Shown piece after piece: positions 1 through 64,000 of a stretch of 64,000 bases of DNA (position 1 is the first letter of the stretch; every line of letters starts with the position of its first letter). The notes beneath the pieces are model-generated. The model saw nothing but the letters and a program-made list of their open reading frames with translations, had not been told where the DNA came from and did not search any database. The DNA is from Paenibacillus sp. OV219 (GTDB lineage: Bacteria > Bacillota > Bacilli > Paenibacillales > Paenibacillaceae). Position numbers and translations under genes: made by a program. The DNA is taken from positions 62,001 to 126,000 of the forward strand of contig NZ_FOCJ01000010.1 in assembly GCF_900110075.1 (NCBI RefSeq), written 5' to 3'.

Positions 1-146
1 AATCGGCTGTCTCGCATCAGCTCGGCTTTCTCCGTAATATTCGGCTCGTGAAGAAACGGCGTGAAGGTACGACGGTGTTCTACAGCTGCGACGATGAGCA
101 TGTCGTCTCGCTGCTGCACCAAGCGATCAATCACTGTGACCACTAG
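1..146 (+). CDS. ArsR/SmtB-family metal sensor, C-terminal part (CzrA-like)
   Basis: Partial gene; the reading frame enters the window at base 3 and ends at TAG 144-146, giving 47 residues. The visible part covers the recognition helix (SAVSHQL), the beta wing ([12 protein letters not shown]) and the last helix. That helix carries DEH followed 11 and 14 residues later by H and H, the same spacing as the alpha-5 zinc/cobalt site of CzrA (D84, H86, H97, H100). Family knowledge says such proteins release operator DNA when zinc binds. The exporter gene starts 16 bases after the stop, so sensor and exporter are probably one operon. The N-terminus and the promoter lie outside the window. Confidence 0.85.
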
Positions 147-162
147 TTAGGAGGCTACCACG

Positions 163-1218
163 ATGCCCGACCATAAGCAGGACGATAATCATGAACACGA
201 CCATAAGCACGACCACGACCATGACCATGACCATGATCACAATGATTCGAATCATCAGCATGACCATTCGCATAAGCAGCAAAAGCAGCACAGTCATCAC
301 GGCCACCATCACCACCACGGCCACCATCATCACGGTCATGACCACGGCAGGGAAGGCAACAAAGCCGGGCTTGCGATTGCACTGATTATTACTTTCGGCA
401 TTATGCTGCTTGAATTTGTCGGCGGCTTCCTGACGAACAGCCTTGCGCTCCTGTCCGACTCCGGCCATATGCTGAGCGATGCCGGCGCGCTTGCGCTCAG
501 CTTGTTAGCGCTATGGCTTGCTGCGAAGCCATCAACCGCTCGAAGAACGTTCGGCAATCATCGCTTCGAAATTCTCGCCGCACTCTTCAACGGCGTTGCA
601 CTCTTCGTCATTGCTGCATTCATCGTCGTGGAAGCGATCAAGCGGCTGAACGATCCGCCAACAGTTGCCAGCGGTTCGATGATGATCATCGCAACGATTG
701 GGTTACTAGCCAACCTGGGCAGTGCTTGGGCGCTTATGCGCAAAGGCGATGTGAAGAACAACGTGAACCTGCGCAGCGCCTACTTGCACGTGCTCGGTGA
801 TGCCCTTGGCTCCATCGGCGCAATTGTTGCTGGCGCAGTCATGATGGCATTCGGCTGGTACGCCGCCGATCCCATCATCTCCGTTCTTGTGGCGCTGCTT
901 ATTCTTAAGAGCGCATGGGGAATTATTACGCATACCCTGCACATTCTGATGGAGGGAACGCCAGCCTCAGTTGATCAGCAAGAGGTGCGAGAAGCGCTGC
1001 TTGCCATCGAGGGCGTAACTGACATGCATGACCTTCATATATGGACGATTACGTCAGGCTTCGACGCCCTTAGCTGCCATTTGCAGATTACGGACGGCAA
1101 AGACAGCCAGACCGTTCTGCAGTCGGCAATTCATCTGCTCGCGAAGAAATTCCAGATTGAGCATGCGACCATCCAGGTTGAGGCAGCCGGCATTCAGCAC
1201 GAGAAATTGAAATGCTAA
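163..1218 (+). CDS. czcD: Cation diffusion facilitator zinc/cadmium/cobalt exporter (CzcD/ZitB type)
   Basis: 351-residue inner-membrane divalent-metal/proton antiporter. The first ~62 residues are an extreme His/Asp tract (HDH and HHGHHH runs), a probable cytosolic metal buffer. Six membrane helices follow, from about residue 67. Transport-site motifs are intact: HxxxD in helix 2 (H102, D106 in GHMLSDA) and HxxxD in helix 5 (H209, D213 in HVLGDAL). This His/Asp set is the one linked to zinc selectivity. The C-terminal ~90 residues (EGVTDMHDLHIWTITSG) form the cytosolic ferredoxin-like dimer domain. AGGAGG at 150-155 supports the ATG. It lies directly downstream of a CzrA-type sensor, which fits metal-induced expression. 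Metal specificity is inferred. Confidence 0.93.
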   Translation: MPDHKQDDNHEHDHKHDHDHDHDHDHNDSNHQHDHSHKQQKQHSHHGHHHHHGHHHHGHDHGREGNKAGLAIALIITFGIMLLEFVGGFLTNSLALLSDSGHMLSDAGALALSLLALWLAAKPSTARRTFGNHRFEILAALFNGVALFVIAAFIVVEAIKRLNDPPTVASGSMMIIATIGLLANLGSAWALMRKGDVKNNVNLRSAYLHVLGDALGSIGAIVAGAVMMAFGWYAADPIISVLVALLILKSAWGIITHTLHILMEGTPASVDQQEVREALLAIEGVTDMHDLHIWTITSGFDALSCHLQITDGKDSQTVLQSAIHLLAKKFQIEHATIQVEAAGIQHEKLKC

Positions 1219-1275
1219 AAGGCTTGATAGGCGACTTCGCTGCATAGACATGTAGTAGAGGAGCGTGAGTATCAA

Positions 1276-1623
1276 GTGGATAAGATGGTAAAACGGTACT
1301 ACCAGCTGAAGAAGAAGCAGAAGGAGCTTGAGCAGGAGCTTTCGGAGCTGAGGGGCGAGATTTTGACACACTGTTCTTCGCAAGGCGTATCGGAGCTCGA
1401 GACCCCGCGTTATATGGTCAAGATTGTCCATCAAGAGCGCAAGGAATATGACGATGACAAGCTGTATGCAGCGATTCCCGATCTTGAAGTGTGGCGGCTG
1501 CTCTCAAAGCCCGATACCTCCAAAATCGCTTCGCTCATCAAGCTAAACGTCATCACCGAAGAGAAAATTAAAGACACATTCTCGGTCAAACAAGTCTCGT
1601 TGCTCCAAGTGGAGAAGAAGTGA
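1276..1623 (+). CDS. Hypothetical protein with N-terminal coiled coil
   Basis: 115 residues, function not recognised. GTG start, chosen because AGAGGAG lies about 10 bases upstream at 1257-1263. Residues ~5-30 are charged with heptad-like spacing (KKKQKELEQELSELRGEI), so a short coiled coil is likely. The rest has no cysteine pair, signal peptide or membrane segment and is rich in Lys/Glu, which suggests a soluble cytosolic protein. It follows the zinc exporter by 57 bases and ends just before a strong terminator, so it may be transcribed with the metal genes. A phage-derived small structural or recombination-associated protein is possible, but nothing in the sequence proves it. Confidence 0.6.
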   Translation: MDKMVKRYYQLKKKQKELEQELSELRGEILTHCSSQGVSELETPRYMVKIVHQERKEYDDDKLYAAIPDLEVWRLLSKPDTSKIASLIKLNVITEEKIKDTFSVKQVSLLQVEKK

Positions 1624-1656
1624 GCGATGCGAATCATTCATAGCATTAACCTTCCG

Positions 1657-1690
1657 TCCAGGCGTTTCTCCGCGTCTGGATTTGTTTTTT
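1657..1690 (+). terminator. Rho-independent terminator
   Basis: An 8-bp stem (TCCAGGCG / CGTCTGGA, one G-U pair) around an 8-base loop is followed by TTTGTTTTTT. It closes the sensor-exporter-hypothetical unit. Confidence 0.85.
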
Positions 1691-1751
1691 ATGGTAGATT
1701 AGAAGAATGACTGGAAATCACTAATGCAAGGAATAAGGGGGAGCTAATGTT

Positions 1752-2978
1752 ATGAAACATACAACGTATTGGCTGGAAAATGTAAGACTTGAGACGGGAT
1801 TTCAGGTAGAGGACGGGCGCGTAACGGCGACGGAAACTGCAACGGGGAATATCAAGATTGATGGCGGCAAGGTCGCAGCCGTTACATTCGATCCGATTGC
1901 AGCGGACGATACGCTGCCGAAGCGGGACGCGAAGGGAGCACTGCTGCTGCCACCGTTCCGGGATGCGCATATTCACCTCGACAAGACGTATTATGGACGC
2001 CCTTGGCAGGCAGTGAAGCCGGCTCGCAGTATATTCGACCGGATAGAGGAAGAACGCCAGCTCTTGCCTAAGCTTCTGCCGACGGCAGCGGACAAAGCGA
2101 AGGAAATCTTGGAGCTGTTGCTTGGCTTCGGATCTACCTTCGTGCGGGGGCATGTCAATATTGAGCCGACGAGCGGCATGCGCGGGTTGGAAGCGGCGCA
2201 GGAGGCGCTTGCGGCTTATGCGGACAAGCTGAGCTATGAGCTTGTTGCATTCCCGCAGCACGGGCTGCTTCTCTCCGATTCGCGCGGCTTAGTGAAGCAA
2301 GCGATTGAGCTTGGCGCGACGCATGTCGGTGGGCTCGATCCAATTGCCGTCGACGGAGATATGGAGCGCTCACTCCACGCGATGATGGATATCGCGGTCG
2401 AGACCGACGCTGGCGTCGACTTGCATCTGCACGAGCAAGGCGCAGCGGGCTATGCCATTATGAACCGGCTAGCCGATCTGACGCTGGATGCCGGATGGAA
2501 GGGCAAAGTAACGGTTAGCCACGCATTCGGCTTCGCAAGCGGCACGCCGGCAGAGGCGGAGCAATTGGCGGAGCGGTTCGAGGAAGCAGGCATTTCGGTC
2601 GCTTCGACGGTACCGATAGGCAGAATGGTCATGCCGCTGCCGATGCTGCACAGCAAAGGCGTCAAGGTGGAGCTGGGAACGGACAGCTTGACAGACCACT
2701 GGTCACCTTGGGGCAATGGAGACAATCTGGAGAAGGCCGGACGGCTAGCTGAGCTGTACCATATGTCGGATGAGCTGTCATTGACGCGTGCGCTCCGTTT
2801 CATCACCGGAGGCGTGCTTCCGCTGAATGATGCCGGAGCGCGCGTATGGCCGGCTGTTGGCGACGACGCATCGGGCGTCCTCGTTCAGGCGAGCTGCTCG
2901 GCAGAGGCTGTTGCGCGGAGAGCGCCAAGAATCGCGAGCTTGCATAAGGGCGTTGTGAGCTGGGGGCAGCTGCAATAG
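1752..2978 (+). CDS. Metal-dependent amidohydrolase, cytosine deaminase-like
   Basis: 408 residues. Metal ligands of the amidohydrolase TIM barrel are visible: HIH in DAHIHLDK (about residues 72-74), HLHEQG, SHAFG and the late Asp in ELGTDSLTDHW. The overall pattern (short N-terminal beta domain, PPFRDAHIHLDK, then HLH and SHA) is that of the cytosine deaminase / N-isopropylammelide hydrolase branch (COG0402). Such enzymes hydrolyse an amidine or ring amino group on a nitrogen heterocycle in the cytosol. The exact substrate cannot be told. AGGGGGAG ends about 8 bases before the ATG. The next gene, a lipoprotein, starts 16 bases downstream. Confidence 0.8.
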   Translation: MKHTTYWLENVRLETGFQVEDGRVTATETATGNIKIDGGKVAAVTFDPIAADDTLPKRDAKGALLLPPFRDAHIHLDKTYYGRPWQAVKPARSIFDRIEEERQLLPKLLPTAADKAKEILELLLGFGSTFVRGHVNIEPTSGMRGLEAAQEALAAYADKLSYELVAFPQHGLLLSDSRGLVKQAIELGATHVGGLDPIAVDGDMERSLHAMMDIAVETDAGVDLHLHEQGAAGYAIMNRLADLTLDAGWKGKVTVSHAFGFASGTPAEAEQLAERFEEAGISVASTVPIGRMVMPLPMLHSKGVKVELGTDSLTDHWSPWGNGDNLEKAGRLAELYHMSDELSLTRALRFITGGVLPLNDAGARVWPAVGDDASGVLVQASCSAEAVARRAPRIASLHKGVVSWGQLQ

Positions 2979-2994
2979 CAGAGGGGTGTAGGCA

Positions 2995-3432
2995 ATGTTC
3001 AAGCATATCTGTTTGACAGCCGCTGTTCTTGTCATATCTCTGCTGTGTGTCTCTTGCGCGAATGAGGACAAGCAGGAGCTCGTCCTCTCCAAACAAAGCT
3101 ACGTCCGTTGGCATGAAGCCGATCAGCGGCTGGAGGTTTATGCGGTCGTGGTGAATCAGTCGAAGGCTCCGCTATCGTTCCGCGCGACCGATGTGATGCT
3201 CCGTCCAGAGCTGAGAGATGCCACTGGCATAGAGCGGTTGGAATTGACGGCAGACGATAGGCACGGAACGCCGCCATTTACCCTAAATCCGCATGACGAG
3301 ACCGTGTTTCAGCAGTTCTTTCGCACAAACCAGCCGCTAACCCAGCAGCTCTTGCAGAGCGGTGTCGGAATTGAGCTGAGTACAGACGATAAAGGCTCCC
3401 TAATCCCTATCCAATACGGGGAAATTCAATAA
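2995..3432 (+). CDS. Hypothetical lipoprotein
   Basis: 145 residues. An N-terminal hydrophobic segment (CLTAAVLVISLL) ends in CVSC, a slightly unusual lipobox because position -3 is Cys, so lipidation is likely but not certain. The mature part (VYAVVVNQSKAPLSFRATDVMLRPEL) looks like a small beta-sandwich of the FxLYD/BsuPI kind, which many Firmicute surface lipoproteins carry. No catalytic motif is seen. AGAGGGG lies about 8 bases before the ATG. It probably forms an operon with the amidohydrolase. Function unknown. Confidence 0.65.
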   Translation: MFKHICLTAAVLVISLLCVSCANEDKQELVLSKQSYVRWHEADQRLEVYAVVVNQSKAPLSFRATDVMLRPELRDATGIERLELTADDRHGTPPFTLNPHDETVFQQFFRTNQPLTQQLLQSGVGIELSTDDKGSLIPIQYGEIQ

Positions 3433-3533
3433 AATTCGACGTCCAGCGAGAGGAAATTCGATTGCGTTTGCAGAATGATTACAACAGCTTAGAAAGTAGC
3501 AGGTGCAGATGTATAAGGAGCTGAACGTCCAAG

Positions 3534-5165
3534 ATGAATAATAATAGCTTTCATCTGCAAATTGGCCAGATGCTGGATGAAATTTCAGATACCGTTTTCA
3601 TTATGAAAGTAAACGGTATGGAGCTGACCTACTACTATATGAATCGTGCTGCATCGCTTTTGACGAACATTACAATGGAAGATGCGGCTGGTAAAACCTT
3701 TTTTGAACGTTATGAAACTCCGATGGCCGATTATCTGTACAGAAAATACGGTAAGGTGCTAACCGAGCGAACGGTCATTCGTTACGAGGACGGCGTTGTC
3801 ATGCCGAATGGCACGATGAGCGGCGAGACGGTACTGACGCCTATTTACGACGAATCCGGTGCGATTGCCTATATTTTCTCCGTTACAAGGGACATTACGG
3901 ATCGCAAGAACTATGAGAATTTGCTTATCCACTATGCCTATCACGATGATTTGTGTCTGCTCTATAATCGCAGATACTTGCTTGAGCAGACCGGAGCCGC
4001 TGAGGCGTTGTTTCTGCTGGATCTAGACTGCTTCAAGAACATTAATGATACATTCGGACACGATGCCGGCGATACGGTCCTCATTGAGGCAGCGACTCGC
4101 CTGCACGCGGCGTTCGGCCCTGAATATACACTCGTGCGGCTTGGCGGCGATGAGTTCATCGTTGCGGCGAGCAAGCAGGTGAATCCGGAAGAGACAGCAA
4201 TGCTGATTATGCAGCTGTTCAAGCCGCCTTTTGACGTGAAAGAGCAGCAGTTAAAGCTTAGCGTCAGTGTGGGCGTCGCCACCCGGCAGGATGGAGAAGA
4301 TATTCCGACACTGCTGAAGCAGGCGGATATTGCGCTCTATAAAGCGAAGGGGGCCGGGCGAAAAGGCTACCATATCTACGAGTCGACCTCCAAATACGAT
4401 CATGTCGAGAACTTCATTCATGAGCTTGCGCTTGCAAACGCAATTGAACTGCAGGAGTTTGAGCTCTATTATCAGCTGATCTACAGTCCTCGGCAGGAGC
4501 GGGTCGTTGGGGCGGAAGCGCTGCTGCGCTGGAACCGGACAGGGATTGGCATCGTATCGCCGGCTGACTTTATACCTGTAACGGAGCAGACCGGCCTTAT
4601 CGTACCGATCGGCTATTGGGTCATTCAGCAAGCATGCCGCGACTGGCATCGACTTGTTGCACGTTATGGCATCGACTTTAAAGTGTCGGTTAACATTTCG
4701 AGCGTGCAGCTGTCGGAGCCGAATTTTGTCGAGCGTGTTATTGAGATCGTGGTGAGTGAAGGAGTCCCTGCGCAAGGCATTGAGCTTGAGTTGACCGAAA
4801 GCTCGGTCATTCATCATTATCAACAGGTGGAGCAGATGCTTGAGCAGCTCCGTGCAGTCGGCTTTACGATTGCGCTTGATGACTTCGGCACGGGTTACTC
4901 GTCGCTCAGCATGCTGACGCTGCTGCCGATTGATAAGCTGAAGATCGACCGCTCCTTCATCCGCGATATGAATCAGTCGCTTTTCTCAGCAATGCTTGTT
5001 ATGGCAGAAGCGCTGCACATGAAGGTCATTGCCGAAGGGGTGGAGGATGCAGCGCAGTATCACATGCTCAAAGAGATGAATTGCTGGGGCCTGCAAGGCT
5101 ACTTGATTAACAAACCGATTGCTCTGGATGACTTATTGCAACACGCTGTTCCGCAAATGCAGTAA
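3534..5165 (+). CDS. PAS-GGDEF-EAL cyclic-di-GMP signalling protein
   Basis: 543 residues in three domains: PAS (about 10-125, ending DITDRKNYE), diguanylate cyclase (about 135-285) and EAL phosphodiesterase (about 300-540). GGDEF is intact near residue 204 (RLGGDEF). No RxxD inhibitory site lies five residues upstream, so product inhibition through the usual I-site is unlikely. The EAL domain keeps its key residues: EALLRW (~327), VNIS, ELTES, DDFGTG, KIDRSF and AEGVE. Both making and breaking of c-di-GMP are therefore possible, with the PAS domain as input. No membrane helix is seen, so it is probably cytosolic. AAGGAG precedes the ATG. Confidence 0.92.
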   Translation: MNNNSFHLQIGQMLDEISDTVFIMKVNGMELTYYYMNRAASLLTNITMEDAAGKTFFERYETPMADYLYRKYGKVLTERTVIRYEDGVVMPNGTMSGETVLTPIYDESGAIAYIFSVTRDITDRKNYENLLIHYAYHDDLCLLYNRRYLLEQTGAAEALFLLDLDCFKNINDTFGHDAGDTVLIEAATRLHAAFGPEYTLVRLGGDEFIVAASKQVNPEETAMLIMQLFKPPFDVKEQQLKLSVSVGVATRQDGEDIPTLLKQADIALYKAKGAGRKGYHIYESTSKYDHVENFIHELALANAIELQEFELYYQLIYSPRQERVVGAEALLRWNRTGIGIVSPADFIPVTEQTGLIVPIGYWVIQQACRDWHRLVARYGIDFKVSVNISSVQLSEPNFVERVIEIVVSEGVPAQGIELELTESSVIHHYQQVEQMLEQLRAVGFTIALDDFGTGYSSLSMLTLLPIDKLKIDRSFIRDMNQSLFSAMLVMAEALHMKVIAEGVEDAAQYHMLKEMNCWGLQGYLINKPIALDDLLQHAVPQMQ

Positions 5166-5187
5166 TTTCAAGGAGGCGCATGCATCC

Positions 5188-6228
5188 ATGACGAAGCGGG
5201 TACTCATTATTGGAGGAACGGGCTTGATCAGCACAGCGATCACGAAACAGCTGCTTGCCCGCAGTGATGTAGAAGTGTGGCATTACAATCGGGGCCTTGG
5301 AAATCAGGCAGAGGTTAGCGAAGGTGTGCGGACGATCCATGGTGACCGAACAGACTATGCACGGTTCGAGGCTCAAATGGCGGAAGCTGGACCCTTCGAC
5401 GGTGTCATCGACATGATTGGGTTTAAGGCGGAAGAGGCGGAGAGCGCGGTTCGCGCTTTTCACGGCCGTGTTGGTCATTACATCTACTGCAGCACGGTGG
5501 ATGTTTATAGTAAGCAAGGCAACGCCTATCCTGTTGCGGAAGATGGAGAGCGTAATGCGAGCCCATCTTTTCCGTATGCGTATAACAAAGTATTGAGCGA
5601 AAATATTTTGTTTGCCGCCCATGACGCAGAGCGGTTCCCCGTGACGATAATACGCCCCGCACAGACGTATGGCGGAAGCGGTACTGCGGTGCCGTCCGTA
5701 GCCGATGGCAATTATCAGATGAAGCGGCTGCGGGAAGGGCGTCCGATCATTGTTCACGGCGATGGCATGTCCATCTGGGTGGCGTGTCACCGCGACGATG
5801 TGGCTCGCGCTTTCGTGAACGCGATTGGCAACGAGGTGGCGCTGGGCAAAGCGTACAATGTGACGGGCGAAGAGTGGATGACGTATGACCGGTACTGGCG
5901 GATTGTCGCTCAGGAACTTGGCGTACGCGAGCCGTCTATTGTCCATATCCCGACGGATCTGCTTGGCAAGCTGCTGCCGAAGAGGGCGGAATGGTGCGTG
6001 GAGAACTTCCGCTATAACAACATCTATGACAACAGTGCGGCGCGGCGGGATTTGGATTTCCGCTACACGGTAACGTGGGAGGAAGGCATACGGGATGTAA
6101 TTCGTGTGCTGGATGAGAGCGGGGCTATTGAAGCGGCAGGCGAACGTCCGTGGTATGATGCGCTGCTCACGTCATGGTCGGAGGCAGAATGTCTGATGGA
6201 AGTAAAGATGGTTGGCATGGATGACTGA
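5188..6228 (+). CDS. NAD-dependent epimerase/dehydratase-type SDR
   Basis: 346 residues from the ATG at 5188, chosen because AAGGAGG lies 11 bases upstream; the frame stays open further 5-prime inside the previous gene. Rossmann motif GGTGLIS is at the very N-terminus and the extended-SDR YxxxK pair is present in PYAYNKVLSE. TYGGSG and the HRDDVARAFV segment are typical of nucleotide-sugar epimerase relatives. The substrate is not determinable. A paralogue lies on the opposite strand at 61883-62890 with the same plan (GGTG, HGDR/NGDR, IDMI, CSTV). Confidence 0.82.
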   Translation: MTKRVLIIGGTGLISTAITKQLLARSDVEVWHYNRGLGNQAEVSEGVRTIHGDRTDYARFEAQMAEAGPFDGVIDMIGFKAEEAESAVRAFHGRVGHYIYCSTVDVYSKQGNAYPVAEDGERNASPSFPYAYNKVLSENILFAAHDAERFPVTIIRPAQTYGGSGTAVPSVADGNYQMKRLREGRPIIVHGDGMSIWVACHRDDVARAFVNAIGNEVALGKAYNVTGEEWMTYDRYWRIVAQELGVREPSIVHIPTDLLGKLLPKRAEWCVENFRYNNIYDNSAARRDLDFRYTVTWEEGIRDVIRVLDESGAIEAAGERPWYDALLTSWSEAECLMEVKMVGMDD

Positions 6229-6279
6229 GCCGAACGCAAACCACGCAATCCTAGTACCAACCATACGGTGCCTACGATT

Positions 6280-6302
6280 CCACACCATGGATGTGGTATA
6301 AT
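6280..6302 (+). promoter_or_regulatory. Putative promoter with overlapping dyad upstream of GNAT gene
   Basis: CCACA-N7-TGTGG at 6280-6296 abuts a perfect TATAAT at 6297-6302. No good -35 hexamer is visible at 17 bases, which would suit an activator- or repressor-bound dyad. Inference only. Confidence 0.35.
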
Positions 6303-6341
6303 GATCGCTCATGAAGTCACGAAGCAAAGGTGGTAGTGGGC

Positions 6342-6791
6342 ATGTTGATTGATATACACGCAAGACTGGATGAGGAAGCAATTCAGGAACTTCTCGGCTG
6401 GGCTGTGTTTCCCGAGCCTGAGCATTTGGAGCGTGCGATTAGTTTGTACAAGAATGGCGCGACAGGCGAAGGCGGACACAAGCTGCTCGGCTACGAATCC
6501 GAGAATGAAGTTATCGGCTTGATCGGCTATCACTACGTGAACAGCGATACGATTGAGATTGACCATATTGCCGTTACGCCTTCCGATCGAAACAAAGGCT
6601 ACGGCAGAGGGCTCATTCTTGAGCTGCTGGAGCTGGAGAAGCCGAGCGTGCTCATCGCGGAGACAGACGACAGTGCGGTCGACTTCTACCGCAGCAGCCG
6701 GTTCACCGTTGAGAGCCTGGGGGAGAAATACCCCGGCACCGAGCGGTATAAATGCACGTACTATGCAGACGATGAAGATGAGGATGCATAG
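6342..6791 (+). CDS. GNAT-family N-acetyltransferase
   Basis: 149 residues from ATG 6342, preferred because AAAGGTGG lies about 8 bases upstream; an in-frame GTG at 6330 overlaps this ribosome binding site. Motif A of the acetyl-CoA fold is clear: IDHIAVTPSDRNKGYGRG, with the pyrophosphate-binding R/NxxGxG loop. Motif B follows (DDSAVDFYRSSRF). The C-terminal tail is acidic (DDEDEDA). The acceptor substrate is unknown. A TATAAT element sits about 40 bases upstream of the start (6297-6302). Confidence 0.85.
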   Translation: MLIDIHARLDEEAIQELLGWAVFPEPEHLERAISLYKNGATGEGGHKLLGYESENEVIGLIGYHYVNSDTIEIDHIAVTPSDRNKGYGRGLILELLELEKPSVLIAETDDSAVDFYRSSRFTVESLGEKYPGTERYKCTYYADDEDEDA

Positions 6792-6804
6792 GGGTAGCAG
6801 AAGG

Positions 6805-6850
6805 AAAGGACTTCCCGGCTCACGCTTGGCGTGGGGGGGAGGTCCTTTTT
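6805..6850 (+). terminator. Rho-independent terminator
   Basis: AAAGGAC / GTCCTTT forms the outer stem and CACGC-TTG-GCGTG the inner stem, followed by a T run. It ends the GNAT transcript and marks the start of the repeat tract. Confidence 0.8.
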
Positions 6851-6885
6851 GTCGTTGTTGTTGAGCGTGTGCGATTGCTTGCTTC

Positions 6886-7510
6886 GCGAGAGAGCGTATA
6901 TGATCACTCAGCGCGTAAAAAGCACGAATCGGGAGCTGAGAGAACGTATGTGATCTCTCAGCAATGAAAAGCGAAGGCTTACGCTTAAAAGGACCTCCGA
7001 GAGAGCGTATATGATCTCTCAGCGTGCCAAAAGCGTGAATCGGGAGCTGAGAGAAGGTATGTGATCTCTCAGCAATGAAAAGCGCAGGATTACGCTTGAA
7101 AGGACCTCCGAGAGAGCGTATATGATCTCTCAGCGTGCAAAAAGCATCGGCAGGCGTGGGCTCTGAGAGTCGAATTTTGCGTCTCTCGGAGCAAAACTGC
7201 GGCTGTTTTTGGACTGAGAGTAGTGTTTTCCGACTCTCAGAGTTCGCAGCAGCCCCAATTGGCAAACGTGAAGGCGCCATTTGCTCAGCTTCAGTCGAGG
7301 CTAAAGTTAGTATGGTTAACTGTTGAGAGATCATATGTGATCTCTCAGCAGCTGTTTAGCATAATTTCATAGCTGAGAGAACCTATATGTTCTCTCAGCA
7401 AGAGAATGCGCAGAATCCCGCTCGAAAGGACCTACGAGAGAGTGTATATGATCTCTCACTGTGCGCAAAGCACAAATCGAGAGCTGAGAGAACGTATATG
7501 ATCTCTCAGC
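6886..7510. repeat. Cluster of eleven short palindromic repeats (28-bp family and a variant)
   Basis: Nine copies of a 28-bp inverted repeat, GCTGAGAGA-N10-TCTCTCAGC with loop close to ACGTATATGA: 6886-6912, 6935-6962, 6997-7023, 7046-7073, 7108-7134, 7322-7349, 7372-7399, 7434-7460 and 7483-7510. Copies beginning CGAGAGA are slightly less symmetric. Two variant dyads lie between them: 7160-7192 (GCTCTGAGAG / CTCTCGGAGC) and 7213-7240 (CTGAGAGT / ACTCTCAG), with loops containing ATTTTG or GTTTTC. No protein reading of the tract is convincing. Related copies occur near 13.06, 32.53 and 61.6-61.8 kb. Each would fold as a hairpin in RNA. Confidence 0.9.
6887..7134. repeat. 111-bp tandem repeat containing two palindromes per unit
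   Basis: The unit starting at 6887 recurs at 6998 and again, partly, at 7109, an exact 111-bp period. Each full unit holds one CGAGAGAGCG-type palindrome, the link CGTGAATCGGGAG or similar, one GCTGAGAGA-type palindrome and the link AATGAAAAGCG...AAAGGACCTC. A diverged further copy covers about 7424-7510. Confidence 0.85.
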
Positions 7511-7799
7511 ATTTTTTAGCATGAAATGGCAAGGCGCGCAACGCTGTCGCTTGGCGATCTTGCCAATGGCGAGCAGCATCCAAACTATGCCTAGCTGCTA
7601 GTTTCTATGAGTTCTGCTTCACAGCTGGAGGAGGGTAACCACATGGTATCTACATCAATCCAGTACCATTTTGACACTCCCTAAAAAGGTGATAATTCCC
7701 TTATAGCGAGGTGGGCTTTGCAACGTACAGAAGGGGTGTTATCTTGAAAGCTAAGAAAGTATTGTGCTGAACTCCATACGAAATGAGGGAATTGATAGC

Positions 7800-9326
7800 A
7801 TGTACCGGATTCTAATTGTGGATGATGAACGAATTGAACGTGAAGGCATACAACACTTAATCCGCAAGTATAATCTGGAGCTCGACATGGTGACAGCGGA
7901 GAACGGCGAGGCTGCACTGGAGATCGTGAAGCAGCAGCCAATTGATATGATCATGACGGACATTAAGATGCCGTTCATGGATGGACTCGAGCTGTCGGAG
8001 AAAGTTAGCAGCATGAATCCCGAGATAGAGATGATTATTTACAGCGCTTATAGCGACTTTGAATTCGCCCGCAGAGCGATGCGGACGAATGTATCGAACT
8101 ACTTGCTCAAGCCGATTCAAATCTCTGAATTTCTCACCACCATGAAGGAAGTCATGGCGAGGTGTGAGGCGAAGTGCACCGCACGCAGCCAAGCGAGCGA
8201 GCTGTTGGATGGGTACAATCGCGGGCTTGTGTATGAGCGGGAGAAGCAGCTGATGAATGCACTCAACGGGACTTATGCCGGTGAGGAGCAGGATGCAGAA
8301 GGTTCATATATGAACCTCATGCTCGTTGACTGCGGAGGGCGGTATTTTGACAATGCCGAGTTCGTCACCTTGCTCAGGGGACCGATTCGTTATACATACG
8401 ATTATTTGAATATTAATGAACGCCAGAGTGTCTTCTTCTTAAAGAGCAGCGAACCAATCAACAAGCAGGAGCAGTTGGCGCTGGCAGAGGCAATGATAGC
8501 GCAAGCAGCGGACGGTTATCCGGGGCGGATCGGGATCGTTATTGGACGGACGGTTAATGAACTGGAGCAGTTATTTGACGTATTTAATGAAATGGAACAG
8601 ACGCTCGAGCTGAAGTTTTTTATGGAGGGCAACCCGATTTTATTTACGGACGATGCTTCTCCCTCTACTCAAACCTTGGCTGATGAGAACGAGATTGAGC
8701 GGATCCGCAAGCAAGCCAATGAATATATAGACCGTGCTGACGTTCAAGGGGCGCAGTACAGCATCGAGATGCTCTTCTCTACGCTGCGCTCCAGGGGGGA
8801 TTTTCCCGTGATCTATACGAAATTCATCTGCTCAGAAGTGACGAAGCGGGCCCATGAGCAGGCTGACAAGGAGCGTAGGGAAGACTTTGTGGTCTATCTC
8901 GATCAAATCTTTAGTGTCCATTCGTTAACGGAGCTAAAAGATTTAATGATCTCCATCGTTGAGTGTCTCATTCCGGCTCAAACAGAGGCAAAGGAGGAGT
9001 CAGCGAGTAAGCTCATTACGAGCGTTGAGCGGCTTATTGAGAAGGATTACAGACAAGACCTGTCGCTGGAGGGCATTGCGGAGCATGTCCATTTGACACC
9101 GAGCTATCTCAGTTTTCTGTTCAAGAAGGAAACCGGGAAGAGTCTCGTTCGTTATATTGCCCAGGTACGGATGGTGAAGGCTGTAGAGCTGCTGACAAAT
9201 ACGAATATGAAAATCATTGACATCAGCGAAATGCTCGGGTTCAGCAATTCCTCTTATTTTATACAGATTTTCCGTAATTTCCATGGGGTTAGCCCGGCCA
9301 AATACAGGGAGGAAGGCACATCGTAA
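7800..9326 (+). CDS. YesN-like response regulator with AraC-type DNA-binding domain
   Basis: 508 residues from ATG 7800, preferred over an upstream in-frame GTG because GAGGG lies about 10 bases before it. CheY-like receiver at residues 1-125: acidic pair in VDDE, phospho-acceptor D54 in MTDIKMP, and K in LLKPIQ. A middle segment of ~260 residues has no clear family signature. The C-terminal ~100 residues are an AraC double helix-turn-helix (LSLEGIAEHVHLTPSYLSFLFKKE and IIDISEMLGFSNSSYF). Regulators of this type are phosphorylated by YesM-type kinases and usually control sugar ABC transporters. The kinase gene lies downstream, after a solute-binding protein. Confidence 0.93.
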   Translation: MYRILIVDDERIEREGIQHLIRKYNLELDMVTAENGEAALEIVKQQPIDMIMTDIKMPFMDGLELSEKVSSMNPEIEMIIYSAYSDFEFARRAMRTNVSNYLLKPIQISEFLTTMKEVMARCEAKCTARSQASELLDGYNRGLVYEREKQLMNALNGTYAGEEQDAEGSYMNLMLVDCGGRYFDNAEFVTLLRGPIRYTYDYLNINERQSVFFLKSSEPINKQEQLALAEAMIAQAADGYPGRIGIVIGRTVNELEQLFDVFNEMEQTLELKFFMEGNPILFTDDASPSTQTLADENEIERIRKQANEYIDRADVQGAQYSIEMLFSTLRSRGDFPVIYTKFICSEVTKRAHEQADKERREDFVVYLDQIFSVHSLTELKDLMISIVECLIPAQTEAKEESASKLITSVERLIEKDYRQDLSLEGIAEHVHLTPSYLSFLFKKETGKSLVRYIAQVRMVKAVELLTNTNMKIIDISEMLGFSNSSYFIQIFRNFHGVSPAKYREEGTS

Positions 9327-9419
9327 AAATTTGATGCCCATTCTTAAAAATTTCGCATAGAGGGCGAATGTAATTGCTCGATATAATGAACACGTAACTT
9401 TCAAAGGTGAATTTGGGGG

Positions 9420-11144
9420 ATGAACGTGAGGACAAGATGGGTAGGCATAATGCTATGTGCAGCAGTTGCTTTAAGTTTGACAGCATGTGGTTCGAACAAT
9501 CTTAATCGTATTAATCAAGGGGATGTTGCCGGCATTTCGGCGGCCTCGATGAATTCAAATATCGCTCCCATAGACTCGAATACAGCAGAAGCCATAGACG
9601 ATGGCCCGTTTAAGAAATATGATCAGCCGATTACGATCTCACTTGGTCGCCAGGGCATTACAGGCAACAATCTGCCTGACGGAGATACGCTCGAGAGCAA
9701 TCAATATTTGAAATACGTCGAAGATCGGTTGAACGTAAAAGTAAAGTATGACTTCTCGGTTGAAGATCTGGATGCGTATAACCAGAAAGTGAACCTGACG
9801 ATTGCAAGCGGCGACATCCCGGATATGATGGTTGTCGATGAGCAGCAGTTCAAGCGGCTGACGAAAGCGGGCTTGCTGGCGGATTTGACCAAAGTTTATG
9901 AGAAGTACAGCTCCCCGCTTATCAAACAATATTACGCTTCGTACTCCGGCGACCGCGTTCTGAATACAGGTCGCGTGGATGGCAAGCTGTATGCTCTACC
10001 GAACACGAATATTGATGGCAGCTATCAGTTGCTGTGGATGCGTAAGGACTGGCTGGACAAGCTTGGCCTGAAGCTGCCGACAACGCTCGAAGATGTGATG
10101 ACCATTGCGAGGGCGTTTAAGGATCGGGACCCGGACGGCAATGGTGAACCGGACACAGTTGGCTTGCTCGGTGATCAGTCATTGGTATACGATGGCCTGT
10201 TCTTCACTTTTGACCCTGTGTTTAACATGTACCACTCCTATCCGAAGAACTGGTTCAAGGATGCGAGCGGCAACATTGTCTACGGCTCTACAACACCGGA
10301 GACGAAGCAGGCGCTTGTGCAGCTGAGCCAAATGTATAAAGAAGGATTGATAGATCAACAATTTCTTACCCGCAAGTGGGAAGACAATGTTGGTCTTGTA
10401 TCCAGCGGCAAAGCAGGCATTCTGTTCGCGCCATGGTTTGCAGGCTGGATGATCTCCGATAGCGTGAAGGCCGATCCGAATGCGGAATGGCTACCGCTGG
10501 CTGCACCGCTCGATAGCGACGGTAAGCGCAACGTCGTTCCTTCCGCGCCAGCGGGCACATTCCTGGTTGTCAGCAAGAAGGCTGCGCACCCGGAAGCGGC
10601 GCTGAAGCTGCTCAGCGTGGAGTATGAGGGCATCCGCCTCATTGACCCGGCAGCAACTGAACTGTACAAGGGTAAAGGAGTAGGCTGGGCTAACTATCCG
10701 CTGAACCTGCAGCTCGACTTCCAGGACGCGATCGCTCGTGACATTCCCGTCTATGAGAAAGTGATTAAGGACGGCGATACGATGAATCTGCCTGAGCGGC
10801 TCATTCCACGGGTCAACTCGGTGCTGAAGAATTATAGGGATCCGAAGAAGGACATTACGGCTTTTGCCGATTCCCTCGCTTTCTTCACAGCCGGTGCAGT
10901 CATTGGGTCCGATAAAATCACGAAGGTGGAGCCGATCTTCTACGGCAAGACCGAGACGATGGCCAAGCGCGGCGTTTACCTCGACAAGCTTGAGAATGAG
11001 ACGTTTCTGCGTATCATTACAGGCGCAGCGCCAATCGATGATTTCGATAAGTTCGTATCCACATGGAAGAAAATCGGCGGTGACACGATCGCGAAGGAAA
11101 TTGACGCTATCGTGAAAACGAGGCGATTCAAGCAGCCGTCATAG
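9420..11144 (+). CDS. Extracellular solute-binding lipoprotein (sugar ABC type)
   Basis: 574 residues. Signal peptide with lipobox LTAC (VALSLTACGSN), so it is lipid-anchored on the outer face of the membrane. The mature part matches the large family 1 binding proteins (LplA/YtcQ type): DIPDMMVVDEQQF, a DRDPDGNGEPDTVG calcium-like loop and a late APAGTFLVVSKKA segment. It sits between a YesN-type regulator and a YesM-type kinase with no permease nearby, so it may serve as a sensor component or share another operon's permeases. AAAGGTG is about 10 bases before the ATG. The ligand is probably an oligosaccharide. Confidence 0.88.
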   Translation: MNVRTRWVGIMLCAAVALSLTACGSNNLNRINQGDVAGISAASMNSNIAPIDSNTAEAIDDGPFKKYDQPITISLGRQGITGNNLPDGDTLESNQYLKYVEDRLNVKVKYDFSVEDLDAYNQKVNLTIASGDIPDMMVVDEQQFKRLTKAGLLADLTKVYEKYSSPLIKQYYASYSGDRVLNTGRVDGKLYALPNTNIDGSYQLLWMRKDWLDKLGLKLPTTLEDVMTIARAFKDRDPDGNGEPDTVGLLGDQSLVYDGLFFTFDPVFNMYHSYPKNWFKDASGNIVYGSTTPETKQALVQLSQMYKEGLIDQQFLTRKWEDNVGLVSSGKAGILFAPWFAGWMISDSVKADPNAEWLPLAAPLDSDGKRNVVPSAPAGTFLVVSKKAAHPEAALKLLSVEYEGIRLIDPAATELYKGKGVGWANYPLNLQLDFQDAIARDIPVYEKVIKDGDTMNLPERLIPRVNSVLKNYRDPKKDITAFADSLAFFTAGAVIGSDKITKVEPIFYGKTETMAKRGVYLDKLENETFLRIITGAAPIDDFDKFVSTWKKIGGDTIAKEIDAIVKTRRFKQPS

Positions 11145-11149
11145 ATGGA

Positions 11150-11195
11150 GAAGGGTATCCTTGCGATTTAAGCGAGCGATACCCTTCTTCTGTTT
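11150..11195 (+). terminator. Rho-independent terminator after binding-protein gene
   Basis: Perfect 10-bp stem GAAGGGTATC / GATACCCTTC with an 18-base loop, followed by TTCTGTTT. It suggests lower expression of the kinase than of the binding protein. Confidence 0.7.
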
Positions 11196-11315
11196 AAGGG
11201 AGGTGCTAGATCCTCTATGATGGCTGGTCAATTGCTTAAAAGATCCTATCTTTCTCTAGCGGTTTCTACTATAATGATCCGGTAAAACGAAAGAGTGCTG
11301 GGGGCAAAGACATCT

Positions 11316-12966
11316 ATGAGACTAGGCTGGTTAAGCAACCTGAGCATGAGGCGAAAGCTCTTCGTTTCCTACTTGGCTGTAATATTGATACCGCTTACGA
11401 TACTTGGCGCGTATTCGTTCCAGCAATCGAAGCAACTGCAGGAACAGCAGGCGGAGCTTGTTCTTCAGGACAGCCTGCAGAAGATGGAAGATAGCTTGAA
11501 TTACAAGCTGCAGCGGTTTAATTCAGCGATTGAGCTTATTGCGTTTAATCCGAATTTTGGCCGCATATTTAACGATGAATATTCCGATTATTTTTCCATG
11601 TACACCGACCTCAGTGAGAACGTTGATCCGCTGCTCGACACGACGTTAATCCTTAATCAGGATATTAAACGGATCATGATCTACACGGGCAACAATATTA
11701 CGCCGCGCAAAAATTCGATTATGCCGATTACGACTGTCGAGCATGAGTTCTGGTATGACGAAGTGATGAATTCGGCGCAGACAAACTGGTATGTGCGGGA
11801 TGGGCGCATTTTCGGCGTTAGGCGGATCTTTGGTGAATTAAGCGATGATCTGAAAAATATCGTTTACGTGGAGCTGAAGCCGGAATTCTTCACCTCACTA
11901 ACCGATACGAGCGCGAAAAATTTCTCCATTATCGTTTCGAATACGCAGCAGCAGGTATTATACGCAAACCCGAAGGATGCGCTGCTGCCTGCAGGTGGTA
12001 AGGCGAAGGGGGATGAGGTCGTGCTGTCGCAGCCCTTGCGGGAAGCGAACTGGACGATCTCGCTGATCTATTCCTCTAAGGCGTTAACGATTAAGCCTTG
12101 GACCATCGTCCGGGCTACGATTGTGATCGAGAGTATCTGCTTCATCGTTCTACTCCTCATGATCTGGTTGCTCTCGCGGGGGTTTGTTAGACGAATTTAT
12201 ACGCTTAATCATAAAATGCGACTCGTGGAGCAAGGGGCGTTTACGACGACGAGTACTAATATTGTTCGTGCGAGATGAGATTGGGGAGCTTGAGCTGCGG
12301 TTCAGCAAAATGCTAGCTAGCATCAATATGCTCATTGAGGAAGGCTACAAGAACAAGATCAGTCAGAAAGAGGCTGAGCTGCGTGCGCTGCAATCGCAGA
12401 TCAACCCGCATTTCCTATACAATGCGCTGTCGGTCATTAACTGGAAGGCGATTGCGGCAGGCTCGGAGGATATTAGCAATGTGGCCGGGCTGCTGTCGAC
12501 GTTCTACCGTACATCGCTCAACAAAGGCAAAGATATGATGTCGGTCAGGGACGAGCTGCTCAATACGAAGTCCTACGTGGAGATGCAGCTTATTATGCAC
12601 GATGACAATTTTGACGTTGTTTATCAGATTGATGAAGACGTTCTGGATCACCATATGATAAAGCTGGTGCTGCAGCCAATCGTGGAGAACGCCATTGAGC
12701 ATGGCATCGACCAGAAGCGGTCGGGCAAAGGAGTTCTGCGAATGAGCGGGACACTCGAAGGTGGAGCTATCGTATTTAGGGTGGAGGACAACGGACCGGG
12801 TATGACGCAGGAGCTGGTGGACGAAGTGCTTGTACAGCAGTCCAAAGGCTATGGACTCTTCAATGTGCAGGAGCGCATCCGTGTGCAGTACGGTGGTGGA
12901 TACGGGATCAGCATTAAGAGTGAGCTTGGCGAGGGAACCTGTGTAACGGTGAAACTACCCAAATAA
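11316..12966 (+). pseudogene. YesM-like sensor histidine kinase, interrupted by a frameshift
   Basis: Two overlapping frames together encode one kinase. Frame A runs from ATG 11316 (GTG 11295 is also possible) to TGA 12276-12278: membrane helix about residues 15-35, an extracellular Cache-like region, a second helix (IESICFIVLLLMIWLLS) and the start of HAMP. Frame B continues at VRDEIGELELRFSKML and runs to 12966: H-box INPHFLYN, N-box PIVENAIEHG, DNGPGM and the GYGLFNVQERI lid. Removing one base near 12271 restores VR-R-DEIGE. The break may be a real mutation, a sequencing error or, less likely, recoding; no slippery run is seen. It would be the partner of the YesN-type regulator upstream. 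Confidence 0.85.
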
Positions 12967-13054
12967 TTGATATATTCCGTAAAAAATTGCTAAATGGAAA
13001 ATCCGACTCTCAGCGTCTGATCCCCCGCGGGGTAGAAATTCGTCGATAGTAACT

Positions 13055-13131
13055 GCTGAGAGACCGTATATGATCTCTCAGCTGATGAAAGCGGCGATTC
13101 CGGCGCTGAGAGCACATATATGATCTCTCGT
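13055..13131. repeat. Two copies of the 28-bp palindromic repeat
   Basis: 13055-13082 is a full copy (GCTGAGAGA, loop CCGTATATGA, TCTCTCAGC). 13105-13131 is diverged (GCTGAGAGC...TCTCTCGTG). They lie downstream of the kinase gene, convergent with the next unit. A half-site CTCTCAGC is at about 13013. Confidence 0.85.
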
Positions 13132-13153
13132 GGTCCCGCAGCCGCACTAACGC

Positions 13154-13258
13154 TTATCTGTTGCGCTTAAATAACAATTTAATGCCCAAAAATATGACGG
13201 CGGCTATCATGATTATTGTCAGCGCTTGATAGATGAGATTGCTCCAAACGATGGTCAA
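13154..13258 (-). CDS. Small single-span membrane protein (34 residues)
   Basis: Minus-strand frame of 34 codons beginning with TTG at 13258 and ending TAA at 13154. AGGAG lies about 8 bases before the TTG, and a perfect TATAAT is on the same strand at 13326-13321. The product starts MTIVWSNLIYQ, then a hydrophobic stretch (ALTIIMIAAVIFLGIKLLF), and ends KRNR, a typical positive-inside single membrane span. A cre-like site lies between promoter and start. The gene is below most size cut-offs. Function unknown; similar peptides often act as membrane-protein partners. Confidence 0.55.
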   Translation of the reverse strand: MTIVWSNLIYQALTIIMIAAVIFLGIKLLFKRNR

Positions 13259-13292
13259 AGCAGCATCACTCCTGATATGTTTATGGGGTTAA

Positions 13293-13326
13293 TTGTAAAC
13301 GTTTTTGATGGTTGTTATTCATTATA
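13293..13326 (-). promoter_or_regulatory. Promoter with cre-like operator for the small membrane protein
   Basis: On the minus strand TATAAT (13326-13321) is preceded by TTGTAT at an 18-base spacing. Downstream of it, TTGTAAACGTTTTTGA at 13293-13308 (plus-strand reading) fits the CcpA cre consensus WTGNAARCGNWWWCA with one mismatch. A bound CcpA would block elongation. Confidence 0.5.
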
Positions 13327-13349
13327 ACGATTAACCACGCGCCAATACA

Positions 13350-13380
13350 AAGCCCCCTCGAGAATCTCTCAAGGGGGCTT
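13350..13380 (-). terminator. Terminator hairpin downstream of ald
   Basis: AAGCCCCCT / AGGGGGCTT, a 9-bp stem with a 13-base loop. On the minus strand it is followed by TTTGTATT, a weak U tail. It separates ald from the small membrane gene. Confidence 0.65.
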
Positions 13381-13459
13381 CGTGTTGGGGTTTAAAAAAT
13401 GAAGATGAAGGGCTCTTGCTCTGAAATTTGAAATCAGGTTCTGAGACTGATTTTAAACT

Positions 13460-14593
13460 TTATATGTGAACGGTATGCAGCTCTAGCACTTCGGCCAGAG
13501 GGGTATATGCATAACCAAGATCATCAGCTACAGCTTTGTACGTGACTTTTCCTTCTATAATGTTCGTGCCGCTTTGGAGAGCGGCGCTGTCCTTGATCGC
13601 ACCAATTGCGCCTTTGCGGGCAATTTGCTTTGCGTAAGGCATCGTTGCGTTGGTAAGTCCGATGGTGGACGTCTGCGGCACCGCGCCGGGCATGTTCGCA
13701 ACGGCGTAATGAATGACGCCATGCTTCACATAAGTTGGATTATCATGCGTCGTAATATGATCGATCGTCGCTACGTTGCCGCCTTGATCGATCGCAACGT
13801 CTACGATAACAGCGCCGCGTTTCATCGTTTTCACCATGTCCTCGGATACGAGCACAGGTGCTTTGGCGCCTGGAATAAGGACCGCGCAAATAAGTAGGTC
13901 CGCTTCGGCTACGCTTCGTGCGATATTGTGACGGCTCGAAACGAGCGTCTGCACTTGATTGCCGAACAGGTCTTCAAGCTGCCGCAAACGATTCGTGCTT
14001 AGGTCGAGAATGGTTACATCCGCACCAAGGCCGACTGCGATTTTCGCTGCATTGGTGCCAACGACACCGCCGCCGATAATCGTAACTTTGCCTCTCGCTA
14101 CACCCGGGATGCCGGAGAGTAGAATACCGCGTCCGCCTTTGGAGCGTTCGAGCAGCTGTGAGCCGACTTGGGCAGCCATTCGTCCAGCTACCTCGCTCAT
14201 TGGCGTGAGCAATGGCAGCGTTCCGCCTTCTTTGACGGTTTCATACGCGATTGCGGTTACTTTTGCATCGACCAGCGCCTTCGCTAAAGCCGGTTCTGCA
14301 GAAAGGTGCAAATAAGTAAAGAGAATTAAGTCTTCTCGGAAATAACCATATTCACTTGGCAGCGGTTCCTTTACTTTCACGATCATGTCCGCTTGCTGCC
14401 ATACAGATTCGGCTTCCATCACAATCACGGCGCCGGATTGCGCGTAGTCGGCATCGGTAAATCCGCTCTCTAGGCCGGCGTTCGTCTCGACATAGACGGT
14501 ATGGCCATCCTGCACGAATTCATACACGCCATAAGGCGTTACTCCGACACGACATTCATTGTTCTTTATTTCCTTCGGTACGCCGATCTTCAT
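13460..14593 (-). CDS. ald: Alanine dehydrogenase
   Basis: 377 residues, full family length. Catalyses NAD-dependent oxidative deamination of L-alanine to pyruvate and ammonia in the cytosol; in Bacillus it supports growth on alanine and sporulation. Seen: N-terminal [20 protein letters not shown] with the substrate-binding Arg, catalytic Lys region [12 protein letters not shown], His in YLHLSAEP, and the Rossmann motif [20 protein letters not shown] followed by an Asp. Its neighbour is a divergent PucR-family regulator, matching the B. subtilis adeR-ald arrangement. A short palindrome AGACATAATGTCT in the intergenic region (14735-14747) is a candidate regulator site. Confidence 0.95.
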
Positions 14594-14734
14594 GATCTGT
14601 CGCTCCTCGACTCGTAATGGGAACCTTGCTTGATAACTCTATTATAAGATCGACAAACAGCTTATTCATCGTACAAAGTATCAAGTCATTTGACGGATTA
14701 TTTTACAGTTGTGTATAGTTGGACTAGTTGATAT

Positions 14735-14747
14735 AGACATAATGTCT
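14735..14747. promoter_or_regulatory. Dyad in the ald-adeR intergenic region
   Basis: AGACAT-A-ATGTCT, perfectly symmetric, 18 bases before the regulator start codon. It is a candidate autoregulation or activation site; the role is inferred from position only. Confidence 0.35.
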
Positions 14748-14764
14748 AGTTGGAGGCGGAAAAT

Positions 14765-16420
14765 ATGGACACTAATTTGAAGTTTGATATTAGCCAGCTG
14801 CTCGCTAGGCCCATATTCCGCTCAGCGAAGCTGGTTGCCGGGCGGGAAGGGATGCATCGCCCCGTGGGCTGGGTGCATGTGCTTGAAATTACGAACGTGG
14901 CTCCATATGTGAGTCCGAACGATCTTATATTAACGACGGGACTGTGGCTGAAGCAGAATGAGCAGGACCGATTCGCATACATGAAGCAGCTGATTGATCA
15001 GCATGCGGCAGGGCTGTGCATTGAGATGGGCACGTCGGTTGACGCCATTCCGAAAGAAATTGTGGAACTAGCCGACCTGCACCATTTTCCGCTAATCGTG
15101 TTTGAACAGCCGGTCCGTTACGTTGAAATTACGCAGGACATTCATGCACTGCTCATTAACAGGCAGCATCAGTTCCTGAAGGAGCTCGAAGTCTATTCCC
15201 GCAAACTGCAGCGGCTGACGATTGAGAGCACGGGCATTGCGCAGATTTTGAGAGCTTTTCATGAGCAGACGGGACGGCAGGTGCTGTATTTCTCGTCGCT
15301 CGATCACAGCAGTATATTCTATCCTGCATTGACCGCGAAGGCGTCGAGCCCGATATCGAGCTTCCTGCAGCGGCAGATGGATGCCAGAGCGCTGTCGGCC
15401 AAAGACGTTTCCGTGCTGACGATGAATACGCAGCAGCTCCTTGTCGTTCAACCGGTCATCTGTTTCGGCCAGACCTTCTCCTACGTAGGCATTCTTCTGC
15501 ACAACACGCCGGAAATAACGGAATCGCTTACCTTGCTGCTTGATTACACGACGAAGGCCGTCGCTGCTATAACTCTGAGGACAGAGTTTCTGGAAGAGAA
15601 GCTATCGCGTGACCATAACGAATTTATTCTCGACATCATGAACAACCGGATCGAGAACGAGGATCAGGCACAGGCGAGAATGGGGCTTCGACAGCTGAGC
15701 AAAGGGGAGTACCTGTTCGCCGGCGGAATCATCGAAATCCAGCATACAGCCGACACGGAGCCGATCACGATTGAAGCGGATAAGCAGGACCTGCTAATTC
15801 TAGTTAGGCAATTGCTCAAGAAGCATAGGCTGAACAGCTTGGTTATGATGCAAAATAACCGGATCTGCATGCTCTGTTCCAAAGAAGCGCTGCACAAGGA
15901 TTCGCAGGCGAACCTTCAAGCGACGCTGCAGCGGCTGGTGGAGGAGCTGAGGGAGTCGGCGAATGAGTCGCATGCTTCGTCGCTCAAGCTGTATGCCGGG
16001 TTCGGCAAGCTGCGCGCACAAATCTCGGAATCTTCGCGAAGCTACGAGGAAGCGCAGCAAGTTATTGATGTGGCGCGGAATGTGGCGGCGTACGTGGGCT
16101 GCATATTCTATGATCAGCTAGGCGTCTATCAGCTGCTCAAAGCAGTGCCGAAGCTATCTTTTCTCACTTCATATGTAGAGGATCATTTAGGCGCGTTAAT
16201 GGCTTACGACAGGGAGCATCATCTGCAGCTTATTGAGACGCTGGATGTGTATTTGGCCTGCATGGGCTCCAAGCAGGAGACGGCCACGAGGCTAAACATT
16301 CATCGGCAGACACTATATAATCGCTTAGATAAGCTGGCGATTCTGCTGGGGGAAGATTTTCTCGAGACGGATAAGAGGCGCTGCCTTGAGATGGCGCTTA
16401 TGGCGTACAAACTGAAGTGA
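14765..16420 (+). CDS. adeR: PucR-family transcriptional regulator, AdeR-like
   Basis: 551 residues from ATG 14765; TGGAGGCGG 6 bases upstream fixes this start. The N-terminal PucR domain covers about residues 8-130 (GREGMHRPVGWVHVLEI, DLILTTGLWL, GLCIEMG). The middle is a GGDEF-like regulator region without a GGDEF motif. The C-terminal helix-turn-helix (about 495-550) has the family signature SKQETATRLNIHRQTLYNRL. In B. subtilis AdeR of this family activates ald in response to alanine; the divergent position next to ald here supports the same role. The symbol is by context and could be wrong in detail. Confidence 0.85.
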   Translation: MDTNLKFDISQLLARPIFRSAKLVAGREGMHRPVGWVHVLEITNVAPYVSPNDLILTTGLWLKQNEQDRFAYMKQLIDQHAAGLCIEMGTSVDAIPKEIVELADLHHFPLIVFEQPVRYVEITQDIHALLINRQHQFLKELEVYSRKLQRLTIESTGIAQILRAFHEQTGRQVLYFSSLDHSSIFYPALTAKASSPISSFLQRQMDARALSAKDVSVLTMNTQQLLVVQPVICFGQTFSYVGILLHNTPEITESLTLLLDYTTKAVAAITLRTEFLEEKLSRDHNEFILDIMNNRIENEDQAQARMGLRQLSKGEYLFAGGIIEIQHTADTEPITIEADKQDLLILVRQLLKKHRLNSLVMMQNNRICMLCSKEALHKDSQANLQATLQRLVEELRESANESHASSLKLYAGFGKLRAQISESSRSYEEAQQVIDVARNVAAYVGCIFYDQLGVYQLLKAVPKLSFLTSYVEDHLGALMAYDREHHLQLIETLDVYLACMGSKQETATRLNIHRQTLYNRLDKLAILLGEDFLETDKRRCLEMALMAYKLK

Positions 16421-16548
16421 CCTCATACTAGTACTCGGATTTACAGAGGATTTCTCAAGTACGCCATTCAACAATGGTGTCGCTGTGGCGGCCGATGACG
16501 GACAAAGCAGCTTTCGCCATGTATACTGAGAGCCTGGGGGTGAAGGGA

Positions 16549-17814
16549 ATGGAGAAAAAGCAGAGCTTGTACTACGGCTGGGTCGTAGTCGGTATTGTTT
16601 TCTTATGTTTATTAGTTTCGGCGGCGATAAGCGCGGTGCCAAGCGTGCTGATGCTTCCGCTTGAGAAGGAGTTCGGCTGGGACCGCAGCGCGATATCCGG
16701 TGCCGCTTCCATACGAATTCTGCTGTACGGATTAATGGGTCCATTCTCCGCTGCCTTCATGGCACGGTTCGGCATCCGCAAAATAATGGTTATCTCGATG
16801 CTTATCTTGATATTCAGCTTATCGTTAACGCCGTTTATGACTACGATTTGGCAGATGACGCTGCTCTGGGGCGTTATGATCGGCATCGGCACGGGATCGC
16901 TCGCGAATGCGCTTGGCGTTTCGATTGCGAATCGCTGGTTCGTCAAATATAAAGGGCTCGTCATCGGCATGCTGACGGCGAGCGCCGCAACCGGGCAGCT
17001 GCTGTTCTTGCCGCTAATTGCGCGAATTACGGAGGATATCGGCTGGCGGTACGCCATCTACACCGTTATGGGCGTGCTCGTGTTGCTGACGCCGATCGTC
17101 GCACTCTGGATGCGCAATCATCCGTATGACGTTGGCGCAGCTGCACTAGGTACGGAAGAGATCGTAAAGCCGGTGCCGCTCGCAGGCAATCTGTTCCTCG
17201 CTCCGATTGCCGCCCTTACAGAGGCTGCGCGCAAAGGCACGTTCTGGCTGCTGGCTGGCACATTCTTCTTCTGCGGCTTCTCTACTAACGGCCTGATCGG
17301 CACGCACCTCATACCAGCTTGCGGCGATTATGGCATTCCCATCGCAACCGCAGCAGGTTTGCTCTCGCTGATGGGACTGTTCGACCTTGTCGGCACAACG
17401 CTGTCCGGTTGGCTGTCCGACCGAGTTGACGGCCGCTGGCTGCTGTTCTGGTACTACGGTCTGCGCGGGCTGTCGCTCATCTACTTGCCGCAGGCACTTG
17501 GCACGGGCTATACGCAGCTGACGATATTCGCCGTCTTCTATGGCTTGGACTGGATTGCGACGGTGCCGCCTACGGCGAAGCTCGCATCCGATACGTTTGG
17601 TAAGGAGAAGGCCGGCATGATCTTCGGCTGGATCGTCGTGGCGCACCAAGCAGGCGCTTCGTTCGCGGCGTATGAGGCGGGCTTCATGCGCGACTGGCTC
17701 GGCAGCTACACGGTGCCATTCGTCACCGCAGGCTTTGCTTGCTTGTTCGCTTCATTGATGGCGCTTCGCATCCGTAGAAGCAAGCTCGGGCAGACGACAG
17801 CTGTCGGCGCTTAA
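16549..17814 (+). CDS. MFS transporter, monocarboxylate/OxlT-like
   Basis: 421 residues from ATG 16549, chosen because GGGGGTGAAGG lies directly upstream; an in-frame ATG at 16474 has no such site. Twelve hydrophobic segments. The sequence has the pattern of the oxalate/formate-antiporter-like branch: short N-terminus then YYGWVVVG, W-DRSAISGA, a central RFGIRK loop and SDRVDGRW between helices 8 and 9. The substrate is unknown; organic acids are usual for the branch. It follows adeR by 128 bases, so a link to alanine or pyruvate use is possible but unproven. Confidence 0.85.
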   Translation: MEKKQSLYYGWVVVGIVFLCLLVSAAISAVPSVLMLPLEKEFGWDRSAISGAASIRILLYGLMGPFSAAFMARFGIRKIMVISMLILIFSLSLTPFMTTIWQMTLLWGVMIGIGTGSLANALGVSIANRWFVKYKGLVIGMLTASAATGQLLFLPLIARITEDIGWRYAIYTVMGVLVLLTPIVALWMRNHPYDVGAAALGTEEIVKPVPLAGNLFLAPIAALTEAARKGTFWLLAGTFFFCGFSTNGLIGTHLIPACGDYGIPIATAAGLLSLMGLFDLVGTTLSGWLSDRVDGRWLLFWYYGLRGLSLIYLPQALGTGYTQLTIFAVFYGLDWIATVPPTAKLASDTFGKEKAGMIFGWIVVAHQAGASFAAYEAGFMRDWLGSYTVPFVTAGFACLFASLMALRIRRSKLGQTTAVGA

Positions 17815-17873
17815 GTAGATCGTAGAGTAGGATGGATCACGTAGCCGATGGGCTCCATACGATAACAACAAAA

Positions 17874-17899
17874 AAAGCCGACCCAATAGGGCCGGCTTT
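17874..17899 (-). terminator. Bidirectional terminator between convergent genes
   Basis: AAAGCCG-A-CCC / GGG-C-CGGCTTT with a 4-base loop and one mismatch. On the minus strand a run of seven T follows, so it mainly serves the LytTR gene; it can also stop the MFS transcript. Confidence 0.8.
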
Positions 17900-17913
17900 C
17901 CTTCTATCAGCTA

Positions 17914-18324
17914 TCAGTTGGTCGATAAACCGCCTGATAGATTGTTCCGGATGGAAGTGGATGCTCCCTCGGAATCTGCATGATTGATGAGCTTCTCCAC
18001 CGATTTCAGATGCGCGCCGGACACTGGTGCGCTAGGTGAGTCGCTATTAACGGGCCGCTTCACAAAATAGAGCCGCTGCTGCACATCGTCAAAAAACTCG
18101 ACTTGATCCATCTGCACGACATAACAGCGGTCCACTTTCTTAAACCCTTGTTCAACAAGAAAGCGTTCGTGCTCTTCAAAGGTAGAAATTTGACTATAAA
18201 GTCCTTCTCTCGTCTGGTAGTAAACCTCTCCGCGATAGCTGCGCATAAGAAGAACGTCTTCGAGATCAATAAAAATAATATCAAATTCTTTTTTATTGAA
18301 CCTCTTAACGACCGGGATCTTCAT
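17914..18324 (-). CDS. Stand-alone LytTR-type DNA-binding protein
   Basis: 136 residues. Residues ~10-105 match the LytTR fold: an N-terminal strand pair with FIDLEDVLLMRSYRGEVYYQT, then LYSQISTFEEHERFL, and the KKVDRCYVVQMDQVEFF element corresponding to the family's FxRxHRSxxVN segment. No receiver domain is present, so control must come from something other than phosphorylation. The last ~30 residues are polar and probably disordered. Likely a transcription factor; targets unknown. Confidence 0.75.
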   Translation of the reverse strand: MKIPVVKRFNKKEFDIIFIDLEDVLLMRSYRGEVYYQTREGLYSQISTFEEHERFLVEQGFKKVDRCYVVQMDQVEFFDDVQQRLYFVKRPVNSDSPSAPVSGAHLKSVEKLINHADSEGASTSIRNNLSGGLSTN

Positions 18325-18461
18325 GATACACGCCCTTCTTCAAAATTTCACGATGGAACGACAGCGACTGTGCCGACCAATTCTATGTAAGTTTAATTAT
18401 AGCTTGTTTTTCCTCTATCTACCATGTGTAGAATAAAGAAAATTTTACAATTTTTATATAA

Positions 18462-18500
18462 AAACAGCTCTTCCCGCAAAAACTGCGTTCAGAGCTGTTT
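18462..18500 (-). terminator. Terminator of the VOC-family gene
   Basis: Perfect 10-bp stem AAACAGCTCT / AGAGCTGTTT with a 19-base loop. On the minus strand TTTTTATAT follows. Confidence 0.7.
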
Positions 18501-18532
18501 CTTCGCGGTGACAGCAAGGGGCAGCGCTCCGA

Positions 18533-18958
18533 TTATTTATTCGCGTGCGTGTAGACTTGCCAAGTTACGCCAAACTTATCAGTCAATACAGCGTACGCGG
18601 GGCTGAAGAACGTCTCCGTAAGCGGCATATGCACCTGACCGCCTACTGGGAGTGCTTCGTAGATTTGGCGGGAGCGCTCAATATCTGTGGACGAGATGCA
18701 GATCGTCACTTGATTGCCGATCGCAAACGGCGTGCCTGGAAAGTTATCGGAGAACATCAGATCGGTTTCGCCGACGCGAACCATCGCGTGTCCGACAAGG
18801 CCCTTCGCTTCTTCAGCCAATGGGAATTCCGGATTCTCCGGCATTTCACCGAATGTTTGCAGGAAAAGAACCTCCGCACCCAAAGCTTCTTTATAGAACT
18901 CAATCGCTTCCTTCGTATTGCCGTCCATCACCAGATAAGGCTCTAATTTCATCGTCAT
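18533..18958 (-). CDS. VOC-superfamily protein, PhnB-like
   Basis: 141 residues from the ATG at 18958; AAGGAGA lies 11 bases before it, and the upstream extension (hydrophobic, Tyr-rich) is not needed. Matches the PhnB/glyoxalase-like group: MKLEPYLVMDGNTKEAIEFYKEALGAEV at the start, HAMVRVGETDLMFSDN in the middle, and FGVTWQVYT at the end. These small cytosolic dimers share the glyoxalase I fold, but their substrates are mostly unknown. No clear operon partner. Confidence 0.85.
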   Translation of the reverse strand: MTMKLEPYLVMDGNTKEAIEFYKEALGAEVLFLQTFGEMPENPEFPLAEEAKGLVGHAMVRVGETDLMFSDNFPGTPFAIGNQVTICISSTDIERSRQIYEALPVGGQVHMPLTETFFSPAYAVLTDKFGVTWQVYTHANK

Positions 18959-19218
18959 TGCGATAATCTCTCCTTCGTTATAGTAGGTCACTGTCTTCAG
19001 TATTGCCGACAGGATCATCATAATATAACGAACATATGTTTGCAATATGATTTTATTTTTGTGAAGATACCGTCAGTGTTACTGGCGCGGATTGCAGTTT
19101 TTCGACAACAACACAGTTCATGCAGCTGTTTAAGCGGCATCTCGGCGCCATGCCTCTTTCAGTATCGAATCATGCAGCGGAAGGAGTGAATTGTACCGTA
19201 AATAGATATGAATCCGAC

Positions 19219-19317
19219 TTATCCACTGAGTTATCCCCACTGCTAACAGCCTGCAATATGAAGAAACTTGAACTATTTTCGCGACTGTAAACATATCCAC
19301 AACTCTAGTTATCCACA
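19219..19317 (+). promoter_or_regulatory. Cluster of DnaA-box-like sequences
   Basis: Four same-strand 9-mers: TTATCCACT (19219-19227), TTATCCCCA (19231-19239), ATATCCACA (19293-19301) and the perfect box TTATCCACA (19309-19317). Others match the TTATCCACA consensus in 8 or 8 and 8 of 9 positions. There is no dnaA or dnaN gene nearby, so a titration or regulatory site is more likely than an origin. Confidence 0.45.
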
Positions 19318-19532
19318 TATGAATAGCGAGCTAGTTCCATAGAAAGGTACTTCATGCTTGCGTTCTCACCCTAAAGTAGGAGTGCCACTCAGAGACCCCG
19401 ATTCGACGTGTCGAAAAATTGTCTAATCGTGACGAATTTTGTTTCAGTTTGAGATGAATCTCTGCTACTATTAGAAAAGGTGTCAACGAACTTAAAAAGT
19501 TTCTAAAATTTCTATAAACTTTTAAAGCAATC

Positions 19533-19565
19533 TTGATCTGGATATACTATATTGAATATATATTA
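19533..19565 (+). promoter_or_regulatory. Promoter and candidate operator of the GntR-type regulator
   Basis: TTGATC at 19533-19538 with an AT-rich -10 region 17 bases later. The 18-mer TATATTGAATATATATTA (19548-19565) overlaps it and occurs identically before the alpha-mannosidase gene (20860-20877), which points to autorepression and a shared regulon. Confidence 0.55.
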
Positions 19566-19589
19566 ACCATAGAATGAGTGGTGTTAATA

Positions 19590-20759
19590 ATGAATGCAAT
19601 GGACCGAGTACCTCTATATCAGAAGATTCAAGATTATATTCGCAGCCTGATCAACTCGGACGGCCTAAAAGAAGGCGATCGCATTCCGACTGAGAAGGAG
19701 CTTATGGAGCGCTTCAATGTCAGTAAAATCACCGTCGTCAATGCACTTACGGGCTTAGCCAATGAAAATGTTATCACGCGCGTGCCAGGAAGAGGGAGCT
19801 TCGTAAGTAGTCAAGCAAGCATGATGAATGCTGTGGAGACGAGGCCTGCTGCAAGCAGTGTGGTGGTTCGTCATGAGCCGGTTGCTCGGGCGAGCACGAA
19901 GTCTGGAATTATAGGGCTCATCTTGCCTTCGATCTATGATTATTTTGCCGCACGGCTGACCCAAGGTGTGCAGAGAGCACTCATGGAGAAGGGCTATCGG
20001 ACAGTCATTATGCTTTCGAACAGTGTGCTCTCGGTTGAGAATGAGGCTATTCAGACGCTAATGGATATGGGTGCGGAAGGGATGCTGATCTTCCCGGTTG
20101 ATGAGGAGCAGTACAATGTCGAGATTCTCGGCATGAAGCTGTCCGGTTATCCATTCATTCTTATTGACCGTTACTTGCCTGGCGTCGAAACACACTACAT
20201 TGCCGGTGACGGCCGTACGGGAGCAGAGCTTGCAGTCGACCATCTATGGGAGCTGGGTCATCGGGAAATTGCGATTTGCTCCGATTCGCCGATTCAGACC
20301 GTGACCGTTCAAGAGCGGATTCAAGGGTACATGGACGCGCTCAAGAAGAAGGGGGCGCTCATTAATCCGGCACATATCATTACGGAGTTCGCGCCGTTCA
20401 ACGAAGTGAAAGAGGATCACCCGCTGTACCGTTATATCCGCAATCGGATGGCGACGGCTTACATTACGCTGAACAGCAAGCTTGGTATGCACGTGTACCG
20501 AATTGCGCGGCAGTGCGGATTATCGGTGCCGGATGACCTATCGCTCGTCAGCTTCGACGATCCGACAGCGATTGCAGAGGATATGAGCATGTTTACGCAT
20601 GTGAAGCAGTACGAGTACGAAATTGGCTACGAGGCAGCGAACAAGCTGATCGAGGTTATCAACGATAAGCAAGCAGCAGAGCACAAGTACAGCAAAGTGA
20701 TTGTTAAACCTGAACTTGTCGTACGGCAGTCGACAGGTCCACTGAAACCTGTGAAGTAA
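19590..20759 (+). CDS. GntR/LacI-type hybrid transcriptional regulator (AraR-like architecture)
   Basis: 389 residues from ATG 19590, with GAGTGG about 8 bases upstream. N-terminal GntR winged helix at ~5-75 (VPLYQKIQDYIRSLI, GDRIPTEKELMERFNVSKITV, RVPGRGSFV). From ~110 to the end is a LacI-like periplasmic-binding-protein domain (GLILPSIYDYFAARLTQGVQ, LIDRYLPGVETHYIAGD, AVDHLWELGHREIAI, SLVSFDDP). This is the AraR arrangement: a sugar binds the large domain and releases DNA. The gene precedes an alpha-mannosidase, so the effector may be a mannose-containing sugar. The shared 18-mer at both promoters supports control of both. Confidence 0.9.
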   Translation: MNAMDRVPLYQKIQDYIRSLINSDGLKEGDRIPTEKELMERFNVSKITVVNALTGLANENVITRVPGRGSFVSSQASMMNAVETRPAASSVVVRHEPVARASTKSGIIGLILPSIYDYFAARLTQGVQRALMEKGYRTVIMLSNSVLSVENEAIQTLMDMGAEGMLIFPVDEEQYNVEILGMKLSGYPFILIDRYLPGVETHYIAGDGRTGAELAVDHLWELGHREIAICSDSPIQTVTVQERIQGYMDALKKKGALINPAHIITEFAPFNEVKEDHPLYRYIRNRMATAYITLNSKLGMHVYRIARQCGLSVPDDLSLVSFDDPTAIAEDMSMFTHVKQYEYEIGYEAANKLIEVINDKQAAEHKYSKVIVKPELVVRQSTGPLKPVK

Positions 20760-20798
20760 GTAGAGTCGGGGCTGAGCAGAGTTCACCCGGGGGCAGAT

Positions 20799-20838
20799 GA
20801 AGAAGAAACTTTCCGAAGGGAGAGCTTCTTCTTTTTTT
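20799..20838 (+). terminator. Rho-independent terminator
   Basis: GAAGAAG...CTTCTTC stem with additional inner pairing (TCC-GAAG-GGA), followed by seven T. It ends the regulator gene. Confidence 0.75.
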
Positions 20839-20852
20839 GCACAATAATAATG

Positions 20853-20909
20853 TTGCGTGTATATTGAATATATATTATATTAAGATTCAAGTTATTGAAA
20901 GCGTTTGCC
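20853..20909 (+). promoter_or_regulatory. Alpha-mannosidase promoter, operator motif and cre-like site
   Basis: TTGCGT (20853-20858), 17-base spacer, TATATT (20876-20881). The 18-mer shared with the GntR-type gene promoter fills the spacer and touches the -10 (20860-20877). Fourteen bases downstream lies TTGAAAGCGTTTGCC (20895-20909), close to the CcpA cre consensus. Sugar-specific repression plus catabolite repression is inferred. Confidence 0.6.
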
Positions 20910-20975
20910 AGCTTAAGCGGACATGGGATGGATGGAATCTTAAACAGTAAATATGCTGCGGAAAAGGGGATTTAG

Positions 20976-23900
20976 ATGCCTTACGAAACCGTTAAATTTG
21001 ATCAGATGCGGTCCATGCTTGGGAGATTGCAGGAATATATATATCACCCAGTAGCTACATTGACGGCTACAGCTTGGGTAACCAAAGAGCCAGTTCCTTA
21101 CGCGGAGCGTATGTCGGGACTGTGTCTGGAAGTGGCTGCAGGTGAGCGGTGGGGCGAGCTTTGGGATTGTGCTTGGTTTCATTTTGCCGGTCAGGTGCCG
21201 ATCGATGCGCGCGGGTCCAAAGTCGTGCTTCTCATTGATGTAAACGGAGAGCTGTGCTTGGTTGATGAGGCGGGTACTCCGGTGCAGGGTCTGACGAACA
21301 TTAATTCGGAGTTCGATTATTCGCTCGGCCTGCCGGGCAAGCGTGTTGTCCACATTAACGAATCGTCCACTGGGGACGAAACGATTGATCTGTGGGGCGA
21401 TGCTGGCTGCAACGACTTGTTTGGCCGGTACCGCAGTGGCACGCTCAAGGAAGCGGTTATCGCGATCTGCCGCGAGAACGTCCGCGAGCTCTACTACGAC
21501 GCGGAAGTGCTGCTGGAAACGGCAGAGAAGCTGCCGCAAGGCTCCGCGCGGAAGGAGAAGATCGCCCGCGCGCTTTATGAAGCGACGCTCATTCTCACGG
21601 AGATGACTGATGAGCGCATCGCGAAGGCGAGCGCCTTGCTTGGCGAACAGCTGGCGAAGCGCGGAGGCGATCCGGTGCTAATGATCAGTGCCGTCGGCCA
21701 TGCACATATTGATTTGGCGTGGCTGTGGCCAATTCGGGAAACGATTCGCAAAGGTGCGCGGACGTTCTCGACTGCGCTGCGGATGATGGAGCGCTATCCG
21801 GATTATATCTTCGGGGCGAGCCAGCCACAGCTCTATGAGTGGGTGAAGACGCACTATCCTGCCCTGTATGAACAGGTTAAGGAGCGTGTGAAGGAAGGGC
21901 GCTGGGAACCGCAAGGCGCGATGTGGGTGGAATCCGACACGAACGTGCCAGGCGGGGAAGCGCTCGTAAGGCAAGTTCTGTATGGCAAGCGATATTTCTT
22001 GCAAGAATTCGGCCAAGAGATGAAGTCGTTGTGGATGCCGGATGTGTTCGGCTACACGGCGAGCTTGCCGCAGATCTTGAGCAAATCCGGCGTCGATTAC
22101 ATGATGACGCAGAAGCTGTCATGGAGCACCTACAACCGTCATCCGCATCACACGTTCATGTGGGAAGGAATCGACGGCTCCAAGGTGCTGACACATATGC
22201 CACCGGAGGACACCTACAACAGTCCGGCTGCGCCGCGTTCAATCGTGAAGGCGGAGGCGGAATATCTCGACAAGAATGTATCTGATCACGCACTCATGCT
22301 GTTCGGTATCGGCGACGGTGGCGGAGGTCCGGGTGAAGAGCACCTGGAGAGACTGGCGCGGGAAAAGAATCTGCTCGGACTCAGTCCGGTCGTACAGGAG
22401 CCTTCCTCGGCATTCTTCGAGAAGCTCGCCGAGAAGCAGGCGAGCTACCAGACATGGCGCGGAGAGCTGTACCTGGAGAAGCATCAAGGAACGCTGACAA
22501 GCCAAGCGCGGAACAAGCGTTATAACCGCAAGTTGGAGAAAGCGCTTCGCGAGCTTGAGTTCGCTGCGGTGCTGGCCCGTACTTTATGCGGCATCGCTTA
22601 TCCGCAGGCAGAGCTGGAGGAAATCTGGAAGGAAGTGCTGTTGTACCAGTTCCATGATATTCTCCCAGGCTCCTCCATTAAGCGGGTGTACGACGAGTCG
22701 CTCGAGCGGTACGCGCTGTTGCTGGAACGGGTGGAAGCTATGGTTGCGGAGAAATATGAAGCGATCGCGCAGCAGCGTACAGCTTCACCGGTTGCGGTCG
22801 CAGCAGTTGCAGCTACGGCATCGGCTCCAGCAGGGGATGTGCTCACCGTATTTAACTCTTTGCCGTGGGAGCGCGCCGAGTGGATCGAGCGTGTAGATGG
22901 AAGCTGGCAGCGTGTTACAGTGCCTGCAATGGGTATCGCATCGGCGGCGGTTTGCAGTGGCGAGACTGAGGCAGCAGCGGAGCAGTCCGCAGCGCCTGCA
23001 ACGCCAATCGTGTGCACCGATCTTCGCGCGATTGAGAATGAGCTTCTGAAGGTTACCTTTGGCGAGGATGGAGCCATTGTTTCCGTATTTGATAAAGTAC
23101 ACAATCGCGAGGTAATCGCAATTGGCGAGCGTGCCAACTTGCTGCAGGTGTACGACGACAAAGGCGATGCGTGGGACTTCCGCCAAGATTACCGCGAGAC
23201 CGGCGGCCTGTCGCTCGCGCTAATCGAGTCGTCATCCTTCGAGTCTGGGCCGACTGCAGGAGTGATCCACTGCTATCAGTATGGCGAGTCCGTTCTCATT
23301 CAGAAGGTTGTGCTGACCGAGGGCAGCCGACGCATTGATTTCGTAACGACCGTCGATTGGAAGGAAGAGGAGAAGATGCTCCGCACCTCCTTCCCGCTAA
23401 ACGTTCGTTCGGAACGCGCCGCATGCGAAATCCAGTTCGGTTATTTGAACCGCCAAACCCACCGCAACACAATGTGGGACTACGCCAAGGACGAAATTTG
23501 CGCGCATCAATATGTCGACCTGTCCGAGCCAGGCTACGGCGCAGCGCTGCTTAACGATTGCAAATACGGCTACCGCGCTGAGGGCAGTACACTCGATCTG
23601 AACCTGCTGCGCAGCCCGAAATATCCGGATCCGGAAGCGGATCAGGCGGAGCATATGTTCACTTACTCGCTCTATCCGCATGCCGGTGATCATGTAGCAG
23701 CCGAGGTTTATAAGCAAGGCTATGAACTGAACGTACCTCTCCGAACTGCAAGTGTCGGAGGTTCGCATGTGCAGCAAGCATCGGCGGCGCAATCCTTCTT
23801 CCAGTCAGCTCACCCAGGCATCATGATTGAAGCGGTGAAGAAGGCGGAAGACAGTGATGCCATTATCGTTCGTCTATACGAGACAAGCGGCGCATCCGTA

Positions 23901-24059
23901 CAATCGGCGCTTCGCGTCGGCCTGCCGCTCCAAGATGCATGGTTGACTGATTTAATGGAAAACAAGCAGGAGCAGTTGGAAGCTACGGATGGCAGCGTAC
24001 CACTCACATTCACGCCATTCGAGATCAAGACTGTAATGCTGACCATTTCAGATAAATGA
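20976..24059 (+). CDS. GH38 alpha-mannosidase
   Basis: 1027 residues, the usual bacterial length. Retaining, zinc-dependent hydrolysis of alpha-mannosides from glycans. Seen: N-terminal ~225-residue beta domain, then the catalytic domain starting at SAVGHAHIDLAWLWP (zinc ligands H and D near 242-246), REGRW-like KEGRWEPQGAMWVESD, nucleophile D356 in LWMPDVFGYT, and the helical-bundle signature YQFHDILPGSS. C-terminal beta domains complete it. No signal peptide, so it is probably cytosolic and acts on imported oligosaccharides. AAAAGGGG is 5 bases before the ATG. An Ala-rich linker (about 605-625, VAVAAVAATASAPAG) is a local oddity. Confidence 0.95.
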   Translation: MPYETVKFDQMRSMLGRLQEYIYHPVATLTATAWVTKEPVPYAERMSGLCLEVAAGERWGELWDCAWFHFAGQVPIDARGSKVVLLIDVNGELCLVDEAGTPVQGLTNINSEFDYSLGLPGKRVVHINESSTGDETIDLWGDAGCNDLFGRYRSGTLKEAVIAICRENVRELYYDAEVLLETAEKLPQGSARKEKIARALYEATLILTEMTDERIAKASALLGEQLAKRGGDPVLMISAVGHAHIDLAWLWPIRETIRKGARTFSTALRMMERYPDYIFGASQPQLYEWVKTHYPALYEQVKERVKEGRWEPQGAMWVESDTNVPGGEALVRQVLYGKRYFLQEFGQEMKSLWMPDVFGYTASLPQILSKSGVDYMMTQKLSWSTYNRHPHHTFMWEGIDGSKVLTHMPPEDTYNSPAAPRSIVKAEAEYLDKNVSDHALMLFGIGDGGGGPGEEHLERLAREKNLLGLSPVVQEPSSAFFEKLAEKQASYQTWRGELYLEKHQGTLTSQARNKRYNRKLEKALRELEFAAVLARTLCGIAYPQAELEEIWKEVLLYQFHDILPGSSIKRVYDESLERYALLLERVEAMVAEKYEAIAQQRTASPVAVAAVAATASAPAGDVLTVFNSLPWERAEWIERVDGSWQRVTVPAMGIASAAVCSGETEAAAEQSAAPATPIVCTDLRAIENELLKVTFGEDGAIVSVFDKVHNREVIAIGERANLLQVYDDKGDAWDFRQDYRETGGLSLALIESSSFESGPTAGVIHCYQYGESVLIQKVVLTEGSRRIDFVTTVDWKEEEKMLRTSFPLNVRSERAACEIQFGYLNRQTHRNTMWDYAKDEICAHQYVDLSEPGYGAALLNDCKYGYRAEGSTLDLNLLRSPKYPDPEADQAEHMFTYSLYPHAGDHVAAEVYKQGYELNVPLRTASVGGSHVQQASAAQSFFQSAHPGIMIEAVKKAEDSDAIIVRLYETSGASVQSALRVGLPLQDAWLTDLMENKQEQLEATDGSVPLTFTPFEIKTVMLTISDK

Positions 24060-24085
24060 GTCGGTGAGTTCGCTGAATAAAGCAA

Positions 24086-24125
24086 AAGCGCAAGGAGCGA
24101 ATAGTCGCTCCTTGCGCTTCTTTGT
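24086..24125. terminator. Strong terminator between convergent mannosidase and ArsR-type genes
   Basis: Perfect 15-bp stem AAGCGCAAGGAGCGA / TCGCTCCTTGCGCTT with a 4-base loop, then CTTTGTG on the plus strand and TTTGCTTTATT on the minus strand. It serves both directions. Confidence 0.85.
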
Positions 24126-24155
24126 GCTTCCTTACAAACGCTTATCAGCATTAAT

Positions 24156-25091
24156 CTAATCTGAGTAGCGGATGAACGACAGCAGCAGATCCTGCCTGTG
24201 ATCGCCGAAGTTTGCGCCGAACAGGTTAAGTCCGCGACAGTTCGCCGCATCCTCGGCGACTTCGAGACGGACGCGGATTGGCTTGTTGTACTGCAGATCA
24301 AGCGACGCGATGGTCACCTCGGAGGAGGCTGAACCGTTCACCAGGCTGCCTGAAGCGGTAATGCGCCATTCGGTGAGCTCGCCGTATTCAGTGCCGCTCC
24401 ACTTGTCGGGTGTCAGCTTGCCTTTACGATCGCCGAGGTCCCCGGGGCTTGTGAAGACGCCGACTAGCTGGTCGTTGATGAACAGCGAGATGTCCGAAGG
24501 CCAGTCCATCTGGAAGTGCGGCGCCTCCGAGCAGAGCTCCGCGCTGAACCACAGCTCGTCAATCGTTACGCCAGGTGGCATCGGGTTGGCAAAATAATAT
24601 TCGAAATAGCCTGCGCCGGAAAACCAGAGCAGCGATGAATCCACTCGTTCCGGCAAATAGAAGGCGCGCGGATCGTCGACGGAACCGACGTAGGAGCCGT
24701 CCCGTGTCACAATGCCGCAGGTCGGCTGGGTCATACAGTGGGCATACATGCCGATCGGCATATGGAGCTCTTCCGTGCGGTGCAGTCCCTCACCGAGCTT
24801 GACGGGCAACTCGAGCAGGATGGAGCGTCCGGTGACTGAGCATATTTTCTCTCGATTCGCGCCGGTTGTGGACGAGACGAGTTCCACGCTCTCGAGGATT
24901 TGTACATTAATGGAGATTGTCGGCTGCGCTACACCGAGCGCTTCCGCAAGCTGGCTGACGCTCATCGGCTTCTCGCCGAGCGCTTCCAGAATGCGTACCC
25001 GAACGTCACCAGATAACGCCTTTGCCACGTCGACAATGCGGGAGGAGGGGTATCTAATTGTGTCTTGTTTGATTTCGTTCATTGGCTTCAC
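24156..25091 (-). CDS. ArsR-type winged-helix regulator fused to a glycosidase-like C-terminal domain
   Basis: 311 residues, three times the usual ArsR length. Residues ~15-95 are an ArsR wHTH (VAKALSGDVRVRILEALGEKPMSVSQLAEALGV, QPTISINVQILESVELV). Residues ~155-310 form a beta-rich domain that aligns by eye with the last ~150 residues of the divergently encoded GH2 enzyme: ISLFINDQLVGVFTSPGD against IVVSIDGEQVGTFTLPDN, and LNLFGANFGDHRQDLLL against VALYGRNAGRYPLDILV. The domain may bind the sugar that the enzyme acts on. No ArsR metal site is apparent. GTG start at 25091 with GAAGGG upstream; ATG at 25082 is an alternative. Confidence 0.85.
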   Translation of the reverse strand: MKPMNEIKQDTIRYPSSRIVDVAKALSGDVRVRILEALGEKPMSVSQLAEALGVAQPTISINVQILESVELVSSTTGANREKICSVTGRSILLELPVKLGEGLHRTEELHMPIGMYAHCMTQPTCGIVTRDGSYVGSVDDPRAFYLPERVDSSLLWFSGAGYFEYYFANPMPPGVTIDELWFSAELCSEAPHFQMDWPSDISLFINDQLVGVFTSPGDLGDRKGKLTPDKWSGTEYGELTEWRITASGSLVNGSASSEVTIASLDLQYNKPIRVRLEVAEDAANCRGLNLFGANFGDHRQDLLLSFIRYSD

Positions 25092-25105
25092 TTGACCAGC
25101 CCTTC

Positions 25106-25143
25106 AAATCGTTATAGAGGTAGTGTACTCGAAAATCGTTATA
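25106..25143. promoter_or_regulatory. Direct repeats in the divergent ArsR-type/GH2 promoter region
   Basis: AAATCGTTATA occurs at 25106-25116 and again at 25133-25143, 27 bases apart. They lie just upstream of the regulator start and 90-125 bases before the GH2 start, so they are candidate binding sites for the divergent regulator. Confidence 0.4.
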
Positions 25144-25233
25144 TTGTAAAAGTATAATATACATATTGATTAAACTATATAGGGGTGCTAAAATGGGGGC
25201 AAATCCACTTTTAGGGAAGGTTGTGTACTTGAT

Positions 25234-27984
25234 ATGACTGCACAAGCATTAACGTCTGCATTGAAACAAATACCTCGTCCTGAATATCCGCGCCCAGACT
25301 GGCAACGCCAGGATTGGCTGAACTTGAACGGTACATGGGAATTCCGTCTTGATACGACGGAAGTTGCAAGCGGTTACGAGACGCCTACGACCCAATTTGA
25401 CAGTGAAATTATAGTGCCTTTCTCATGGGCAAGCCCACTATCGGGAATTGGCCGCGATGAGCGTGGTACAGGCTGGTATAAGAAGAGTGTTGCTTGGTCG
25501 CCTGCTGAGAGCAATTCGCGTGTCTTCCTGCGCTTCGGTGCGGCTGATTACAGCAGCGAGGTTTGGGTTAACGGTACGCATGTCGGCTCGCACATTGGCG
25601 GCTACGGCGGCTTCGAGTTCGATGTAACGCATGTGTGGCGCAGTGATGCGGAGAACGCGATTATCGTCAGCGCGACTGATTTTGACCATGGCTATCAGGC
25701 ACGCGGGAAGCAAGGTTATGGTGAAATCCGCGGCATTTGGCAGCCGGTCTGGCTGGAGGCGCGTCCGCAATCCTATATTCAATCAGCGAAGTTCGCAACG
25801 TTCATTAATGGCACAATCGGCGTGAAGGCTGTTGTTGTCGCTCATGAAGCGGGAGAAGCTAGCTTGCAATTCAGCTTCGATGGCGGAACTGTGCAGCATA
25901 ACTTCGTAGCTGAGCTGGTAGAGGGCGAGAATGAGGTTAGCACTTCTTTTGTCGTAAGCGATCCGCAGCTGTGGAGTCCTGAGACGCCTTATCTCTATGA
26001 AGGTTCACTGACGCTCAGTCTTGCGGAGAGTGCGGGTGATGTTGTATCGACGTACTTCGGTATTCGCGAGTTCGGGACGGCGCTATTCGGCGATCGTTCG
26101 TACCGCTGGGTTACGCTGAACGGCAAGCCGATATATCTGAACGGTACGCTAGATCAATCGTACCATCAGACTGGTTATTTCACATATCCGACCGATGATG
26201 AGATGCAGGACGAGATTTATTTGCTGAAGCGCCTCGGGCTTAACCTGGTTCGGATTCATATTAAACCGGAGGAGCCGCGCAAGTTGTACTGGGCGGATAA
26301 GCTGGGTATGCTCGTAATGGAGGATATGCCTTGCTTCTGGGGCAATCCAGATGAGACGGCAAGAGCGAATTATGAGAGCGAAGCGAAGGAAATTATTGAG
26401 CGTGATTACAACCATCCGTCGATCTTCTCTTGGGTCATGTTCAATGAAACTTGGGGGCTGAAGACGAATCCGGAGTCACAGGGTCTAACGAATCAATCGC
26501 ATACGCCAAGTGCCTATTTGCCTGAGACTCAGGAGTGGGTCAGAGGAATTTATCACTGGGCAAAAGAGCTTGACCCGACGCGGATCGTCGAAGACAACTC
26601 CCCTTGTAACTTCGACCATGTCGAGACGGATTTGAATACATGGCACTTCTACATTAATGGCTACGAGCAGCTGCGTGAGCATGTGACGGATGTTGTGGGC
26701 AAAACCTATCCGGGCTCAAGCTTCAACTGCATTGGCGGTAACGTTCAGGGAGATGCGCCGCTGATGAACAGCGAGTGCGGCAATGTGTGGGGCTTCTCGA
26801 ACGGTGCTGGCGACAGTGACCTCGCTTGGCATTATTGGTACATGATGAATGAGTTCCGCCGCCATGACAAAATGTGCGGATTTGTCTTTACGGAATTCCG
26901 TGATGTAACAAATGAATTTAACGGCTACTACCGTCTGGACGGCTCGGATAAGCAGTTCGGATATGAAGATCTGGTGCCGGGCATGTCACTCTCAGACCTG
27001 CATACGCCAGACTACATCGTCATTGACGCTCCTCCTTGCCAAACGGTGCAGGCAGGCGAACAAGTATCGGTGTCACTGCTGGCATCCAGCTATTCCGATG
27101 CGTACCATGGTCAACAGCTGACGCTTGCTTGGGAGCTGACGTATGACAACATCGGCGTACGAGTGACGGCTGAGCGCGGATCGGTAGAGCTGGCTTGGAG
27201 CGAGTATGGCGTGAAGCCAATTGAGGCACCGATTGTAGTGAATATGCCGAAACAAGATGCGGTTGCTGTACTAGCAGTTCGTCTTGTGGATGCAGCGGGC
27301 CGCGTGGTAACGCGCAACTTCACGACCTTCGATGTGCGCAGCGGCGCTGCTCACGGCGTCTATGAAGCGGAAGGTCAGTTCGTGCAAGTGCCTGTTACGG
27401 GCTTCGCATCGCACAGCTTCCCGCATCAGTGGAACGCGATACAAGAGGGCAAAACAAACGGTGGCTCGGAAGGCGAGTTTGTGTACGACGTGGAGCTGCC
27501 AAGTGTAGAAGAACAAGGTGCGATCCATCATATCGAGATCGCTTTCGAAGCAAGCGCGAAGCGACTGCTTGCCCGTAATATTGAGGGTTCGCGCGACCGT
27601 CAGCATGGCATCGACTTCATGCATGGCGCGAATGCGAATGTGGAGTACAACAGCAATACGTACTACATGACCGATGATGAGCAGCATCCATCGCACATCG
27701 TTGTGAGCATCGACGGTGAGCAGGTTGGTACGTTCACGCTGCCAGACAATCCGTCCGACAGCCGCGGCGTGCTGTCGTATCAGTATCAAGAGATCTATAA
27801 CAAGCTCGACGAGGCAGGCTCGTACGGTTACCTGTGCCGCATTACGATGCCAAGCCGTATTGCAGCCAAGCTGAACCGCAGCCGCAGCTTCAAGCTCGCA
27901 ATCGCAGCGGACCATGGCGGCGTGGCGCTTTACGGCCGCAATGCAGGGCGCTACCCGCTTGATATTTTGGTGCGGGTGAAGTAG
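25234..27984 (+). CDS. GH2-family glycoside hydrolase
   Basis: 916 residues, no signal peptide. Sugar-binding jelly roll at about 15-190 (WLNLNGTWEFRLD, WYKKSVAW, VWVNGTHVGSHIGGYGGFEFD), immunoglobulin-like domain at ~190-285, TIM barrel at ~290-600. Acid/base E405 is in MFNETWG and the nucleophile is probably E554 in VFTEFRD, both at normal GH2 positions. A C-terminal beta-rich region (~750-915) is shared with the divergent ArsR-type regulator. GH2 includes beta-galactosidases, mannosidases and glucuronidases; the sequence alone does not tell which. Location next to GH38 makes a mannoside or plant glycan likely. AGGGAAGG is 13 bases before the ATG, rather far. Confidence 0.9.
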   Translation: MTAQALTSALKQIPRPEYPRPDWQRQDWLNLNGTWEFRLDTTEVASGYETPTTQFDSEIIVPFSWASPLSGIGRDERGTGWYKKSVAWSPAESNSRVFLRFGAADYSSEVWVNGTHVGSHIGGYGGFEFDVTHVWRSDAENAIIVSATDFDHGYQARGKQGYGEIRGIWQPVWLEARPQSYIQSAKFATFINGTIGVKAVVVAHEAGEASLQFSFDGGTVQHNFVAELVEGENEVSTSFVVSDPQLWSPETPYLYEGSLTLSLAESAGDVVSTYFGIREFGTALFGDRSYRWVTLNGKPIYLNGTLDQSYHQTGYFTYPTDDEMQDEIYLLKRLGLNLVRIHIKPEEPRKLYWADKLGMLVMEDMPCFWGNPDETARANYESEAKEIIERDYNHPSIFSWVMFNETWGLKTNPESQGLTNQSHTPSAYLPETQEWVRGIYHWAKELDPTRIVEDNSPCNFDHVETDLNTWHFYINGYEQLREHVTDVVGKTYPGSSFNCIGGNVQGDAPLMNSECGNVWGFSNGAGDSDLAWHYWYMMNEFRRHDKMCGFVFTEFRDVTNEFNGYYRLDGSDKQFGYEDLVPGMSLSDLHTPDYIVIDAPPCQTVQAGEQVSVSLLASSYSDAYHGQQLTLAWELTYDNIGVRVTAERGSVELAWSEYGVKPIEAPIVVNMPKQDAVAVLAVRLVDAAGRVVTRNFTTFDVRSGAAHGVYEAEGQFVQVPVTGFASHSFPHQWNAIQEGKTNGGSEGEFVYDVELPSVEEQGAIHHIEIAFEASAKRLLARNIEGSRDRQHGIDFMHGANANVEYNSNTYYMTDDEQHPSHIVVSIDGEQVGTFTLPDNPSDSRGVLSYQYQEIYNKLDEAGSYGYLCRITMPSRIAAKLNRSRSFKLAIAADHGGVALYGRNAGRYPLDILVRVK

Positions 27985-28043
27985 TAGGGGTAAGAGTGCA
28001 ACGGAGGTGCCGCTCAAGGTGCCTCCGTTGATCGGATGCAAGG

Positions 28044-28087
28044 GCCGTCTCGACAGTAGTTTTAAACTACTGCGAAACGGCTTTTTC
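28044..28087 (+). terminator. Long terminator hairpin after GH2
   Basis: GCCGT...ACGGC outer stem with an inner near-perfect CAGTAGTTT / AAACTACTG, followed by TTTTTC. A separate GGAGGTGCC/GGTGCCTCC-type dyad (CAACGGAGG ... CCTCCGTTG, about 27998-28030) precedes it without a T run. Confidence 0.8.
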
Positions 28088-28173
28088 TATTTGTTTTGTA
28101 ACGAACTCCAGCGTTGCTACTCACCGCGTTTGTCGTCTGACATCGCACCCGACCATTGCGTATCCATCCTGTT

Positions 28174-28208
28174 AGCTGCCTGCTTCGTTTGAAGCAGGCG
28201 GCTTTTTT
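28174..28208 (+). terminator. Second tandem terminator
   Basis: AGCTGCCTGCTTC-GTTT-GAAGCAGGCGGCT, a 13-bp stem with one wobble, followed by seven T. Only ~86 bases without any recognisable gene separate it from the first terminator. Confidence 0.85.
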
Positions 28209-28252
28209 TGTGTAGGCAAGTCCGCCTAAGACTGAGGAATCAAAATTAAGTA

Positions 28253-28661
28253 TTGATAATATATTAAATATAATATATGTATAAAATAGTGTTTGAAGCT
28301 GCCGGAACAGTTTGTGAAGGAGAACTCATTGGTGTGCTGGGGATGAAAAAAGAAAACGGAACGACCTTCATTTTTCTACATTTTTCGACGAATACCGCGA
28401 ACTATAAGGGTCATATCGTAGTTTGGATTTCAAGGGAAGGTCGAGAGAGATACCTTGGTGGCATGTCATATTTTAGTCGATGTACCTGGTAGAAAACAAT
28501 TTTAATAAAAGTGTTGATTAAATATATTAAACATATTATATTTATATATAAGGTTAATGAAACCGCTTGCAGGATGCTGCTGCATTTGTTTAACGGGCTG
28601 CCGCAGTCCTTTTGCTTTTCGCGCATCCATGTCTGTCGGTTCATTAGTTGAAAGCGCTTCG
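28253..28661 (+). promoter_or_regulatory. Regulatory region of the sugar ABC operon
   Basis: Two promoter-like elements: TTGATA (28253-28258) with TATGTA 17 bases later, and TTGATT (28514-28519), exactly 17 bases, TATATT (28537-28542). Each carries the ATATTRAAYATA motif in its spacer (28261-28272, 28524-28535), matching the mannosidase and GntR-type promoters. Cre-like sites follow: ATGAAACCGCTTGCAG (28557-28572) and TTGAAAGCGCTTCG (28648-28661). A 71-codon frame at 28277-28492 between them looks accidental. The 480-base length may include a long leader. Confidence 0.55.
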
Positions 28662-28694
28662 TTTGGCTATACCCTGTAGAAGGTGGGAGGAGTA

Positions 28695-29654
28695 ATGATT
28701 GCAAAAGAAGCAAGAGTTGAAGTCATGCCCGAAGTATTGCCGTTAAAGAAGAACAATGCATGGGCCAAGGTATGGAGTTTCAGGTCCATCTACTTATTTA
28801 TGCTCCCTGCTTTTATCTGGTATGTCGTATTTTGCTACTATCCGATGTACGGTATTTTGATTGCGTTCAAAGATTTCAAATACAACCTAGGGATATTGCA
28901 CAGCCCGTGGGAAGGCCTGCGGTTTTTCAAACAGTTCCTAGGCGATTCCAGTTTCTATTCGGTGCTCTACAATACGCTATCGATTAGCTTCCTGAAGCTG
29001 TTGCTCGGATTCCCGGCGCCTCTCATCCTTGCTTTGATGCTGAATGGCGTTATGCATGGGAAATTAAAAAGGATCTTCCAAACGATTTCCTACCTGCCAC
29101 ACTTTGTATCCTGGGTCGTTGTTGTGACACTGATGCAAAAAATTCTTTCTCCTAACGTGGGACTTGTCAATGACATCCGGGATCATATGGGGCTTGAGCC
29201 GATCTTCTTTATGGGCATGCCGTCATTATTTTATCCACTGGTCGTCATTTCGGATATTTGGAAGGGTGTAGGTTGGGGCTCGATTATTTACTTGGCCGCT
29301 TTGACCAATATCGATCCACATTTGTATGAAGCTGCGGAAATGGACGGGGCGGGACGGTGGAGCAAGCTGTTTAAGATTACGCTGCCATCTCTGACGCCTA
29401 CGGTTGGTATCCTGCTGATCTTCTCTCTCAGCGGCGTTCTGAATGCCGGTTTCGACCAAATCTGGCTGATGCAAACGCCTGCTACACTCAGCGTTTCGGA
29501 AATTCTAGACACTTATGTCTTGAAAACAGGTATTCAGCAGGGACAATTCGCTTATTCCACTGCCATCGGATTGTTCAAGTCAGTGATCTCTCTGCTTCTC
29601 ATTGTGGCTGTTAATAAAGTATCCAAAAAAGTGAGCGATGTATCGCTATGGTAA
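28695..29654 (+). CDS. Sugar ABC transporter permease, LplB-like
   Basis: 319 residues from ATG 28695 with GGGAGGAG just upstream. Six membrane helices starting near residue 30 (YLFMLPAFIWYVVFCYYPMYGI). The cytosolic EAA loop for the ATPase is present: YEAAEMDGAGRWSKLFKITLP. Matches the LplB/YtcP-type permeases that import complex oligosaccharides in Bacillaceae and Paenibacillaceae. First gene of a permease-permease-binding protein operon. As is normal for the group, the ATPase (MsmX-like) is not encoded here. Confidence 0.92.
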   Translation: MIAKEARVEVMPEVLPLKKNNAWAKVWSFRSIYLFMLPAFIWYVVFCYYPMYGILIAFKDFKYNLGILHSPWEGLRFFKQFLGDSSFYSVLYNTLSISFLKLLLGFPAPLILALMLNGVMHGKLKRIFQTISYLPHFVSWVVVVTLMQKILSPNVGLVNDIRDHMGLEPIFFMGMPSLFYPLVVISDIWKGVGWGSIIYLAALTNIDPHLYEAAEMDGAGRWSKLFKITLPSLTPTVGILLIFSLSGVLNAGFDQIWLMQTPATLSVSEILDTYVLKTGIQQGQFAYSTAIGLFKSVISLLLIVAVNKVSKKVSDVSLW

Positions 29655-29694
29655 TCAGGCATAATTCATTATTTGAACTTAAGGAGGTGCAGGT

Positions 29695-30609
29695 ATGGGT
29701 GTGAGAAAACTATCGGCTGCCGATAGAATCTATACCACAGTGAACTATTCGCTGCTGCTCATATTCTGCCTGACGGCACTCTATCCCTTTATCTATTTTC
29801 TAGCGCTATCATTCAATGACGGCTATGACGCCATGAAGGGCGGCATCTACTTCTTCCCGAGGGTCAGTACGTTTGAGAACTACTCCAAAGCATTCCATAA
29901 CCCTCATATTTTGAAATCATTTTGGATTTCCATTTCCCGAACGGTTGTTGTAACCGTAGGTTCAACAATGTTGACGGCTCTGCTGGCCTACGGGCTTTCA
30001 CGGAAAGGCTTGCCGGGAAGAAAATATATCGTTTTCTTCTTCTTCTTCACTACGCTGTTCAGCGGCGGACTTATCCCGACATTTATTCTGTACCGGGAGC
30101 TGCATATTCTGAACACGTACTGGGTGCTCGTCCTGCCGTCGCTGTATAGCTTTTTCAATGCGATTATTATGAAGACCTTCTTCGACGGAATTCCATTAGG
30201 CTTATCGGAATCGGCGCGGATCGACGGCGCAAGTGAGTTAAGCGTATTTTGGAGAATTATTCTCCCGCTTTCAATGCCGGTAATGGCTACCATCGCGCTG
30301 TTTGTCGGGGTAGGCGTCTGGAACGACTGGTTTACCGGGCAGTTCTTTATTCAAAATCAAGATCTTCAGCCTGCAGCTACATTCCTGAACAAAATGATCA
30401 GTGAAGCGTCGTTCCAGTCCATGACGGGCTCAAGCAGCGGCTCAGCCATTCAAAACATGAACCAAAACCAGATGACGCTGCGAGGTGTAACGCCTGAGGC
30501 TCTCAGAATGACCTTCGTTATCATAATTACGGCACCGATCATCTGCGTGTATCCATTCCTTCAGAAGTATTTTGTTAAAGGCGTGCTTGTTGGTTCGCTT
30601 AAGGAGTAG
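29695..30609 (+). CDS. Sugar ABC transporter permease, LplC-like
   Basis: 304 residues; AAGGAGGTG 6 bases before the ATG, 40 bases after the previous gene. Six membrane helices (first at ~17-37, YSLLLIFCLTALYPFIYFLAL). EAA loop: LSESARIDGASELSVFWRIILPLSMP. The inserted segment with N/Q/S-rich sequence near 245-270 (GSSSGSAIQNMNQNQM) is typical for LplC-type permeases. Forms the heterodimeric channel with the upstream permease in the cytoplasmic membrane. Confidence 0.92.
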   Translation: MGVRKLSAADRIYTTVNYSLLLIFCLTALYPFIYFLALSFNDGYDAMKGGIYFFPRVSTFENYSKAFHNPHILKSFWISISRTVVVTVGSTMLTALLAYGLSRKGLPGRKYIVFFFFFTTLFSGGLIPTFILYRELHILNTYWVLVLPSLYSFFNAIIMKTFFDGIPLGLSESARIDGASELSVFWRIILPLSMPVMATIALFVGVGVWNDWFTGQFFIQNQDLQPAATFLNKMISEASFQSMTGSSSGSAIQNMNQNQMTLRGVTPEALRMTFVIIITAPIICVYPFLQKYFVKGVLVGSLKE

Positions 30610-30672
30610 CCGAGTATAAGAGGCAGTGCCTTTTATATATAAAAAAATTAGCAAAAGAAAGGGGCTTGTCTA

Positions 30673-32400
30673 ATGCGTAAGACCAGATTGAAAAGTTCTC
30701 TTAGCTTGACGCTTGCCATTCCGATGATTGCATTGTCTGTAACGGCATGTGGAGGAAACAACAATGATTCGAGTACGAATGCGAACTCGGGAGCCGCTAA
30801 CTCGACGAACGCGAATTCCACGAACGCGAACTCGGGGACAAACGACTCATCTGCACCTAAAGAGGCCACATTATCCTTCTTAAGTGCCTGGAACGGCGGA
30901 GGAGCAGGATTCCCGCAGGATCAGGAAAACAATCCGGTTGCTAAAGCGGTTAGAGAGAAAACCGGCGTAACGTTAAAGCTGGAATCGATCACAACAAGCG
31001 AAGTTGAGAAACTGAACACGATCTTCGCTTCGGATACGGTTCCGGATATCGTAAACGCGCCGTACTGGTCGACGACAGGCGGGGAAGGACAAGTCATCAA
31101 GAAAGCGGCTTTGGAAGGCCAACTTCTCGATTTAACCCCTTATCTTGATAAATATCCGAACGTGAAGAAACTGATGACGCAAGGCGTAGCGAAGGACTTT
31201 GCAGAATTCGATCTGAATAGTCCTGATCTTGAAGGCAAGCAATATGTCATTCCTATGCAGACGCCGGACGGCACTCCAGAGAGTATTCATAACTGGAACT
31301 ACGGCCTCTACGCTCGCGGAGATATTTTGAAAGCGTTGAATGTGAATGCTGCTGATATCGACACGGAAGAAAAGCTCGCAGATCTGTTAACGAAAATCAA
31401 GTCTGGAGATTTCAAAGATATTAGCGGCAAGCCGGTCATTCCTTCCGGTACGATGCACAATGGATGGGACTATAGCCAATTCCTATCCGGCTGGTCTGAT
31501 TACAACATTTCCGACTTCCGTGAGGAAGATGGCAAGCTTATCCACTGGACGCAATCCAAAGACCAAGAAGCTCGCTTGTTGTATATGAGAAAGCTGATCA
31601 CAAACGGTCTCTTTGACCCTGAGGCATTCAGCAATACCGATACGACTGCGAATGAGAAGCTCGCTACAGGCAAGCTGGCTGTATTCGGCGCTCAAAGCAT
31701 GATTGGCGAATTGCAAAAAACGCTTTACAAATCAAATCCAGACATGCAATATGAGCTGCTTGGACCAATGAAGAATAAGAGTGGCAACATTGTAACGCAA
31801 GTAGAGAAGCCAGGTCGTTCCGGGTTCCCGGTTATCTTCTTGAGCGCGAAGATCAAAGATCCAGATGCAGCGCTGCGTCTGATTGATTACTTGAACAGCG
31901 ACGAAGGCCGCCTGCTCGCTTACTGGGGCATCGAAGGCAAAGATTATACGCTAGCAGATAGCAAGCCGCAATGGGTTGCAGATGTGAAGAAGCAATTCGA
32001 TGATAATCCGGATGTGAAGCGTGACGAAGGTCTCAACTACCTCTCCGGCAGCTTCATGGGCGCTTTCTCCTCTGAAGTCACTTGGCCGATCCCGGATGAC
32101 CAGAAGACGCAATGGGAGAAACTCGAAGCAAGCTACTCGAAGAGACTTCCGATCCAAATTATCGACAAAGTCAGCGCAACTTACCTGGAAAGAGATTGGC
32201 CTAAATACCAAGAGTTCCGCGATAAAACGGCTAGCTTGAACTTCGACGAAGAATTCCGCAAAGCTTGCTACGCGAAATCTGATGCCGAAGCGCTGAAGAT
32301 TCTGCACGGCATTCAAGACAAGTTTAAATCTGCAGGCGTAGAGGACATGGCTAGCTATGTCGGCGAAAAAGCTGCAGCGCGCGATGATATCGGTTGGTAA
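30673..32400 (+). CDS. Extracellular solute-binding lipoprotein of the ABC operon
   Basis: 575 residues; AAAGGGG precedes the ATG. Signal peptide with lipobox VTAC (IALSVTACGGN). A low-complexity linker of Asn/Ser/Thr follows to about residue 60 (NANSTNANSGTNDSS), encoded by near-repeats of ACGAACGCGAAC. The rest matches the large LplA/YtcQ-type binding proteins (VPDIVNAPYWS, IPMQTPDGTPES, DYLNSDEGRLLAYWGIEGKDY). It captures an oligosaccharide outside the cell for the two permeases. The terminal terminator and the upstream motif suggest a single regulated operon. Confidence 0.92.
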   Translation: MRKTRLKSSLSLTLAIPMIALSVTACGGNNNDSSTNANSGAANSTNANSTNANSGTNDSSAPKEATLSFLSAWNGGGAGFPQDQENNPVAKAVREKTGVTLKLESITTSEVEKLNTIFASDTVPDIVNAPYWSTTGGEGQVIKKAALEGQLLDLTPYLDKYPNVKKLMTQGVAKDFAEFDLNSPDLEGKQYVIPMQTPDGTPESIHNWNYGLYARGDILKALNVNAADIDTEEKLADLLTKIKSGDFKDISGKPVIPSGTMHNGWDYSQFLSGWSDYNISDFREEDGKLIHWTQSKDQEARLLYMRKLITNGLFDPEAFSNTDTTANEKLATGKLAVFGAQSMIGELQKTLYKSNPDMQYELLGPMKNKSGNIVTQVEKPGRSGFPVIFLSAKIKDPDAALRLIDYLNSDEGRLLAYWGIEGKDYTLADSKPQWVADVKKQFDDNPDVKRDEGLNYLSGSFMGAFSSEVTWPIPDDQKTQWEKLEASYSKRLPIQIIDKVSATYLERDWPKYQEFRDKTASLNFDEEFRKACYAKSDAEALKILHGIQDKFKSAGVEDMASYVGEKAAARDDIGW

Positions 32401-32441
32401 TACGAGGTTGATTGCAGCATAAGGAATAGTAGAGTAGAGAA

Positions 32442-32480
32442 TAGACCAGACCGCTTGTATTGGCGGCTTGGTCTATTTTG
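32442..32480 (+). terminator. Terminator of the ABC operon
   Basis: TAGACCA / TGGTCTA outer stem with ACCGC / GCGG inner pairing, then TTTTG. Confidence 0.7.
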
Positions 32481-32528
32481 CGTTTCGGGGAGTACTACAG
32501 GGACCCCGAGCTAGTGAGCTAAAGGATG

Positions 32529-32555
32529 GCGAGAGAGCATATACGATCTCTCAGC
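32529..32555. repeat. Single copy of the palindromic repeat family
   Basis: GCGAGAGAGC, loop ATATAC, GATCTCTCAGC. It lies between the ABC operon terminator and the P-loop gene, again intergenic. Confidence 0.75.
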
Positions 32556-32743
32556 ACCGTAGCCAGAGTAACATTGCCGTTTGGTAGTACCGAAGTGAGG
32601 TTAGAAATGGTAATTGCACCTGCTTTACGGAGGATAATAAACAATCCTACTAGAAATGAACAAGGGTGTGAAATTGATATTACCGTCAGAGAAACATACG
32701 AGATTTGAGAGGCTAGAGTATCGGCCTATAAGGAGAGTCCTAC

Positions 32744-33541
32744 ATGCAAAAGAAATGCAAGTTAATATTGGTCGAAGGCTTGTGCGGTACGGGTAAGTCA
32801 ACGTTAGCGGAACGGCTGCATCGTTACTTGCTGCATCAAGGTATCTCTTCTTACTTCTATGATGAAGGTGCCGAGGGGCATCCGGTGAGCTTGAATTGGC
32901 ATGCTTTCTTCCGGGAGGGGGAGTATGCGGAGCTTCTGGGGCGCTATCCGGGCGTGGCTGGCGAGATCCGTTCGCGGGTAATTAGAGATGGCCATCATTA
33001 TTTGATTCCCTATCGAGAGGTCATTGCATTTAACGAGCCGAAAGTGCTCCGTGCCGAGCTAAAGTCTCGCGAGCTATGCTGGACGGATTCACCGATAGCT
33101 TCGTTGTCGGAGTTTACCCAAGCAATCGAGCGACATTGGTTACGATTCGCCGAGCGAGTTAGCGCAACTGACGATATCTACGTGCTGGAAGCGGTGTTCC
33201 TTCAGCATCGGATTCATGATCTGCTGAGGCATTATAAAGCTGACGACGAGCAAATCGAGCAGCACATTAGTGGTATCGCCGACAGGATTACCTCGTTGGA
33301 CCCGATACTAATTTATTTATCTCAGCCGAGTGTGCGGGAGCAGCAGGTTTGGATTTCCACGATACGCTCAAAGCCTCATTTTGCCACGGAAAATAGTATT
33401 AGATTCATGGAGAACCGCAAGCGGATTGAATTGAAGCTGCTTGAACAGCTTCCTTTTCCGGCCTATACGATTCATAATGTAAATCGGGATTGGGATGGGG
33501 TTTTCAATGACATGCTGGAACACCTCTCATATCCATCGTAA
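32744..33541 (+). CDS. P-loop NTPase, nucleotide-kinase-like
   Basis: 265 residues. Walker A at the start: LVEGLCGTGKSTLAERLH (about residues 10-25). The later VLEAVFLQHRIHDLL segment resembles the strand-Asp/Glu position of thymidylate- or deoxynucleoside-kinase relatives, and a late R-rich MENRKRIELKLL helix may be a lid. The substrate is not identifiable; a small-molecule kinase in the cytosol is the best guess. ATAAGGAGAG about 8 bases before the ATG. No operon partner; the upstream repeat and downstream 114-base gap isolate it. Confidence 0.7.
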   Translation: MQKKCKLILVEGLCGTGKSTLAERLHRYLLHQGISSYFYDEGAEGHPVSLNWHAFFREGEYAELLGRYPGVAGEIRSRVIRDGHHYLIPYREVIAFNEPKVLRAELKSRELCWTDSPIASLSEFTQAIERHWLRFAERVSATDDIYVLEAVFLQHRIHDLLRHYKADDEQIEQHISGIADRITSLDPILIYLSQPSVREQQVWISTIRSKPHFATENSIRFMENRKRIELKLLEQLPFPAYTIHNVNRDWDGVFNDMLEHLSYPS

Positions 33542-33655
33542 GAATGGCTTATTCACGAGACAACTTTCGGAGTTGCGAGAACAATTTTCACTAACGTGCC
33601 GCTCAGTGGGTTCGATAAAATAGAACCATAATCCATACAAGGAGTGTGCAGCATT

Positions 33656-34978
33656 ATGATTCAAGCAACGATCCAATCCAGCTTCCCAACGAAATCCATC
33701 AAGCCATCAGACCGCTACCAGGTTCGTATTGGTGGCCAGCCTGTTTTTGTATATCAGTGCCAAGGCGCAGGCTACGCCGTGTTGTCGGCTGAAGGCACAA
33801 TCGTAATTGAAATCGAGACGAGCGATGCTTTCCAGCAAGCGATTGTACGGCCATTGCGCCACGGCATTGTGCCTGAAAAGGCAGCAGATAATGTACTTCG
33901 CTTCGAGGTCGAAGCACCGGCTAAACTGTCTGTTGAGTTTGACGGTGACATCAGGGAGCCGCTCTTTATTTGGATTAATCCGCCGGAGACAGCAGAGCGT
34001 CCGGATCCTACTGACAAGGGAGTTCACTATTACAAAGGCGGCGAAGTACATCTTGCTGGCGAAATTCGTTTGCAGGATGGCGAGACGCTTTACATCGAAG
34101 AAGGAGCAGTCGTGCATGGCCGAGTGACGGCAGACGGCGCATCGAACATTACGGTTCGTGGCAGAGGGATTCTTGACGGCTCCCTGTGGCGGGAGAATGA
34201 AGAGGCGAAGAAGCATGCGATGCTGCTGCCTGCGCGCTGCTCGGGAGTTACCATTGAAGGGATTAGCGTCGTGGATGGACCGACGTGGCATCTCGTACCG
34301 ACGGCTTGTTCGAATGTGCGGATCGAGAACGTAAACGTGCTTACTTTTGCAGGGACAGGTGATGGTATTGATATCGTCGGCTGTGAGGATGTGACGATAG
34401 AGAACGTGTTCGTTCGCTCCAAGGATGACTGCATCGCGATTAAGGCGGTCGATTACTTCCATGAAGCGGGCTGCCGCGATGTGCGCCGTGTGCGGGTGAG
34501 CCGCTCGGTGTTCTTCAATGCGGAATGGGGCAATGCGCTCGAAATTGGCTACGAGACAAGCTGCGAGACTATCTCGGACATCGAGTTCAGCGACTGCGAC
34601 ATTATTCACTGCCAGTTCGAAGGGTATGAATCAGGAGGGACTTTCACCATTCATAACGGCGACAGTGCAGTCGTGGAGAACGTGCTGTATAGCAACATTC
34701 GCATCGAAGATTCGGAGGAGAAGCTGGTCGATATTAAGATCCAATTTTCTCAGTATTCCCGCGATACGGAGCGTGGTCAGGTTCGCAATATTCGTTTCGA
34801 GAATATCGTTATTACGGGCGGGTTGCTCCCGGTCTCCATCATCCGCGGCTATGACGGTGCACATATGATTGACGGTGTTACGTTCTCCGGAATCAGCTAT
34901 TTGGGCGAACCGCTGAGAAGTGCCAATGCAGCCAAAATGGTAGTCGAGCTCAGCCGAAACGTGAAGTTCGAGCAATAA
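33656..34978 (+). CDS. GH28-like right-handed beta-helix glycosidase
   Basis: 440 residues from ATG 33656 (AAGGAG 11 bases upstream; an in-frame GTG at 33644 overlaps it). An N-terminal ~110-residue beta domain precedes a parallel beta-helix with repeated VTIEGISV / VRIENVNVL / VTIENVFV turns. Two of the polygalacturonase motifs are recognisable: GTGDGIDIVG (in place of NTDG) and SKDDCIAIK (DD intact). The GHG motif is replaced by WGNALEIG, so the catalytic His is missing. No signal peptide, so probably intracellular. It may act on a pectin or rhamnogalacturonan oligomer or on another uronide or glucan. Confidence 0.78.
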   Translation: MIQATIQSSFPTKSIKPSDRYQVRIGGQPVFVYQCQGAGYAVLSAEGTIVIEIETSDAFQQAIVRPLRHGIVPEKAADNVLRFEVEAPAKLSVEFDGDIREPLFIWINPPETAERPDPTDKGVHYYKGGEVHLAGEIRLQDGETLYIEEGAVVHGRVTADGASNITVRGRGILDGSLWRENEEAKKHAMLLPARCSGVTIEGISVVDGPTWHLVPTACSNVRIENVNVLTFAGTGDGIDIVGCEDVTIENVFVRSKDDCIAIKAVDYFHEAGCRDVRRVRVSRSVFFNAEWGNALEIGYETSCETISDIEFSDCDIIHCQFEGYESGGTFTIHNGDSAVVENVLYSNIRIEDSEEKLVDIKIQFSQYSRDTERGQVRNIRFENIVITGGLLPVSIIRGYDGAHMIDGVTFSGISYLGEPLRSANAAKMVVELSRNVKFEQ

Positions 34979-35096
34979 CCACAGTAGGCGTTGTGACTAG
35001 GTACTAGGAGAAGATAGTACTTATGCGATTGCAGAGTCGGCCTTACAATAAAGTCATAACGAAGCAGCCGCGAGAGGCTGCAAGGGAGGACTTTAG

Positions 35097-35645
35097 ATGA
35101 TGACCGATTCGACAACAAATACAAATGCAACTGCAACAGCAACTGGGGCACCGCTTCGCAATAGAATGCAATTTTACCGTCGCCGCAACACACCGACATA
35201 TACATTCATGGCTTGGTCAGCTTTTGTGCTGGCATGTGGGTTCGAATTTGGAGGGATTTACACGCTCAAGGAGGCTTTGTCCGTTCAAGGCTACTACGCA
35301 GTATCAGCCATCCTGCTGATCGTAACCTCGTTCCTGCTTCAGAAGGTGGCGCGGGACAACGATGAAGACAACTTCCTGCAAACATTCAACGCAGGTTACC
35401 GCCGCAGAAATACGTCAGCTTTCACATTCCTCTCTTGGGCTGGCTTCGTCCTCGCAATTCTTGCGGAGTATATCGGGGTCTTCAATCTTGAAGAACCGCT
35501 GTCGGTAAAAGGTTACTACGCCATCGGTGGCGCGTTTCTGATTGTGTCCTGTCTCGTGCTGCAGAAGACGATTCGCGACAATGAGGAAGATAAGCTGCAT
35601 AGCGGGGTGGATGCGGTGGAAGAGAGCTTTGAGGTTCGTAACTAA
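35097..35645 (+). CDS. YiaA/YiaB-family membrane protein with internal duplication
   Basis: 182 residues with four membrane helices in two copies of a ~70-residue unit. Each unit reads YRRRNT...TF..W..FVLA....Y.G......LSV.GYYA...FLIV...LLQK..RDN.ED, the YiaA/B two-helix domain. First unit about residues 26-92, second about 97-165. A Thr/Asn/Ala-rich N-terminus precedes them. Function is unknown across the family. GGGAGGA lies upstream of two adjacent ATG codons (35097 and 35100). A GCAGCC/GGCTGC hairpin sits just before this ribosome binding site (about 35065-35082) and could affect translation. Confidence 0.85.
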   Translation: MMTDSTTNTNATATATGAPLRNRMQFYRRRNTPTYTFMAWSAFVLACGFEFGGIYTLKEALSVQGYYAVSAILLIVTSFLLQKVARDNDEDNFLQTFNAGYRRRNTSAFTFLSWAGFVLAILAEYIGVFNLEEPLSVKGYYAIGGAFLIVSCLVLQKTIRDNEEDKLHSGVDAVEESFEVRN

Positions 35646-35767
35646 TAAAAAAGGCGCGCTAATACGGCGATTTTTCATTGAAAATAGACCTTCGTGCAGG
35701 AGATTCTTGACCGAAGTAGAATGAAGATAGATCATTTCCATAAACAATGCATAGGAGGAACCGTATT

Positions 35768-36082
35768 ATGGATCATGCTGAAGTGCATGAATGCTCGATC
35801 GAAAAATCACTGCAAATAATAGGCGGCAAATGGTCCTTCCTTGTACTTCGAGAGCTGTTCTTTCATGGAATGAAACGATTTAGCGAGCTCAAGAGTTCAA
35901 TTAACGGAATCAGTTCTAAATCGCTTACGGAAACACTGCGGCACCTGGAAGAGCATCAAGTCGTGATTCGGGAAGTTTATGCGACCGTCCCGCCTACCGT
36001 CGAATATCGGTTAAGTCGTAAAGGCGAGGCATTTAACGGGATATTGCATGAGTTGAAGAAATGGGGAAACGAGTGGGCTTAG
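35768..36082 (+). CDS. HxlR-family transcriptional regulator
   Basis: 104 residues from ATG 35768, with AGGAGG 10 bases upstream. Typical HxlR: a Cys near the N-terminus (HECSIEKSLQIIGGKW), then the wHTH FLVLRELFFHGMKRFSELKSSINGISSKSLTETLRHLEEHQVV and the wing RLSRKGEAF. The N-terminal Cys suggests redox or aldehyde sensing as in YodB/HypR. The convergent aldo/keto reductase genes next door are plausible targets, since HxlR proteins often control oxidoreductases. Confidence 0.88.
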   Translation: MDHAEVHECSIEKSLQIIGGKWSFLVLRELFFHGMKRFSELKSSINGISSKSLTETLRHLEEHQVVIREVYATVPPTVEYRLSRKGEAFNGILHELKKWGNEWA

Positions 36083-36102
36083 CCAACTTCAATGAATAAC
36101 AA

Positions 36103-36132
36103 AAGAGGAGCTGTCGTAAACAAGCTCCTCTT
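36103..36132 (-). terminator. Bidirectional terminator between HxlR gene and aldo/keto reductase
   Basis: Perfect 10-bp stem AAGAGGAGCT / AGCTCCTCTT with a 10-base loop. On the minus strand it is followed by TTGTTATT. Confidence 0.75.
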
Positions 36133-36143
36133 GCATATGCGTT

Positions 36144-37001
36144 TTAGTTCGGAAACTGAACCCCGCCTTGGCCGCGATCGAGCTTGAATTCCCAACGCCA
36201 TTCCTGTTTTGAAATCGCTCCGATATTACTCCTTACTTCCTCTTCGTTTCGCATCCCGCATATCGCGACAGACACGTCAGGGTTTGAAAGAACGAAGTCC
36301 AATGCAATCTGGTGAACGTTAATCTTATCCAATGATTCCGGGGAAATGCGCTTCATGAATCGGTAAAGCGATTGGCTAGTCAACGGCCTCATCACGACGA
36401 CTCCGACATCATGCTTAGAGGCTTCGGAGATGAGGGGATCGGCTGCTCCCTGATAAAACAGATTGTAACGGACCTGCACGACATCAAATTGTCCGGATTG
36501 AACAGCCCAAAGCAGTGTTTGGTCTGGAACTTCGTTCGTAATTCCGATAAAACGTATTTTTCCTTGTTTTTGACACTCTTTCAGGGCGTCCAAAGGGCCA
36601 TCATTGATCAGTCTTTTGTATTCTTCTTCTCTCAGATACCCACCATGAAATTGCATGACATCAATATAATCGGACTGTAGCCGACTCAAGCTATCATCGA
36701 CCGAACGAAGCACTTCATCGTAACCTAGATGCGAAGGAACTTTTGTCGCGATATAAGCCTGCTCCCGGCGATCTTTCATGGCTTGACCTATGATTCGTTC
36801 ACTCAGTCCGTTGCCGTAACCTGGGGCGGTATCGATATAATTAACCCCGTTATCCATAGCCGCGTGAAGTGCGGCAATAACCGTATCCACGTTTTTTTCA
36901 GCATCATAGGCGTCTAGATAATTGTCAATCCCCATTGGTGCGCCGCCAAATCCTAGACACGAAACATTGAATTGCGTTCGTCCAAGTCTTCTATATTCCA
37001 T
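36144..37001 (-). CDS. Aldo/keto reductase
   Basis: 285 residues, NADPH-dependent (beta/alpha)8 reductase. The catalytic tetrad is complete: D57 and Y62 (NYIDTAPGYGNG), K87 (YIATKVPS) and H119 (DVMQFHG). Start MEYRRLGRTQFNVSCLGFGGAP is typical of the family. It follows the second AKR-like gene by 39 bases on the same strand, so they form an operon. The physiological carbonyl substrate is unknown. Confidence 0.93.
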   Translation of the reverse strand: MEYRRLGRTQFNVSCLGFGGAPMGIDNYLDAYDAEKNVDTVIAALHAAMDNGVNYIDTAPGYGNGLSERIIGQAMKDRREQAYIATKVPSHLGYDEVLRSVDDSLSRLQSDYIDVMQFHGGYLREEEYKRLINDGPLDALKECQKQGKIRFIGITNEVPDQTLLWAVQSGQFDVVQVRYNLFYQGAADPLISEASKHDVGVVVMRPLTSQSLYRFMKRISPESLDKINVHQIALDFVLSNPDVSVAICGMRNEEEVRSNIGAISKQEWRWEFKLDRGQGGVQFPN

Positions 37002-37040
37002 TTATGTATCACTCCTTCGGAGTTGGTTAATCAGGGCAAT

Positions 37041-37997
37041 TTAATCTTTCCATTTGATCATGGTATGGCTGATCATATTGCTGCCATGTGCTTCAGGGGA
37101 TATCATCTCAAAGCCTTGCAAAGTTCGCTCTCCATTTTGTATGCGATAATCGACCATCTGAATGGGGAAATTCATGCGGTGAAAGTACAAGGCTTCTTCT
37201 CCGCTCATCGGTGTTCCGTCGCAAGCATCCAATGTCAGTCGCGCTTCTTGCATCGTAGATAGACTTACGGAAGTGGCGAAAACGGAAGGCTCCCTGAAGA
37301 TCCATTTCAGCCAAGGGCGTACCAACTCATCTGGCTTTACACCTGGCCATTTGAAGACAGCCCCTCTGGCAAAAGCGCCTACAGCATAAACCCCAAGCCC
37401 GTGCTCGCGGGCAAACTCGACCATAAATTGCTGACGGCGCAAGGAGTAGTTCCAATACGGTGCAATAAAATCAATACGGTCCCAGATTTGATATAAATAT
37501 TCTTCTGACAATCTGCCGCCGGACAACATACCCCATCCAATTGCATCTGCAAGACCTTCTTCTTTCAGTCTTTGAAATCCATCAAAAACCCAGTCTGGAT
37601 AGGGCTGTTCAATATTTCCAACAGCAGGCCCTTCAGGCCAGGTATTATGAAAGATCACCATACCTGCTTTTTCACATCCAAGTTCATTGAGTATATACTT
37701 GAAATTGGTGACGATATCTTCTGCACTTTTTTCATTCCGATCATGCCATCCGTGCCAAATGACAGGAAGCAGCTTCTTGCTGAGACCTGTTCTCTTCAGT
37801 ATTTCACTGTAAATCTGTCTCTCAGAGGAAAATGTACAATCAAAATGAGTTAACCCCTGTTCTGCTAAGAAGGAGACAACTTGAGTTGCTTCTTCAATGC
37901 TCGGTTTTGGCCTCCCCATAAAATCTATGAATCCATGGCCGCCTAGAACAATTGGCGCAGTTTCAATCGTTGTTAAACCGAGTTTTCTTTTTTGCAT
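37041..37997 (-). CDS. Aldo/keto reductase-fold protein with altered catalytic residues
   Basis: 318 residues from ATG 37997; AGGAGG lies 7 bases upstream, and the eight extra residues possible upstream are not needed. The start MQKRKLGLTTIETAPIVLGGHGF and the ILNELGCEKAGMVIFHN segment show the AKR fold. However, the Tyr of the tetrad is replaced (HFDCTFSSERQIYSEIL, Ser at ~58) and the Lys strand reads VIWHGWHD, without Lys. Only Asp and His remain. It may catalyse another reaction or be a non-catalytic partner of the downstream AKR. Confidence 0.8.
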   Translation of the reverse strand: MQKRKLGLTTIETAPIVLGGHGFIDFMGRPKPSIEEATQVVSFLAEQGLTHFDCTFSSERQIYSEILKRTGLSKKLLPVIWHGWHDRNEKSAEDIVTNFKYILNELGCEKAGMVIFHNTWPEGPAVGNIEQPYPDWVFDGFQRLKEEGLADAIGWGMLSGGRLSEEYLYQIWDRIDFIAPYWNYSLRRQQFMVEFAREHGLGVYAVGAFARGAVFKWPGVKPDELVRPWLKWIFREPSVFATSVSLSTMQEARLTLDACDGTPMSGEEALYFHRMNFPIQMVDYRIQNGERTLQGFEMISPEAHGSNMISHTMIKWKD

Positions 37998-38483
37998 GAT
38001 GTAACCTCCTAAGTTAATCAAACATCCGTACTCTCCTTAATGAAAGAGCAGTTACATTATGCGAAGCTAACTTCTCTTACCCGTGGAACGGCATATCTTT
38101 GAAGACTTACATGCCTATTAATGGTTCTACGCCCTATCATAGGGTAAAGGCCCGTTCTTGAGAAGGACGCACTTTTTCTTAACTAAGTTACCTAAAGGTT
38201 ACAAATAGAAGAAGAAGCCATCGCCAGAATTTCGCCACCTGCGCCGCATGAATCCCGCTTTCTTACTGAATTGTCTCCCCAGACTTCCCCAGCATCGATT
38301 GACATCATCTTGGTAGGGGCGGTCCGTGTGATAATACTCGATAAATAGTGCTTCGTGTAGTTCCAAGAAACATCTTCGCTCAAATCCCTGCTACTAGAGT
38401 CAGATTTTTCATTGATAGGGAATTTTACCTAGTCTATAATGTTACGTACAAGTTTACATAACATGTGAAGGAGAGTTTCAGTA
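37998..38483. other. 486-bp divergent intergenic region
   Basis: Holds the aldo/keto reductase operon promoter and the SLH-protein promoter. A minus-strand stretch at about 38199-38375 is open in two frames, but no family was recognised with confidence. No RNA gene is seen. Confidence 0.5.
38132..38148 (-). promoter_or_regulatory. MerR-type promoter candidate for the aldo/keto reductase operon
   Basis: A perfect dyad CCCTAT-C-ATAGGG (38132-38144) overlaps, on the minus strand, a -35-like TTTACC (38148-38143); a 19-base spacer then leads to CATTAA. The over-long spacer with a central dyad is the MerR-family promoter design. Further upstream (about 38180-38202) the minus strand has GTAACCTTTAGGTAAC, a possible HxlR-type site. 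Confidence 0.4.
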
Positions 38484-41354
38484 ATGAGAAGTTTGCGTGT
38501 GCTTTTAGCCCTATTCGTACTCGTATTTGCAGTTCAACTATTTCCAGATACCAAACAGCTAGTACACGCAGAAGAGAGCACGGGAGCAACAGCGACATTC
38601 CCGGACATCAAAGCGCACTGGGCGCAAAGCCAGATTGAGAGATTGGCAGAGATGGCAATTATCAAAGGGTATCCTGATGGCAAGTTCCTCCCGAATCAGA
38701 ACGTCACCCGCGAGCAGTTTGTGTCCATGCTGGTGAACACGCTGGGCTACTCGGTGGAGGATGCGTCAGCTACTGGCGCTGTTTTCGCAGATGTCGCCGC
38801 ATCCCGCTGGTCGAGCGGGGCGATTGCAGCCGCTCTTCGTGAAGGCACGCTCGTGAAGAGCGAGTATGGCACGAATTTCAAACCGGCGCAGGCGATTACA
38901 CGCAACGAAATGGCGATTATGATCGCGCGTGCATTGAAGCTGGATCCGAACGAGAAGGCACTGGATTTCAAGGACAAAACCAGCATCAAGTCGCATCCCG
39001 AGCTGGTCGGTGCCATCGTTGAAGCCAAGATCATCACCGGCTTCCCAGATCAGACCTTCCGTCCGGCAGGTACGCTGACGCGTGCGCAGTCCGCTATCGC
39101 GCTCATCAATATGCTCGATACGGCACTGAAGTCGCAGGATCCGGATGTGCCGACGCCTTTGGTGCACCGGGATGCCGCGAACGAGGTGACGTACCAATCG
39201 GGCGTGACGGAAATTACTGATCCGCAGCAGGTGAAGTCGTTGTCGTCAGACGGCGAGCTCGTACTGGACAATACGGCAGAGATACCTGAAGCAGGCGAGC
39301 TTGTTGTCCTGCCGGCGATGGAAGGTTATCCGTTCGGCGTTGCGAAGCGCATTGTTTCCGTTGCAACCGAGAACGGGCAGATCGTTGCGCAGACGGAAGA
39401 ACCGGAATTCCAGGATGTCATCGATCAGATCGACGTGCAGAAGACGGTGCAGATGCAGCTCGCTAATCTGGATCCTGCTTCCGTTCCAGAAGGCATTACG
39501 ATCAATAAAATTCCAGAACCTGCTGTGGCGGCTTCGCCAACGATTTCACTAAAAAATAAAACCGAAGGCTTTGAAATTGGAATTAAGGGACTCGAGTTTC
39601 AGCCTGAGTTTAAGGACGATTATGCAGGGGAAGTCGATAAGTCGAAGGTCAAAATTGCGCTTTCTGGTAAACTGCTGATCGGCCAGCCTCAAGTGACGCT
39701 GGATTACGATTATTCCTTTTGGAAAGGGCTAAAATCGTTTCAACTGGAATATGCGTCAACGGATAAGGTTGAAGTAGAGGTTAGTTTGAAGGGTGAAGCC
39801 AGCGCGTCCGCAACATACACGAATAACTCGGATGTGACAAGAGTTTTTGATGCGAAAGCGAGTTTCCTGACTTTCGAGAAAGATATCAGTCTCGCAACCT
39901 TCTATGTTCCTGTAGCTGGACCGGTAGGCGTTCAAGCGACGCTGCAGCTGAAAGTAAAGGCAGACGCATCCTTGGGCATTACGGAAACAGTGACGGCAAC
40001 GTTCACAAGAGATGTTGGACTCGTCAAATCCCATGGTGAGTATCAGCCGATTATGAAGTTTTCGCAAAATATTGAAGCAGTAGGTAAGGGAGCCGGCCAG
40101 ATTGGAGCAGGCTTAGGACCGGACATGAGTATGGCGGCTTCGATTCTCCAATTCGCGAATGCAGGTCTGAGACTTGGTGCGGGAATTGAAGGGAAAATCG
40201 CTGTTTTTGCTGGAGGGAAAGTGACGGTATCGGATGAAGTTAATGCTGCTAACCCTTCTGAGTCCAGTATAGATGCCGACGGCGAACCATTCGCTTGCTA
40301 TATTTATGGGGTCAATTGGTACTTAAATGCAGGGGCGTTTATTAAGATTCCACATGTGTTGACGCTTGATTTTCCAATCCTTGATCTGAAGAAGCCGATC
40401 ATTGCGGAAGATACTTGCAAGAAGCCTGATCAGCCGAAAGTCGACGACACGGATAAGACGGACAGCGACGAAAAGCCGGCTGAGCCAACTGACTCTGACA
40501 AGCCTGATACAGGCGGTGATACCCCGTCAGGGCAGGCTTCGTTGCAGAAGACAGTCGTCGCCAATCTGGAATGGCAAAACATGCTGCATCTGAACAAAGG
40601 CGAGCAAGTAACCCTTACGGCGGTTGATGGCAAATGGAATATTTGGCCGGGCCAAGGGGATACGTTCTGGTGCGACGCAAATGGTTATCCGTTAGCGATT
40701 GATCAGACGCTCGCCTCCAAGAGCCGAAGTGAAGTGCCGGATCATCCTTGGGGCGCATTAATCGGCAAGACGAGAACGGCCTCCGGTGCGGAGACGAAGT
40801 TCTTTGTCGGCGGGGAAAGCATGACAATAACCGCAAGTGAGGATATGGATTTGTTCCTCGAGATCAGCGATGACCCGGGCTATTTTGCAGATAATCAAGG
40901 CTCCATTACCGTTAAATTCGATAAGACGAGTCAGTCGCAGAAGGTGTCTGTCTCAGCATCCCAAGATCCATCTCAAAGCGGCTATACCAACACGGGCATT
41001 ACACTCGCGAAAGGGCAGACGGTCAACGTTACGGCGACAGGCATTGGATATTACAGTGGATTCGACTCGTACTTTACCGATGCAGACGGTTATCAATTCC
41101 TCTCATCCAGCGCGGATAGGCTTAGTCCGAAAATGGATAGTATGGCAATGGTCAGCATAGCGCCAATTGGCACATTGGTAGGCGTTATCCAGATGTCGGA
41201 CGGTTCACTGAGCGGTCCAATTGTGCTCGGTACGAACCAGACCTTTACTGTACCTGCTGATGGCGTGCTGCTGCTCATGTATAATGATGATCCGGGTTAC
41301 TATGGCAACAATTATGGCGGGTATGATGTGACGGTAAGTGTCTCCTCTAACTAA
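38484..41354 (+). CDS. SLH-domain surface protein with two C-terminal PA-IL-like domains
   Basis: 956 residues. Signal peptide ending near residue 30 (VLVFAVQLFPDTKQLVHAEE). Three SLH repeats at about 38-215 (FPDIKAHWAQSQIERLAEMAIIKGYPDGKF; FADVAASRWSSGAIAAAL; LDFKDKTSIKSHPELVGAI) anchor it to the cell wall through pyruvylated polymer. A large beta-rich middle follows, then an acidic linker with PTDSDKPD-like repeats (~645-680), then two similar domains (~685-820 and ~825-956), each ending in DDPGYF/YADNxGxxxV, the pattern of galactose-binding PA-IL-like lectin domains. A carbohydrate-binding surface protein is likely. GAAGGAGAG precedes the ATG. Confidence 0.85.
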   Translation: MRSLRVLLALFVLVFAVQLFPDTKQLVHAEESTGATATFPDIKAHWAQSQIERLAEMAIIKGYPDGKFLPNQNVTREQFVSMLVNTLGYSVEDASATGAVFADVAASRWSSGAIAAALREGTLVKSEYGTNFKPAQAITRNEMAIMIARALKLDPNEKALDFKDKTSIKSHPELVGAIVEAKIITGFPDQTFRPAGTLTRAQSAIALINMLDTALKSQDPDVPTPLVHRDAANEVTYQSGVTEITDPQQVKSLSSDGELVLDNTAEIPEAGELVVLPAMEGYPFGVAKRIVSVATENGQIVAQTEEPEFQDVIDQIDVQKTVQMQLANLDPASVPEGITINKIPEPAVAASPTISLKNKTEGFEIGIKGLEFQPEFKDDYAGEVDKSKVKIALSGKLLIGQPQVTLDYDYSFWKGLKSFQLEYASTDKVEVEVSLKGEASASATYTNNSDVTRVFDAKASFLTFEKDISLATFYVPVAGPVGVQATLQLKVKADASLGITETVTATFTRDVGLVKSHGEYQPIMKFSQNIEAVGKGAGQIGAGLGPDMSMAASILQFANAGLRLGAGIEGKIAVFAGGKVTVSDEVNAANPSESSIDADGEPFACYIYGVNWYLNAGAFIKIPHVLTLDFPILDLKKPIIAEDTCKKPDQPKVDDTDKTDSDEKPAEPTDSDKPDTGGDTPSGQASLQKTVVANLEWQNMLHLNKGEQVTLTAVDGKWNIWPGQGDTFWCDANGYPLAIDQTLASKSRSEVPDHPWGALIGKTRTASGAETKFFVGGESMTITASEDMDLFLEISDDPGYFADNQGSITVKFDKTSQSQKVSVSASQDPSQSGYTNTGITLAKGQTVNVTATGIGYYSGFDSYFTDADGYQFLSSSADRLSPKMDSMAMVSIAPIGTLVGVIQMSDGSLSGPIVLGTNQTFTVPADGVLLLMYNDDPGYYGNNYGGYDVTVSVSSN

Positions 41355-41446
41355 CATGGAAACTGGATTTTCGCTGCTGGCATGATGTACACTACTTGCG
41401 TATAGCAAGTTGAACCTAGAAGGCTGGGTTTTAGGAGGATGCAATT

Positions 41447-42943
41447 GTGAGTAAAGAACAGGCAAGCAAGGTATATATGGGTGATTGTAAGGTGCTGCAA
41501 TTCTTCGAGGAATTGTCGAAGATTCCGCGGGGATCGGGCAACGAGAAAGCGATCAGCGATTACGTGGCGCAGTTTGCGAAGGAGCGCGGCTGCACGGCGA
41601 TTCAGGATGAACGATATAATCTCATTATTAAGAAGCCGGCCGCGAAAGGGTACGAGCAGGCGCCGGCGGTTATTTTTCAAGGCCATTTGGACATGGTTTG
41701 TGAGAAAAATAAATCGACGCAGCACGACTTCACCAAGGATCCGATCCGCTTCAAGCTTGACGGGGATATGATCTATGCGCAGGATACGACGCTTGGTGCC
41801 GATAACGGCATCGGCGTTGCGTTCTCGATGGCTCTGATGGACTCGGCGGAGATGGCGCATCCGGCGCTGGAGATTTTGCTGACGACGGAAGAAGAGACGA
41901 GTATGGCGGGAGCGGAAAATATTGATGCTTCCAAGCTGAGTGGGCAAATGATGATCAACTTTGATTCCGACCGCGAAGGCGTTGTGTTCGTAAGCAGCGC
42001 CGGCGGAGCATCGGTGTTCCATATGGTGCCGATTGTATGGAAGAGCGGAGAGGCAACGGACGACCGTTCGGCGTATGCCATTGCGGTGGAAGGCTTGATT
42101 GGCGGTCACTCTGGCGACGATATTATCCGCGAGCGTGGCAATGCGAATAAGCTGGTCGGCCGTGTGCTGGACGATCTGCGGCGCCATGTCGCTTTTGACC
42201 TGGTGAGCGTTGCCGGTGGCATGAAGGTGAACGCAATTCCGCGCGAGTCCGAGGCGATTGTGCGTCTGACGGCGGAGGAGCTGGCGGCTGCTGAGGCGCG
42301 TATTGCAGAATGGAACCAGACTTATAAGGATGAGTTCGAAGCTGCGGACCCAGGCGTGAAAGTGACGATTGCTGCGATTGGGGCGGCTGAAGGTACGGCT
42401 GGGACTGCGGCTGTGCCGCGTTGGCTGTCGGAGGAGACGAAGCTGCTTGTAATCCGCTTGCTAGCGCTTATGCCAAACGGCGTGCTCAGCATGAACAAGG
42501 CGATCGAGAATCTCGTACGGACGTCGACGAATATCGGTGTGATTTCGATGAAAGAGGACGAAGTTGTGTTCGAGAGCCTTGTGCGCAGCTCGCACCGTTC
42601 TCAGCTGGATGCGGTGCTGCAGGGGATGGAGACGCTCGCGGAAGCGGTGGGCGTGACGTTCCGGCATGATCATTATTTTCCGGGCTGGCCATACCGGTCG
42701 GATTCGAAGCTTCGCGAGGTGTTCGAAGCGGTATACGCACGCAAGTACGGCAAGCCGCTTCAGGTTAAGGCGATCCATGCGGGACTCGAATGCGGCGTCC
42801 TCATTGAGAAAATGCCGCATCTCGACGCCATATCCTACGGTCCGAACATGTACAATTTCCACACGCCGGAGGAGCATCTGTCGATCTCCTCTGTGGAGCG
42901 GACGTGGGAGTTCTTGCAGGACGTTATGCGTGAATTGAAATAG
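41447..42943 (+). CDS. pepD: Aminoacyl-histidine dipeptidase (M20 family)
   Basis: 498 residues, GTG start fixed by AGGAGG 9 bases upstream. Zinc-dependent M20 peptidase of the PepD (Xaa-His dipeptidase) type: VLQFFEELSKIPRGSGNEKAIS at the start, HLD metal ligand in FQGHLDMVCEK, TLGADNGIGVAFSMALMD with the bridging Asp, and the catalytic Glu pair in TTEEETSMAGAENID. The dimerisation lid (LIGGHSGDDI) and the terminal His in YNFHTPEEHLSISS are present. It cleaves dipeptides, including carnosine-like ones, in the cytosol. Followed by a terminator, so monocistronic. Confidence 0.93.
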   Translation: MSKEQASKVYMGDCKVLQFFEELSKIPRGSGNEKAISDYVAQFAKERGCTAIQDERYNLIIKKPAAKGYEQAPAVIFQGHLDMVCEKNKSTQHDFTKDPIRFKLDGDMIYAQDTTLGADNGIGVAFSMALMDSAEMAHPALEILLTTEEETSMAGAENIDASKLSGQMMINFDSDREGVVFVSSAGGASVFHMVPIVWKSGEATDDRSAYAIAVEGLIGGHSGDDIIRERGNANKLVGRVLDDLRRHVAFDLVSVAGGMKVNAIPRESEAIVRLTAEELAAAEARIAEWNQTYKDEFEAADPGVKVTIAAIGAAEGTAGTAAVPRWLSEETKLLVIRLLALMPNGVLSMNKAIENLVRTSTNIGVISMKEDEVVFESLVRSSHRSQLDAVLQGMETLAEAVGVTFRHDHYFPGWPYRSDSKLREVFEAVYARKYGKPLQVKAIHAGLECGVLIEKMPHLDAISYGPNMYNFHTPEEHLSISSVERTWEFLQDVMRELK

Positions 42944-42950
42944 GTTGGAG

Positions 42951-42987
42951 AGCGCGCGGGGGCAATAGGTCCTCGCGCTTTTTTTGT
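42951..42987 (+). terminator. Terminator of pepD
   Basis: AGCGCG-C-GGG / CCT-CGCGCT hairpin followed by TTTTTTTGTTGTTG. Confidence 0.8.
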
Positions 42988-43113
42988 TGTTGTTTTGTTG
43001 GTTGGTGGTGTGGCGGTTTGCGGACGGGTGACCGAGGAACTCAGCGCTAAAGGCAGAGGCAATAGCGGCAAATCTGGCCCCGCCTGAAGTCGCCGTTTAC
43101 CACCTGACAATAC

Positions 43114-43158
43114 AAGAAAAAAGCCCCGCCGCACCGCCAAAAAATGGCGAGCTGCAGC
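43114..43158 (-). terminator. Terminator of the GH4 operon
   Basis: On the minus strand, GCTGCAGCTCGCCA pairs with TGGCGGTGCGGC (12 bp with two wobbles and a 2-base bulge), followed by GGGGCTTTTTTC. Confidence 0.6.
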
Positions 43159-43182
43159 AGGACTGTGAACAACATAAACCGT

Positions 43183-44595
43183 TTACTTCGCGAGTTCCCC
43201 GAACCGCGAATAGACGGCGAGCGCCGGATCGATCGGCACTTCGGCGCGCTGGACGTTCGCCGGGATTTGGATCGTTGGCGTTGGACGAGGGAGTCTGCCC
43301 TCGAATTGTGGCAGGTATTCCTGCTGGGCAACGAGCATCTCCGTTACCATGTCGCGGATTTGCTTCAGCGTCAGCACGGAGGACGTGAGCGGGTCGAGCG
43401 CGATTGCTTGCACGACCGTCTCAGGGTCGCCCGACTTCGCCGCCAGTACAGTAAGGCGCTGTACGTTAATGTTTGTCATATTGAGTGCCGCGCACTGCGG
43501 CGGCAAGTCGCCGTTGATGGTGCGATGCAGGCCATTACGATCTGCAAAGACAAGACCTTCTGCGCAGCAATCTTCCGGCAGGTTTGAGATCATGCCGTTG
43601 TTGCGCAGGTTGCCGCTGAACTTGAAGGTGCGGCCTGTTTCGAGCGCTTCGATAATATAAGCGCAGTACTCCACGCTGCGTGGTGGTAGCTCGGCGGATT
43701 CATCCGCAAGCACATCTTTCTCCTTGTACTTATCGGCGACATAAGTGCACCACTTGTAGTACGCGCCGCTCTCGCCGCCGAAGGACGGCTCGTCGCAGTA
43801 GAGATCGAGCGCTTGCTGGCTGCTGCGGAACCATGGCACGTATTCGGATAGATGTCCGGTCGACTCGGTCATGAAATAGCCGAAGTGGCGGAACACTTCA
43901 CCGCGGACCTTCTCATTGATGTAGAATTCCGGCTCCTCGAACTTCTCACGCAGAATCGGGTAAAGATCTTGCCCTTTATGCGTCAGCTTCGTGAACCAGC
44001 CCATATGGTTAATGCCTGCGGAGACGTAGTCGATCTCATGCTTCGGTACGCCTACATAGCCGGAGATGAGGTCGAGCGTCGTCTGCACACCGTGGCACAG
44101 CCCGACATACTTGATCTTCGTCTCGCCAAGCGCCCAGCAGATCATCGCCATCGGATTGACGTAGTTCAGCAGCGTTGCTTCCGGGCATAGCTCTTCCATA
44201 TCGCGGGCCAAATCGAGAATGATCGGAATGCTGCGCAGCGCACGGAACACGCCGCCTGGTCCGAGCGTATCGCCGATACATTGGTCAACGCCGTAGGAGA
44301 GCGGGATTTTGTAGTCCTTCTCAAACAAGTCGACTCCGCCAATCTGGAAGGAAGCGATGACGTAGTTCGCATCGCGCAGCGCTTCGCGGCGGTCTGTCGT
44401 GATCGTCACCTTCGACTTCAGTCCGTTGTGGGCAATCACTTTGTCGGCAAAAGCTTTCACCTGCGTCGTCTTCGACGTCGACGGTGCCATCAGGACAAAT
44501 TCCGTGTCTTCGAGCTCCTTGGTAGCCATAATATCGAGAATTAAAGTTTTGCAAAAAACGATGCTTCCTGCTCCGATAATCGCAATTTTTCGCAT
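43183..44595 (-). CDS. GH4 glycosidase (alpha-galactosidase/alpha-galacturonidase type)
   Basis: 470 residues from ATG 44595; AAGGAG 9 bases upstream decides the start. GH4 enzymes use NAD+ and a divalent metal to cleave glycosides by oxidation, elimination and reduction. Seen: NAD site IGAGSIVF, SFQIGG, DTLGPGGVFRALRSIP, NYVNPMAM, the metal-binding Cys-His in GLCHGVQ and His in AGINHMGW. The spacing matches MelA-type alpha-galactosidase and LplD-type alpha-galacturonidase, and the two are hard to separate by eye. It is the last gene of a three-gene minus-strand operon with an oxidoreductase and an FG-GAP protein. Confidence 0.92.
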   Translation of the reverse strand: MRKIAIIGAGSIVFCKTLILDIMATKELEDTEFVLMAPSTSKTTQVKAFADKVIAHNGLKSKVTITTDRREALRDANYVIASFQIGGVDLFEKDYKIPLSYGVDQCIGDTLGPGGVFRALRSIPIILDLARDMEELCPEATLLNYVNPMAMICWALGETKIKYVGLCHGVQTTLDLISGYVGVPKHEIDYVSAGINHMGWFTKLTHKGQDLYPILREKFEEPEFYINEKVRGEVFRHFGYFMTESTGHLSEYVPWFRSSQQALDLYCDEPSFGGESGAYYKWCTYVADKYKEKDVLADESAELPPRSVEYCAYIIEALETGRTFKFSGNLRNNGMISNLPEDCCAEGLVFADRNGLHRTINGDLPPQCAALNMTNINVQRLTVLAAKSGDPETVVQAIALDPLTSSVLTLKQIRDMVTEMLVAQQEYLPQFEGRLPRPTPTIQIPANVQRAEVPIDPALAVYSRFGELAK

Positions 44596-44655
44596 AGGTA
44601 CACGCTCCTTCAATGTTTTTGCGCGTTCTTCGCTCTCCGCGAGCCGCCGCGCTTC

Positions 44656-45735
44656 CTAAGCCTTTGCCGGCTGCTCCCAATACGTCCGCGACATGAAGTC
44701 GATGTACGAGCGGGCGAGGATCAGATCCTCCAGCGCCTCCTTCGACGTACACGGCGCAGGGCGTTCACCCTTCACGGCTGCGATGAAGTTAATCGCTTGA
44801 TTACGCATTGCGGATACGTTAGGCATGATTGGCTGCACGATCTCCGGCGGCGCGATATCTGGATTGTCCTTGTAGATCGCTAGCTTACCTGATTGCTGGC
44901 GAACGAGCGGAGCAGGGAGGTCGACGCGGACGAAGCCTTTTTCGAATGAGACGAGCACTTGTTCATGCCATTCAATGGAGTTCGAGTACGGCGCCATCTC
45001 TAGCGTTACGGTAATGCCGCTGTCGCTCTCGCCAACAAGCAGCACGCCTTCGCGGTCACCGAAGGTCAGCTTATAATTCTCGCCGCCGAGGAAGAAGCGA
45101 ATCGCGTTCACTTGATGAATGTAGTAGTTCACGAAAGTATCCAGCTCGCGCGTCTGCTGCTCGGTATAATCGGACGGCCCTTGCTCCAGCGTCAGAGCAG
45201 GGTACGGCTCATTCGCGCTAAGTGGTTTATCCGCTCCAGCAACCCAATCACCCGGAGGCATCGTAACACGAATGCTGCGCAGCTTGCCATAGTCGCCGCT
45301 TGCCCGCCAAGCGTCTACTTCCTTCTTGGCGCGTTCCATCGCTGGATCGGAGCGCTTATGGTAGCCAACCATGTGGAGCGTGCCCGTCTCTTCGCTAATG
45401 CGGACCAACTCGCGTCCGGCCTCAACCGTTAAGCAAAGCGGCTTCTCCGTGAAGACTGGAATACCTGCTCGCAGAATGTCCGGGATAAGCGCAGGATGGT
45501 GGCGATACTGCTGCGGTGCCACAATCGCATCCACATTTGCATTCGCAATCAGCTCCAGATGGTTGTTATATACCTGGGGAATTCCATACCGCGTTGCCAC
45601 GAGCTTCGCGGATTCCGGACGCACTTCAGCAAGTGCGACGACTTCGCATAGATCCGTGAGCACCGCATAGTTGCTCAGGTGAGCCATCTGCCCCATACCG
45701 CCGCCGCCAACAAAACCAATTCGTAATTTGCTCAT
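44656..45735 (-). CDS. Gfo/Idh/MocA-family oxidoreductase
   Basis: 359 residues from ATG 45735, preferred since AGAGGG is 9 bases upstream; GTG at 45741 is also possible and would overlap the preceding stop as TAGTG. N-terminal Rossmann domain with GFVGGGGMGQMAHL and the family EKP motif in PVFTEKPLCL. The dinucleotide-dependent C-terminal domain follows (HQVNAIRFFLGG). These enzymes oxidise or reduce sugars and inositols. Translational coupling with the FG-GAP gene and closeness to the GH4 gene suggest action on the sugar that is released. Confidence 0.9.
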   Translation of the reverse strand: MSKLRIGFVGGGGMGQMAHLSNYAVLTDLCEVVALAEVRPESAKLVATRYGIPQVYNNHLELIANANVDAIVAPQQYRHHPALIPDILRAGIPVFTEKPLCLTVEAGRELVRISEETGTLHMVGYHKRSDPAMERAKKEVDAWRASGDYGKLRSIRVTMPPGDWVAGADKPLSANEPYPALTLEQGPSDYTEQQTRELDTFVNYYIHQVNAIRFFLGGENYKLTFGDREGVLLVGESDSGITVTLEMAPYSNSIEWHEQVLVSFEKGFVRVDLPAPLVRQQSGKLAIYKDNPDIAPPEIVQPIMPNVSAMRNQAINFIAAVKGERPAPCTSKEALEDLILARSYIDFMSRTYWEQPAKA

Positions 45736-45740
45736 CGTCA

Positions 45741-46832
45741 CTAACCCTCTCTTTTGCCTAAATTTTCAAATAGATAGAGTCCGTCCTTGCCTGGCGCGAC
45801 AATGTCTGGATAGCCGTTGCCGGTCAAGTCCTGTACCCAGAAATAAATCCCTGCGCCGGAAGCCTCGCCAGCAGGGCCAAAATCAATGATATGCTTCTTA
45901 AACTGGCATCCATCCAGCTTGTAATAGTAGATGCCAATCGGGTCATGAGCTCCCGGATCGCCGTCGTTGTGGGCACGGTACCGCTTGCCCGTAATAAGCT
46001 CAAGCTCGCCGTCTTGGTCGAGATCCACGAGCCACAGGTCATGGAACTGGGAGCCACTCATGTCGATTTCGTGCTTCGTCCATGTTCGCGATCCGTCCGC
46101 AGCGCGGCCTTGCTCGTACCAGTGCAGCCCGTAATCATGCGCTTGCCCGACGATCATATCCATCAGGCCATCGCCGTTTACGTCATGCCCAAGAATCGGC
46201 ACGCTTGCGCTGCCGAGCGAGAATTCCGGATGGAATGTCCACAGTCCGCCGGTAAGTGGATCTTCCGGTTGTTCGAGCCATCCGCCGCTTAGAATAACGT
46301 CCATGCGCCCGTTGCCGGTCACATCCACGAAGCCCATGCCATGTCCGCTCGCACCTTCGCTGATGACGAATTTCTTGAACTGGCCCGTGCCTTTGCCGTC
46401 CGCATCCCGAACGAGTTTATAGAACGCCTGCGGCTCTCCCGGTGTATTCGGAAAAATCTCAGGTACGCCGCAGCCGTCGATATCGTAATAACGAATCGTC
46501 TCGATACTACCGCATTTGTCAATGTCGAACGTCTCCCAAGCGGTCGACGCATCGCCCGGATTGCGCCGCCAGCGCAGCGTCTCGCCCCACCAAGCGCCCG
46601 TAATAATGTCGAGCCGACCGTCGCCGTCAACATCCATCGGGTAGTCGGAGAAGTCATCATGGTACTCGGAAATTTCCATTACATCGCATATAAAATGTTT
46701 GTTCGCATAGTCAGGTCCCTCATACCAGTAAGCGCCGCTCACAATATCCGGAATGCCGTCTCCGTTCACATCGAACACAGCGCAAGCCTCGTATTTCTCC
46801 TCGGATAGCTGTCTCTTCTTAAATTGCAGCAA
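45741..46832 (-). CDS. FG-GAP/VCBS beta-propeller protein without signal peptide
   Basis: 363 residues with a TTG start at 46832 (GGAG 10 bases upstream). Repeats of ~50 residues carry calcium-binding DxDGDGxxDI motifs: FDVNGDGIPDIVSG, MDVDGDGRLDIITG, VDVTGNGRMDVILSG, HDVNGDGLMDMIVG, VDLDQDGELELITG and DLTGNGYPDIVAPG. This indicates a 6-7 blade propeller. Such domains are usually extracellular, but no signal peptide or anchor is visible here. Similar proteins accompany sugar-metabolism operons in Paenibacillus; the role is unknown. First gene of the operon with the oxidoreductase and GH4 enzyme. Confidence 0.85.
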   Translation of the reverse strand: MLQFKKRQLSEEKYEACAVFDVNGDGIPDIVSGAYWYEGPDYANKHFICDVMEISEYHDDFSDYPMDVDGDGRLDIITGAWWGETLRWRRNPGDASTAWETFDIDKCGSIETIRYYDIDGCGVPEIFPNTPGEPQAFYKLVRDADGKGTGQFKKFVISEGASGHGMGFVDVTGNGRMDVILSGGWLEQPEDPLTGGLWTFHPEFSLGSASVPILGHDVNGDGLMDMIVGQAHDYGLHWYEQGRAADGSRTWTKHEIDMSGSQFHDLWLVDLDQDGELELITGKRYRAHNDGDPGAHDPIGIYYYKLDGCQFKKHIIDFGPAGEASGAGIYFWVQDLTGNGYPDIVAPGKDGLYLFENLGKREG

Positions 46833-47013
46833 TGATTACACGCTCCGATCCGAAACTATTTAATGTTGTACTTACTAGCCTTGCTCAATTATGCTAGGCA
46901 TAACAAGATGCAAGCGCTCTCCATTAAAGCGTATGTCATGCAGAAGCAAGAGACAATAAGTGAACTTGGGCAAAAAACTATTCATTCTTGCGATGATGAG
47001 AGGAGGTCTAGCT

Positions 47014-47847
47014 TTGGCGGATTCGACATTGTTTCGTGGGCAGCCGATCTATATAGCGGGCGGCTCGTTCGATATGGCAGGGGGTGACAGCCGGTTCAAC
47101 CTAGAACTGCATAAGCATGACGCGAACAGCGAAATACTGCTGATTGAGGAAGGCGAAGGCGAATTTGAAATTGACGGACGAAGCTATACCGCAGGGGCTG
47201 GTTCCATGCTTTTCTACCATCGCGGGATATGGCATAGGGAGCAGTCGACGAAGCATCCTTTTCGCTGCACCTATATCGGGTTTACGGGCTTGCAAATCGG
47301 GGAGCTGGAGCGGGATTTCTTCCTCAGCCGGGATCGCTTGCCGATTATCCAGCTGCATGATCAGCTTCCCGTCATCCGCAAGCTGATGCGCGACACGATC
47401 GCGGAATCTGACAAGTTTGAGCCAGAGGCGCAGATGATTGCGAGTCACTATCTCGGCATTATTTTCGCCAAGCTGGCTCGTATTGCTCACTATGGCGATG
47501 AGGCGCAGCGGTCGCGTTTCCCAGCGAAGGAGGCGGTGTGGAAAGCGAAGCGGATCATTGAGGAGAACTATAGTGCGCCGCTTACGCTGGATACACTCGC
47601 GGAGGAGACGTACTTGAATAAGTATCATCTGGCTCATCTATTCAAAGAATTGGTTGGCGTCAGTCCGATTCAGTTCCTCATCTACTGCCGTATTGAGGCG
47701 GCAAAGCGGTACTTGCGCACGACGAGTCTTCAGGTGAAGGAGATTGCGGAGATCGTGGGATACCAGAGCGAGCCGTCGTTCTACAATGTGTTTATGAAGG
47801 TGAGTGGCGTGACGCCGAGGAAATATCGGGAAGGGACAGTGGACTGA
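47014..47847 (+). CDS. AraC-family regulator with cupin sensor domain
   Basis: 277 residues from TTG 47014, fixed by AGAGGAGG 7 bases upstream; the frame is open 18 codons further. N-terminal AraC-type cupin (~15-150: LELHKHDANSEILLIEEGEGEFEIDG, GSMLFYHRGIWHREQS). C-terminal double helix-turn-helix (~180-275: LTLDTLAEETYLNKYHLAHLFKE, LQVKEIAEIVGYQSEPSFYNVFMK). It is divergent from the FG-GAP/GH4 operon and upstream of the dioxygenase gene, so both may be targets in response to a sugar. Confidence 0.88.
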   Translation: MADSTLFRGQPIYIAGGSFDMAGGDSRFNLELHKHDANSEILLIEEGEGEFEIDGRSYTAGAGSMLFYHRGIWHREQSTKHPFRCTYIGFTGLQIGELERDFFLSRDRLPIIQLHDQLPVIRKLMRDTIAESDKFEPEAQMIASHYLGIIFAKLARIAHYGDEAQRSRFPAKEAVWKAKRIIEENYSAPLTLDTLAEETYLNKYHLAHLFKELVGVSPIQFLIYCRIEAAKRYLRTTSLQVKEIAEIVGYQSEPSFYNVFMKVSGVTPRKYREGTVD

Positions 47848-47902
47848 CGGCAGGCAAGCGAACATACAGTTGACACGTAAGGAACAGGAAGGACTATATG
47901 CT

Positions 47903-48793
47903 ATGGGGGTATCGTTGATGGCATTTCACCGTGCGACGCGTGGGAGTTTATCAGATGAGCAGCTGTTGCAATACAATCGCGATGGCTATTTGGTTCTGGA
48001 AGATTTGCTAAATGATGATGATATGGAGTCGCCCCGGCAGGCGATGATGGATGAGGTGTCCACGATTGCCGACGCGCTGTTCGAGCAGGGGCTCATTACA
48101 GATAAGCTTACGAACGAACCGCTCAAATATCGGCTGGCGAAGCTGTTCGACGGACTCACAGATCATCACTTCTTGAAGTTCGGGCGCAGCTGGCGAAACC
48201 GGACCCCAGGCTACTTTCATCTCCTCAGCAATCCCAAAATCATCGATGCCGTGGAGTCCTTCATCGGAGAGGAGATCTTCGCGAGTCCCGTATACAACAC
48301 CCGCCCGAAAGTGCCTCGTGTCGCAGCCGGAGCCGTGCCATGGCATCAAGATAAATCGTATTGGCCGGACTCGAATGCCAATCCGGTTATAACGGTGTGG
48401 ATTTCTTTTGTCGATGCGACTCTCGAAAATGGCTGCCTGCACATCAAGCCCCGCACACAGAACACGAAGCTGCTGGAGTGGCATTCGGAGGCTTACAGCG
48501 GAACAAGCTACACAGCGCTGCATGAGCATCAGCTCGGTTCACGCAAGACGGTCGCGCTGCCGGTAAAGGCTGGCACTGCGATTCTGTTCAATGACCGGGT
48601 GCTGCACATGTCGACGCCGAACAACTCCGACCATGTTCGGTGGAGTGTCGACCTTCGCTACCAGTCGACGGATCAAGATCCGATGCCGCAGCATGGGACC
48701 GGGTTTCTGGCGAAGAGCACGAAGTTTCCAGAGCGTGCCGCGACGCTTGCGGATTGGCTGGCGGGGCGGGCGGAGCATGAGGGACAGGCATAG
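47903..48793 (+). CDS. Phytanoyl-CoA dioxygenase (PhyH)-family oxygenase
   Basis: 296 residues from ATG 47903 (GGAAGGAC 9 bases upstream). Fe(II)/2-oxoglutarate oxygenase fold: HxD metal motif in VPWHQDKSYW, distal His in NDRVLHMSTPNNSDHVRWS, and the 2-oxoglutarate-binding Arg in SVDLRYQ. The start SLSDEQLLQYNRDGYLVLEDLL is typical. Bacterial members hydroxylate diverse small molecules; the substrate is unknown. It follows the AraC gene by 55 bases, so they are probably co-transcribed. Confidence 0.87.
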   Translation: MGVSLMAFHRATRGSLSDEQLLQYNRDGYLVLEDLLNDDDMESPRQAMMDEVSTIADALFEQGLITDKLTNEPLKYRLAKLFDGLTDHHFLKFGRSWRNRTPGYFHLLSNPKIIDAVESFIGEEIFASPVYNTRPKVPRVAAGAVPWHQDKSYWPDSNANPVITVWISFVDATLENGCLHIKPRTQNTKLLEWHSEAYSGTSYTALHEHQLGSRKTVALPVKAGTAILFNDRVLHMSTPNNSDHVRWSVDLRYQSTDQDPMPQHGTGFLAKSTKFPERAATLADWLAGRAEHEGQA

Positions 48794-48831
48794 TATAAGT
48801 GGAGATATGCAGTTATGATCCCTATTGCGGC

Positions 48832-48862
48832 AAAAAGCCGCCTGCAACGATGCAGGCGGCTT
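48832..48862 (-). terminator. Terminator shared by PhyH gene and ahpF
   Basis: Perfect 12-bp stem AAGCCGCCTGCA / TGCAGGCGGCTT with a 4-base loop; on the minus strand TTTGCCG follows. Confidence 0.8.
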
Positions 48863-48874
48863 GAAGTCTAGTTA

Positions 48875-50407
48875 TTAATGGCGAATGAGATAATCAAAGG
48901 CACTTAGCGCTGCGGTTGCGCCCGAGCCCATCGAAATAATGATTTGATTGTACGGGCTGTCCGTGCAATCGCCGCCGGCAAATACGCCTGGCATGCTCGT
49001 TGCCCCGCGCTTATCCACGATAATTTCACCGGAGTTCAACCGCGCGATGTCATCGCCAAGCCATTCGGTGTTCGGGACAAGTCCGATCTGGACGAATACG
49101 CCTTCTAGCTCGACATGCTTCTCGGCACCCGTTCCGCGTTCCGTATAAGTAATGCCGTTAACTTTGTCCGTTCCTGTAATTTCTTTCGATTGCACGTTCT
49201 TAAGCACCGTGACGTTCGGAAGACTGTATAAGCGATCCTGCAGTACCGCGTCTGCCTTCAATTCGGGAGATGATGCCAGGATGGTAACATGGCTGCAGAT
49301 GCCTGCGAGATCGATAGCAGCCTCGACGCCGGAATTGCCTCCGCCGACAACGGCTACGCGCTTGCCAGCGTATAACGGTCCGTCGCAATGCGGGCAATAA
49401 GCGACGCCTTTATTCTTGAACTCTTCTTCGCCCGGAACGCCGATATTGCGCCAGCGAGCGCCTGTAGATAGAATAACGGTCTTGCTCTTCAGCAAGGCGC
49501 CATTCTCGAGCTCAACCTCGACGAACTCCCCGTTCTTCTCGAGGCGTGACGCGCGCTGCAGCTTCATCACATCGACGTTATACTCCTTCACATGCTCCTC
49601 AAGACTTGCCGCGAGCTTTGGCCCTTCGGTATATTTCACGCCGATGAAGTTCTCGATGCCAACTGTATCGACGACTTGCCCGCCGAAACGGTCCGCTACG
49701 ATACCTGTGCGAATTCCTTTACGCGCGGAGTAGATAGCGGCACTTGCGCCTGCTGGTCCGCCTCCTACAACGAGCACGTCGTAAGGCTCCTTGTTGAACA
49801 ATGCGGAGTCGTCCCGTTTCATCCCCATTTTGATCAAAATCTCGTCAATCGTCATGCGGCCGCCGCCGAAAAATTCACCATTCAGAAACACGGACGGAAC
49901 CGCCATGATGTTGTTACGCTCGACTTCCGCTTTGTATACCGAGCCGTCGATCATCGTATGCGAAATGCCGGGATTAAGGACGCTCATCAGGTTCAGCGCC
50001 TGCACGACGTCAGGGCAGTTATGGCAGCTTAAGCTGATGTACGTCTCGAAACGGTATTCGCCTTGGACGTTCTTGATTCGATCGATCACGTCCTGCTCGA
50101 CTTTAGGGGCTCTGCCGCTGACTTGCAGCAGTGCGAGCACCAAGGACGTAAATTCATGGCCAAGCGGTACGCCTGCGAACACGATACCTGTGTCCTCGCC
50201 TGGACGGTTCACGCTAAAGCTCGGTGTTCTTGGCAAATCCGCTTTCTCAATCTTAATCCGGGAAGTCATGCTTGCAAAAGCGTCCGTCAGCTCAAGCATC
50301 TGTTGCGACACTTGATCGTCGCCTGCACTGACCTTGATCAGCACGTCGCCTTCCATCAAGCCAAGGTATTGGTTTAATTGTGCCTTAATTTCCTGATCTA
50401 ATACCAT
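48875..50407 (-). CDS. ahpF: Alkyl hydroperoxide reductase subunit F
   Basis: 510 residues from ATG 50407, giving MVLDQEIKAQLNQYL like the B. subtilis protein; AAGGGG 9 bases upstream. NADH:peroxiredoxin reductase. The N-terminal double thioredoxin-like domain has redox pair CHNC (SLSCHNCPDV), followed by FAD-binding GGGPAGASAAIYSARKG, active-site CPHC (AYCPHCDGP), NADH-binding GGGNSGVEAAIDLAG, and FAGGDCTD near the end. It passes electrons from NADH to AhpC. Lies 14 bases after ahpC under the same PerR-type promoter. Confidence 0.97.
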   Translation of the reverse strand: MVLDQEIKAQLNQYLGLMEGDVLIKVSAGDDQVSQQMLELTDAFASMTSRIKIEKADLPRTPSFSVNRPGEDTGIVFAGVPLGHEFTSLVLALLQVSGRAPKVEQDVIDRIKNVQGEYRFETYISLSCHNCPDVVQALNLMSVLNPGISHTMIDGSVYKAEVERNNIMAVPSVFLNGEFFGGGRMTIDEILIKMGMKRDDSALFNKEPYDVLVVGGGPAGASAAIYSARKGIRTGIVADRFGGQVVDTVGIENFIGVKYTEGPKLAASLEEHVKEYNVDVMKLQRASRLEKNGEFVEVELENGALLKSKTVILSTGARWRNIGVPGEEEFKNKGVAYCPHCDGPLYAGKRVAVVGGGNSGVEAAIDLAGICSHVTILASSPELKADAVLQDRLYSLPNVTVLKNVQSKEITGTDKVNGITYTERGTGAEKHVELEGVFVQIGLVPNTEWLGDDIARLNSGEIIVDKRGATSMPGVFAGGDCTDSPYNQIIISMGSGATAALSAFDYLIRH

Positions 50408-50420
50408 GTCCATTCACCCC

Positions 50421-50984
50421 TTATATCTTCCCGACGAGATCGAGACCAGGTTTAAGCGTAGAAGCGCCTTCCTGCCATTTGGCAGGGCAAACCTCGCCTG
50501 GATTGTTCCGGACGTATTGGGCTGCTTTAATTTTGTTCACGAGCGTGCTAGCATCGCGGCCGATGCCGCCTGCAGTAATTTCAACCGTTTGAACGACGCC
50601 GTCTGGATCGATGATGAAGGTGCCGCGGTCAGCTAGTCCTTCTTCTTCAATGAGCACATCGAAATGGCGAGAAATGGTATGTGACGGGTCACCGATCATA
50701 ATATATTCGATTATCCCGATCGTATCCGAATGGTCGTGCCATGCTTTGTGCGTGAAGTGGGTATCCGTCGAAACGGAATAAACCTCAACGCCAAGCGATT
50801 TCAATGCTGCGTATTGATCTTGCAAATCGCCGAGCTCCGTTGGGCAAACGAATGTGAAGTCAGCTGGGTAGAAGCATACAACGCTCCATTGTCCTTTGAA
50901 ATTCGCTTCTGTTACTTCGATGAAATGGCCGTTTTGGAAAGCTTGCGATTGAAAGGGGAGTACTTCTTTTCCGATGAGTGACAT
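50421..50984 (-). CDS. ahpC: Alkyl hydroperoxide reductase subunit C (peroxiredoxin)
   Basis: 187 residues, typical 2-Cys peroxiredoxin that reduces H2O2 and organic peroxides. Peroxidatic C47 in [10 protein letters not shown] and resolving C166 in GEVCPAKW; the conserved catalytic Arg is in the ITAGGIGRD segment. AGGAGG lies 9 bases before the ATG. First gene of ahpCF; a perfect PerR box 36 bases upstream indicates induction by peroxide. Confidence 0.97.
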
Positions 50985-51019
50985 GATGTGTGTGTTCCTC
51001 CTGTGGAATGAATATTAAT

Positions 51020-51034
51020 TTATAATTATTATAA
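51020..51034. promoter_or_regulatory. PerR box upstream of ahpCF
   Basis: TTATAATTATTATAA equals the PerR consensus TTATAATNATTATAA at every position. Two Fur/PerR-like imperfect sites follow upstream: TTGATAATAGTTCTCAA (51036-51052) and TTGATAACTATTTTCAA (51085-51101). Confidence 0.9.
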
Positions 51035-51173
51035 ATTGATAATAGTTCTCAACGTTAAGTTTGTCAACTCATTTCCGCTTCCAATTGATAACTATTTTCA
51101 ATTAAGACCGTTAATATGTCAATGTCGGACAAGGATGGAATGTTGAACTTTGGATGTGGGGGGGCGCCGAATC

Positions 51174-51360
51174 AAATAACTGCAAAAAGCCACTTATTTT
51201 GCTGAGTTTGGCCCAATTCCTATGAAATAAGTGCAAAAGTACAGTTATTTAACGCAATTTGCCCTTATGATGCTAAAATTCACAGAAATAAGTGGATATT
51301 TGCAGTTATTTTATCACTTTAAGCGCGAAGTAAAGTAAATAAGTGGATATTTACAGTTAT
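51174..51360. repeat. Four copies of a second short palindromic repeat
   Basis: AAATAAGTG-N8-CAGTTATTT, about 26 bp. Copies: 51174-51199 (reverse orientation), 51225-51250, 51286-51311 and 51337-51360. Start-to-start spacing is 51, 61 and 51 bases. The arms pair with one mismatch. The cluster lies between the divergent ahpC and ECF sigma promoters. Confidence 0.85.
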
Positions 51361-51443
51361 ACCGCTAGGGGGGCGCATGATCCTCGCGCAACTCGTAAAA
51401 GGATTGCCGCCCATGGTAATCCTTAATTATTTTTCTCGAAAAA

Positions 51444-51473
51444 TGGAACTTTCATCCACCCTCAGTTGTCTAA
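51444..51473 (+). promoter_or_regulatory. ECF-type promoter, probably autoregulatory
   Basis: TGGAACTTT (-35) and GTCTAA (-10) with 17 bases between GGAACT and GTCTAA. This is the pattern of Bacillus extracytoplasmic-function sigma promoters, placed 27 bases before the sigma gene itself. Confidence 0.65.
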
Positions 51474-51499
51474 CTAGTGGAGAGGAGTGAGCGGCTTAC

Positions 51500-52036
51500 G
51501 TGGAAGATGACTATCTCAAACATATAACGAGGCTGGATGATCCGGAGATGGATGGGCTTGTCCGTCGCTATTGGCATGACGTGTGGCAGTACGTTTACTT
51601 TCTGACCCGCCGTGAGCATGTGGCTGAAGACATTGCGCAGGAGACGTTCATTCGGGCGTTCCGCGCGATAGACGCATTCCGAGGACAATGCTCGGTGAAG
51701 AGCTGGCTGTTCAAGATCGCCCGCAATACTGTGTTCAACTACAGCAAATCCGCCTTCCTTCGCAAAGTGACGCTTATCGGGTTATTCCAGGATACGAGGC
51801 GTTCATCGTCTGCGGAGGTAGACTATATGTCCGCCAACTTCACGGATGAGATCTGGTCATTCGTACTTGAGCTTCCCCGAAACGATCGGGAAGTCATTAT
51901 ACTGTATGCGCATTATGAGCTGTCGTATAAGGAACTCGCCGAGCTGCTGGGGATTGCCGAGGGTACCGTGAAATCCCGACTTGCACGCGCTAGAGCAAAG
52001 CTTGCAAAGCGAATGAAGGAGGAGCGATTTCAATGA
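51500..52036 (+). CDS. ECF-type RNA polymerase sigma factor
   Basis: 178 residues, GTG start with AGGAGTG about 11 bases upstream. Sigma region 2 at ~22-90 (LVRRYWHDVWQYVYFLTRREHVAEDIAQETFIRAFR, SVKSWLFKIARNTVFNY) and region 4 at ~120-175 (LPRNDREVIILYAHYELSYKELAELLGIAEGTVKSRLARA). No region 1 or 3. The next gene overlaps by 4 bases (ATGA) and has one membrane span, the usual anti-sigma arrangement. An ECF-like promoter precedes it. Confidence 0.93.
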   Translation: MEDDYLKHITRLDDPEMDGLVRRYWHDVWQYVYFLTRREHVAEDIAQETFIRAFRAIDAFRGQCSVKSWLFKIARNTVFNYSKSAFLRKVTLIGLFQDTRRSSSAEVDYMSANFTDEIWSFVLELPRNDREVIILYAHYELSYKELAELLGIAEGTVKSRLARARAKLAKRMKEERFQ

Positions 52037-53241
52037 CGAAATGGCATTCAGATGAGCCGCATCAAGCGGATCCGTTGCTCGATCGGCTGAAGCAGCGTCC
52101 TCAAGACGAGAGTCGAGTCCCTTCGGAGCAGCACATTGCGGACATTCAACGGCTTGCAGCGTCCGAGCGGAATCCAGGCAGACGTAGAAAGCGGCTGTGG
52201 CTGGGGTGGTCAGCTGCGGCAGCGGCATGCCTTGTACTGTTGATTGCTTTTGCCTACGTATATGAAATCCCGGGCGGAATCGCGGACTGGCGTTATTCCC
52301 GCGCTGCGGGTTACACGGGCACGGTGAGCATCCCGATTGGCAAGACGCCGGAAGATGCGGTTAAGAAGTTCAGGGCCTACACCTCGATGGTGGTCGTTAA
52401 CCGTGAACCGATCGACGGCGGGATGCTGCTGTTCATTAAGCGTTTCTATCAGCAGGACGGCACCGATCTCGAGATCGAATTTGTCCGCAAAACATGGCTC
52501 GGGTGGAAATGGGTCATGGGCGGCATGTACGGCCTAGGCAGTCCTGTGAACTCGAGAGAAGCGTTCAATTACATGAGTATGCCGAAGTTCGAGGGCATTC
52601 ATGGTCCGTTCCCGATCGTATTCGGGCAGCTGTCGAATTCTTCCATCAAAGCGGTTAATATCACTATTGGCGGCCCGGATGCGGGCAGTTATCCTGCGAA
52701 GATCGTCGAGTTCGACGAGGGACAATGGCTATGGTTTGCTGTTCTTCCGCAGACTTCGGCTCCGACGTACGGTATCGAGGCACATAATAGTGAGGGGGCA
52801 ATCGTCGCCAGCACGACGTTCGATGATCCTCGCGAGATGAACAGTGTACCTATGAAAGCCAACACGGGCGTTCAGGTGAAACCGTTTATATTGACCGATA
52901 TTTTAAAAGTCGTTCAGGATCAGCAAGTGAAGCTAGTTCCTTACGGAATAACCGGGCATCCGCAGCTGCTGGACCATGTGACCCCTCAAGTTTTTGCTGT
53001 TGAAGCGGAGTCGCAAACGGATCAGAGCGATCCCGAGTTTGTTCATATCTATGTTTTCCCGTCGAGGGAAGCACGGGTGAAGGGAGTTCAGCAGTTTAAC
53101 GATACGATGAAAGTAGCTCAATTCATGACTGTATTCCCCTTCGTGTATGAGAAAGGAAATGCACTCCTCATTTATTGGGCGAAATCGAAAGATAATCCGC
53201 TTATGAGGCAAGTCATTGATGCGGCGATGAACGAGCTTTGA
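52033..53241 (+). CDS. Putative membrane anti-sigma factor with large extracellular domain
   Basis: 402 residues. Short cytosolic N-terminus (~1-55), one membrane span at ~58-76 (LGWSAAAAACLVLLIAFAYVY), then ~325 residues outside. No zinc-binding HxxxCxxC motif of the ZAS type is visible. The outer part has no recognised family; it is beta-rich and contains VSIPIGKTPEDAVKKFRAYTS and a late VYVFPSREARVKGVQQFN. Four-base overlap with the sigma gene supports co-translation and an anti-sigma role, which is inferred from context, not from a family match. Confidence 0.7.
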   Translation: MTKWHSDEPHQADPLLDRLKQRPQDESRVPSEQHIADIQRLAASERNPGRRRKRLWLGWSAAAAACLVLLIAFAYVYEIPGGIADWRYSRAAGYTGTVSIPIGKTPEDAVKKFRAYTSMVVVNREPIDGGMLLFIKRFYQQDGTDLEIEFVRKTWLGWKWVMGGMYGLGSPVNSREAFNYMSMPKFEGIHGPFPIVFGQLSNSSIKAVNITIGGPDAGSYPAKIVEFDEGQWLWFAVLPQTSAPTYGIEAHNSEGAIVASTTFDDPREMNSVPMKANTGVQVKPFILTDILKVVQDQQVKLVPYGITGHPQLLDHVTPQVFAVEAESQTDQSDPEFVHIYVFPSREARVKGVQQFNDTMKVAQFMTVFPFVYEKGNALLIYWAKSKDNPLMRQVIDAAMNEL

Positions 53242-53265
53242 GAGTGAATGGAGGGAGTAATAGGA

Positions 53266-53841
53266 ATGAGTAGGCTGCAAGTAGTGCTGGATGCAGGCGG
53301 GGTCATTGTTACGAATCTGCCTGAGCTTTGGAAGGAAATCGCGGAACATGCGGACCTTCCCATCCATGAGCTGAAAGAGTGCTTTAACGTGCAACTGCGA
53401 AGCAAGCTATGGACCGGCGAGTCTGACGAAGAGGCTTTCTGGCAATGGATGACTTCCTATTATCCGGGTATAACGACTGCGGATGGTCGGGCTATAATGG
53501 CTCGGCATCTCCGCGTGCTGCCGGCTTATCATCGTATCCAGGCATGGAGCGAGTTTGCAGACATTCATGTGCTTAGTAATCATCGGCATGAATGGTTAAT
53601 GCCGCTGCTCGTGCCTATTCAGCCTTACCTGACAAGCGTCACCATTTCGAGTCAGGCTGGGAGCTGTAAACCGTCACTGCCGATTTATAAGCTTGTTCAA
53701 TCAAAGCTGCGGGCGCAGGATCCCGTCGTGTTCGTGGATGATTCAGAGCGAAACTTAGTTTCCGCGCGCGAACTGGGCTGGAAGACATTGCTGGCGGATG
53801 AGCAAGGGGCATGGATGGGAGCGATCGATGTTAGGTTGTAA
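53266..53841 (+). CDS. HAD-family hydrolase (subfamily IA-like)
   Basis: 191 residues from ATG 53266 (GGAGGGAG 8 bases upstream). HAD motif I is VLDAGGVIV (nucleophile Asp, second Asp replaced by Gly as in many DxGGV members), motif II is VLSNHRHEW, motif III Lys is in GSCKPSLPIY, and motif IV is VFVDDSERNL. The replaced second Asp resembles haloacid dehalogenase/epoxide hydrolase-like members that may not act as ordinary phosphatases. Substrate unknown. It starts 24 bases after the anti-sigma gene. Confidence 0.83.
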   Translation: MSRLQVVLDAGGVIVTNLPELWKEIAEHADLPIHELKECFNVQLRSKLWTGESDEEAFWQWMTSYYPGITTADGRAIMARHLRVLPAYHRIQAWSEFADIHVLSNHRHEWLMPLLVPIQPYLTSVTISSQAGSCKPSLPIYKLVQSKLRAQDPVVFVDDSERNLVSARELGWKTLLADEQGAWMGAIDVRL

Positions 53842-53919
53842 ATGACCGCGCCTGTGAATACGTATCAGATAAGCTGTTACGACTTTGGAATAACCATACT
53901 AAATACAGGAGTGATGACA

Positions 53920-54033
53920 ATGAAGACGTATATAATCACCGCGGAAAAGGACAACACACTGCTAAAACGACTAAAGTGGAGGAATGTTTTTGAACCAATT
54001 CATGAAGTTTGTAGCGTATTACAAGCCATATAA
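53920..54033 (+). CDS. Possible leader peptide overlapping the ABC exporter start
   Basis: 37 codons from ATG 53920 with AGGAG 8 bases upstream; an in-frame ATG lies at 53914. The product begins MKTYIITAEKDNTLLKRLKW and matches no known family. It ends 44 bases inside the exporter gene in another frame, so its translation would pass through the exporter ribosome binding site. It may be a coupling leader or chance. Confidence 0.3.
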   Translation: MKTYIITAEKDNTLLKRLKWRNVFEPIHEVCSVLQAI

Positions 54034-55732
54034 GAAGGCACTCCTAGCAGATCTCTTCTTCGCCTCGCTGTCTTCTGCTGCGGTGCTTGCATTTCCGCTG
54101 CTTGTTAATCAGATTACCAAATACGCAATAAGCGATGGAGGTGTCGCTGCCGATTTAATAGTCCAGATGGCAGGGCTCTTCTTGTTTCTAATGGCTGTCG
54201 AGTATGTGAGCAGCTTTTATACGGATTATTTTGGACATGTCATGGGGGCTAGAATTGAATCGGATATGCGGAGTGATCTGTTCGCGCATCTCCAGAAGCT
54301 CTCCTTCCGCTACTACGACAACTCGCGTACAGGGCAGCTGATTTCGCGAACGACGAATGATCTATTCGACATCTCTGAGCTCGCACATCATGGCCCTGAG
54401 GATATCGCGATCTCATTGGTCAGAATTGTTGGTTCCTTTATTATCTTAATGCATATGAACTTGGTGCTTGCGCTTACGATTTTTGTCATACTGCCCCTCA
54501 TGATGCTGTTCGCCTATCACTTCAGCATGAAGATGAAGAGAGCACTGAAGAAGAACAAGGAGCGTATCGCAGACATTAATGAGCAGCTCGAGGACAGCCT
54601 ATCCGGTATTCGAGTCGTACAATCGTTCACGAATGAACCGATTGAGATGAGTAAATTCAGAAGCAGCAACGCCCGGTTTCTAGACAGCCGCAGGAAGGGT
54701 TATTTCATCGAGGCATTATTTTTTAATGGATTAACCGGGTTTATTTCATTTATCCACATTGCAGTCGTCGTTGTAGGCGCGTTTCTGATCAGCCATCATA
54801 AGCTACAGCTTAATGAGCTTATTACCTTCCTGCTTTACGTCACAACGCTGGTTGACCCTGTGAAACGGCTCATCAATTTCACACAGAATCTGCAAAATGG
54901 CATAGCCGGCTTTGAACGCTTCCTGGAAACGATGGCAGTGGAACCGGAGATTAAGGATGCTCCTGATGCGATCGAGTTAAACGAAGTTCATGGGAAAGTG
55001 GAGTTCATTTGCGTCAGCTTCCGGTACGAGAGTGACTCGGAAAATTATGTATTAAACCGAATCAATTTGTTGGCTAGTCCAGGTGAGTATGTGGCGCTGG
55101 TCGGTTCGTCCGGAGTTGGCAAAACGACGCTGTGCAGCTTGATCCCGCGTTTCTACGAGACGAGCGAAGGTGCGATTCTCATTGACGGCATGGATATTCG
55201 GAAGATGAAACTTAAATCCTTGCGCGATAGCATCGGTATTGTGCAGCAGGACGTCTATCTGTTCGCGGGTACGATTAAGGAGAACATCCGATATGGTAAG
55301 CCAGAGACAACGGATGAGGAGATTGTCGAGGCTGCCAAGCAAGCCAATGCGCATGAATTTATTATGGGGCTTCCTGGCGGATACGATGCCCACATTGGGC
55401 AACGCGGTGTGAAGCTATCAGGCGGGCAACGGCAGCGCATCAGTATTGCGCGGGTTTTCTTGAAGGACCCAGCGATTCTCATTTTCGATGAAGCGACCTC
55501 CGCGTTGGATAACGAGAGCGAACGGGTGGTGCAGGAGAGCTTCGAGCGGTTAGCGAAGAACCGCACAACCTTTGTCATTGCGCACCGGTTGTCCACGATT
55601 CGAAATGCGCATCGCATCATCGTCCTATCGGAACAAGGAATCGCAGAAGAAGGCACCCATGCCAAGCTGTTGGAACAGGGCGGTTTGTATGCGAAGCTGT
55701 ACAATATGCAGTTTAGCCAAGTGTTGGCGTAA
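53990..55732 (+). CDS. ABC exporter, fused permease-ATPase half-transporter
   Basis: 580 residues from TTG 53990; GGAGG at 53978-53982 is 7 bases before it and too close to the alternative ATG at 53984. N-terminal membrane domain with six helices (~1-310), C-terminal ATPase with Walker A GSSGVGKTT, Q-loop IVQQDVYLF, signature LSGGQRQR, Walker B ILIFDEATSALD and switch His in IAHRLST. MsbA/BmrA-like homodimeric exporter for lipids, drugs or peptides; the substrate cannot be deduced. Confidence 0.93.
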   Translation: MNQFMKFVAYYKPYKKALLADLFFASLSSAAVLAFPLLVNQITKYAISDGGVAADLIVQMAGLFLFLMAVEYVSSFYTDYFGHVMGARIESDMRSDLFAHLQKLSFRYYDNSRTGQLISRTTNDLFDISELAHHGPEDIAISLVRIVGSFIILMHMNLVLALTIFVILPLMMLFAYHFSMKMKRALKKNKERIADINEQLEDSLSGIRVVQSFTNEPIEMSKFRSSNARFLDSRRKGYFIEALFFNGLTGFISFIHIAVVVVGAFLISHHKLQLNELITFLLYVTTLVDPVKRLINFTQNLQNGIAGFERFLETMAVEPEIKDAPDAIELNEVHGKVEFICVSFRYESDSENYVLNRINLLASPGEYVALVGSSGVGKTTLCSLIPRFYETSEGAILIDGMDIRKMKLKSLRDSIGIVQQDVYLFAGTIKENIRYGKPETTDEEIVEAAKQANAHEFIMGLPGGYDAHIGQRGVKLSGGQRQRISIARVFLKDPAILIFDEATSALDNESERVVQESFERLAKNRTTFVIAHRLSTIRNAHRIIVLSEQGIAEEGTHAKLLEQGGLYAKLYNMQFSQVLA

Positions 55733-55756
55733 GAAGAATGAGGCGTGTTTGCCCAT

Positions 55757-55830
55757 AATAACGTTGCTGGGGTCCGTTAGAAAGCGGAAACCCGCGATTT
55801 TGGCCGAATAACGACTCCTGAGTCCGTTAG
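55757..55830. repeat. Pair of 24-bp imperfect palindromes, 50 bp apart
   Basis: AATAACG-N8-GG/AGTCCGTTAG-type elements at 55757-55780 and 55807-55830: both start AATAACG and end GTCCGTTAG, and differ in the middle. TAACG/CGTTA arms make each a weak dyad. Start-to-start distance is exactly 50. They are intergenic. Confidence 0.65.
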
Positions 55831-55850
55831 CGCGGGGAGAAGAGGCAGTG

Positions 55851-55884
55851 AAGGCAGTGACCACAACAGGTCACTGCCTTTTTT
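55851..55884 (+). terminator. Terminator after the ABC exporter
   Basis: Perfect 12-bp stem AAGGCAGTGACC / GGTCACTGCCTT with a 6-base loop and a T run. Confidence 0.88.
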
Positions 55885-55944
55885 ACATACTTTTACCACT
55901 CCATGGTTAAAGTAAGGACATCTCTAACGGAGGAGGGAATACGT

Positions 55945-57384
55945 GTGAAATTAAGCGCATCGTTGAATGAGACGGAGAAGTACTTCAAGGAGCTGTTCTC
56001 GGAGCAGAGTGACTTTCAAACGAAGAAGCTGAAGATCGGTGAGTCGGAGTATCAGCTGTTTTATTTTAGTACGCTGATTGATTCAGAGCTTGTTCAGAAC
56101 TATATCCTGAAGCCGCTGCTGTCCCGTCCGCACGACCCCGTCCAAGACGTCGTGTCCATTCTCGACTATAAGGAAAGCGATAACCTGCAAGATGCGGTTC
56201 ATGCGATCATGTACGGAAATACTGTGCTGCAGCGTGGTGGAGAAGCTAAGCTGTACCTCCTGGGAACGGATCTCAAGAAAGAACGTTCCATCAACATTCC
56301 GACCAATGAACGGGTGCTGCGCGGCGCGAATGAAGCCTTCATCGAAAATATCGATACGAATATCAATCTCATGCGCAAGCTCATTAACACAACGGACTTC
56401 ATCGTCAAAACCTATACAATTGGACGCCTATCGCAGACCAAGGTCGCCTTGATGTACATCAAGTCCGTTGCGGATATGGCTCTGATGGAGGAAGTGGAGC
56501 GAAGGATTAAGAGCATTGACATCGACTTCATCGATACGCCCGGAGATATAGATGAGCTAGTCCGTGAGAATAAAAATAGTTTGTTCCCGCAGGTACTGAT
56601 TACGGAACGCCCTGACCGTGCACGCGCCAATCTGATGGAGGGCAAAGCCGTTATCTCGGCAGCCGGTTCTCCGGATGTGGTCATCCTGCCGGTCTCGTTC
56701 TGGTCGTTCTTTCAAAGCGAGGACGACTATCAAATCGGCTGGCTGCTCGGGACGATCTTCCGGCTATTGCGCTTCTTCTGCTTCTTTATTGCTATCGCCC
56801 TACCGGCTCTCTACGTGTCAGTCGCTAATTTCAATCCACAGATGCTGCCGATCAATTTCGTCAACACGCTGCAGAGTTCATTGAAATACGTGACATTCCC
56901 GCCATTAATCGAGGCGCTCTCAATGATGATCCTGCTTGAAATACTGAGAGAGGCGACGGTTCGGCTTGCGAGCCCCGTTGGCCAAACGATTGGCGTCGTC
57001 GGCGGTATCGTGGTTGGTACGGTCGTCGTACAGTCCAATCTGGTCTCCAATACGATGGTGATCACGGCTGCACTAACGGGCTTAGCATCCTTCGTTATGC
57101 CGTCATACGAGATGAGCAGCGCCGTTCGCCTGTTAAGTTATCCTGCGCTCCTGCTGTCCGCTTTGTTTGGCTTGTTCGGCCTTACTTTCTTCCTCATGAT
57201 GCTTTGCACCCATCTTTGCCAAATGAACACGATGGGTCTCTCTTATTATAAGCCTCCTTTCTCCTTGAGCGATGCCAGAGATACTCTGTTTCGCGCACCG
57301 ACCTGGAGTATGCTGAAGAGACCGAAAGCAACGGCGCCAAACAATCGAACAAGGCAGCGGAATCCAAGGGGTTGGAAACGATGA
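55945..57384 (+). CDS. gerKA: Spore germination receptor A subunit (GerA/GerKA family)
   Basis: 479 residues from GTG 55945, chosen because GGAGGAGGG is 7 bases upstream. A-subunit of a nutrient germinant receptor in the inner spore membrane. The soluble N-terminal domain (~1-230) carries SKTGVLVYL-family features such as VKTYTIGRLSQTKVALMYIKSVAD and SIDIDFIDTPGDIDELV. Then come about five membrane helices (LLRFFCFFIAIALPALYVSV, and later PVGQTIGVVGGIVVGTVVVQ) and a basic tail. Overlaps the next gene by 4 bases. The symbol indicates family only. Confidence 0.9.
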   Translation: MKLSASLNETEKYFKELFSEQSDFQTKKLKIGESEYQLFYFSTLIDSELVQNYILKPLLSRPHDPVQDVVSILDYKESDNLQDAVHAIMYGNTVLQRGGEAKLYLLGTDLKKERSINIPTNERVLRGANEAFIENIDTNINLMRKLINTTDFIVKTYTIGRLSQTKVALMYIKSVADMALMEEVERRIKSIDIDFIDTPGDIDELVRENKNSLFPQVLITERPDRARANLMEGKAVISAAGSPDVVILPVSFWSFFQSEDDYQIGWLLGTIFRLLRFFCFFIAIALPALYVSVANFNPQMLPINFVNTLQSSLKYVTFPPLIEALSMMILLEILREATVRLASPVGQTIGVVGGIVVGTVVVQSNLVSNTMVITAALTGLASFVMPSYEMSSAVRLLSYPALLLSALFGLFGLTFFLMMLCTHLCQMNTMGLSYYKPPFSLSDARDTLFRAPTWSMLKRPKATAPNNRTRQRNPRGWKR

Positions 57385-58487
57385 TGAGGGAAGAATCGAT
57401 CACAGGAAGACAGCTGTTCATACTGATCTTTATGACACAGCTTGGCGTCGAGGTCATGTCCCTGTCACATGCGGAGGCCGATGTTGCCGGACATGATACG
57501 TGGCTGGCCGTCGTGCTGAGCTGGTTATGCGCACAAGTCGGCATCATGCTAATCTGGTGGCTCGGCTGCCGCTATCCTTCGCGAAATTACTTTGCTTATG
57601 TCTCCAAGATCGTCGGCAGGCCAGTCGGTGCTCTCGTTAACATCATGTATGGATGTTATTACGCGCTATCAGGGTGTCTCTTAATAACGAATTATTCCGA
57701 TGTCCTGAACCGGTGGCTGTTCGCATACACACCGCGGTGGGTCATATTGCCGATGCTATTCATCGCATGCGGTTATGCGGCAACCTTATCATTGAAGAAA
57801 ATTTCGTTTCTCGCCCAAACTTACATGGCTCTGCCCTTAATCGGCCTTATGCTGATTGTATTCTGCGGGGTCTACGGGTTTGATGTGAAGAACCTGCTGC
57901 CTGTCCTGCCAAGTGGCTGGAATCCGGTTATGAAGGGCGCCTATGCCGCATTTAGTGCCTATGTGGGCTACGATTTGCTGCTTTATGCCTTCCCTTATGT
58001 AAAGACCAAGACCAAGAGTAGGAAGAAGCTGCTGCTTATCGTGTCGCTGGCTAACTTCAGTTCGATGCTCTATTACGTTATTAGCTGTCTGATCTGCTCG
58101 ACCATGTTTAGCTTGAATCAGCTTAGGTTAATACCAGAGCCTATCGTGTTTATATTGAAGTACTATCACATTGAAGTGCTGCAGAGCATAGATATCTTGT
58201 TCCTGATATTCTTTGTTTTCATTGTTTCGGACACGGCATATATCTACTTCTTCTTGTCGGCGAAGGCATTCCAGCATCTCCGCAGTCAAGGGATGGGCAA
58301 GCAGCAGGTTTGGGTTTGGAGCACGGTATTCTTAGCTTTTATCGGCGCTCTTTTCTTTCAGAAGCGGGCCTCGCTTAGGCAGTTTTCTGAGATGCAGGAT
58401 AAACTGTCCCTTATTATGGTTGTTGCCCTGCCCGCCATAATGCTTATCATTTCCGGGATCCGTAGTGTAGGGAGGAGCAAAGCATGA
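57381..58487 (+). CDS. gerKB: Spore germination receptor B subunit (GerKB family permease)
   Basis: 368 residues from ATG 57381, overlapping the A-subunit stop (ATGA); AAGGGG 10 bases upstream. About ten membrane helices of the spore germination (GerAB, APC-like) transporter family: ITGRQLFILIFMTQLGVEVMSL at the start, YVGYDLLLYAFPYV in the middle, and VIMLIISG-like hydrophobic end. B subunits bind the germinant (amino acid or sugar). The nutrient is not predictable. It overlaps the C-subunit gene by 4 bases. Confidence 0.92.
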   Translation: MMREESITGRQLFILIFMTQLGVEVMSLSHAEADVAGHDTWLAVVLSWLCAQVGIMLIWWLGCRYPSRNYFAYVSKIVGRPVGALVNIMYGCYYALSGCLLITNYSDVLNRWLFAYTPRWVILPMLFIACGYAATLSLKKISFLAQTYMALPLIGLMLIVFCGVYGFDVKNLLPVLPSGWNPVMKGAYAAFSAYVGYDLLLYAFPYVKTKTKSRKKLLLIVSLANFSSMLYYVISCLICSTMFSLNQLRLIPEPIVFILKYYHIEVLQSIDILFLIFFVFIVSDTAYIYFFLSAKAFQHLRSQGMGKQQVWVWSTVFLAFIGALFFQKRASLRQFSEMQDKLSLIMVVALPAIMLIISGIRSVGRSKA

Positions 58488-59581
58488 AGAAAGGAATTGC
58501 TGCACTGCTGATATGCCTGCTGCTGACCGGATGCTGGGATCAGATTAAGCTGAAGGATCAGCTGTTCGTCGATATTGTCGGAGTCGATTACGTAGGTGAC
58601 AGCAAGAAACTCAAGGTGGGCTATGTCATCTCCTCACTTCGGGAGGCGAGTCAAGGCGGAGGCAAACCATTCAGCTTATACTTTGAAGAACCAGGTGATA
58701 GTATTTATGACTCTGTGGGGAAAACAAATGAGTCCATGCCAGGCGTGTTAACGGTTCAGGAGACCAGGCTGTACCTCATCACCCCTAGGTTTGCCAAAGA
58801 TGAACCGCTTAACTATTTGAGTTCCGCGGGTCAATTCATATCGAATCCGCTCTATGCCCATCTTGCGGTGTACGATGGCGATTTCACGGAGCTGCTGTCA
58901 AGGAAGAAAATTAAAGAACAGACCGTTCCCGACTTTATGAACGGATTAATAGATAATGAAATGAAAAGGGGGGATATTCCTACCAATAAGCTGCTTCGGT
59001 ATATACTTGGGGGAACAGATTTCATTAGCGACTATGCGATCAATCGGCTCGTACCGGATAAAGAAGGGGCTCGTCTTGCTGGGACTGCTCTTTTTCGAGA
59101 CGGGAAGTACACCGGCATTAATTTGAATAACGCGCAGACCCAGCTAGCCTGTCTGATGGCTGGAGTCCCTGCAAAGATTCAAGTCATCACCAGTCAAACG
59201 GAAGGCAAGGTCTATTCGATTCGGGTACGGAGCGCCAAGAACGATTATCGGATAATCCACAGTGATAAAAGCCTTCGTGAGATCGACATCTCGCTTAAGA
59301 TGAGTGTCAAGTTAATCGAGGATGGACCTGCCGTCAAAAATCATACGAATCCAATGTTGCAGGAGATGGAGAAGGCCATTGCAGCGGATCTTACGAAGAA
59401 GGCAGAGAGCATCATCGCAACGCTGCAGAAGGCGAACTGCGATTATTTTCAGCTGGGGCACGAGCTTGCGGCCTACCATCCGAAGCTGTACAAAGGGATG
59501 AATTGGCGTGAGGAGTATCCGAAGCTGACGATTAAACCGAAGATTAAGGTTACGATACTGAATACCGGTGTGTTGGACTAA
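58484..59581 (+). CDS. gerKC: Spore germination receptor C subunit (Ger(x)C lipoprotein)
   Basis: 365 residues. Lipoprotein signal with lipobox LTGC (LLICLLLTGCWDQ) and the CWDQ/IKLKDQLFVDIVGVDY start typical of GerAC/GerKC. Three-domain C subunit on the outer face of the inner spore membrane, including the TSQTEGKVYSIRVRSAKNDY and SLKMSVKLIED strands. Last gene of gerKA-KB-KC. Expression in the forespore under sigma G is expected from the family; no clear sigma-G promoter was identified by eye. Confidence 0.93.
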   Translation: MKKGIAALLICLLLTGCWDQIKLKDQLFVDIVGVDYVGDSKKLKVGYVISSLREASQGGGKPFSLYFEEPGDSIYDSVGKTNESMPGVLTVQETRLYLITPRFAKDEPLNYLSSAGQFISNPLYAHLAVYDGDFTELLSRKKIKEQTVPDFMNGLIDNEMKRGDIPTNKLLRYILGGTDFISDYAINRLVPDKEGARLAGTALFRDGKYTGINLNNAQTQLACLMAGVPAKIQVITSQTEGKVYSIRVRSAKNDYRIIHSDKSLREIDISLKMSVKLIEDGPAVKNHTNPMLQEMEKAIAADLTKKAESIIATLQKANCDYFQLGHELAAYHPKLYKGMNWREEYPKLTIKPKIKVTILNTGVLD

Positions 59582-59590
59582 CAATAATGG

Positions 59591-59625
59591 AGCCTGCGGC
59601 TGACTTATGCTGCGGGCTTCTTTTT
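59591..59625 (+). terminator. Terminator of the germination operon
   Basis: AGCCTGCGGC / GCTGCGGGCT, 10 bp with two wobbles, 8-base loop, then TTCTTTTTG. Confidence 0.75.
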
Positions 59626-59740
59626 GTTTTGATGGACTATTGCATATCCCGCGGCGGGGATTTTTTTTCTGTATGGAGAGCCACTTGCTAGAGAGATGTG
59701 CTAAATTAATAGAAATATTTATGAAAAGGGATGAGCGTGT

Positions 59741-60706
59741 ATGGAGAGAGAGCAAGGTGGTTTGCAGGATCGAAATCAGGAGCGTCAAGAGTTGAACCGT
59801 ATTTTGCGGGAGCTTGGCCATCAGGAGCTGGTGACGCAGCTGGCGGAGGGTCTATCCGGTGCGGATTTCAATACGCTGATGCTTGAGTTATTCCGCCGGC
59901 GTGCGGCAGATAAACAGCCGAGCGAGCTGCTGCGCAGTTATCGGGAGAACCGCTTCGTGAAGCCTGCGGTTGTGGACTCGCTCGCGCTCAAGCAGCTGGA
60001 GCTGGATTTGCTCCTAATTGCGCGGGAGCGGGGGTATGCACCCATGCAGCTGTCGCCGGTCGCGCCGCTTGGTTCCTGTTCGGTCGTGGCGCATGCGGAC
60101 CAGAACAAAGTCATCTCCGCTCTCCGCGGCACCGAAGTCGTCGGCGATATGACCAACCTGCTCGCGCTGCATATTGCCGACGGTGTACAGTCTGGAGCGC
60201 TCAACAACCATCCTGATCCGGTCAGGCTGTGCACGACCCATCGCCTTGTGCGGGCACAGAAATTCCCGGATTTACCGGGATATTTATCGCATTTCTCTGC
60301 GTACGCAATGGTGACGGCGGGCAGGGACCGCGGCTCGTATACGTTTGAGAAAGAGGCGGTGTGGGAGCACATTGCGATGTACCGGGACATGTTCAGCAAG
60401 CAGTTCAGAGGGACTGGCATTGAGGTGCTCATTAGCGGTCGAGGTGGCTATACCGACGGAGAAGGCTTAATTGAGCGGACCGTCCAGCACCTTCACGAAC
60501 GTGCGCCGGAGCTAGTCGTGACGGTAGTCCCGCCGAAGGACAACGCGTACTATCTCGGCCTGCAGTTTACGATCAAGACTACAATCGACGGACGTGAGCA
60601 CTTTATTGGCGACGGCGGCTTCGTCGACTGGACCCGGCAGCTGCTTGGCAGCAAGAAAGAGCGCATGCTCATCAGCGCAATTGGGCTGGATCGGCTGTTG
60701 ATGTAG
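59741..60706 (+). CDS. Unrecognised protein with class II aminoacyl-tRNA synthetase-like features
   Basis: 321 residues; AAAAGGG about 10 bases before the ATG. Not assigned to a known family. Residues ~1-70 are helical and charged. From ~105 on there are echoes of a class II synthetase/HisZ core: a motif-2-like block (HRLVRAQKF ... RDRGSYTFEKEAVWEHI) and a C-terminal DGGFVDWTRQLLGSKKERMLISAIGLDRLLM, which resembles the GGRYD...GFAIGLDRLL end of the HisRS/HisZ catalytic domain (motif 3). No anticodon-binding domain follows. It might be a synthetase paralogue acting on a free amino acid, a tRNA-related factor, or an unrelated fold. Confidence 0.55.
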   Translation: MEREQGGLQDRNQERQELNRILRELGHQELVTQLAEGLSGADFNTLMLELFRRRAADKQPSELLRSYRENRFVKPAVVDSLALKQLELDLLLIARERGYAPMQLSPVAPLGSCSVVAHADQNKVISALRGTEVVGDMTNLLALHIADGVQSGALNNHPDPVRLCTTHRLVRAQKFPDLPGYLSHFSAYAMVTAGRDRGSYTFEKEAVWEHIAMYRDMFSKQFRGTGIEVLISGRGGYTDGEGLIERTVQHLHERAPELVVTVVPPKDNAYYLGLQFTIKTTIDGREHFIGDGGFVDWTRQLLGSKKERMLISAIGLDRLLM

Positions 60707-60848
60707 GAAAGGTTAGGAGGGGAGAACGAGCTGCTATCCGCATCGCTGCCCGTTGTTGCAGATAAATAAGCTCATAGTTCTAAAGTCGTGGTAAAATAGT
60801 CATATCATTTATGGCATAATTGACCAATGACTTCAGGGGGACTAACTT

Positions 60849-61595
60849 ATGGGCGTTTCGGCAGCTATGATTGTGAAGGATGGGGAGAGATGCATTGAGC
60901 GAGCAATTAGATCCGTTCTTCCGGCTGTGCACGAATTTGTTATCGTCGATACGGGCTCTACGGACCGCACCATAGAGATTATCGAGAAACTAGCTGGTGA
61001 AGATGAGAAGATTAAGCTTTCTCATTATGTATGGAGTAATGATTTTTCCGCTGCTCGGAACGAATCACTTTCTAAGGTTTCGCATGATTGGGTTTTTGTC
61101 GTCGATGCGGATGATGAATTGCCGGCACAGCATCAGACTCAAATTCGCCAGTACACGGAACAGATGGACCTTGATGGTCAGCAGGCAGCGCTGTACATTG
61201 TCTACGATAACACGGTAGGCGGCAAGATAACTTCTTCGTATGATAATGCCTATATTCGTATTTTTCCTTCGCAGTTAAGGTTTAAAGATATGATTCACGA
61301 GGTTTTGGACCTCGAGAGCCATTCGATTGCTGTCCGGAAGTCGGACATCCATCTTCTGCATGATGGGTACGACCATAATGTTGTTGATACGTGGGAGAAG
61401 CGCAGAAGAAATTTGCACCTGCTGCAGCAAAATTTGAAGAAGGACCAGGACAACGCTCGTCTATGGATGCAGCTCGGTCGAGAAATGAAAGAGCTCGATC
61501 CTGTGAAGGCTAAGAGGTATCTGGAAATTGCCGAGTCGAAGACGAATGATCCACGGTTGCTGAAGTGGATCAATGAGTCTCGTCAAGGTCTGTAG
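60849..61595 (+). CDS. Family 2 glycosyltransferase with TPR-like C-terminus
   Basis: 248 residues; CAGGGGG lies 8 bases before the ATG. N-terminal GT-A domain: SAAMIVKDGERCIERAIRSVLPAVHEFVIVDTGSTDRTIEI and the metal-binding DADDE near residue 89. The C-terminal ~60 residues (NLKKDQDNARLWMQLGREMKELDPVKAKRYLEIAES) look like one or two TPR helices, the arrangement of SunS/WaaE-like transferases. It may glycosylate a surface polymer or peptide. No partner genes nearby. Confidence 0.85.
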   Translation: MGVSAAMIVKDGERCIERAIRSVLPAVHEFVIVDTGSTDRTIEIIEKLAGEDEKIKLSHYVWSNDFSAARNESLSKVSHDWVFVVDADDELPAQHQTQIRQYTEQMDLDGQQAALYIVYDNTVGGKITSSYDNAYIRIFPSQLRFKDMIHEVLDLESHSIAVRKSDIHLLHDGYDHNVVDTWEKRRRNLHLLQQNLKKDQDNARLWMQLGREMKELDPVKAKRYLEIAESKTNDPRLLKWINESRQGL

Positions 61596-61610
61596 GGGGC
61601 AGGTTGCTGG

Positions 61611-61790
61611 GGATGAGAGAGTACATATGGGCACTCGGCACGTTGGCAGGAGCTGAGCGAGCAAATACGTGCTCTCAGCATCAGAAACGCGCGAAATGTT
61701 GGCTGAGAGAACACATATGATCTCTCAGCGTCGCGGTCCCGAGTAACCGGCTTGCTGTGGGAGCTGAGAGAGGATAAAGCCTCTCTCACC
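61611..61790. repeat. Four copies of the 28-bp palindromic repeat family
   Basis: 61611-61638 (diverged), 61652-61679 (GCTGAGCGA, loop GCAAATACGT, GCTCTCAGC), 61702-61729 (GCTGAGAGA, loop ACACATATGA, TCTCTCAGC) and 61763-61790 (GCTGAGAGAGG...CCTCTCTCACC). Start-to-start spacing is 41, 50 and 61 bases. Several show compensating arm changes, so the hairpin seems conserved. Confidence 0.85.
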
Positions 61791-61841
61791 AGGCGAAGTG
61801 GGCGATTAGACAGCGTTTATGGTCTGAGAAGTCAGTTCATC

Positions 61842-61878
61842 AAAAAAGGGAGGAAGCCGACCACGGCTTCCTCCCTTT
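61842..61878 (-). terminator. Terminator of the second SDR gene
   Basis: Perfect 15-bp stem AAAGGGAGGAAGCCG / CGGCTTCCTCCCTTT with a 4-base loop; on the minus strand it is followed by a T run. Confidence 0.88.
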
Positions 61879-61882
61879 CGAT

Positions 61883-62890
61883 TTATGCTTTTGCAGCAGA
61901 AGCAAGTGGACCGAACGCACTGCGGTGCGCCTCGATGATTTCGTCTTCCCAAGTCTCGTTGTCGGAGTTCGGGATGCGGCCGCCTTGCTTCATCACTTCG
62001 AATACTTCGCGCATGCCTTCTTCTAGCGAGATCGTCGGCACGAATTCAGGCACATCGCGCATCAAGCGCTCCGAGCTGTAATATACGTTATGCGCAAAAA
62101 TCTCGCTACAAATGCCGAAACGTCCGGCATCAATCGAGTTCAGCGTATCTAGCGATACACCAACAAGCTCGACTTCTCTTCCCAGCAGCTTCATCGCCAG
62201 CTTATGCTGCTGTTCCCATGTCGTGAAGCCGCGCGGAACGACGTTGTACGTTTGGCCGATGCAGTGTGCTTTGCCAAGAACGCCGACGAACGCTTTTGCC
62301 GCATCGTCAACATGCATGAAAGAGTGGAGCGCTTTGCCATCGCCGCAAATGAGCAGAGGCTTGCCTTTTAGAATACGGTCGATCCACGTGAAATCCCAAG
62401 CCACTTGGCGTAGGATGCCGCTTTGCGGACCATATGTAGTCGACGGCTTCAGAATCGTCACAGGGAAGCCTTCGCGGTAGTGCGCTTCCAGCAACAGCTG
62501 ATCCGCTTCCGCTTTGCCGCGGCCGTAACCGCTGATCGGACGAAGCGGGTGATCCTCCGTCACAGGCATCCAGTCGTAATCGACGCCATACGTACACACG
62601 GTGGAGCATTGAACAAAATGCTTCACTCCACGGAAAGCGCGCAAGCTGCTCGCAGCATCTTCCTTGTCGAAGCTGATCATATCGATCGCCGCATCGAACT
62701 GCTCTTGCTGCATGGTTGTTTCAAATGTATCGCGATCCTTGCGATCTCCATTGATAACGCGAACACCCGCAGGCAGGTCGCTGGCGCTTTGACCGCGGTT
62801 ATAACAAGTGACTTCATGGCCCTGAGCCACCAGAAGACGAACAATGCTAGTACTAATGTTGCCGGTACCGCCAAGAATAACAACTCTCAT
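61883..62890 (-). CDS. NAD-dependent epimerase/dehydratase-type SDR
   Basis: 335 residues. Rossmann motif at the N-terminus (VILGGTGNISTSI), YNRGQS, YxxxK pair in GYGRGKAEADQLL, and TTYGPQSG and HVDDAAKAFVG segments as in extended SDR enzymes. It is a paralogue of the protein at 5188-6228; both share CYNRG/HYNRG, NGDR/HGDR and FVQCSTV/IYCSTV. Likely acts on a nucleotide-linked or free sugar derivative. GAGG is about 10 bases before the ATG. Single gene with its own terminator. Confidence 0.85.
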   Translation of the reverse strand: MRVVILGGTGNISTSIVRLLVAQGHEVTCYNRGQSASDLPAGVRVINGDRKDRDTFETTMQQEQFDAAIDMISFDKEDAASSLRAFRGVKHFVQCSTVCTYGVDYDWMPVTEDHPLRPISGYGRGKAEADQLLLEAHYREGFPVTILKPSTTYGPQSGILRQVAWDFTWIDRILKGKPLLICGDGKALHSFMHVDDAAKAFVGVLGKAHCIGQTYNVVPRGFTTWEQQHKLAMKLLGREVELVGVSLDTLNSIDAGRFGICSEIFAHNVYYSSERLMRDVPEFVPTISLEEGMREVFEVMKQGGRIPNSDNETWEDEIIEAHRSAFGPLASAAKA

Positions 62891-62941
62891 GCGTTAACAT
62901 CCTCACTCTCTCGCCTAAAGTCTGTAACTAACAGCAAATAC

Positions 62942-62972
62942 AAAAACCTCCTGCTTATCGTAACACAGGAGG
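62942..62972 (-). terminator. Terminator of the ParB-like gene
   Basis: CCTCCTG / CAGGAGG hairpin with a 12-base loop; on the minus strand TTTTTG follows. Confidence 0.7.
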
Positions 62973-63018
62973 CTTCGCGTTTGTTAACCCGAAAGAAGTT
63001 CACCAAATTTCACTAAAA

Positions 63019-64000
63019 TTATTCGTTTACGCGTGTCGCAGCGAGGTCTCTGACGGTCTGAAGCTCGGCAGACCGCTGCTCGAGCGTACTCAGAAGCAGG
63101 TCTACGTTCGTGATTACAGCCTGCAGTTCCTCTGCTTGCGTGACGCCAGCCAGCAGCTCGGCAGGCGCCGCCGAGAGAGCTGGCAGCGCGCCAAGCAACT
63201 GCTGCAGCTCGCCGAGCAAATTCACACCGCTCACACCACTTGCACCGCTCGTACCCACACCGCTCACGCTACTCGCATTGCTCGCACCCACACCGCTCAC
63301 TCTACTTGCATCGTTCGAACTCGCACTGCCCGCACCCAAGCCACTCAGCGCTGCACCGCTCGCACCCGAGCCGTCTCCACTCAAGCTCGCACTACTTGCA
63401 CTTGCCTCACTCGCACCGCTCGCCGTGCCGCCTCCTGCCACGCCCGCAGCCGCTTCGCGCTCCGCGGCTTCCGCCGCGAGCCGCGCCTTCTCGGCCTTCG
63501 CCGCGGCGGCGCGCTCTGCCTGCTCTGCTTTTAGCTCCGCGGCCCGCTCGCGTTCCGCTTTATTTTGCTGCACGGTTGACCACGTTTGCAGCAGCTCGTA
63601 CCCGCTCTTGTACAGCAGCTTGTCCTTCGTGCCCGAGGAAATCTCCTTGTCCTTGAACAGCTTCGCGATCTTCTTCACATCACTGACAGGCAGCGCGTCG
63701 CGCGCAATAATGAGCGCGAGCGGGTCGCGATGCTCGAACGGCAAATCCTTAATCGGCAGCAGCTGATCCTCGGTCAGCTTGCCCTCGCGGATTTCCGTGC
63801 CGCTGACGATCAGCTTCCGCACGGCGTTGCCGAACTTCAGCAGCTCGCACTTGTTCTTAATATAGCTCTCTGGCTTGCCGAGCTTATTCGCGAGATACTT
63901 AATCGAGCTGTTGAACTTCGATTCATGCATCAGCTTATGGAACGCTTCCGCTTCCTCAATCGGCGAGAAACCTTCACGCGTCAAGTTCTCCGCGATTTGC
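63019..64000 (-). CDS. ParB/Spo0J-like DNA-binding protein, N-terminus cut by the window
   Basis: The frame is open to the window end. The visible part starts QIAENLTREGFSPIEEAEAFHKLM, the ParB motif that follows the CTPase domain, then a helix-turn-helix (SIKYLANKLGKPESYIKNKCELL). Residues from ~150 are unusual: an Ala/Glu/Lys/Arg-rich helix (ERERAAELKAEQAERAAAAKAEKA) and then ~110 residues of Ser/Ala/Gly with degenerate GVG/SASS repeats, then a closing helix. A chromosomal or plasmid-like partition protein or a Noc-type relative is possible. The catalytic N-terminal part is not visible. Confidence 0.75.
   Translation of the reverse strand, partial: QIAENLTREGFSPIEEAEAFHKLMHESKFNSSIKYLANKLGKPESYIKNKCELLKFGNAVRKLIVSGTEIREGKLTEDQLLPIKDLPFEHRDPLALIIARDALPVSDVKKIAKLFKDKEISSGTKDKLLYKSGYELLQTWSTVQQNKAERERAAELKAEQAERAAAAKAEKARLAAEAAEREAAAGVAGGGTASGASEASASSASLSGDGSGASGAALSGLGAGSASSNDASRVSGVGASNASSVSGVGTSGASGVSGVNLLGELQQLLGALPALSAAPAELLAGVTQAEELQAVITNVDLLLSTLEQRSAELQTVRDLAATRVNE

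Follow-up and report, generated by a model that had tools for sequence, protein, structure and literature searches.

In sugar regulators of the ROK, TrmB and LacI types, a helix-turn-helix is fused to a sugar-binding domain with relatives among enzymes or transport proteins; these sensor domains are akin to kinases or periplasmic binding proteins. ArbA of Caldicellulosiruptor bescii was described in 2021 as the first carbohydrate regulator of the ArsR type. It is a predicted regulator of abfA and a predicted repressor, its sites are located in 5′ UTRs or overlap with promoter elements, and its response to an arabinoside or another sugar is also a prediction (accessible text of PMC8579813). In the arabinan cluster of Geobacillus sp. 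56T3, an ArsR-family regulator is tabled with transporter, GH43 and GH2 genes (PMC4428132, Table 7). Clostridium thermocellum has RsgI anti-sigma factors that sense with a carbohydrate-binding module or an enzyme-like GH10 domain; the GH10 domain of RsgI6 is 57% identical to Xyn10D, the gene for which is listed under the sigma-I6 promoters (accessible text of PMC4711584).

The window, i.e., the whole 64,000-nucleotide stretch of Paenibacillus sp. OV219 DNA analysed here, contains an ArsR-like regulator gene divergent from a GH2 glycosidase gene (Table 1). An earlier note had proposed that both proteins end in the same domain and that the regulator senses a glycan with a domain taken from the enzyme that it controls. 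As a whole, this interpretation is partly supported. We consider it probable (roughly 0.6) that the regulator acts locally as a one-component repressor of the ArbA type, in which the C-terminal module would act as an oligosaccharide sensor and the GH2 module would be an accessory carbohydrate binder.

Table 1. Features of the divergent regulator-GH2 locus (positions in the window)
Feature	Position	Strand	Basis
Regulator gene of ArbA type (ArsR-like winged helix, C-terminal module)	24156..25091	-	ORF; 311 aa from GTG
Winged helix-turn-helix, regulator residues 29-73	24873..25007	-	Pfam HTH_20 and HTH_5
Full conserved C-terminal module of regulators, residues 107-306	24174..24773	-	Alignment A5
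GH2-shared part of regulator, residues ~160-306 (195-306 strong, 160-188 weak)	24174..24614	-	HMM-HMM
Promoter-like site, regulator gene, TTTACA-17-TACACT	25122..25150	-	Consensus scan; both hexamers conserved
Candidate operator TATTGTAAAAGTATAATATACATATTG	25142..25168	+	Conserved block between two divergent -35 boxes
Promoter-like site, GH2 gene, TTGATT-17-TAAAAT, TG before -10	25166..25194	+	Consensus scan; partly conserved block
GH2 glycosidase gene, 916 aa	25234..27984	+	ORF; three Pfam GH2 domains (N, middle, TIM-barrel) above cut-off
Shared module in GH2, residues ~746-915 (816-915 strong)	27469..27978	+	HMM-HMM

Both open reading frames were located as the earlier note had placed them. 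The regulator is probably 308 aa long, starting at the ATG at 25082, because most aligned orthologues begin at the corresponding ATG. Its ArsR-type winged helix scores 37.7 bits against Pfam HTH_20 (cut-off, 27) and 37.4 bits against HTH_5 (cut-off, 22), and the ~200 residues C-terminal of it have no Pfam or NCBIfam match. In ArsR/SmtB metalloregulators, a metal-ligand Cys motif sits in the recognition helix region. That motif is absent from this regulator, and its score against NCBIfam HTH_metalloreg (47.4 bits) is under the cut-off of 55; as the first Cys is only at residue 84 and the score is below the cut-off, a metal-sensing ArsR was rejected as far as this type of metal site is concerned.

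The enzyme's GH2 sugar-binding, middle and TIM-barrel domains all exceed their Pfam cut-offs, which places it in family 2, and its nearest solved relatives are 7xyr and 9j6n. The alignment with 7xyr extends the barrel to ~570, and past residue ~460 the protein has no Pfam matches. The acid/base motif of glycoside hydrolase family 2 is NE; here, NETWG aligns with NEGWG of 9j6n and with no such motif in 7xyr in the same comparison. No signal peptide is apparent on reading the sequence.

Profile comparisons confirmed homology between the regulator's last ~145 residues and the last ~170 of the divergently encoded GH2 enzyme. Single-sequence BLASTP aligned regulator residues 198-304 with GH2 residues 819-913 at 26% identity (E = 1e-4). 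HMM-HMM comparison, which the earlier note had suggested as a check, gave significant values for the two modules: E = 4.3e-7, 1.7e-8 and 7.9e-8, further 2e-10 with 73 versus 49 sequences and, most strongly, 4.5e-12 with alignment A5 versus A6. Against a real score of 70.6, the best of 39 column shuffles reached 23.4 and the reversed alignment 15.5, while the GH2 N-terminal domain, as a further control, yielded E = 0.07. The two profiles also point to each other. Among the 1,261 open reading frames (1,128 distinct) in the loci examined, all 58 further matches of the GH2-module model (42 distinct; E up to 1) were regulators, and all 64 further matches of the regulator-module model (63 distinct) were GH2 open reading frames. 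In 118 whole genomes, full-length regulators made up 19 of the best 20 non-GH2 matches of the GH2-module profile. The low pairwise identity and the weak similarity of the N-terminal half would fit chance or a generic beta-sandwich resemblance, but almost every further match of each profile is to the opposite kind of protein, and the likeness lies far above the shuffles. Given this specificity and the shuffle controls, we reject that explanation for the C-terminal ~100 residues, which carry the homology signal, and give it practically no weight. The shared domain that the earlier note had described is thus real.

The boundaries differ from those first described. A length of ~150 residues, as first given for each protein, fits the regulator; the enzyme's copy has ~35 additional residues between its two halves. 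The third to fifth anchor pairs of the earlier note fall inside the strongly similar part. For the first two (FEYYFANPMP/FVYDVELPSV and IDELWFSAEL/IHHIEIAFEA), HMM-HMM comparison of the N-terminal halves alone aligned the same stretch, albeit weakly (score, 19.6, with 60 shuffles reaching at most 16.3; probability, 7%; nominal E = 0.005).

The regulators' own module begins further upstream. Residues 107-159, which contain a PTCG motif, are strongly conserved among the regulators, but nothing in the GH2 copy clearly corresponds to them; a single loose HMM-HMM alignment runs through this stretch. This pattern, together with the lack of any database entry labelling the module a sugar binder, would suit a structural or dimerisation beta-domain that does not bind sugar when part of the regulator, with effector sensing located elsewhere, e.g., in residues 107-159 with PTCG. 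We regard this as unlikely, though it is to be taken seriously. The module recurs on glycosidases, and a lipoprotein-like open reading frame (L132) carries a divergent copy of the stretch 107-306 in which neither PTCG nor a recognised winged helix is present. L132 aligns over 107-159 as well as over the remainder without a winged helix, so that residues 107-306 may form a single unit. Another carrier of the module is a GH2 enzyme (L214) with a signal-like start, PA14 and other accessory domains; its presence there and in L132 is as would be expected of a binding module.

The long regulator is, judged by its relatives, a member of a widespread family and not an odd fusion. Matches to ~310-aa ArsR-type proteins occurred in 268 of the 295 genomes of its taxonomic family (one to nine per positive genome). 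The expectation that ArsR proteins are ~100 residues long overlooks this large family, which evidently includes ArbA of Caldicellulosiruptor. That the module was copied recently and locally from the end of the neighbouring GH2 gene might seem natural for two adjacent genes with similar ends, but the tree contradicts it: the enzyme copies form a clade with a support of 0.998 and the regulators plus the lipoprotein another with 0.85 (regulators alone, only 0.47). Furthermore, the regulator's module is 35-42% identical to the modules of distant regulators, several of which adjoin GH51 or GH43 genes, versus about 26% to that of its neighbour, and such regulators were also found in phylum members from other families and other classes. 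Local copying is accordingly very improbable. The two kinds of copies fall into separate, old clades, and the idea that the domain was taken from the enzyme under control does not stand. As for the enzyme-type module, a first survey of 299 genomes of the phylum detected it in just 2; confinement to Paenibacillaceae was dropped when module-bearing GH2s were found in another class.

The gene pair itself is conserved. A search for the combination in other genomes, as the earlier note had envisaged, revealed a GH2 open reading frame divergent beside the regulator in 41 of 42 genome-contig loci, the 42nd (L074) being a contig end. This pairing and the common module would also be in line with a trigger enzyme, where the module mediates contact between the two proteins and free enzyme binds and tunes the repressor. 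We find this improbable, as the two partners also occur apart. No module was found in the GH2 partners of the regulators at L054 and L076, which are close to that of the window (nor in the GH2 partner of the host-genome paralogue L081), and many regulator relatives adjoin GH51 or GH43 genes instead. Conversely, module-bearing GH2s occur in the L226, L227 and L228 stretches, where no regulator was found, and in the L214 genome the regulator profile matches nothing but the module-bearing GH2 itself.

More broadly, in 25 loci chosen from the matches, 22 of 26 regulators lie no more than 6 kb from a gene of family GH2, GH43 or GH51, and for the other four, no such gene was found in the stretch examined. 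All four regulators of the host genome stand near such a gene, whereas its 6.1 Mb hold only eight GH43 and seven GH2 matches; the background frequency thus covers these two families in this one genome. This tendency to stand near glycoside hydrolase genes makes a sugar-sensing C-terminal domain the best guess.

The intergenic region points to a candidate operator. Of 37 intergenic regions, all but the fragmentary L078 contain ATTGTAAA, and these 36, once anchored there, share the operator block. Its conservation could stem partly from the two -35 boxes inside it; the promoter consensus scan gave four sites versus 0.7 expected. The block's inverted repeat, TGTA-N11-TACA, is found in only 20 of the 37 regions, and TGTA-N9..13-TACA was not found upstream of five other regulators (three host paralogues and two Caldicellulosiruptor-type genes). 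The block is single-copy in the host genome, allowing up to three mismatches, and a genome-wide regulon was therefore rejected, although a genome scan has little power for degenerate sites because the reversed control pattern gave four matches.

In the repressor reading, the ArsR-like winged helix, probably as a dimer, would bind the conserved A+T-rich element between the divergent -35 boxes and repress the GH2 gene as well as its own. The C-terminal module (~107-306) would bind an imported oligosaccharide or glycoside, thereby releasing the regulator from DNA; for the family, the ligand most likely contains an arabinofuranosyl or another furanosyl unit. The GH2 copy, as a distant relative, would be an accessory domain, probably a carbohydrate-binding module for the same substrate class. 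The occurrence of a homologous module on regulator and enzyme suggests that both recognise the same kind of sugar. The module had no match to a named carbohydrate-binding module family in Pfam or NCBIfam and no convincing one among PDB sequences (best E, 0.11, 0.23 and 0.72), and no description of the domain was found among the open-access papers searched, judged by titles and abstract openings; passages of PMC12285236, PMC10766802 and PMC4855831 had no bearing on it. A bolder and less probable proposal is that the copies form one undescribed carbohydrate-binding module family and that repressor and enzyme compete for the same oligosaccharide. If so, the enzyme would both destroy and titrate the repressor's inducer, with feedback set by the relative affinities of the two modules, and a new ligand-binding domain family would reach from ArsR-type regulators through GH2 enzymes, both cytoplasmic and secreted, to a surface lipoprotein. 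More generally, the many ~310-aa "ArsR" proteins of Bacillota, a large and so far unexplained family, would gain a common reading as sugar sensors with a glycosidase-shared module. The module's ligand could then be tested on the enzyme and transferred to the regulator, unknown sugar regulators could be assigned via their neighbour genes, and a domain family without a match in the Pfam copy searched would be defined.

Regulators of the ROK, TrmB and LacI types differ from the window's regulator in their sensor domains. The closest counterpart is the C. bescii regulator divergent from the GH51 gene abfA, evidently ArbA, matched by gene position and not by locus tag. Its near-identical counterpart in a congener (L125) shares 36% identity with the module of the window's regulator. 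Like the C. bescii protein, the window's regulator combines a winged helix with a ~200-aa C-terminal module and is encoded divergently from a glycoside hydrolase gene; no mention of the C-terminal domain was found in the accessible text of PMC8579813. The conserved block between the -35 boxes may correspond to the promoter sites of ArbA. Unlike the window's regulator, ArbA has a GH51 partner and not a module-bearing GH2, and the region upstream of the C. bescii gene yielded no TGTA/TACA inverted repeat. The Geobacillus sp. 56T3 cluster resembles the surroundings of the host-genome paralogues L081 and L082, its regulator being represented by a name in a table (PMC4428132). The design is also less novel than the earlier note supposed: besides the regulator's membership in a widespread family, an enzyme-like glycan sensor has a precedent in RsgI. 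The idea of sensing a glycan via an enzyme-like module is common to both, but RsgI is a membrane-bound anti-sigma factor that senses extracellularly, according to the accessible text of PMC4711584, whereas the window's regulator would be a cytoplasmic one-component winged-helix protein.

The regulator and the GH2 glycosidase are encoded by divergent ORFs with 142 bp between them. Residues 29 to 73 of the regulator, whose closest named relative is a 91% identical regulator of Paenibacillus taihuensis, form an ArsR-type winged helix, outside which Pfam and NCBIfam searches gave no match. The GH2 protein shows all three domains usual for its family, with no Pfam match past residue ~460. It aligns up to residue ~573 with the solved 7xyr (called a beta-glucuronidase) and also with 9j6n, a solved GH2 called a beta-D-galactofuranosidase, the NE motifs of the two proteins being aligned. 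Beside the ArsR-type regulator, the window also carries a GntR/LacI-type regulator followed by a GH38 alpha-mannosidase; among the stretches reaching some kb from the pair in 42 related loci, GntR/LacI-related ORFs were seen only in P. taihuensis (L039) and Paenibacillus sp. VTT E-133291 (L049).

Features in the window and in loci from other genomes
Feature	Location	Strand	Remark
Regulator ORF	24156-25091	-	
GH2 ORF	25234-27984	+	
PTCG motif (regulator residues 123-126)	24714-24725	-	
GntR/LacI-type regulator, then GH38	19578-24059		
Lipoprotein-like ORF (G505:C151)	L132:178-2310		
Multidomain GH2 ORF (G745:C33)	L214:3045-10001		Other class
Apparent decayed module copy (L137)	G007:C1:1875085-1875396		
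C. bescii-type regulator (G470)	L169:7730-8713		Divergent from GH51
GH51 gene beside it (G470)	L169:8919-10436		

Judged by sequence comparison, the C-terminal module common to the regulator and the GH2 protein is real homology, and the shared domain claimed in the earlier note was borne out by BLASTP, HMM-HMM comparison, shuffle controls, and genome profile searches. The two sequences alone matched with E = 1e-4 (BLASTP), and profile comparisons across alignments gave E values of 4.3e-7, 1.7e-8, 7.9e-8, 2e-10 (73 versus 49 sequences), 2.7e-10, and 4.5e-12, the match becoming stronger as relatives were added. The 73-versus-49 comparison scored 70.6. None of 39 column shuffles scored above 23.4, the alignment in reverse reached 15.5, and a control with the N-terminal domain of the GH2 protein gave E = 0.07. 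Because profile-profile E values are pairwise, the genome searches weigh more. We searched 118 family genomes with a GH2-module profile built without any regulator sequence. The top matches were 29 GH2 ORFs (E below 1e-70), and 19 of the 20 next-best were full-length regulators; no ORF fits the remaining one, a 62-aa frame with a stop. In the OV219 genome itself, the single further match was a paralogous regulator (E = 0.29). The reciprocal test used 1,261 ORFs (1,128 distinct), a nonrandom set from loci gathered by the same searches. The regulator-module model found 158 ORFs above 100 bits (110 distinct), two of them copies of one lipoprotein-like ORF, and its further matches at E up to 1 (64; 63 distinct) were every one GH2. 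The GH2-module model found 71 GH2s above 100 bits, and all of its 58 further matches (42 distinct) were regulators.

The strong part of the match spans regulator residues 195 to 306 and GH2 residues 816 to 915. When the N-terminal halves were compared alone, the single aligned stretch coincided with the first two peptide anchors of the earlier note; this match is weak (nominal E of 0.005; probability of just 7%), yet it scored higher than all 60 shuffles. Since the N-terminal half matches weakly but beats the shuffles, homology at the sequence level is likely over ~145 residues and firmly shown over ~100.

The module also occurs in other proteins. The 710-aa lipoprotein-like ORF has a lipobox-like start, a regulator-type module at ~56 to 270 (182 bits), and ~440 residues after it; Pfam recognizes in it no winged helix and no family at all. 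This copy lacks the PTCG motif, of which 36 aligned regulators all keep the Cys but not always the Thr (PPCG, PSCG, PYCG). In another class, an ORF of ~2,300 residues has a signal-like start and several domains: PA14, GH2, FIVAR, and one resembling 3-keto-disaccharide hydrolases. Its module, of the enzyme type, follows the GH2 part and is matched by both enzyme and regulator models. GH2 ORFs of 1,202, 1,204, and 907 aa (L226, L227, and L228), also of that class, have a C-terminal enzyme-type module, and GH2 domains were confirmed in L226 and L228. A midpoint-rooted FastTree tree was built from the C-terminal ~100 residues of 54 sequences; in it, 20 enzyme copies formed a clade with a support of 0.998, while 33 regulators plus the lipoprotein had a support of 0.85 (regulators alone, 0.47). 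Given these separate clades, neither copy at the window locus derives from the other, which contradicts, at this locus, the suggestion that the regulator's domain was taken from the enzyme. The module may have passed in either direction at an earlier time or have come from a third protein.

The 42 loci were picked up with peptide patterns of the window regulator and are thus its near relatives (L062 and L076 share one contig). A GH2 ORF divergently adjoins the regulator in 41; the remaining one, L074, is cut off there by the end of its contig. Thirty-eight of the paired GH2s are complete (913 to 945 aa) and carry the module, that of L078 is a fragment, and the module was not found in the ~600-aa GH2s of L054 and L076. 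The genes flanking the pair vary. Five loci (L057, L059, L063, L067, and L075) have a second, more distant ArbA-type regulator across the GH2 gene from the first, followed in L059, L067, and L075 by a solute-binding-protein-like ORF.

The sequence ATTGTAAA is present in 36 of 37 intergenic regions, the exception being the fragmentary L078. Gapless anchoring on it revealed a common block, taTATTGTAAAa.tATAATatAcATTG, with more variable promoter spacers to both sides. The block lies between the −35 boxes of two divergent promoter-like sites and overlaps both boxes, and part of its conservation is promoter. It is single copy in the genome, even with up to three mismatches allowed, which fits a candidate operator of a local autorepressor.

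The regulator's last 172 residues have matches in 268/295 family genomes (E of 0.01 or better), mostly in 300- to 350-aa ORFs among the matches listed. The module profile matches 15 of 299 genomes of a phylum sample, five from the same family. In the class that includes genome G433, 25 of 245 genomes match, one of them through the GH2 of G745. The apparent decayed copy is a regulator-module match with four internal stops. OV219 has four such regulators: that of the window, one with transporter-like ORFs (as judged from the look of the sequences) and a 586-aa GH2 (L081), one with transporter-like ORFs and two GH43 genes (L082), and one divergent from GH51 (L083). As its 6.1-Mb genome has just 8 GH43 and 7 GH2 matches (GH51 lies outside this background count), four of four near GH2, GH43, or GH51 genes is hardly chance. 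In 25 loci hand-picked from the family and phylum matches, such a gene lies within 6 kb of 22 of 26 regulators; those without one are in L149, L150, and L158 (one of two), all beside transporter-like ORFs, and in L152.

Most likely, the regulator would act as a local repressor, with its C-terminal module as the route of sugar induction. Sugar binding is suggested by the company of glycosidases, transporter-like ORFs, and the lipoprotein-like ORF and by conserved Trp, Tyr, and Glu columns in the module alignment rather than by a named binding fold. Within this mechanism, furanosyl oligosaccharides would be the most likely ligand of the family, because GH51 and GH43 are often partners and a galactofuranosidase is among the closest GH2s of solved structure; we are less sure of this for the window locus.

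Related arrangements occur in known systems. In a Geobacillus arabinan cluster, an ArsR-family regulator is listed together with genes for a transporter, GH43, and GH2 (PMC4428132). Genome G470 contains an 8,291-bp contig identical to NC_012036.1 of Caldicellulosiruptor bescii DSM 6725, and we equate its regulator, through gene position and not locus tag, with ArbA, the ArsR-type carbohydrate regulator beside abfA in C. bescii (PMC8579813).
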